From IMG/VR virus record IMGVR_UViG_3300010883_000336, positions 1-27,247 of that record: a stretch of DNA of 27,247 nt. One strand, written 5' to 3'. The translations under genes and the position numbers were made by a program. Below the pieces are notes generated by a model. The model was not told the DNA's origin, ran no database searches, and saw only the letters and a program-made list of their open reading frames with translations. Positions 1-27,247 of this stretch are shown in pieces. How positions within the stretch are numbered: the first letter of the stretch is position 1; every line of letters starts with the position of its first letter. The DNA is from a virus.

Positions 1-1
1 C

Positions 2-898
2 GCATCATACAGAAAAGCAATTGATATATTTGAGGACAAGAGTTATGCAGATATTCAAATACTTGCAACCCCAGGAATTAGGGATAGGTTAGTGACAGAC
101 CATGCTCTCGAGGCATGTGATACAAGGTTTGATGCCTTCTATCTAATGGACATTGAGGAAAAGGATGCTAGTGGGGACTTTGTTACAGGTTCAAGAAATT
201 ATAAAACCAGCATTACCGGCACAATTGATGAGTTTAATGATAGAAACCTAGACTCAACATTTGGTGCTGCGTATTTTCCCAATGTGTATGTAAGAGACCC
301 GGAGACAAATAAGCAAATGCTTTGCCCGCCAAGCATTCATGCCATGGCAACAATTGCAAATAGCGATAGTGTCAAAGGTAGCTGGGCTGCACCTGGTGGT
401 AAAAGAAGTGAAATTAATGATGTGCTGGGCGCTGAACTTAATTTAACAAAGAATGAAATGAATAGAATGCAACTATTAAAGATTAATCCGATTGGAAACA
501 TAGCTGGTTTCAATGGTCCGGTAATACTTGGACAAAAAACATTAGGATCCAATGAATCAGACCTAGAAAGGATAAACCTCAGAAGGTTATTAATTGATAT
601 TAGACGACGCGTTAAAAATATCGCCAAGCAATATTTGTTTCCTGCAAACCACCAGTCGCCTGGCATACATAACACGTTTGGTTCAAATCGTGATGAAATG
701 ATGACATCATTCCAAGCTCATATCGATTATACCCTATCAGTAATACGTAAGCAGAAGGGACTCGATAATTACAGGGTTATGGTAGACGCAAGCACGACCT
801 CACATGACGATATTGAAAACAATGTCATGCGAGGTCGTGTGATAATTAGACCTATTAATTCAGACGCTTTTATCGAGATTGACTTTGATACAGAGTAA
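2..898 (+). CDS. gp18: contractile tail sheath protein, C-terminal part (partial)
   Basis: This is the C-terminal 298 residues of a tail sheath protein, the contractile outer sleeve of a myovirus tail. The frame is open from base 2, so the gene starts left of the window; the GTG at 92 is internal. Visible hallmarks of the family are a TPGI turn followed by a 'DxRFDAFYLMDIEE' strand, then a 'CPPSIHAMATIANSD' segment, a 'SWAAPGGKR' motif, 'LGQKTL', and an 'RRLLIDIRRRVKNIAKQY' helix. The end carries the usual 'VIIRPINSDAFIEIDF' strand, which in known sheaths helps link neighbouring subunits. T4 gp18 is about 660 residues, so roughly half is present. It is the only plus-strand gene and converges on the head operon. 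It ends in tandem stops, TAA then TAG. In T4 the sheath gene lies between terminase and portal, but not here. Identification is firm from motif order. Confidence 0.93.
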   Translation, partial: ASYRKAIDIFEDKSYADIQILATPGIRDRLVTDHALEACDTRFDAFYLMDIEEKDASGDFVTGSRNYKTSITGTIDEFNDRNLDSTFGAAYFPNVYVRDPETNKQMLCPPSIHAMATIANSDSVKGSWAAPGGKRSEINDVLGAELNLTKNEMNRMQLLKINPIGNIAGFNGPVILGQKTLGSNESDLERINLRRLLIDIRRRVKNIAKQYLFPANHQSPGIHNTFGSNRDEMMTSFQAHIDYTLSVIRKQKGLDNYRVMVDASTTSHDDIENNVMRGRVIIRPINSDAFIEIDFDTE

Positions 899-913
899 TA
901 GATTAATTACTCT
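892..913. repeat. inverted repeat spanning two convergent stop codons
   Basis: AGAGTAAT (892-899) and ATTACTCT (906-913) form a perfect 8-bp stem around a 6-base loop. The TAA of the sheath gene (896-898) and the TAA of the minus-strand gene (907-909) both lie in the arms. It could act as a weak two-way terminator or RNA 3' end, but it is AT-rich and has no clean T-tract on either side. Part of the symmetry simply comes from both proteins ending in Glu-stop. Confidence 0.4.
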
Positions 914-1167
914 TCAGTATCAGTATCCTCATCTACATTCGTAGGGTCTGCAGCATCATCCTCAACAGGTGAAGCTTCACCAACATCAGATTGATCCACT
1001 GTATCAGGCTGCACCTGTTCCCCGGGTGGAGACGGCTGCACAAATAATCCAATCGCCTCCTTTATTACCTCCACACTCTCAGGTGTGTATATGCCTTGCT
1101 GGTTTGCTACCCTGACTGCCTCTATAAGAATCTTAAGGCCCCATAGCTGTGTTTTTACTTCGCTCAC
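907..1167 (-). CDS. small acidic-tailed protein of unknown function
   Basis: An 86-residue protein that I do not recognise. The first 45 residues look helical (LWGLKILIEAVRVANQQG, then SVEVIKEAIGLFV). The rest is a Pro/Asp/Glu-rich, probably disordered tail ending in TDTEE. I chose the GTG at 1167 because a perfect AGGAGG (1174-1179) sits 6 bases upstream; a longer reading from a TTG at 1188 would put that site inside the gene. It lies downstream of the capsid terminator, so it probably needs its own promoter or readthrough. A weak candidate is TTTACT, 18 bases, CATAAT on the minus strand between about 1186 and 1215. It ends 8 bases from the stop of the convergent sheath gene. A short helical head with an acidic tail could be a virion or chaperone-like protein, but that is a guess. 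Confidence 0.75.
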   Translation of the reverse strand: MSEVKTQLWGLKILIEAVRVANQQGIYTPESVEVIKEAIGLFVQPSPPGEQVQPDTVDQSDVGEASPVEDDAADPTNVDEDTDTEE

Positions 1168-1173
1168 GACGAA

Positions 1174-1179
1174 CCTCCT
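1174..1179 (-). promoter_or_regulatory. Shine-Dalgarno site fixing a GTG start
   Basis: The minus strand reads AGGAGG, then six bases, then GTG (1165-1167). A perfect site at ideal spacing outweighs the upstream in-frame TTG at 1188 and sets the start of the 86-residue protein. Confidence 0.8.
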
Positions 1180-1210
1180 AAGTGTCAATTATGGACACAG
1201 ACACCATATA

Positions 1211-1247
1211 AAGTAAAATAAAAAGGGGTGGCTCAAAGAGCCACCCC
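1211..1247 (-). terminator. intrinsic terminator of the head operon
   Basis: On the minus strand GGGGTGGCTC (1247-1238) pairs perfectly with GAGCCACCCC (1234-1225) across a three-base loop. TTTTTATTTTA follows. A 10-bp GC-rich stem with a U-rich tail, 26 bases after the capsid stop codon, is a textbook rho-independent terminator. It is the only strong one I found in the window. It would end transcripts from the head genes and may stabilise the 3' end of the abundant capsid mRNA. Confidence 0.92.
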
Positions 1248-1273
1248 TCAAATCTTGACCTCTATCTAACTAA

Positions 1274-3160
1274 TTAGATAATGTTAAGGTCTGCAATGGT
1301 CACTGTACCATAGAAGTCAGCACGAACCATCTTCTTTCCATAACGAGTCATAACACCCTTACGTGGGGTGAAATCCTCAGGAGCAAAGATTGTCGGAGTG
1401 ACAATAAGTGGCACATACGGAGCATACACGTAGCCGGTCTCAAGATAGCTTCCGCCCTTATAACCAACGAGGATCTTGTTCCTTGGGAAGTAAGGATCCT
1501 TGTAGGTCGTAAAGCGATTGCTAAGAGTACCAACCTTCTCTGCACCGAGTGTGAATGGAGCTCCTACCTGACCCTCACCGTCTAGACTGTAATCCGGACG
1601 ATAGAGGACCGAAGCCTCAAGCATGGTGGCAACATCAGGTCCAATCACGATGAAGTTAGCCGATCCACGAAGCGTCTTGCGGTGGATGGTATTAGCAACA
1701 TCAATAATTGTCTCGACCAGTGTCTCATACCACTCACGAACCGTACCAGTAAAGCTTGGACCAGGGGCAAGTGAGGTGGACTGTTGGACCTCCACACCTG
1801 TCTCCTTGTTAACAAACTTACCGGGCGCACGTGACCAGAAGAGATTTGCACCATTCGCCTGGGTGAGAAGATCGTTAAGAATTTCACGATCAAGCTCAAG
1901 GGCGATCTGCTCGGAAAGAATCTGTGTAAGCTCCACCTCAGCGTCTAGGCTGTGATAGGCATTAAGATCCTGAGCGAGCTCCGGTGACCACTTGGCACGT
2001 AGCTTACGGGTCTGGGCAACAACTGCAATTGACTCAACCTTAATATCAATTTCCGGAATTGCCGGGCTGGGAGTTCCACTGGCGAGATTAGACTCGAATG
2101 ATGGAATAACCAACGTGTCACCCTCATTTGCACCAGAGCTGAGTGAAGGTGACTGAACAAACGTGCAATCTACGTTGGCCAGGTTATCCTGAGCACCGTT
2201 TGTTACACCAGAAACGACCATCTTAATGGTAGCATTACCGTCACCAGCCGCAATAAGCGGATCCGCAGTAAATGTGCTGCCATCAAAGCTGCCTAACTCA
2301 TTCAGACGACGAACGTTGAACAGACCACGGCCACCCTGGACCTTATTGTCAATCTCTTCCCAGCCTACACCATTGGCACGGGTTGCGCCATTGATATGAA
2401 GACCGAAGTCCTTAACCATGGTAAGATCAGCGTTCGAGAACTTAGCCGTGGTGAGCGAAACGAAAACCGCCTGGTATGCGTGGGTAGCATCCTCAATGCG
2501 CTTGGTAAGGAGAGGATCGAACTGAATGAGTCGACCATCCGTACCTGTGGCATGTAGATCACCGTTATTCTGGAAAGTACTGGTTCCCTGATATGAACCG
2601 GATCCGAGAAGTGTCACACCCTCAGCATTCTCATGAACGCGGGAGTAACCACTACCGGCCAGGTCATACTGACCACCAGCACCAAATGAACCAGAACGCA
2701 CGCCCTTGCCAGTTGGATTGTTATAAATTGATGAACCGGATGAGTACATTGCGGTGTTGTCAGAAACGCCACTAGTAATGTTCGTCTCATCTGCGCCGTA
2801 TGTGTAGTCCAGATAGAAGAGCAGGCCAGAAGGCAGGCTCATCGGCTGGATGGACACCAGCTCATTAGCGACCAATCCACCGAAAACACGGCGAACGATC
2901 GGAAAAGCAATATTGGTAAAACCTTTGAGGTCACCGGAGCTAGATAGTGCACCGGCGCCTGTCGACAGCGTTGAAGCCTCTCGGAGTAGTTGTGAAGCTT
3001 GGTTCTCCATGAGGGCGGCCATGTTCTCTCGATGCACGCCTTCCAAACCACGTAGAAGTCCCGTACGGGACCACTTCTCAACCAAACGCTTGTTATGCGC
3101 TCCAAGATGACGCTGTCTAATACCCTCAGTAAGGGTATCTAGTGAAAAACTATTAGACAT
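1274..3160 (-). CDS. gp23: major capsid protein, T4 gp23 type
   Basis: This 628-residue protein forms the hexameric shell of the head. T4 gp23 is 521 residues. Family marks are the helical N-terminal region, the 'FTNIAFPIVRRVFGGLVANELVSIQPM' stretch (81-107, which begins the mature fold), 'FYLDYTYG' (115-122), the 'LRAKWSPELAQDL' and 'DAEVELTQILSEQIALELDREI' helices in the second half, and the C-terminal 'APEDFTPRKGVMTRYGKK' segment. L59-R60-E61 followed by Ala matches the L-x-E cleavage rule of the T4 prohead protease and lies close to the known T4 gp23 site at residue 65. The extra length sits mainly in a Gly/Ser/Asn-rich stretch at about 123-210. An AAGGAGAT site precedes the ATG, with AGGAG 8 bases upstream. 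The reading frame looks GC-richer with more C-ending codons than most neighbours, consistent with high expression. A strong terminator follows. Confidence 0.97.
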   Translation of the reverse strand: MSNSFSLDTLTEGIRQRHLGAHNKRLVEKWSRTGLLRGLEGVHRENMAALMENQASQLLREASTLSTGAGALSSSGDLKGFTNIAFPIVRRVFGGLVANELVSIQPMSLPSGLLFYLDYTYGADETNITSGVSDNTAMYSSGSSIYNNPTGKGVRSGSFGAGGQYDLAGSGYSRVHENAEGVTLLGSGSYQGTSTFQNNGDLHATGTDGRLIQFDPLLTKRIEDATHAYQAVFVSLTTAKFSNADLTMVKDFGLHINGATRANGVGWEEIDNKVQGGRGLFNVRRLNELGSFDGSTFTADPLIAAGDGNATIKMVVSGVTNGAQDNLANVDCTFVQSPSLSSGANEGDTLVIPSFESNLASGTPSPAIPEIDIKVESIAVVAQTRKLRAKWSPELAQDLNAYHSLDAEVELTQILSEQIALELDREILNDLLTQANGANLFWSRAPGKFVNKETGVEVQQSTSLAPGPSFTGTVREWYETLVETIIDVANTIHRKTLRGSANFIVIGPDVATMLEASVLYRPDYSLDGEGQVGAPFTLGAEKVGTLSNRFTTYKDPYFPRNKILVGYKGGSYLETGYVYAPYVPLIVTPTIFAPEDFTPRKGVMTRYGKKMVRADFYGTVTIADLNII

Positions 3161-3210
3161 TTTTACATCTCCTTGTGTATTATTAAAGTCATAAGTGTTA
3201 AAAAATAGAT

Positions 3211-4917
3211 TTACTTGTCCTCGTTAATTCCTGCAAGGACTGCCCATCTATCTACCTCAACACCACTCTTGGGGGCCGAAGCCGACCGGGTTGATCTGGA
3301 AGATGATCCGAGCTTCCTGCGCACGCTTCCCTCTCCTAGCACACCAGATTTGGTGCCCCTCTTAAGAGATGCCGTCAGGCTCTTATACAATAACTTCGCC
3401 TCACGCAGTGTCTTTGCTCCGTCGAGTGCCTCGACGACAGCACGTTGCTGCTTGGGGGTAACATTCCTGTTCTGCATTAGCTTATTCGCGTAGAGAAGCT
3501 TTGCGTTGAACAGGTTAACTTCTGAAAGTTGCTTCTTAAGGGAATTTACTGCCTTCCCATAAGCATTCAACTTTCCTTTGAGGGCTCGATTGTTACGGCT
3601 CTCATTCACTCTGTGACCGGTCCGGCGGGCAGGGGCGAATCGTGAACGCCTGCGGGATCGTCTTCGGTATGATTCTGGCATTGCGTCGGTATCACTAGCA
3701 CCGGGAACTGATGGTACCGGGGCGTCTCCTAACTCATCGGCCAGCGCATTAAGCAGTGTGTCCTCGTCGACATCGACAAACACATCGCCCTCGTCATCAC
3801 CGCCGTTGTTCAAGTATGGGTCAGTGTCAGCGACCTCTTCCTCGTTCAGGCGACGGAGACGATAAAGTTCACGTCGAAGCATTGACTCGTCAATATCAAG
3901 CACATCCGCGGGGTCGTCGAGGTCGATATCTGCCTCATCTTCATCACCAATGTCTTCGAGGTCAAGCTCTTCATCGCCTTCGAGGTCTTCGAGGTCTTCG
4001 TCCTCTCCCTCTTCAGCACCTGCCAGAGAAACGGAAACTTCCGCATCAGCTAGCATGTCCTCCAAGGCGACCTCAACGGCTTCCTCGTCCTCAGCAGCCA
4101 CCAGGGCCTCTAAGTCATCAGATGTAGCCTCAACCTCGACATCGAGGTCAGCCTCATTATATGTTTCTTCACTCAATAAATTCCACAATTGATTGCTCCG
4201 GGACATTGCCTTCATCTCCTTAATTATTTTTTGGATTCGCCTGCGGAGAGGATTGTCCCCGGGTCCATGATCATTAAGTATTACGTTGCGGCGTAAATTT
4301 ACCGCCTCCTTAACAAGTTTATTATAATGGTTCCTGAGAAGATCAATCTCCTCATTGGAATATTGCTCCTGTGAGGTTGTGACCTTGCCAAATTGCTTAA
4401 CTGCCTTTTCAAGCACAATAACTTTTTTTGAAAGTAAACTTTTGCCTGACTTATTGCCACTCATCATTTTAGCCAAAGCGTTAACGGCCTCCTGACTTAA
4501 TATTAAATCGGTGTCTTCTTCATCTTCGTCGTCCAACTCAATGTTAACATCCCCCGCGACATCCATTGATATCATGGGATCATCTTCATCTTCTACCGGA
4601 AAACCTAAGTCTAAACCTAGGTCCATTGGAACATCATCATCAATTGAAGGCAGGTCAATATCTACCTCATCCGCGGGGATAAGATCATCAAGGTCCACCG
4701 TCATTCTATCATCAACCATTTCATCGGAGACTTCATCATCAGTAAAAAGATCGTCCTCCGGGGGGTCTTCTTCTTCATCACCAACTAGTTGCTGTTCAAT
4801 TAAATTCTTAATGCGCGGCATGACCGCGTCAATAATTTGATTTTTAGCATTCTGCTCCGCCATTTCTTTTAGTTGACGGGCTTCTGCAATCGCCTCTTTA
4901 TAAAGATCTGTCGCCAT
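3211..4917 (-). CDS. gp22: prohead core scaffold protein, gp22-like, very acidic
   Basis: A 568-residue scaffold candidate directly upstream of the capsid gene, the position of gene 22 in T4. Order of regions: a helical N-terminus (1-45); an Asp/Glu-rich tract (46-140); a charged helical segment (165-250); a second acidic tract (255-345); a linker; an Arg/Ser-rich patch (416-445); and a C-terminal helical domain (446-520) with 'LSEVNLFNAKLLYANKL' and 'LREAKLLYKSL', which resembles the conserved end of T4-like scaffolds. Core proteins guide capsid assembly inside the prohead and are then cut by the gp21 protease; L-x-E sites are visible at LSE (248-250, 464-466), LRE (504-506) and LGE (527-529). 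T4 gp22 is only 269 residues. I chose the ATG at 4917 over the GTG at 4929 because AGGTGG lies 8 bases upstream and overlaps that GTG. Identity rests on position, composition and the C-terminal domain. Confidence 0.85.
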   Translation of the reverse strand: MATDLYKEAIAEARQLKEMAEQNAKNQIIDAVMPRIKNLIEQQLVGDEEEDPPEDDLFTDDEVSDEMVDDRMTVDLDDLIPADEVDIDLPSIDDDVPMDLGLDLGFPVEDEDDPMISMDVAGDVNIELDDEDEEDTDLILSQEAVNALAKMMSGNKSGKSLLSKKVIVLEKAVKQFGKVTTSQEQYSNEEIDLLRNHYNKLVKEAVNLRRNVILNDHGPGDNPLRRRIQKIIKEMKAMSRSNQLWNLLSEETYNEADLDVEVEATSDDLEALVAAEDEEAVEVALEDMLADAEVSVSLAGAEEGEDEDLEDLEGDEELDLEDIGDEDEADIDLDDPADVLDIDESMLRRELYRLRRLNEEEVADTDPYLNNGGDDEGDVFVDVDEDTLLNALADELGDAPVPSVPGASDTDAMPESYRRRSRRRSRFAPARRTGHRVNESRNNRALKGKLNAYGKAVNSLKKQLSEVNLFNAKLLYANKLMQNRNVTPKQQRAVVEALDGAKTLREAKLLYKSLTASLKRGTKSGVLGEGSVRRKLGSSSRSTRSASAPKSGVEVDRWAVLAGINEDK

Positions 4918-4925
4918 AATTGATA

Positions 4926-4931
4926 CCACCT
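4926..4931 (-). promoter_or_regulatory. Shine-Dalgarno site fixing the scaffold start
   Basis: AGGTGG on the minus strand lies eight bases before the ATG at 4917. It overlaps the alternative in-frame GTG at 4929, which therefore cannot use it. The start at 4917 is preferred. Confidence 0.7.
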
Positions 4932-5001
4932 ATTTAGTGCACCCTTTTTAATTATTGCGCAAATTACAAAATTCACCCTCACGTTAACATGAAATGATAT
5001 T

Positions 5002-5493
5002 TTATTTGTATAATTCCTGCTGTTTTACAATTTTTGCAATCAATATTCTCAATTTAGTTAACGCGCGTTCATCCGGAGATTCGATATTCCTTAAATTATA
5101 AAGTGGAATCTCGACCTCTCCTGCAGCCTTAGGAGGGGGAGAGGAAGCATATCCGCGACGGGTGCCAGTTCGTCTGTAATTTCCAGATCTATAATTTGCC
5201 GAACCAATTTTGTCAGTCTGCTCAAGCTTAGCTCTATTAGCATAAGGGTCGGCTCTAGTATGGTCAGCACCCATTTTCCTAATAACACTTCTTAACTCAT
5301 CATCATCAAAAGGTAAATATAAATACTCATCATCAATGTATGGATCGGGTTCAGTATAAGGAAAATTTGAATTTGCCTGCCTTGGTTCATGCCTTCCGGA
5401 AGGCGTAGATCTACCATACCCTAAACCAGTACGCGTATCATAATATCCTGCGTGACTATTAGAAACACCACCTTTTCTAAAATTTCTAGGCAT
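5002..5493 (-). CDS. unknown head-operon protein, 163 aa
   Basis: I do not recognise this protein. The first half is polar and rich in Gly, Tyr, Arg and Pro, with an acidic patch (DPYIDDEYLYLPFDDDEL). A basic, Arg/Tyr/Gly-rich, probably disordered middle follows. The last 35 residues form a likely helix (SPDERALTKLRILIAKIVKQQEL) that could mediate assembly. No signal peptide or membrane segment is visible. The ATG follows the upstream stop by 10 bases with no good Shine-Dalgarno, so translation may be coupled. Its place between protease and scaffold genes suggests a prohead core or minor capsid role, by context only. The following gap (4918-5001) is AT-rich and shows no convincing promoter or terminator. 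Confidence 0.75.
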   Translation of the reverse strand: MPRNFRKGGVSNSHAGYYDTRTGLGYGRSTPSGRHEPRQANSNFPYTEPDPYIDDEYLYLPFDDDELRSVIRKMGADHTRADPYANRAKLEQTDKIGSANYRSGNYRRTGTRRGYASSPPPKAAGEVEIPLYNLRNIESPDERALTKLRILIAKIVKQQELYK

Positions 5494-5503
5494 GGTTAAA
5501 ATC

Positions 5504-6118
5504 TTAGTTAGAGGAAGCTGGTGATTTACCTAAAATTCTTAAATTAGACAAGGACGCTTCACCAATATCACGGGACGTTTTCGAGGGATCCTCAGGGTCA
5601 TGCGGACCGGTCCCCCACGCGCGCGAGTGTTTATTATTAGGATTAGAAGCCTCTGAGACAGTCTCCTGTAACTCAATAGGTACGGAGGAGCCGTCATCAA
5701 CTAATTTTGCTGAAACTAGGTTTGGCAAATACTGACTTCCAGGATAATTTAAACTTGGGTCAGGACCGAAATCTTTAAAAGTAAGCGTTGTCGTTTTTGA
5801 AATATTGATAACAGGCGGGCCATTTCTACTAAATGTCCTATTAAAACTCGAGGCAGAATCGGTTATGCCGTCGCCGCCTTTACCGAACACCAAATAGCCC
5901 TGTACTGGTGTACCATCTGCATTCTTTACCACACCAAGTAAATTGAGATCCTCAAACCCCTTTCGACATATTGTGTCGTTTAACTCACCGGTTAAAATAG
6001 GAGAATTAGGATAACTGTTCAATAATTCAGCCTGTGGGATCCCACCAGCAGTGTGCTCTCGTGTGATCTCAATTATCTCAACACGAGCATGCCTAGCCGG
6101 AAGCTCGGTATCAGGCAT
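5504..6118 (-). CDS. unknown head-operon protein, 204 aa
   Basis: An unrecognised protein of mixed composition. The middle looks beta-rich (LNLLGVVKNADGTPVQGYLVFG, then PVINISKTTTLTFKDFG). The C-terminal 60 residues are Ser/Asn/Pro-rich and likely disordered. No enzyme motif, membrane segment or zinc site is visible. Its ATG overlaps the stop of the preceding gene by one base (TAATG), with GAAGG about nine bases upstream, so the two are probably translated in tandem. Membership of the head operon suggests a virion or assembly protein, but no specific role can be assigned. Confidence 0.78.
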   Translation of the reverse strand: MPDTELPARHARVEIIEITREHTAGGIPQAELLNSYPNSPILTGELNDTICRKGFEDLNLLGVVKNADGTPVQGYLVFGKGGDGITDSASSFNRTFSRNGPPVINISKTTTLTFKDFGPDPSLNYPGSQYLPNLVSAKLVDDGSSVPIELQETVSEASNPNNKHSRAWGTGPHDPEDPSKTSRDIGEASLSNLRILGKSPASSN

Positions 6119-6606
6119 TACTGTGAGCCTTCAAAACTTCTGTTAGAAATATAGGAGCCCAGTGTCTGTTGAGAAATTTTATTAGATGATTCCCTTGGGG
6201 TCAGCGTAACACCATGACCACTGTAAGGTGTGTCTGACGCTGTGGTACCAAATCCTTCAGGCGCTTCCTCCTGCTTGGATGGATCAGAACCATTACCCGC
6301 ACCAGGCGAAGTTGGGTTTGGAACATATGGGCTAGCCGGGGAGCCGGCGCCACCGGTTTTGACATCAGACATATCAGGTGCCCCAATATAATCTAGGTTA
6401 AACTGCCCAAGGCCATAATGATTACCATCCGCCTCACCATCGAGCAGGCTCTGATAAAGTATCTTTCTCTCATCATCATTAACCTCACCAAGATAAATTG
6501 GTGATGTAGCAAAAATAGTCCTTAAATCTGTCCTATTACCGCTGCTACCTAGACCCTTGTCCTTAGTGTCAATGGTACTAATTTTTCCCTGTGTCATCGA
6601 TGGCAT
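6118..6606 (-). CDS. unknown head-operon protein, 162 aa
   Basis: An unrecognised, low-complexity protein. Residues about 20-80 hold a short structured part (LRTIFATSPIYLGEVNDDER, then ILYQSLLDGEADGNHYGLGQ). Residues 85-130 are Gly/Pro/Ser/Asn-rich and probably disordered, and the end is Ser/Asn-rich. The ATG at 6606 is chosen because GGAGGG (6614-6619) sits 7 bases upstream; the longer reading from a TTG at 6621 overlaps that site. Its stop codon shares one base with the next ATG. Extended polar proteins like this occur as minor head components, but the assignment here is only by neighbourhood. Confidence 0.75.
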   Translation of the reverse strand: MPSMTQGKISTIDTKDKGLGSSGNRTDLRTIFATSPIYLGEVNDDERKILYQSLLDGEADGNHYGLGQFNLDYIGAPDMSDVKTGGAGSPASPYVPNPTSPGAGNGSDPSKQEEAPEGFGTTASDTPYSGHGVTLTPRESSNKISQQTLGSYISNRSFEGSQ

Positions 6607-6613
6607 TGGCCCA

Positions 6614-6619
6614 CCCTCC
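6614..6619 (-). promoter_or_regulatory. Shine-Dalgarno site fixing the 162-aa protein start
   Basis: GGAGGG on the minus strand lies seven bases before the ATG at 6606. The alternative TTG at 6621 overlaps the upstream edge of this site, so it is unlikely to be the start. Confidence 0.7.
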
Positions 6620-6639
6620 AATTATGATTGTAAATTACT

Positions 6640-6948
6640 TTACTTGATGCGTCTTATAATTCTCTTACGAATCTTTTTCTTCGCCTCATTAACACGCGAT
6701 AACTTATTACGGAGACGGCGCTCATGAATCTTTAGTGCCTTCATCCAATCAACATCTTGTTCTAAAGTATCTGCTAGTTCATCCGCATCTACCTCAGGTG
6801 CCTTTGCGGCGACCTTTTCTGATTCAGACTCACCGGTCTCAAGAACCTCATTGGTTAGTGCCCGCAGCTTTCGACGGTCAAGCTTTGTCTTTTCCTCCAA
6901 CACAATTCTCTTCAACATGGCCGGACTCAGAACCTTATACTTTGCCAT
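6640..6948 (-). CDS. small helical, strongly basic-tailed protein, 102 aa
   Basis: A 102-residue protein of unknown function. A Lys/Arg-rich helical first third (MLKRIVLEEKTKLDRRKLRAL) leads into an acidic stretch (46-67), then a long basic helix ending in KKKIRKRIIRRIK. The ATG has an excellent AGGAGG about 5 bases upstream. Small, charged helical proteins made between portal and capsid genes in T4 (gp67, gp68) are prohead core components. This protein could play a similar part or bind DNA through its tail, but I see no sequence signature proving homology. Confidence 0.8.
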   Translation of the reverse strand: MAKYKVLSPAMLKRIVLEEKTKLDRRKLRALTNEVLETGESESEKVAAKAPEVDADELADTLEQDVDWMKALKIHERRLRNKLSRVNEAKKKIRKRIIRRIK

Positions 6949-7022
6949 TTTATCCTCCTAATCAGGATTTCATTGAGTAATTATGGCACGCGCGGGATTA
7001 TTTTAGATAAGATAAAATTCTT

Positions 7023-7451
7023 TTACAGTTTTTTCTCTGCGAATGCTAAGCGAGCCCAGTTTGAAGAGGCCTGGCCGAATAGGTCACTTGGGTCTGACTT
7101 AGCCACCTCAGCTGCCGCTGAGTCGGCCGGCGGACCAGACATTCTTCTTGATCCCTCAGCCTGTATTTGATCCTGTAGGGTATTTTGTGCAGTATCAGAA
7201 AATATTGAAGATAGCACTGGATCTGACGTCAATGCAGAAACTGATTCATTTACGGCATTATCGAAGCTCACGCTCTCAACAATCTGGGGGCGGGAGGCGG
7301 TTGATTTTTTCTTGGAAACTTTCTTTGTCCTGCCTGACGGAATACTGGGCACTGAAATATTTTCAACATCACCCATTAATCCCTCAGATAAAATTTCAAC
7401 CAAACACTCTTTAACCAGGCCCTTTAACTGATTTCTAGAAAACTTTGCCAT
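7023..7451 (-). CDS. unknown head-operon protein, 142 aa, possible core protein
   Basis: The first 27 residues form a likely amphipathic helix (NQLKGLVKECLVEILSEGL) that carries an L-S-E match to the T4 prohead protease rule. A Lys-rich patch (RTKKVSKKKS) and a Ser/Ala/Asp-rich, largely flexible remainder follow, with a short helix near the end (SSNWARLAFAEKK). No catalytic motif is visible. Only a weak AGG-containing leader precedes the ATG. With its neighbours it lies between protease and scaffold, so a cleavable core or internal head protein is a reasonable inference but not proven. Confidence 0.78.
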   Translation of the reverse strand: MAKFSRNQLKGLVKECLVEILSEGLMGDVENISVPSIPSGRTKKVSKKKSTASRPQIVESVSFDNAVNESVSALTSDPVLSSIFSDTAQNTLQDQIQAEGSRRMSGPPADSAAAEVAKSDPSDLFGQASSNWARLAFAEKKL

Positions 7452-7459
7452 TTTTTAAA

Positions 7460-7924
7460 TTAACCTACACCCTGAAAGTTCTCAGATGCAGAAAGTACAA
7501 AAAAGTGATGTTCAGGAACAGATGTCAATCCCGCAATGAGACTAAAACTAGTACTAATACCACCGTGGCGCCTGAGCCATATTCTATTACAACGAACATC
7601 AAACTTCTGTGTTGAATTTTGGGCACCACTATCCGTGCCACTTATCACAAAATAATTTGCGGTTTCATGAGACTGCACTCCAGCTTCCGTGAATCCCACC
7701 CTGAGATCTGCGGAGTGAGGACCTAGGTTTGTCACCACTACCCACTGGGACACCCTTGGAAACTTAACCTCAATTGGAGTTGCACTTACCTCCGCCGGCT
7801 GTGATGACGTTACGTATGGTATTCCTGCTAACTGATACTCGGCGACATTGTTGTGGTGGCTGGCAGGTATGCCTAAACCCTTTGCGACCACATCAGTTCT
7901 ATCTTTATTAAAATAATTTCCCAC
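7460..7924 (-). CDS. unknown beta-rich protein, 154 aa, possible head accessory protein
   Basis: The predicted chain is dominated by alternating hydrophobic strands (SQWVVVTNLG, SADLRVGFTEAG, NYFVISGTDSG, KFDVRCNRIWLRR, SFSLIAGLTSV), consistent with a small beta-sandwich. No enzyme residues, signal peptide or membrane segment are apparent. It starts at GTG (7922-7924), supported by GGGAG (7932-7936) seven bases upstream, one base after the protease stop. A compact beta domain beside the prohead protease could be a head decoration or vertex protein, but this is inference from shape and position. Confidence 0.78.
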   Translation of the reverse strand: MGNYFNKDRTDVVAKGLGIPASHHNNVAEYQLAGIPYVTSSQPAEVSATPIEVKFPRVSQWVVVTNLGPHSADLRVGFTEAGVQSHETANYFVISGTDSGAQNSTQKFDVRCNRIWLRRHGGISTSFSLIAGLTSVPEHHFFVLSASENFQGVG

Positions 7925-7925
7925 C

Positions 7926-8528
7926 TTACTTCTCCCAGGCTATAATGTCATTAAAAATTCTATCAATTCTATCGCTCTTAGTAAAGTGACGGTTTAATTC
8001 ATCCTGTGACACCTCATGACCTTCGGTCATCATAAAGGCACCCGGGGTTGATGGTTCTGATACGAAATCCCAACATATTAATTGAAAATCATCCTGAACA
8101 ACCTGATTATCACCCTCATTCTGGGTTGAGCCGACCCCACGAGATGATATTCCCAGTGTCACACCGGCCTCCACCAGACTCTGCAGTATCTTGCCACATG
8201 GTGTGTCCAGTAGTTCAACCGTACCGTAGCATATATCCCCATCCATGTATGCTTTCCTAACGATATGGGAAACATTCTTTAATTCAACAACAGACGTATC
8301 AGGATGGTCACATTCACCTAAAGCGCGATTTTCTTCAATGAACTTTTGATAATTTCTGACCTCACGTTCTAAAATTACTCGCGGATACAGACGCCCGTTT
8401 TGGTTGAGTGTGTCTGCCTTTTGTAAAACACCCCGCATGACCACCTTACCATCGTGCTGATCGCGGGACTCCTTTATCATTTCAGAAGTATACTCAAATG
8501 GCGTCCAATCAGTTATTAACTTTTTCAT
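7926..8528 (-). CDS. gp21: prohead core protease, gp21-like (peptidase family S77)
   Basis: This is the serine protease that sits in the prohead core and cuts scaffold, capsid and other head proteins before DNA filling. The 200 residues match the T4 gp21 family: 'LNQNGRLYPR' (41-50), 'ALGECDHPD' with the likely catalytic His75, and 'LGISSRGVGS' with the likely catalytic Ser128 or Ser129. D154 in 'ICWDFVSEPS' follows. Length is close to the T4 protein. The ATG has GGAGG six bases upstream, lying inside the end of the previous gene, which it overlaps by 20 bases. It is followed by six small unknown genes before the scaffold, whereas in T4 scaffold gene 22 follows directly. Confidence 0.95.
   Translation of the reverse strand: MKKLITDWTPFEYTSEMIKESRDQHDGKVVMRGVLQKADTLNQNGRLYPRVILEREVRNYQKFIEENRALGECDHPDTSVVELKNVSHIVRKAYMDGDICYGTVELLDTPCGKILQSLVEAGVTLGISSRGVGSTQNEGDNQVVQDDFQLICWDFVSEPSTPGAFMMTEGHEVSQDELNRHFTKSDRIDRIFNDIIAWEK
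7932..7936 (-). promoter_or_regulatory. Shine-Dalgarno site supporting a GTG start
   Basis: GGGAG on the minus strand ends seven bases before the GTG at 7924. It lies within the last codons of the protease gene, so translation of the two genes is closely linked. Confidence 0.6.
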
Positions 8529-9384
8529 TACTTCCCTCCATAAGTTCGTCCTTTAATTTTGAAATTAATAAAAATTTACTAATATTTTCATCACTGACCT
8601 CAGTAATAGAGGAGGATTCGATTAATTGATTGACAACAGGAACCTTTTGTTTTAGAATATTATTCTCATTTTTATTCTTAAATTCTTCTAACGCATTAAT
8701 GGCATTCTTCTTTATTTTTATTAATAATTCGCGGATGGTATCATTTGCGATGGAATCTGCTGAACTTTGAAATGTCATTTCCTTAATTAATGTAGCCTGC
8801 TCAGAATTGAGATATCGACCATATTTTTTATTAAATTTCTCTCTCATAATTCTAACAGTTAACCGATTTACGTTAGCCGATCTTTCTTTCTCAATCTCAG
8901 GTTCAATCTTCTCAATTAGAAGCCACTTATGAACCTTATCAGTATACTCAGCCAATCGTGTTATGTCTGCCCGCGGGCCGCGGCGCCAATCATCTAACAG
9001 AGTTTGAATTGTCGCATAGTGTCTATAATTTTTAACACGTTTACTGTAAAAATCAGATTCATTTAAAGTGTGATTTATTTCCTTTATTAGCATGGCCTTC
9101 TGATGTCGTAACACCTGCCTATCAATGTCATTCGCGGCGTTGGAGGCCTCAACAAGGATCTGTGTTGCTACACTTGGATTGCTGACGGTAGTTTTTACCA
9201 GGGCATTAAAAAGTCTGAACTCGCGATAAAGTTCAGTGCCTGGCTTAAAATGATTCTTAATCACCTTAAGGCACGTGTCAGCCTTAGCGTTGTTACCCTC
9301 AACTAAAGCTTTCGAAACATGCACTAATAGCTGCTCAAAAATAATCCCAACATTTCTTTTTTTATTATGATTTTTAGTTCCCAT
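8509..9384 (-). CDS. helical protein between portal and protease, 291 aa
   Basis: A mostly alpha-helical, basic protein beginning MGTKNHNKKRNVG. Long charged helices run throughout (for example FRLFNALVKTTV, NRLTVRIMREKFNKK, RELLIKIKKNAINALEEFK), with no enzyme motif or membrane segment. It overlaps the portal gene by 11 bases. I chose the ATG at 9384 because GGAG lies 7 bases upstream; the in-frame ATG at 9402 has no site. In T4 the small core genes 67 and 68 occupy this slot between portal and protease. It resembles conserved unnamed proteins seen beside the portal in marine T4-like phages, but that recollection cannot be checked here. A prohead core role is plausible. Confidence 0.8.
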   Translation of the reverse strand: MGTKNHNKKRNVGIIFEQLLVHVSKALVEGNNAKADTCLKVIKNHFKPGTELYREFRLFNALVKTTVSNPSVATQILVEASNAANDIDRQVLRHQKAMLIKEINHTLNESDFYSKRVKNYRHYATIQTLLDDWRRGPRADITRLAEYTDKVHKWLLIEKIEPEIEKERSANVNRLTVRIMREKFNKKYGRYLNSEQATLIKEMTFQSSADSIANDTIRELLIKIKKNAINALEEFKNKNENNILKQKVPVVNQLIESSSITEVSDENISKFLLISKLKDELMEGSNEKVNN

Positions 9385-11395
9385 TTTCCTGCTCCGTGTC
9401 ATCTATTTCAATTTCGAACTCGGGCTCAGCAAGATCTTGTAATTCACAATCCTCATTAATAAGAACCTGCTTCTTATCAATATTTATTGAGTCTTTTAGG
9501 TTATTTAACGTAGATTCTATCTCTGAAGTCATTTTTGTGCTCTGTCTGATCTTTTTATCAATAAATTCATCCATAAATGGACTACGTGATATTAATCCCT
9601 CACCAAACGGATTCCTAAGAAAATCCTGATCATATGGCTGGTTTGAGGTATCCTGTGAACGGGCATTCTTACCGGTGGCTGTCATTTTAAAAAAATCAGG
9701 CATGTGTGTCTTTGATGGGCCGGCTGTGGTCCTTCTTTTTGGTTTAATTGGTTCATTCCAAATATTTCTAATTTGTTGCTGGGCACGAGCCGGTGCTGTC
9801 TCATCATCAATTGAAGGGGTAATTATATCGTCCTCCTCTTCCTCGGGATCATCAATTTCCTCAGGATTATCATTTAGTGAAGTAAGCAAGCGACCAATTG
9901 GCACGTCGGCTGCGAAGAGGTCTTCTAATGCTTCCTCACCTTCCCCGCCTTCCTCACCACCGAAAATATCTTCCTCATCTTCCCCGCCTTCCCCGCCTTT
10001 AGCGGTTACACCCTCAACCTCAAGATCCTTCATCTTGTCATCAAGCTTGCCACTTTCAATTTCATCAATTTCCTGATCTGTTAAGCCAAGAACATTTTTT
10101 CGAATCCAGCGGCGGTCGACGAGACCTTCCGGAGCCTGGGTAGCAATAGCGAACTTTGTATTAATCAATTCCAACTTTTGTTGCTGGGCAACTGAGGATG
10201 GGTTTGATAGCTGAAGCTCAAAATCAATAATATCATCGCTTTCATAGCCATGAGAAAATAAGTGAATCATGGCCAGCTTATTTAACTCGGATAGAACAGT
10301 CTTCTGAATCCTCTGAATGGTTCTACTAAAACGAATGTCCTCCTGGGCCAATGTCGCCTTAGAACCAATATCCTCATCATAGCCAAGATAAGCCTTTGGA
10401 ATTTTAAGTGCAGCAAACAACTTCTTTTGGATGTATTCCACATCCTCGACTGCAGCTGTGTTTGCACCGCCGGCGAGGGTCTCAATCTTAGTTCCTGATT
10501 CACCTCCACGAACTGGAAGGAAGTAATCCTCATCAACGCTTAATGGGTTATAACGAAGATCAACCTGACCAGAATCCTTATTAACGATGCTAGTTCTCTT
10601 AAGGGATGATTGTGCCTGCTCCAAATAATCGGCAACATTTTCCGGTGGAACATTACCAACGTCAATGTAAAAAACGCGGCGCTCAGGGGCACGGATGACA
10701 CGATAAACCAACATGGCATCCTCAATTAATATTAACTGACGCCAAATTCTTCGTGCAGCCTCTAAAACAGAGGATCCATACGGGAGAAATGCATCATTGC
10801 CAAGAAGTCTAAAATGGGTAATCTGCCAATTTTCTAAAACTTGATTCCCCTGTGTAATCCATCTAAACCTAACAGCAGCCGGATTTTCAGGATCGAACCC
10901 TTCTTCCCTTTCTATCTCTGCTATTGGGATTGGAAATGCGTTTGTAACACCAAACTCCGGGGAGAGATCATTGAACAGAAAGAAATCACCGTACTTACAC
11001 AGGTTTCTAATCCACATTACAAGATTAAATTCTATGTTTAATGTATCATAAAATAGGGTCTCTAAGATATCCTGGATTTTTTGATTCTCTGAGTGTATGT
11101 GGAGAACACGGCCGGAGCCGTCTGGGGAGGCAGTCTCTTCTGCATATATGTCCAATGCACTGGCAATCTCAGGGGTTGCCTCCATCTCACTAAAATCACT
11201 ATACCTTGACATTCTATCGAATGCACCATAGGCACTAAGGGTGCTGTTATACACATCACTGTGAGCACGCTTAAAAATCTCAAGGGCAGTGGATGTACTT
11301 GGTCCCTTAAAGTTCCTAACCTTTCTTTTTATGATCGGTCCGGCCCTGAATAGTTTTGTTAAACGTTGAAATAAATTGTAGTTGTTATCTGCCAT
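9374..11395 (-). CDS. gp20: portal vertex protein, gp20-like
   Basis: The portal is the dodecameric ring at one head vertex through which terminase pumps DNA. The N-terminal 460 residues follow the T4 gp20 pattern: 'RYSDFSEMEATPEIASALDIYAEE' (64-87), 'YGDFFLFND' (135-143), 'LPYGSSVLEAARRIWRQL' (204-221), 'MLVYRVIRAPERRVFYIDVGN' (228-248), 'DYFLPVR' (290-296) and 'ALKIPKAYLGYDE' (329-341). At 673 residues it is about 150 longer than T4 gp20 (524). The extra part is C-terminal, starting with a Gly/Glu/Asp-rich low-complexity tract at about 465-535. Only a weak GCAGAG precedes the ATG. The 64-base gap upstream (11396-11459) is AT-rich and may hold a promoter, but no clear consensus is present. 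Confidence 0.95.
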   Translation of the reverse strand: MADNNYNLFQRLTKLFRAGPIIKRKVRNFKGPSTSTALEIFKRAHSDVYNSTLSAYGAFDRMSRYSDFSEMEATPEIASALDIYAEETASPDGSGRVLHIHSENQKIQDILETLFYDTLNIEFNLVMWIRNLCKYGDFFLFNDLSPEFGVTNAFPIPIAEIEREEGFDPENPAAVRFRWITQGNQVLENWQITHFRLLGNDAFLPYGSSVLEAARRIWRQLILIEDAMLVYRVIRAPERRVFYIDVGNVPPENVADYLEQAQSSLKRTSIVNKDSGQVDLRYNPLSVDEDYFLPVRGGESGTKIETLAGGANTAAVEDVEYIQKKLFAALKIPKAYLGYDEDIGSKATLAQEDIRFSRTIQRIQKTVLSELNKLAMIHLFSHGYESDDIIDFELQLSNPSSVAQQQKLELINTKFAIATQAPEGLVDRRWIRKNVLGLTDQEIDEIESGKLDDKMKDLEVEGVTAKGGEGGEDEEDIFGGEEGGEGEEALEDLFAADVPIGRLLTSLNDNPEEIDDPEEEEDDIITPSIDDETAPARAQQQIRNIWNEPIKPKRRTTAGPSKTHMPDFFKMTATGKNARSQDTSNQPYDQDFLRNPFGEGLISRSPFMDEFIDKKIRQSTKMTSEIESTLNNLKDSINIDKKQVLINEDCELQDLAEPEFEIEIDDTEQENGN
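9392..9395 (-). promoter_or_regulatory. Shine-Dalgarno site choosing between two starts
   Basis: GGAG on the minus strand lies seven bases before the ATG at 9384 and downstream of the alternative ATG at 9402, which has no such site. It is embedded in the final codons of the portal gene. Confidence 0.6.
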
Positions 11396-11459
11396 GACTC
11401 TGCACTAAAAAAATGTAACTGCTAAAATATATCTTATCTAGGTTTGACAAATCTTAAAA

Positions 11460-13058
11460 TTACTTAAGAAGCCAAGAGAAATCACCATAAAGTTTTGACA
11501 TACTTCCGGACGGATCTGGTAGCTCCGATAGAACTGTTGGCATAAATGGATTCATATTCCTATTTTCCCACGGATTAATGTGTGCAGCGGGAGTTCTGTT
11601 TATCTTCATTGCGTTTAGCATCGCGATGTTTAAATCCGCAGATTGCTTATTATATTTTGGTGATGTGTCATACAGCCAAACACCAATTGCCAAAGCCATA
11701 ACTAAATCATCATGTTGGCCTTTTTGTGCCTGGGCCTTTCTTCCCTTCCACACAAATGTTTTTAATTCCTCATATAACCTGGAAGAATAAATTTTCACCT
11801 GTTTGTTTCGTAGAACCTCCTCCAGTTTAGTTAAAATCTGGGCACGACTCTGTGCGGAAGTTGTAAAACCTATCTTATATATGTCACTGTCACTTGAATA
11901 ATGGGAGGCATAACGATCACTCTCCTTTTTATAATAAAGGCTAGGATAGTCCAGCTCCTTTAACTTCATAATAACGGCATACCCATATGTGTTATTCTCA
12001 GGGCAGAGAATGGCTTTATTGTATCGCATTCCCGCCTCATTAAGAAGCGTGGCAAACTGGTCTGGGGGTAATTTACCTTTATACTCAGCAACAATCTCTG
12101 ATTCATGAGTGTCAATAACATGAAAAGTTGAATAGTCAGCGGCATCGCCACGGGACACATCGGCAGAAATGATATATGTGTGTTCAGTTAGCGCATATTT
12201 CCATATCCAAACACCCATATCAGGACCCCACTTCTCAAGTGGATTTCTTACTGCGGACCGAACATATTCTAAATGTTCTGATGCTAGAAATGTATCGCCA
12301 CTGGCAGTAAAATCACACAGTAACTCCTGTGCAATTTGTCTTGGTGACATGTTCTTTGTTTCATTATTGAACCATTCATCATCACGTTCAGGATGCACGT
12401 CCCACGGGAGCCTAATTGGATTAAACTCATTTTCCCCAGACTCAGCATTCTTATAAAGTTCATAATATTGACCACCGACACCATTTGGTGTTGATAAGAC
12501 AATAGCACGACCGCCTGTTGACAGCGTAGGATATAGACCCATCCAAAGTTCATCAAAGTTTCTTACAAATGCCGCCTCATCAACAATCAATAGTGATAGT
12601 GCCTCTGACCTACCAGCATCATCCGAAGTTGGGACGGCCTTAATTGATGATCCATTACTAAATTCAACCGATTGTTTATTATTGCCGATAACCTCAGACA
12701 TCATTAGCCATGGCGGTAGGTACTGAAGTGCGACCTTTACCTTCTTTATAAAATTCTGAGCGACCGCTAGCTTAGTCGCAATAATCAATATATTTTTATC
12801 ACGATAAAAAATAGATAGCCATACAGCATAGGCTGCTGTCAGGGTGGAAATTCCCAGCTGCCTTGATTTTAGGATGACATTGTACCGATTTTTCATAAAG
12901 TGCTTGACAGCATCATCCTGAAAATCATAGGTGTTAAATGACAAAAGTCCACGGGTCGGATGTTGAATCTTTACATATTTGTTAAAAAAATAGTTTGGAT
13001 CCTTTCCACAACGAACAATCTCTTTGACATGTCGCTTAGTCGGTGAGGAAGTCGCCAT
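11460..13058 (-). CDS. gp17: terminase large subunit, gp17-like packaging ATPase-nuclease
   Basis: This motor cuts concatemeric DNA and drives it into the prohead. The 532 residues contain both expected domains. The ATPase has a P-loop-like 'LKSRQLGISTL' (63-73), Walker B 'LSLLIVDEAAF' with D160-E161, and the coupling motif 'LSTPNG' (188-193). The RNase H-type nuclease has 'ISADVSRGD' with D300, 'LCPENN' with E354, and 'HDDLVMALA' with D450/D451. The lysine of the standard GKS/T is replaced (GIST), but K64 sits at the start of the loop, as in lambda-type terminases. T4 gp17 is 610 residues. The ATG follows the upstream TAG by two bases, with only a weak TTAGGT leader, suggesting coupled translation. 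Confidence 0.97.
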   Translation of the reverse strand: MATSSPTKRHVKEIVRCGKDPNYFFNKYVKIQHPTRGLLSFNTYDFQDDAVKHFMKNRYNVILKSRQLGISTLTAAYAVWLSIFYRDKNILIIATKLAVAQNFIKKVKVALQYLPPWLMMSEVIGNNKQSVEFSNGSSIKAVPTSDDAGRSEALSLLIVDEAAFVRNFDELWMGLYPTLSTGGRAIVLSTPNGVGGQYYELYKNAESGENEFNPIRLPWDVHPERDDEWFNNETKNMSPRQIAQELLCDFTASGDTFLASEHLEYVRSAVRNPLEKWGPDMGVWIWKYALTEHTYIISADVSRGDAADYSTFHVIDTHESEIVAEYKGKLPPDQFATLLNEAGMRYNKAILCPENNTYGYAVIMKLKELDYPSLYYKKESDRYASHYSSDSDIYKIGFTTSAQSRAQILTKLEEVLRNKQVKIYSSRLYEELKTFVWKGRKAQAQKGQHDDLVMALAIGVWLYDTSPKYNKQSADLNIAMLNAMKINRTPAAHINPWENRNMNPFMPTVLSELPDPSGSMSKLYGDFSWLLK

Positions 13059-13060
13059 AC

Positions 13061-13435
13061 CTAATTTGATATCTGTAATTGCGCATTACGTCGATAGTAA
13101 GCAATTTTACGTAACGAATTCGCCGTCGCAGAAATTATCTCAATACTATCCCGATTTGAGATTTCCTTAAGCAGCAGGGTATTGCCAGTTAAATCCTTAA
13201 ATTCCTTTTTTAAACTACTAATTCGATCCGAAAGGACAGCAATTGATTCCTCAGTTAGCCTGTCTGCCTGTTGCCGAAGACTGGTCTCGGAGGCAAAGTT
13301 AACTATTGTTGCGAACTTAAGTGTAAGCACATCACCTGATATTGCGGCTGTTACGGATCTCGAACCATCACCGCCGCGGCCAACAGTTGAATCAAGAATA
13401 TTTCCAATTGCGTTTATCTCTTGCATGCTTAGCAT
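13061..13435 (-). CDS. unknown protein immediately upstream of terminase, 124 aa
   Basis: Unrecognised by function. The N-terminus reads MQEINAIGNILDSTVGRGGDG. A beta-like stretch follows (VTAAISGDVLTLKFATIVNFAS), then a helical region (LRQQADRLTEESIAVLSDRISSLKKEFKDL), then a Ser/Asn-bearing segment and 'LRKIAYYRRNAQL'. It resembles conserved hypothetical proteins of T4-like marine phages. GAGGTGA lies just upstream of the first ATG. Position directly before the large terminase raises the possibility of a small-terminase or packaging cofactor, but no helix-turn-helix can be seen, and the helical segment is shorter than in T4 gp16. The small 13436-13480 gap upstream shows no clear promoter. 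Confidence 0.8.
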   Translation of the reverse strand: MLSMQEINAIGNILDSTVGRGGDGSRSVTAAISGDVLTLKFATIVNFASETSLRQQADRLTEESIAVLSDRISSLKKEFKDLTGNTLLLKEISNRDSIEIISATANSLRKIAYYRRNAQLQISN

Positions 13436-13480
13436 GGGTCACCTCAGAAAATCTGTAAATAAATATGGGTTTCTTGGCAT

Positions 13481-13792
13481 CTATGCCTTATATGATGGAA
13501 ATTGAAGCCTTTTATTCTTAAATTTTTTAATTTCCTCACTTGACGGTCGCCATCCGGCTGTCCACTTAGCGAAATTTCCCTCAGCCCAATTGAGGGCACA
13601 TGAGGCACAACATGAGTATTTTTCATATGATAAGCAGTCCTCATAATCCCGCATGAGCAGCTCGCAAATCGGGCAATCGAGCGGAACTAAATCCATTTTT
13701 TCATTAGGTAATATCACAATATATCCATCACGGAGGATACAGAGCTTACCATTTGGTAATTTGATGGCCTTAGTGGTGTTGAATTCTTGCAT
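13481..13792 (-). CDS. small protein with probable zinc site, 103 aa
   Basis: The centre holds two cysteine pairs, C40-P-I-C43 and C62-A-S-C65, with extra cysteines at 53 and 61. This spacing suits a zinc ribbon or zinc finger. Strand-rich residues precede it (KLPNGKLCILRDGYIVILPNEK) and a basic helix follows (SSEEIKKFKNKRL). A strong AGGAGG lies six bases before the ATG, inside the end of the Mre11-Rad50 gene, which this gene overlaps by 23 bases. Such small zinc proteins can bind nucleic acid or act as structural adaptors. No function can be assigned from sequence alone, and metal binding is inferred only from spacing. Confidence 0.8.
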   Translation of the reverse strand: MQEFNTTKAIKLPNGKLCILRDGYIVILPNEKMDLVPLDCPICELLMRDYEDCLSYEKYSCCASCALNWAEGNFAKWTAGWRPSSEEIKKFKNKRLQFPSYKA

Positions 13793-16700
13793 CCTTGCCC
13801 TCCTTGGTGATGTCCAGAACGTTATCTACAGCATCTTTAATGGCATCTACATGGGATATTACTATGATGTTCCTGAACCATCTTTTAAGTGATTCTAGGA
13901 GTCGATTACATGCCTCTACATTAGTATCATCAAGGGCACCAAACCCCTCATCAATAATAAGTAAATCAGTCTTTGGAAGAGACGACACATTTATTAGGGC
14001 CACACGAATTGCCAGTGATGCCATCATCTTTTCCATGCCGGAGGCGCACTCAATTATTCGGCGGGAGTCACCATAATTGATATAAATGTCCATGACATTT
14101 GAATCAGCGGCTGTTTCCAACTCTACACTAAATCCTGTGACATCCTGTAAGATTTTAGATATTTCACTATTAATAACGGGCAGCTGCGAAAACATGATCT
14201 GCAGGGGAATTCCCCTCTTTGAAACTGCGTTCATGAACAGTTCATACATTCTCCATTGAGTTATCAGTTCCTTATACTCTTTTTCATCACTTCGTAATTT
14301 TTTAATCTCATTCGTTAGCAACCCAACAGACTCGCTAGTTAAGGACCTCTTTGCCGCCAATCCTGACACCTCAATCTCAATGTCAGTAATTTCATTCTTT
14401 AGCCTAGACACAGCTCCTCCGTCTTCATCATTTACAACGCGGATGGACATGTCCTTTAATTGATTATTCAGATTCTCAAGCATGTCAGCAACCTTGCTGA
14501 GATTAACCTCATTCTCATGTAATTTGACTGACATGTCTGAGATTTGGACTTTTATTTCGGATTCCTGTGAAAGAATGTCCTCATACTTCTCAATTTTTTT
14601 CTCAAGATTTTCCTTAAAAACAGCACGAAGTGATATTTTAACCACCTTAATCTTTTCAAGAATATTTTTTATTTTTTGCTGCTGATCTGGAAATAATTTT
14701 TTATTGTTATGGGAGTTCTTAATGAATTTACATGTTGGAAATTTATCCCCACAGGGCACTTCACTGAGAAGTTTTATTGATTTCTCCTGACCTTTAAGCA
14801 GTGTCCCCTCTTTCTCATGCTCATATTCAAGATCAACGAGCGAACGCTCAAGGTCAAATTGTGATTCTAAGTTGGCCTTTAATTCCTCAATTGGAAATTG
14901 ATCCTTTACCTGTTCAATTTTTAGTAATTTAATACGGGCTTCCGCAACCTCTTCATTTGTATTTTTAATTCGAGATCCGTGTTCATTAACAGAAGACCTA
15001 GCTTGATTTATTTTCTTTTTTTGGGACTCAATGTCAGCCTGAGTCACCATGTCCTTATCCTTGCGGGTGGCAAGGGATATTCGTAATTCATTTAATCTAC
15101 TACGTAATTTTATTAATTTATCATCAACATTTTCCCTTTGTTCCAATCTCGAACTCAGCGTCGTGCTCTTTTGATCAATTAATATCCCCCACTCAATATC
15201 AGGTGCCTTTTTTAATAGGATCTTGACCTCAGCTGAATCCTCCTTAGCCTGAAAAAGTATTTCATCAAAAATGTTTAACTCTAAGAATCTGGCTAGAATG
15301 GTCTTTCGTTGGGTGGCACCCTCACGGATAAATGAATTCATTTGGCCTTGACTGGCCAATGATGTCATTAAAAAGTCCTCTGCATTACCAATTAACTTTC
15401 GAAGCGATTTTTCAGTTTCCCTTCTTTGTTCACCAGTCATATCAATAAAATCATTAATGCTTGAATCATACTTAAATAAATTTAATTGTGTTGACGCGTG
15501 TAAGGCACCTCGTTTTGTCTGATGCTTTACTGACTGGCGATCAATTCTATACAACGTACTGTTAACATTAATATCAACACTTGTCTCACAGTGTCCTTTT
15601 CGAGTGTTAATAATGTGCAGATTCTTTATTGGGCCTCGGTCCGTGGTGTTGTACAACCCATACATAATGGCACCAGGAATTGAGGATTTTCCTGTCCTAT
15701 TCTTTCCAAAGATGCCAGTAATACCGCCTAACTTCTCAAAATCAATTATGTTATCCTTACCGTATGCAAATAAATTGGCAAATTTTAATTTTTTAATTGA
15801 CCACTTAACATTCCTAGCGGAGTCAATTCGTGGTATTCTAGCAATGTACCGATTAATCATTTCATCTAATTTTTCCCACTCTGTCTCAGAAATATCCTTA
15901 TCACGGTAGAATTTTCTCATTAACAACATGTGGGTCTTTGGATCCCGGAGGTCTTCCTTAAAAAATGAATCATCATCGGTGGTGATAATGGTATTATCCG
16001 GCTGGTGGTCATACTTGAAAACAATCTCGGACGCAGATTTTCTGTCCTTAAGGGTATTACACAGCTGCCTAATCTCTACCTGACTAATTTGATCCTCTGA
16101 CTTAACTCTAAACCTGGCACCATCTGGGTGGTGTTTTGCATTCTCAACAGTCGTCACAACATCTTCCAGCCATGGAATGGTAACAAAAGGTTGACTGTGG
16201 GGAACCTCATGAAATGTGCTAATAAATGAATTTCTGTCACTAATGTCCCAGAATAGGAATCCCTTTCCTGGGTCCTCACCGTAATTCTGCTGAATGGTGC
16301 TTCCTGGATAGGCAATTCTTCTCTCCTCATCCAAATATTGACACTTGTGAATATCACCTAGGAAGGTAAAATCATAATCCTTGAAAAAGCTAGTCTCAAC
16401 CTCACCCTCAATATCCCAATTAATATCAGTTACCGATCCGTATACACCACCGTGAAAAAGTGCAATGTTGATATCCCCGGGTGTAGGTTGAACATTCTTC
16501 CATCTCTCCTCATCAAAACAGGAAAAAACACACCAATTATAGCCAGGCACTCCGGTGGGATATGTTCCGGAATCCTTGTACAGGTGAAGGTTTGGATTAT
16601 CAAGCGCATTAATAATTGGACTGATCGCGTCCTGACGATGTTTGTTTAAAATTAGACCATCATGATTTCCTAGAATGATATGTGTTGGGGCGATGGATGC

Positions 16701-16910
16701 CAATCCAGTAAACCACCAACTCAGTATATCAATTAATTCCGGAGAAATTCCCTGTGTCTTGGAGTGGACAATGTCACCTCCAACATAAATAACATCCGGA
16801 TTAAGCGCACGGGCCTGCTCAAAGAACCTAGTAAATGATTCTCGATATTCATCATGTCGACTTAGCCCACGAAAATGTATGTCTGCGATATGTATACACT
16901 TAAAACCCAT
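13770..16910 (-). CDS. fused Mre11-type nuclease and Rad50-type ATPase (gp47-gp46 equivalent)
   Basis: One uninterrupted frame of 1046 residues encodes both halves of the recombination nuclease that T4 makes as separate gp47 and gp46 and bacteria as SbcD and SbcC. It would resect DNA ends and open hairpins for recombination-dependent replication. Nuclease part (about 1-240): D10/H12, GGD with D46, GNHD (81-84), H153, and 'FLGDIHK' (183-189). A cap-like linker and helices follow (240-365). ATPase part: Walker A 'GKNRTGKS' (402-409), a Q-loop region 'SLASQGQM' (517-524), a long coiled coil (about 575-890) broken by the hook at C720-C727, signature 'ASGMEK' (956-961), Walker B 'LLIIDE' (983-988), D-loop near 992-994, and H-loop His1020. 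All ATPase motifs are present. The start lies 4 bases after the primase stop with no clear Shine-Dalgarno, implying coupled translation. Fusion and hook spacing are the oddities. Confidence 0.95.
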   Translation of the reverse strand: MGFKCIHIADIHFRGLSRHDEYRESFTRFFEQARALNPDVIYVGGDIVHSKTQGISPELIDILSWWFTGLASIAPTHIILGNHDGLILNKHRQDAISPIINALDNPNLHLYKDSGTYPTGVPGYNWCVFSCFDEERWKNVQPTPGDINIALFHGGVYGSVTDINWDIEGEVETSFFKDYDFTFLGDIHKCQYLDEERRIAYPGSTIQQNYGEDPGKGFLFWDISDRNSFISTFHEVPHSQPFVTIPWLEDVVTTVENAKHHPDGARFRVKSEDQISQVEIRQLCNTLKDRKSASEIVFKYDHQPDNTIITTDDDSFFKEDLRDPKTHMLLMRKFYRDKDISETEWEKLDEMINRYIARIPRIDSARNVKWSIKKLKFANLFAYGKDNIIDFEKLGGITGIFGKNRTGKSSIPGAIMYGLYNTTDRGPIKNLHIINTRKGHCETSVDINVNSTLYRIDRQSVKHQTKRGALHASTQLNLFKYDSSINDFIDMTGEQRRETEKSLRKLIGNAEDFLMTSLASQGQMNSFIREGATQRKTILARFLELNIFDEILFQAKEDSAEVKILLKKAPDIEWGILIDQKSTTLSSRLEQRENVDDKLIKLRSRLNELRISLATRKDKDMVTQADIESQKKKINQARSSVNEHGSRIKNTNEEVAEARIKLLKIEQVKDQFPIEELKANLESQFDLERSLVDLEYEHEKEGTLLKGQEKSIKLLSEVPCGDKFPTCKFIKNSHNNKKLFPDQQQKIKNILEKIKVVKISLRAVFKENLEKKIEKYEDILSQESEIKVQISDMSVKLHENEVNLSKVADMLENLNNQLKDMSIRVVNDEDGGAVSRLKNEITDIEIEVSGLAAKRSLTSESVGLLTNEIKKLRSDEKEYKELITQWRMYELFMNAVSKRGIPLQIMFSQLPVINSEISKILQDVTGFSVELETAADSNVMDIYINYGDSRRIIECASGMEKMMASLAIRVALINVSSLPKTDLLIIDEGFGALDDTNVEACNRLLESLKRWFRNIIVISHVDAIKDAVDNVLDITKEGKDARIQHH

Positions 16911-16914
16911 CTTA

Positions 16915-17877
16915 TCACACTAGCGTCCCGGACTTAATTCCTCTTATAAGGTGTCGTAGTCTTTGGTTCTCATTCCATGCATGGGCGGTGAGGCGATAAT
17001 TCTCAAATTCAGACCTAGGCATCTCACCTACGTCCGAGTACTTTCCGTGTTTAAGCATTCTCACGTTAATTGTATACTGGGAAAATAATTTCGCATATTT
17101 TTGTGCCTTATCAGCTGCATCAGGATCCAACGCTAGTAATACAGGAGTGTTGTTACGAACGATTTTCTGAAATATTGTATAGGTCTCATCCAAATGTGAT
17201 CCAAGTATGCACACGGCATTTGAATTACACTTGGAAAGATCAAATGGACCTTCCACTAAGGTGATCTCGTTTGACCAATCAATATTCAGTTCATTAAAAA
17301 TAAGACTTTTTTTGGCAACCTTCGCGTTTAAATATTTCATTGCCTTTGCTGAATCAATTGTCCGGGCGGCAAAATAATTCAACCGGCCTGTGGCATCAAA
17401 TGAAGGCATGATCACCCGCCGGCGATACTGGCCTGACTGGCATGTCCCAAGTTTAAAATACCATAGGTCCCTGTCAGTCAGGCCGCGTTGGTGGCAGTAT
17501 GTGATTGTATCCCTGACATCGGGATCCTTGGAATTTAAGTGGGCCGCCAATAGTAAAAATCCTTCCGGTAGCAAAACAGGTTCTGGTTGTTTTTCATCAT
17601 TAATATGTGAAAGATCACCAATAGGCCGGCCCTCAAATAATCTTTTAAACTCCTCGAGAAAATTTGGTCGATATTTTTTTATAAGACTGCCAAGCTTCGC
17701 CCCCTTAACAGCACATGACCAACAGTGCCACTGACCAGTTTTAACATGTATTGCTAGCTTTTTCTTGCCGCGGCGTCCACAATCGGGACACTTCACAGCA
17801 ATGTTAAGCCCGTCGGTTGCAACCTCAGCCTTACCAAATATTTTTTCTAAAAATTTGATTAGTGATTTATCACTCAT
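16915..17877 (-). CDS. DNA primase, DnaG/gp61 type
   Basis: This enzyme makes RNA primers for lagging-strand replication. The 320 residues begin with a CHC2-like zinc domain: C30-P-D-C33, then H51-C52-W-S-C55. A linker leads to a core segment 'RRRVIMPSFDATGRLNYFAARTID' (152-175). The TOPRIM catalytic fold follows, with the glutamate motif 'ITLVEGPFDLSK' (E209) and the Asp pair 'LLALDPDAADKA' (D251, D253). T4 gp61 is 342 residues, so length fits. No helicase domain is fused, and no gp41-like helicase lies in the window. It sits between the RuvC-fold gene and the Mre11-Rad50 gene. Only a weak ribosome-binding sequence precedes the ATG; the 39-base gap to the upstream gene shows nothing recognisable. 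Confidence 0.93.
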   Translation of the reverse strand: MSDKSLIKFLEKIFGKAEVATDGLNIAVKCPDCGRRGKKKLAIHVKTGQWHCWSCAVKGAKLGSLIKKYRPNFLEEFKRLFEGRPIGDLSHINDEKQPEPVLLPEGFLLLAAHLNSKDPDVRDTITYCHQRGLTDRDLWYFKLGTCQSGQYRRRVIMPSFDATGRLNYFAARTIDSAKAMKYLNAKVAKKSLIFNELNIDWSNEITLVEGPFDLSKCNSNAVCILGSHLDETYTIFQKIVRNNTPVLLALDPDAADKAQKYAKLFSQYTINVRMLKHGKYSDVGEMPRSEFENYRLTAHAWNENQRLRHLIRGIKSGTLV

Positions 17878-17916
17878 CTAGAATAATTTTCATCACAATT
17901 TGGTAATTGTTCAATA

Positions 17917-18465
17917 TTAAAATAAATTTGTGCCAGCCCGGGCTATCACATAAGCATCAGCCATATCATAACACTCAGGTATGTGGATCTTTAGGCCTTT
18001 TCTTGGACCGCTCTTTAATATCTTCGTGGGCCAACTAAAAGAACCGTTTAGTTCATTTGAAACCCAATCGACCACCTGCTCCTTAGTCGGTTTACCGCCC
18101 TTGGACTTCTTTATAATTTTAAGGCCTAGGCATTTCCTGGCAATGTTAACATTAATGTGCTCAGGTTCAAATTGAAACTGCTGAGCACAGAGATATGACA
18201 CGATACCATTAAACCTAGAAAGGGTTAATAATGTTTTTGCAGATGAAAAACCAGGCCTGAATGCCTGGAGATTTTCCTCAATATACACCTTACTGACATT
18301 AAATTTTATATGAATATCTGTCAATTTCGCACGAAATTCCTCAGCCTTCACATAAGTTGTCTTTAATTTACCAAGTGGGATAAATCCCATTTCAATAAAA
18401 TTGCCATCTTCATTTAGAATGCACCAACCGGTACATGATGTTGAAACGTCTAAACCGAGAATCAT
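17917..18465 (-). CDS. RuvC-fold Holliday junction endonuclease
   Basis: The 182 residues have the RuvC/RNase H-like layout: 'ILGLDVSTSCTGWCIL' with D6 (2-17), 'VYIEENLQAF' with E63/E64, and near the C-terminus 'CYDMADAYVIARAG' with D167 and D170. These four acidic positions match a metal-dependent junction resolvase. Such an enzyme would cut branched DNA before packaging, the job done in T4 by the unrelated endonuclease VII (gp49). A basic stretch (KIIKKSKGGKPTKEQ, 116-130) may contact DNA. The ATG lies 3 bases from the preceding stop, without a visible Shine-Dalgarno, so it is probably translationally coupled. Substrate is inferred from fold; other RuvC-like proteins act on different branched or RNA-DNA substrates. 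Confidence 0.9.
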   Translation of the reverse strand: MILGLDVSTSCTGWCILNEDGNFIEMGFIPLGKLKTTYVKAEEFRAKLTDIHIKFNVSKVYIEENLQAFRPGFSSAKTLLTLSRFNGIVSYLCAQQFQFEPEHINVNIARKCLGLKIIKKSKGGKPTKEQVVDWVSNELNGSFSWPTKILKSGPRKGLKIHIPECYDMADAYVIARAGTNLF

Positions 18466-18468
18466 ATT

Positions 18469-21045
18469 TTAAAAATCGAACTTTACCTTAAACATGTATC
18501 TGTCAGAATCCCGTTTAATAACAGGCTGTGCTAAATTCACCTTACCAATAATATTAAAGTTATCATCGTGTAAGTTTAATCCAGTAATATAAACAAATTT
18601 TTCTGACTTTTCCCACTCATTATCAGATGGTACCATGTCACTATAGGTTGGATTTGTTGAGGAGTTAATCATTCCGGCCGGACAGCTAATATTTAATGCC
18701 AAGGCATGCATATTTCTCTCACCTCTAAACTCCACTTCGTATTGGTTGGCACCAAAGAAATACAGGTGTGGGCTCTTAATAACAATTATACCTTCATCAT
18801 ACAGGATGTTTCCCACGTTATTCCAGGTGGCATGTTTAGTTAACGAATCGGCCCTGTATAAGCCCCCCTGTCCATCATCTTTTAAGGTGACTGCTACCTT
18901 TCCACCTGATCCACTGATGTCGCTATCACTTAATTTAAATGTTCCGGGTCGGATTCTATCACCATAAAATAAGTTAGAAACATTAAAAAATACCACCTGG
19001 TTTGATGAATTATCACCGGTCTCCTCGAGGATCCTAAATTGACCTTTTCCGGTGGTAGCTCCCTTTATAGTAGTTCCGGACCCATCACGATAATTAAAAG
19101 CGCTGGCACCGGCGAGATCATCAAGCATTGAAATATTGACATCCAATTTCTCGGTGGCATACGTGCTAGAAGCACCATTGTCTTCATAGCTACCCAGAAA
19201 ATCGTTATCAGGAACAATGTTATTTAGAGAAATTAGGGAATTGTCAAGAATTTCAAAATCATTAACGAAACTACCCATTAGGGAACCGGTAGCAGGATTA
19301 TTAACAATGGTACCACTGTCTAGGAGTGTAAAATCTGACCTAAATTTACCATTATCACAGGGCATTAATGTCAAGGCACGGCGCCTATTAAAAGCTGATA
19401 TTGGCCTTGGATTAGCCCCTGTACCCCCATCATCGTAAAAATACTCATTTGGAAAAAAGTCCTCTGACAACGCGGTCTGTATCGAACCGGTGAGCTTAAA
19501 CAACCTTGGGTACAGGCCCTCCTTAAATTCCCTACAGAAATTTTCCAAATTAATATCATGGCCTGCAACTGAGAATGCCATCCTGGCATTAAATGGGGAC
19601 TCAGTAATATGACCTGTTTTATTAACGCAAGGAGTGTCAGGCACCTGTCTGGATCCGCCTGATTCCTTCACGAAAAATGGTGGCAAATAAAATAATAAAT
19701 TTTTGTCCTTTATCGATGATGATGAAATACCGCGTAACGAAGACGAATAAATCTGATCGACATTCTTCCACTTATCGTAAATTCTAATGTCATGGATTTC
19801 TGCGTTTAGCGGATGATTAAGCGCGTAACCTTCCGGCTGTGCCATCCCCGTGTCACTGCTAAGCTGCTTTACACCTTCTTCGGAACCGGCCTTAGAATTA
19901 AAAAAGTTTGTTGTAAGGTAATTGGCGGCGCCCTTATTCGATCCCTCAAAAAAGTTTCCAATGAATAATGCTCCAGGAAAATTACCTCCCATCGTATCCT
20001 CACCCCATGTTGCGCTGGTAACGCTAGCGGATGGAACATAAAATTGTGAATCTTCCACACCATCGATCACAAATGACCCAGTTCCCTGATTAATGGAATT
20101 TGTGCCCCATCTTATGGCAACATGGTGCCACTTATTTCTCTTAAGAATATTGTCAGATGTTAGAAATAATAAATCGCGGGATGTACGCTCGCCCTCACCG
20201 TAATTTCTACTATTATTTGCCGCATAGGTAGCACTGCTTGGCGGGATGGTGGTACTAGCACTCAGCTGCAACATTATTCGATATGCGTCGGTTAATCCCT
20301 TTGAATCCTTTTGGCTACCACTTACAAGGGACACTGCATAACATCCAGACATGTGCATGACTGTCCCGGCCTGAAAATCATCGCCATGGCGGTCAAAAGT
20401 ATACCTAGGATTAATCCAAAATTGAAATGTAAACTCACCATCTGGCATGTATGGTACATGACCGGTCCGTTGGCTACCTGACGATGGGTATATAATGACA
20501 GACTCTTTTGGTACCATACTGGATGTGAAAAAATTCAAACAGTTAAAATTAGTGTATGCCCAGTGCGCACTTGGATAGGCTGTCCGATAGTAGGGAAATA
20601 AAACCTTCTTAACTGTTGATTTTTTTAGTGATCCAGAATGAAGAGAGCCCTTCTTCTCGCCATACGGACTGTTAAAAGGCACACCTGGAACAAACCTGGT
20701 GATCTCTTTCTCGGTGAGCCTGTACTCCGGAGTATCAGTGGCATTGTACAGATTAAGTAATGAACCGGCAACACCCTGCAGGTCTGTCGGATCAGCCTTC
20801 AGCCTCATCTTAAGGGTTGCCTCATTAAACTGATCAAAGGCAACAGCTAGCTTGGCTTCGTCAAAACTATCCACCTCCTCCAGACTCTCGAGATTAAAGA
20901 ACCCCTTTTCTCTGTTGGTCCTCTCCGCATAAACAAAGACAGATCCGGTAACACCGACGGTGGAAGAAGATGAGAATAGACGATACGGGGACGTAGTAAC
21001 CGTCAGGTTCTCAAGATTATCACGGGTAATTTTTATAATTGACAT
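18469..21045 (-). CDS. large virion protein with LamG-like domain, 858 aa
   Basis: A large, Ser/Gly/Asn-rich protein without enzyme motifs. Residues about 200-430 look like a LamG/concanavalin-type beta sandwich: 'FTFQFWINPRYTF' (205-217), 'NKWHHVAIRWG' (304-314), 'GSFVIDGVED' (323-332), and the closing 'AEIHDIRIYDKW' strand near 415-430. Such domains often bind carbohydrate, so a host-surface or fibre role is plausible. The last 80 residues (NPTYSDM onward, then PVIKRD and a terminal DF) match the C-terminus of the neighbouring 423-residue protein, suggesting a shared attachment module. No signal peptide is apparent. The 40-base leader upstream is GC-rich and palindromic, and lacks an obvious ribosome-binding site. 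Virion location is inferred from domain type and neighbours. Confidence 0.88.
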   Translation of the reverse strand: MSIIKITRDNLENLTVTTSPYRLFSSSSTVGVTGSVFVYAERTNREKGFFNLESLEEVDSFDEAKLAVAFDQFNEATLKMRLKADPTDLQGVAGSLLNLYNATDTPEYRLTEKEITRFVPGVPFNSPYGEKKGSLHSGSLKKSTVKKVLFPYYRTAYPSAHWAYTNFNCLNFFTSSMVPKESVIIYPSSGSQRTGHVPYMPDGEFTFQFWINPRYTFDRHGDDFQAGTVMHMSGCYAVSLVSGSQKDSKGLTDAYRIMLQLSASTTIPPSSATYAANNSRNYGEGERTSRDLLFLTSDNILKRNKWHHVAIRWGTNSINQGTGSFVIDGVEDSQFYVPSASVTSATWGEDTMGGNFPGALFIGNFFEGSNKGAANYLTTNFFNSKAGSEEGVKQLSSDTGMAQPEGYALNHPLNAEIHDIRIYDKWKNVDQIYSSSLRGISSSSIKDKNLLFYLPPFFVKESGGSRQVPDTPCVNKTGHITESPFNARMAFSVAGHDINLENFCREFKEGLYPRLFKLTGSIQTALSEDFFPNEYFYDDGGTGANPRPISAFNRRRALTLMPCDNGKFRSDFTLLDSGTIVNNPATGSLMGSFVNDFEILDNSLISLNNIVPDNDFLGSYEDNGASSTYATEKLDVNISMLDDLAGASAFNYRDGSGTTIKGATTGKGQFRILEETGDNSSNQVVFFNVSNLFYGDRIRPGTFKLSDSDISGSGGKVAVTLKDDGQGGLYRADSLTKHATWNNVGNILYDEGIIVIKSPHLYFFGANQYEVEFRGERNMHALALNISCPAGMINSSTNPTYSDMVPSDNEWEKSEKFVYITGLNLHDDNFNIIGKVNLAQPVIKRDSDRYMFKVKFDF

Positions 21046-21052
21046 GGCTCAA

Positions 21053-21068
21053 CCGATCTCGAGACCGG
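21053..21068. repeat. near-perfect palindrome in a GC-rich intergenic gap
   Basis: CCGATCTCGAGACCGG pairs with itself at seven of eight positions. It lies between the stop of the 423-residue gene and the ATG of the LamG gene. A second possible stem, GGGC with GCCC, lies at 21067-21086. The gap is much GC-richer than other intergenic regions here. It could form an mRNA hairpin controlling the LamG gene, or bind a protein. Confidence 0.45.
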
Positions 21069-21085
21069 GCTCGTACGGGCGTGCC

Positions 21086-22357
21086 CTAGAAGTCGAGCCT
21101 AATCCTAAACGTTACATCCTTATCGTCACGCTTTTCCACAGGGCGGGATAGTTTTGCAACCGCCAGTAGATTGCTATTGGCATCATATAGGCCCACGGTG
21201 GTTGGGAATGTCACCGTGCGCTGTGATTCACTCCCCTCCTCAATCACAACTATTCTATTATTAGAATCAGTGAATGTTGGATTGGAGGAGTAATTAAACT
21301 CGTCTGCGGTAGACCGACAGAAAATTAGTGTGGAATTAATATTTGTGATATTCTGGAAAGTCATCGCTGTCTTGGTCCCGCTAGAGAATCTCACAGTCGA
21401 GATGTGGTCAATAATATCATCAATTGATGCGGAACACATTAGGTCGGGTATGAATGCGGCGCCTTTGTTATCAGTGTTTATTCCACCTATGATTGCTGTA
21501 CCTGCGGCCGAGTCTCCGGCATCAGCGGCATCACTCATTGCTGAAATGGCACCTGAAACATGTTGGGAGCCTGACATTATCTTGCCAAGGTCAAACACAG
21601 CAGTGCCGTGATCATAGAACATCAACCCAACTTTCCTAGATGTGTCGGATGAATCTACGATGTCAGCCACCTGACCACCAAACGTACTCTTTTTATTAGT
21701 TGTAGCGCCGGCATCCGTAAAAATCTTTGATCCGGAAACTGTCGGCACATACAGATTTGGGCCATAATGAAGAATTCCATTTCCGAGAGGATCACTGGAC
21801 TCATTTGTTCCAACAAGCGGTGCGCGGCTGGCAGACTGATACCACCTCATGGCAAAAGTGCCTCGTTTAACCTGATCACGAGCAAAGAGTCTCTTGAATG
21901 AGATAAACATCGCCTCGTTTACCGTATCGGTGCTGGTCTCGTCGGCCGTGGTCCCAAAAGGCGCCACAAATTTTTTGTCCGCACCCCCTAAAAGGACCTG
22001 CGCAAACTGACGATAGTTGTCTACCTTCTCCCTCATCATTAATGAACTGGACTTAAACAGGCGCTTGCCGGCGGTGTCCACACCGGTTGATGATGATATC
22101 ACCGTTGAACTGGACGCATATAAACCCACGGTCACATCAAACATTGGGTTTGCAGTCTGTAGGGTAAAGTCCTGATCATAGACTGTCTGAAAAAGGGATG
22201 ATGTCACGCCGGGTCCGACACCACCAGTCACAAATACCTGATATTTCTTTCTAGTCGCAGATCCGGAGAGGTCCTCCTGGATCACATCAATTAACTGATT
22301 TAATACTGACTTAGACGTCTTTATGTCTGCTGCAGTAATTTCCTTTAATGTAGCCAT
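21086..22357 (-). CDS. probable virion structural protein, 423 aa
   Basis: No enzyme signature is visible. The chain is rich in Ser, Thr, Asp and Val, and reads as beta strands and loops, with a helical N-terminus (LKEITAADIKTSKSVLNQLIDVIQ). A GGA/Ser-rich middle includes 'AISAMSDAADAGDSAAG'. The C-terminal domain (about 335-423) carries 'NPTFTDSNN', 'VGLYDANSNLLAVAKL' and 'PVEKRDDKD', and ends in DF. It aligns with the end of the adjacent 858-residue LamG protein. GGGTGAG precedes the ATG by nine bases. It lies in a run of tail or fibre-like genes, so a tail or baseplate component is likely, with the conserved end acting as a docking or assembly part. Confidence 0.85.
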   Translation of the reverse strand: MATLKEITAADIKTSKSVLNQLIDVIQEDLSGSATRKKYQVFVTGGVGPGVTSSLFQTVYDQDFTLQTANPMFDVTVGLYASSSTVISSSTGVDTAGKRLFKSSSLMMREKVDNYRQFAQVLLGGADKKFVAPFGTTADETSTDTVNEAMFISFKRLFARDQVKRGTFAMRWYQSASRAPLVGTNESSDPLGNGILHYGPNLYVPTVSGSKIFTDAGATTNKKSTFGGQVADIVDSSDTSRKVGLMFYDHGTAVFDLGKIMSGSQHVSGAISAMSDAADAGDSAAGTAIIGGINTDNKGAAFIPDLMCSASIDDIIDHISTVRFSSGTKTAMTFQNITNINSTLIFCRSTADEFNYSSNPTFTDSNNRIVVIEEGSESQRTVTFPTTVGLYDANSNLLAVAKLSRPVEKRDDKDVTFRIRLDF

Positions 22358-22377
22358 AAACTTAAACTCACCCTATT

Positions 22378-23091
22378 TTACTTAGATATCTGAACTTCAA
22401 ACTGTGTGGTAGCACCGGATTGCACGCCCTGGATTGTTACCGGCGTCTTGATTGTTGAACCATCACCATATGCGGTGAAACGTTCCTCATTAATGTTCCT
22501 AACACGAAGGGTCATTGACAGTTTTGAACCACCAATACCTGTGGTTGCCGCATCACGCGTGAAAACATATGTGGCAACCTGGTCCTTGGATATTGAACGT
22601 GGGCGGACCACATTAGCATTGGTACCAATTGTTAGGAATCGATTATTAATTCTCACAATAAATGCCTGATCCTGGACCTCTGGATCAATTGTATTCTCAT
22701 TTGCAACAGACTGACCCAAGGACAGTGATCTCACCGAGTCCTGCCCTGTCTTGTTCATTGTAACAGATGATTTATCCGTTGAGAGGCCCTCGCCAGTGAG
22801 GGTATAATTTGGAATCCTGGTCAGGTTTGGGTTAGAGAGACTGACCAGCCTATACTTTAATCCTAATTGTGCCGTAGTTTGGGCCTCCAATACAGGAGTA
22901 TTCTTAATAATCTTTTCGGCACCCACCTGACGACCGAATTTTTGAATCATCGTATAATCGACCTCATCATCACCGAGGGCAAAAAACTTAATTGAAAATG
23001 ATCCATCATTTCTCGCCAGGAGCTCTCTCCCCTTGTCAGTCAGGACGGCGTCAATGATGATGTTGTTGGTGCTATGATCTAAAAAACCCAT
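22378..23091 (-). CDS. probable virion structural protein, 237 aa
   Basis: The N-terminus carries 'NNIIIDAVLTDKGRELLARNDGS' followed by 'KFFALGDDEVDYT', a pattern I associate with conserved structural proteins of T4-like phages. The remainder is beta-rich (YRLVSLSNPNLTRIPNYTL, AFIVRINNRFLTIG, LSMTLRVRN). No catalytic motif or membrane segment is visible. AGGT lies eight bases before the ATG. It ends 20 bases before the next gene, within the same minus-strand run. Context supports a tail-associated role; the exact position in the virion cannot be read from sequence. Confidence 0.83.
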   Translation of the reverse strand: MGFLDHSTNNIIIDAVLTDKGRELLARNDGSFSIKFFALGDDEVDYTMIQKFGRQVGAEKIIKNTPVLEAQTTAQLGLKYRLVSLSNPNLTRIPNYTLTGEGLSTDKSSVTMNKTGQDSVRSLSLGQSVANENTIDPEVQDQAFIVRINNRFLTIGTNANVVRPRSISKDQVATYVFTRDAATTGIGGSKLSMTLRVRNINEERFTAYGDGSTIKTPVTIQGVQSGATTQFEVQISK

Positions 23092-23150
23092 GATACTACC
23101 TCATATTAAACTATATTACACACATGGAACAACAAATAAATATGATCGTA

Positions 23151-23163
23151 GGCAAAATTTGCC
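23151..23163. repeat. 13-base palindrome after a stop codon
   Basis: GGCAAAATTTGCC is a perfect inverted repeat with one central base, immediately after the stop codon of the FnIII-like gene. No T-tract follows on the minus strand, so it is a poor terminator; an operator or processing hairpin is possible. Confidence 0.4.
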
Positions 23164-25065
23164 CTAATTGTTATTTCTTAGATCATCAATTTGTAAAATG
23201 ACGTCCCGGGACTTTTGTCTATCAATATTAATGATCTGAAATCTGTACTTGCCGAGTTTGCCACTTGAGGCACTATTGGAACCACCGGTGCCATCAGCAC
23301 CATTCTCTTTTTTCTTTAAAGCGACCAAATCAAATGTCTGTTGTATCGCCTGGTTTCCATCAGGGCCATCTAAATTTATTTTTTTAGTTAAATTATAGTA
23401 CTCCGGATCAAAATATATCTTCATCTTCTTTTGACCGCTACTCTTAATAACATCCTCATACAGCCTAGGTTCCATATCAAAACCGGCCTCAATGTAATTA
23501 ATGAAAAAATTGGGATATGCCAGTGGTGCCCCGGCGGAGGAAATTGCCTTAACAGAAAGTTCCATATTGTTAGTGTCCCATTTGACTTTAAACTGTGTTG
23601 AATAATTTGAAAAATTATCCCTAACATCCACCGCAGTAATGGCATAAATAAATTCGCTGCCAGCATTAAATGTCCCGTCGGAAAATATTAATCTTGATGC
23701 AGGAAACTTAAGTATCCTAGAGTGTTTAATAGAGAAATTTCTAGCATAAGGTGGACTGGTTTGATCAAAATTAATTTCTGCTACCAGGGTGAATTGTTCG
23801 CTTATACTTTTTCGCCTATAAATGTGAAATTTCTTAATATCTCCAGTTTTTTCAAATGGAAAATTCCAATAAATATTTAATCCATTTACATTCTCATCAT
23901 AGTGAAAATTAATGTCCCTTGGTGATTGAACCGGTTCCTCTTCAAATGTCCTAACAAGCGAGTAATTACTAGTGCGGGAGGCGAAAATATATGAATTCTC
24001 TACCACATTCATGTCATCCTGATTGGTCTCAGTTAGCGCGATGCGAGCTAAAGTGCGAATGGTATAAGTGTATGTAGCATCACACTTAACATTGGTATCA
24101 TTGAATGAGGAGACGTCCGCTCCTGGTAAAATTATGTTTGGTTTTTTAATAATTTTACCATCCATAATTTCATATTTTTCAATAATAAATCCAATAACTT
24201 TTGCCCTTGAGGGTGTAATAACCGGGGCCACGTTGTTCGTGGTTATAACTGCGTTACTAGGTAGGGGAGGAAAAAAATCATGAGTACTAAAATTGTTAGC
24301 AGCTGTAATAGCGGAATCCTTTTGTTGTTGTTTCCTCAGCTTGGAGATTTTTTTAGCCAGGTCTTGCGAAAATGGCCTGCTGGGAAATGAAGCAGCCTGA
24401 CTAGCCAATTTATGTGCTATTTTAGTATTAATTTTAGCAAATAACGGGGGGCCTTGAATTTCATTAAAATATGAATTCTTAATAATCTTATTAGTTTTTG
24501 GATCACGATACTGCACTCCAGATGTGCTATTATTTGAAAATGCCTGCATGATAAAATCACCTGTAATATCATCAGAAGTCAGCTGATTTAATCTTTTTGC
24601 CTTATCAGTCATTGATCCCTTAAAATTTATATCACGAATGTTTAGCGAATCATTAAAAATAACGGAAACTAAATTTTCCATTGATGATGCCTGTAAATTA
24701 AATGACGCATATCCCTGAACCCCTGTGGCGGTTTCAATTAAAATTTTATCCTGCTCTGCCTTTATGCGCCCCCAAATTGCTGCACCATCAAATTCTGTGT
24801 CGGTGATATCGGCAGATATTTCTGATAAAGGATTAATTTTTGGTGGATTGAACCTCAGTATAATCTTCCTGGGAAACTCAGTCTGGACAAAAGGCATGAA
24901 CTCATCATCAATGACCCGGGTTGGAATCGCAGGTTGTTCATCATTTTCCCGCTCATCCGGAACATAAATGTTATAAATAAATTCAGTAGTTAGATTCTCC
25001 ACCTCAGGTATATCAATAATTGAGACCGCACGGGATGGGTATGTTGTCAGTGATGGGCCGGGCAT
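23164..25065 (-). CDS. large virion protein with fibronectin-III-like modules, 633 aa
   Basis: Begins MPGPSLTTYPSRAVS. Residues about 1-210 form an unassigned beta-rich region. A basic helical segment (236-255) precedes two fibronectin type III-like modules. The first is at about 286-375, with 'VIGFIIEKYEI' and 'YTYTIRTLARI'. The second, clearer one is at about 380-497, with 'LNIYWNFPF', 'IKKFHIYRRKS', 'FIYAITAVD' and 'FSNYST'. A C-terminal domain follows (500-633), with a Gly/Ser-rich linker near 600. FnIII modules are common in phage tail and fibre proteins, often for carbohydrate contact or spacing. The ATG directly follows the previous stop, with GGAG 8 bases upstream. A tail or baseplate role is inferred from domain type and neighbours. 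Confidence 0.88.
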   Translation of the reverse strand: MPGPSLTTYPSRAVSIIDIPEVENLTTEFIYNIYVPDERENDEQPAIPTRVIDDEFMPFVQTEFPRKIILRFNPPKINPLSEISADITDTEFDGAAIWGRIKAEQDKILIETATGVQGYASFNLQASSMENLVSVIFNDSLNIRDINFKGSMTDKAKRLNQLTSDDITGDFIMQAFSNNSTSGVQYRDPKTNKIIKNSYFNEIQGPPLFAKINTKIAHKLASQAASFPSRPFSQDLAKKISKLRKQQQKDSAITAANNFSTHDFFPPLPSNAVITTNNVAPVITPSRAKVIGFIIEKYEIMDGKIIKKPNIILPGADVSSFNDTNVKCDATYTYTIRTLARIALTETNQDDMNVVENSYIFASRTSNYSLVRTFEEEPVQSPRDINFHYDENVNGLNIYWNFPFEKTGDIKKFHIYRRKSISEQFTLVAEINFDQTSPPYARNFSIKHSRILKFPASRLIFSDGTFNAGSEFIYAITAVDVRDNFSNYSTQFKVKWDTNNMELSVKAISSAGAPLAYPNFFINYIEAGFDMEPRLYEDVIKSSGQKKMKIYFDPEYYNLTKKINLDGPDGNQAIQQTFDLVALKKKENGADGTGGSNSASSGKLGKYRFQIINIDRQKSRDVILQIDDLRNNN

Positions 25066-27247
25066 TTATAGTGCTCCTGTCTGTTGGTCTGGGCCGACGA
25101 CTCTCTCTATCGTTATCATTATGTTAGAATACGTAAAGTCTGAGCCGTCGGACCTTCTTTTTAGATAATATTTCTCATCATCATGGCTGACAACCATCCC
25201 CTGACCGTCTGCGGCTCCGCCGGGTCCCAATTTGGCATTCCAAGCGTCTAGGCCAATGGTTAACACAGTGGCATTAACATCAATCTCAAACTCATTAATA
25301 TCAAGCGGAATTAGGAATGTCCTATCAAACAGGCTTGGTGTTAACGCCTTCTGGAATGCATACCTGCCCTGGGCAAGAACAGTATTTAATATGGAACCAA
25401 CGCTGGCAAATTTACCTCCATGAATAGGCTGATTATCAAACTCATGTGCGCTCCTCAGTTTAAAAAGATCTGGGCGCACAAAAAATTCCTTCACTTTGTC
25501 GCTTCTTACAAACAGCTCACTTAATGTTAATTTGTTACCGAGTTGAATTAATTTACCTAAATCCGCGTCTTTGGCGATGCCTTCAATGAACTTTTTCCCT
25601 GTTTCGTCGAGGCACAAACCGGCAAGTTCATCGTGTATTGGAAACGCGGACTCGGAAAAATCTAGCCCAAACATGATAGAATAATACTTCTTAAGAAAAA
25701 AGTCAACCGCTGTGTTAAGACAGGTGGCCTGAAATAGGTTATCTTCCTCAGACACAGAATTTATTGGACCGGCAGACGGTATCCATGACATGCCATTATC
25801 ACTAAAATAGTCATTCCAGGAAATGTTCCAGGCCGTGGCCGGGCGGGTTATGTCCCCAATCATGCTTAACAATCCCATATCACTCATTCCAGCATGCGCT
25901 TCAAATATCATATTTTTATGAGGCAGTTCATCATTGTTGGCCAGTGACCTATTTGGGGGGATCTGATGTCCTGCCTTCTCGGCATTTAAGAATAGGTTAA
26001 CGTCAAAAGTTCTAACAATCGGTTTAAATTTAATATCACTGTGCTCCAGGTCCTGCCTTATGAGCTTAACATTAACCATGGTTGAAGGACCGTTTGTCTC
26101 CCGGCCGGAGGATCCCCTAATTGCCTCAAATCCCCCATTTGCTATGCCTACCGCCAGCACCTTAACACTGCCTTTTGCCGCAAGGGGCATTCCGGGCGAA
26201 GGTTGATAACCTCCCTTAAGAATTGGAACTTTTCTGAATATGTCATCAAACCCGAGTTTCTGGCGGCGAGTTAAAATGCTTGGGTCAATTGTGTAATATG
26301 ACCCACCTAAGCCACGAACCCCGGAGCGTGCCTCTGAGAACCGTTGGAGCCGGGTCAGATCCTGATTAATCAGTGGCATCTGCACCGGTGTCAAACCGGC
26401 AATACAGAGCTCAGCATTCCTATGATTCTCAAATATTGACACCAATCGATTGCGATTGGCCAGGATATCTTTCTTAACTCGGGCTGCAGCAGAGGATTTT
26501 TTCTTTGGTTTTGTCGCTTCGCCCTCAAATGCTACGGATGCGATGCCCCCTGGGATGCCACCGAGAATGCAAAGCAGGCCCTCAGTTATATCATCATGTC
26601 TCCTAACTGATCCATATAGGTTTATGAACTTCGTGCTGGGCTGGTATATAGCACCGAACTCCTCATCCTTAACATTGCCGGCCAGTTCCAGTACGGCATC
26701 CGGGCCCTGGTAGGCACCGGCGGCAGCGGCCGGGCTCTTCCTAAGGACCCGCACCGCGCGCCTGAGGTCTCCCATTGACTCCAGGTTACCCTTCACAGAG
26801 GCAACCCTCTGTGGGGGAACTGTCTCAGAACTGGTCGTCGAACCGCCGAATACCGGATCGTCTACTGACAACGATTGAAGGTAATCGAAGAACGCATCAG
26901 GATTGCTCTGTACGATTGCGCCGGCGGGGACCACATGCACAAACTCATGACAAATACCCATAAAAGCTTCGAACACCATGGTCGCTATCTGGACCGCATC
27001 GAGGCCATTGTACAGCGTCTCCCCGGTCTTACTGGACCTGGCGAGCCAGCTGTACCTTTTAACTACCTTGGCGGCGTAACTGGAGAGATCGGTGAGAATT
27101 CCATTTAAGCTATTCACGCGTCCCTCTCCTGTTCCCGCGTGTTTGCCGGCAATATAATAACGGCCCCATTTGGCGTTCATTACAGTGCCAACGTCTGCAT
27201 CCCCATAGCTGAATCCACTCAGGAGATTTTCAACATTTGTGTCATAA
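25066..27247 (-). CDS. large structural-type protein, N-terminus beyond the window (partial)
   Basis: At least 726 residues, and I do not recognise the family. The frame stays open from the first Met (27180) back through 22 more codons to the right edge, and that Met has no Shine-Dalgarno, so the true start is probably outside. Visible features include a helical N-terminal part (YNGLDAVQIATMVFEAFMGICHEF), an Ala/Gly-rich stretch 'PAAAAGAYQGPDA', a basic patch near 'KPKKKSSAAARVKKD', and a C-terminal half rich in mixed helices and strands (DYFSDNGMSWIPSAG, NEFEIDVNATVLTIG). No ATP or metal sites are visible. It leads a run of tail-type genes on the minus strand, so a virion role is likely but unproven. 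Confidence 0.85.
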   Translation of the reverse strand, partial: YDTNVENLLSGFSYGDADVGTVMNAKWGRYYIAGKHAGTGEGRVNSLNGILTDLSSYAAKVVKRYSWLARSSKTGETLYNGLDAVQIATMVFEAFMGICHEFVHVVPAGAIVQSNPDAFFDYLQSLSVDDPVFGGSTTSSETVPPQRVASVKGNLESMGDLRRAVRVLRKSPAAAAGAYQGPDAVLELAGNVKDEEFGAIYQPSTKFINLYGSVRRHDDITEGLLCILGGIPGGIASVAFEGEATKPKKKSSAAARVKKDILANRNRLVSIFENHRNAELCIAGLTPVQMPLINQDLTRLQRFSEARSGVRGLGGSYYTIDPSILTRRQKLGFDDIFRKVPILKGGYQPSPGMPLAAKGSVKVLAVGIANGGFEAIRGSSGRETNGPSTMVNVKLIRQDLEHSDIKFKPIVRTFDVNLFLNAEKAGHQIPPNRSLANNDELPHKNMIFEAHAGMSDMGLLSMIGDITRPATAWNISWNDYFSDNGMSWIPSAGPINSVSEEDNLFQATCLNTAVDFFLKKYYSIMFGLDFSESAFPIHDELAGLCLDETGKKFIEGIAKDADLGKLIQLGNKLTLSELFVRSDKVKEFFVRPDLFKLRSAHEFDNQPIHGGKFASVGSILNTVLAQGRYAFQKALTPSLFDRTFLIPLDINEFEIDVNATVLTIGLDAWNAKLGPGGAADGQGMVVSHDDEKYYLKRRSDGSDFTYSNIMITIERVVGPDQQTGAL

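Follow-up and report, generated by a model that had tools for sequence, protein, structure and literature searches.

A phage genome fragment of 27,247 bases, an IMG/VR virus record referred to here as the window, very probably encodes the phage's own one-chain Mre11-Rad50 (SbcDC) end-processing enzyme, a fusion of the mimivirus R555 type that would act as a paired-head dimer serving recombination-dependent replication. The analysis shows directly its domain content, its catalytic and ATP-binding residues, a conserved junction in a single frame, and a neighborhood of replication and recombination genes.

A Nuclease and an ATPase Share One Open Reading Frame

The fused gene is a single ATG-initiated frame with zero internal stops, in which the nuclease comes first and the Rad50/SbcC head, coiled coil, and hook follow in one chain. 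The stop of the primase gene and the start of the fused gene are separated by 4 bases, and a small ORF overlaps the 3′ end, indicating that the fused gene lies inside a tightly packed block. The coordinates of the gene, its parts, and its neighbors are given in Table 1. At window positions 18469–21045, an 858-codon ORF carries a concanavalin A-like (Laminin_G_3) domain near 198–357, and its product is perhaps a tail or head decoration protein.

Table 1. Fused gene, its parts, and neighboring genes, in window positions
Feature	Position	Strand	Evidence
Fused Mre11/SbcD-Rad50/SbcC gene, 1046 codons	13770..16910	-	ORF, Pfam, PHROG, homologous loci
Mre11-type nuclease domain, residues 1-236	16203..16910	-	Metallophos, conservation, SbcD structural match
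Capping domain, about residues 237-317 (model 242-317)	15960..16202	-	AlphaFold2 model; SbcD chains align to ~300
Two helices, 324-334 and 342-358, at the position of the Rad50-binding helix-loop-helix of Mre11	15837..15941	-	AlphaFold2 model, spacing
Linker between Mre11 and Rad50 parts, residues 359-368 (10 residues)	15807..15836	-	AlphaFold2 model, spacing
Rad50 N lobe, 369-545, Walker A K408, Q-loop Q521	15276..15806	-	Pfam, conservation, structural alignment
Ascending coiled coil, 546-717	14760..15275	-	AlphaFold2 model
Hook, 718-730, C720-x6-C727	14721..14759	-	Conservation
Descending coiled coil, 731-896	14223..14720	-	AlphaFold2 model
Rad50 C lobe, 897-1046, SGMEK, Walker B, D-loop, H1020	13773..14222	-	Pfam, conservation, structural alignment
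DNA primase, conserved neighbor upstream of the fused gene	16915..17877	-	phrog_47 1.9e-39; synteny
RuvC-like Holliday junction resolvase, conserved neighbor	17917..18465	-	phrog_159 8.8e-12; synteny
Small ORF, overlaps the fused gene at its 3′ end and is kept beside it	13481..13792	-	ORF list, synteny
T4-type large subunit of the terminase, gene conserved downstream	11460..13058	-	Domain/PHROG matches, synteny
T4-type portal protein (Gp20)	9374..11395	-	Portal_T4 5.1e-76

Both domains were recognized by Pfam, in agreement with the one-frame fusion of 1046 codons claimed in the original prediction. Metallophos (calcineurin-like nuclease) matched residues 4–189 (1.8e-12), and AAA_23 matched residues 374–613 (9.2e-08). 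Toward the C terminus, SMC_N (residues 755–1037, 5.9e-08) and SbcC_Walker_B (residues 953–1006, 1.6e-04) each scored under their curated cut-offs, and the SbcC-like PHROG phrog_77 matched the protein from residue 248 onward (1.7e-54).

An AlphaFold2 monomer model of the window protein was built with 71 homologues, on an alignment that left out two rows from phage records (mean pLDDT 84.9, pTM 0.48); in it, the strands and helices of the nuclease extend to about residue 235. In structural alignments, Rad50/SbcC heads matched residues 368–1046 (3av0_B, Z 30.8, rmsd 5.2, 359 aligned; 7yzo_D, Z 30.4, rmsd 3.2, 352 aligned), and SbcD chains matched the N-terminal part (S. aureus SbcD 7dog_A on residues 2–300, Z 25.8, rmsd 2.9, 275 aligned; the nuclease-capping chain 4lu9_C, Z 25.2). 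Residues 320–365 had been proposed as the place of the Rad50-binding helices of Mre11, and this was the right stretch, since the model gives two helices followed by the linker there. Because the aligned SbcD chains stop short of these helices, equating them with the Mre11 helix-loop-helix is based on where they lie and on their secondary structure.

Helices and linker belong to the most variable stretches of the protein, with a mean entropy of 2.5–2.9 bits, similar to that of the coiled coil. Such poor conservation, together with relatives that operate from two ORFs cut elsewhere, would fit a chain that is cut into two proteins after translation and then acts as an ordinary two-subunit complex. 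However, the distance from D320 to W370 is 49–51 residues in 69 of 71 homologues despite the variable helix and linker sequence, as expected of a tether with a set geometry, and no conserved cleavage motif was seen. Posttranslational cutting is therefore very unlikely, and a chain that stays whole is the preferred reading.

Active-Site, ATPase, and Hook Residues

The nuclease motifs (D10/H12, G45-D46-xx-H49, G81-N82-H83-D84, H153, and G185-D186-I-H188) and the ATPase residues (Walker A K408, Q521, SGMEK 957–961, Walker B D987-E988, D994, and H1020) were kept in nearly all of 82 fused homologues. Together with the Pfam matches, this conservation upholds the nuclease-first order, the complete phosphoesterase motifs, and the complete Rad50 head described in the original prediction. 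The ATPase signature SGMEK is a departure from the textbook Rad50 signature.

The nuclease of E. coli and Thermotoga SbcCD carries the active-site motif GHIH. In the fused protein, the place of its first, metal-binding His is taken by Asp186, which is Asp in 82/82 fused sequences, and a second motif reads GDxxH (G45-D46-I-V-H49 in the window), with His in 81/82. Because Asp186 replaces this metal-binding His, the strength or type of the nuclease may differ, judging by sequence. GDxxH alone is also present in split Herelleviridae nucleases, and the T5-like split nuclease of Erwinia phage KEY has GDLH, showing that Asp186 is not unique to fusions. Since each single substitution also occurs in split nucleases, only the pair of GDxxH and Asp is telling.

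At the tip of the coiled coil, the window protein has two cysteines in C720-GDKFPT-C727, spaced as C-x6-C instead of CxxC. The C-x6-C spacing is present in 79 of 82 sequences, and hook-mediated dimerization is thus not assured. A CxxC hook is present in three outlying fused phages (L005, L006, and L008), in T4, and in Herelleviridae.

The Fused Form in Related Phages

Scanning IMG/VR with the initial alignment yielded at least 600 stretches, at least 576 of them encoding relatives, and the best 80 were kept; together with the matches of an earlier scan, they make up a set of 83 loci. In 83/83 of these loci, which come from independent metagenomes at 27–62% identity, a single open frame runs across the nuclease-Rad50 junction, and the two parts are joined in every one of the best 80 of the at least 576 relatives. 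Full-length single ORFs are found in 75 loci, six are truncated by the contig end, and two are re-split elsewhere. The only named isolate among the full-length matches listed, Microcystis phage Mel-JY01 (190 kb), has a single CDS of 1066 aa.

These homologues bear on the possibility that two adjacent genes were joined by an error of assembly or sequencing, for which there is a precedent. Listeria phage LMTA-57, annotated with a protein of 1009 aa, was rejected as a further fusion, as it differs from P100 by single A residues in two homopolymers. These A residues decide whether one, two, or three ORFs are read (L009:2917–5946 for LMTA-57 and L183:2087–5118 for P100), and in P100 the nuclease and the ATPase lie in different frames; one of the two records is probably in error. 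Isolated fusion calls therefore need care. The window gene is not such a case, because the joined frame in independent metagenomes and in the isolate Mel-JY01 refutes an artefact, the probability of which is negligible. The same loci exclude an interruption of the frame at residues 240–370 by a stop or frameshift, which had been named as one observation that would overturn the fusion.

The gene order RuvC-like resolvase, primase, fused gene, two small ORFs, terminase, and portal was found in nearly all loci with enough flank, and T4-like genes (portal Gp20, terminase, and major head protein) surround the fused loci. Searches of Mel-JY01 and of 11 long contigs turned up no second ATPase-nuclease pair, the fused gene being the only AAA_23 match above the cut-off; a twelfth long contig (G012) gave no such match, the fused gene itself being missed by the model. 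Phages LR756508 and LR756501 and some contigs carry further phosphoesterases or AAA_23 matches elsewhere. As the window is a 27-kb fragment, its genome may still hold a second, split pair outside it.

Lamassu and JetABC chains were among the Foldseek matches, merely as general SMC relatives, and could point to a defence or anti-defence SMC-nuclease instead of a recombination enzyme. However, the best structural scores go to Rad50/SbcC and SbcD chains, the gene is part of a conserved core block, flanked by primase and terminase, and it is the only SbcC/SbcD-type pair found in the long relatives searched. A defence function is very unlikely on these grounds, and a recombination enzyme is the preferred reading.

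A quick 75-row tree placed fused and re-split sequences together on one side of a branch with 99% SH-aLRT, opposite the sampled split phage pairs, with long branches on both sides. It had been asked whether the fused form defines a clade; here it separates from the sampled split pairs, and the quick tree and its long branches make this weak evidence. Because of these long branches, the tree does not distinguish one fusion event from several. On the WOR-3 bacterial chromosome CP070664.1 (L094:5959–8055), a 698-codon frame matches residues 3–675 of the fusion, with relatives of the primase and the RuvC-like resolvase upstream; this frame is possibly a broken prophage gene.

Relatives Re-split inside the Nuclease

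A second scan gave 30 re-split loci, near-duplicates included (L104–L130, L134, L142, and L143), in which a cut divides the fused gene just past motif V (GDIHxxQ), inside the nuclease. In LR756508 (L007:5965–10190), the cut coincides with theirs and comes with a 1-kb insert. At its end, the N piece carries an acidic tail (net charge −2 to −8 in the 30; mean −5.8 over 31 rows including L007), and the C piece starts with a basic strand (+2 to +9 in the 30, the L007 head being left out). The N stop and C start overlap by 4 bases in many of these loci. The window's own protein is of the short, uncut type (GDIHKCQYLDEERRIAYPGS). At L178:307–909, an N piece with a tail starting REVNII was seen, with no C piece within the next 4 kb.

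A similar extension is present, unsplit, in L082. The fold model of this protein (pLDDT 91), built on an alignment without C pieces, has a strand at 194–205, a helix at 207–212, and strands at 217–222 and 225–237, and the cut of the other proteins falls near the turn at 223–224. We infer pairing between the acidic strand of the N piece and the basic strand of the C piece.

A homing-endonuclease-like ORF of 300 aa lies in the gap in L121 (2979–3878) and L124 (4686–5603) (phrog_3339, 4.1e-17), and L118 (4673–4822) and L119 hold a deletion remnant in which only the first and last residues of the endonuclease ORF are left. Searches of L121 and L007 for Rfam families (e.g., group I intron) gave nothing above the gathering score. 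On the tree, the gene must have switched between the fused and the re-split form at least six times, and L121, with its endonuclease, is sister to a fused gene, suggesting recurrence or exchange of the split.

We lean slightly toward an origin in which a homing endonuclease cut the nuclease beside motif V in a subset of the phages, with the Mre11-Rad50 border still covalent. The acidic tail and the basic strand would then form a beta-alpha-beta-beta mini-domain clamp, and the split would outlast the loss of the endonuclease. No report of a re-split SbcD/SbcC (Mre11-Rad50) gene was found in the open-access literature, and we know of no other Mre11-Rad50 enzyme divided at such a place. The re-split relatives would offer a natural test of how a nuclease domain tolerates a cut beside its active site. 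Parallels are the insertion of mobE in Aeh1 nrdA and of mobA in T4 gene 60 (PMC2988022).

Proposed Mechanism

We infer a dimer in which two chains would pair at their Rad50 heads (ATP-sandwiched, with the SGMEK signature) as well as at the Mre11 nuclease dimer interface. Such a homodimer would have the customary two nucleases and two heads, each nuclease being matched to its ATPase in cis. Helices 324–358, before the linker, would dock on the coiled-coil root of their own chain, like the separate Mre11 helices of Thermotoga. In the proposed activity, ATP hydrolysis would gate DNA ends into the nuclease, and the resected ends would feed recombination-dependent phage replication, a pathway in which the neighboring primase and Holliday junction resolvase may also act. 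The tether may plausibly alter how the nuclease engages the head, as had been suggested. Because partner matching is fixed in cis, the fused protein is a natural tethered construct for probing Mre11-Rad50 engagement.

Comparison with Known Systems

Each part of the window protein shares its fold with E. coli and Thermotoga SbcCD (Mre11-Rad50) by structural alignment, whereas those enzymes consist of two separate chains. The T4 proteins gp47 and gp46 have the same domains and the same presumed role in recombination-dependent replication, but their genes are separate, with 46.1 and 46.2 lying in between, and the proteins carry a GHFH motif and a CPTC hook. Two separate genes are also found in Goe3, Remus, Sf-FS3, KEY, and Moorella phage MTATph1. 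The fused gene of Mel-JY01 (WWT39521.1) is one CDS with the same order at 29% identity, a primase just upstream, and no second copy found. It differs in its CxxC hook, and in the stretch read the terminase does not adjoin the gene.

The novelty implied by the original prediction does not hold, since Mre11/Rad50 fusions, including the helix and linker argument, were described in 2011 by Yoshida, Claverie and Ogata in mimivirus R555, Bacillus phage 0305phi8-36, bacteria, plasmids, and eukaryotes, with a Clostridium kluyveri plasmid and Dictyostelium among the carriers (PMC3175470). The known fusions fall outside the canonical clades and are not monophyletic, and the fusion was argued to fit the geometry of the Thermotoga complex, in which the C end of Mre11 is close to the N end of Rad50 and a linker of 9–12 residues would keep the complex (PMC3175470). 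Homologues of R555 are abundant in aquatic viral metagenomes, on scaffolds that carry phage genes such as primases (PMC3175470), and this account suits the window gene well. The original prediction had also counted a fusion routine in T4-like phages against itself. In this clade, with its T4-like neighbors and its joined junctions in the best 80 of at least 576 relatives, it is routine, whereas classical T4 keeps gp47 and gp46 separate. Having been described in 2011 and being the normal form in a large related aquatic phage family, the fusion is ordinary for this phage group.

The window protein resembles the published fusions in being a single chain with the nuclease first, then a capping and helix-loop-helix region, a short linker, and the Rad50 head (PMC3175470). 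In the model, the region is of the size expected for the capping and helix-loop-helix parts, and its linker falls within the published range. The 0305phi8-36 protein is without the capping and helix-loop-helix part and one P-loop segment (PMC3175470), both of which the window protein has. R555 has GDxxH for GDxxD and Asp for His206 of P. furiosus (PMC3175470), and, by this published description, the window protein has both substitutions. Unlike R555, it belongs to a tailed phage with T4-like structural genes and has 1046 rather than 1351 residues. The four best structural matches in BFVD were giant-virus proteins of 969–1389 residues, with alignments of more than 1100 columns (e.g., Tupanvirus, 5.9e-60); these model-based matches of fused size point toward shared descent with R555. 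The finding mainly adds a large, abundant phage clade to the known Mre11/Rad50 fusions, and the window gene is a fresh member of these already described fusions, nearest to the mimivirus R555 type.
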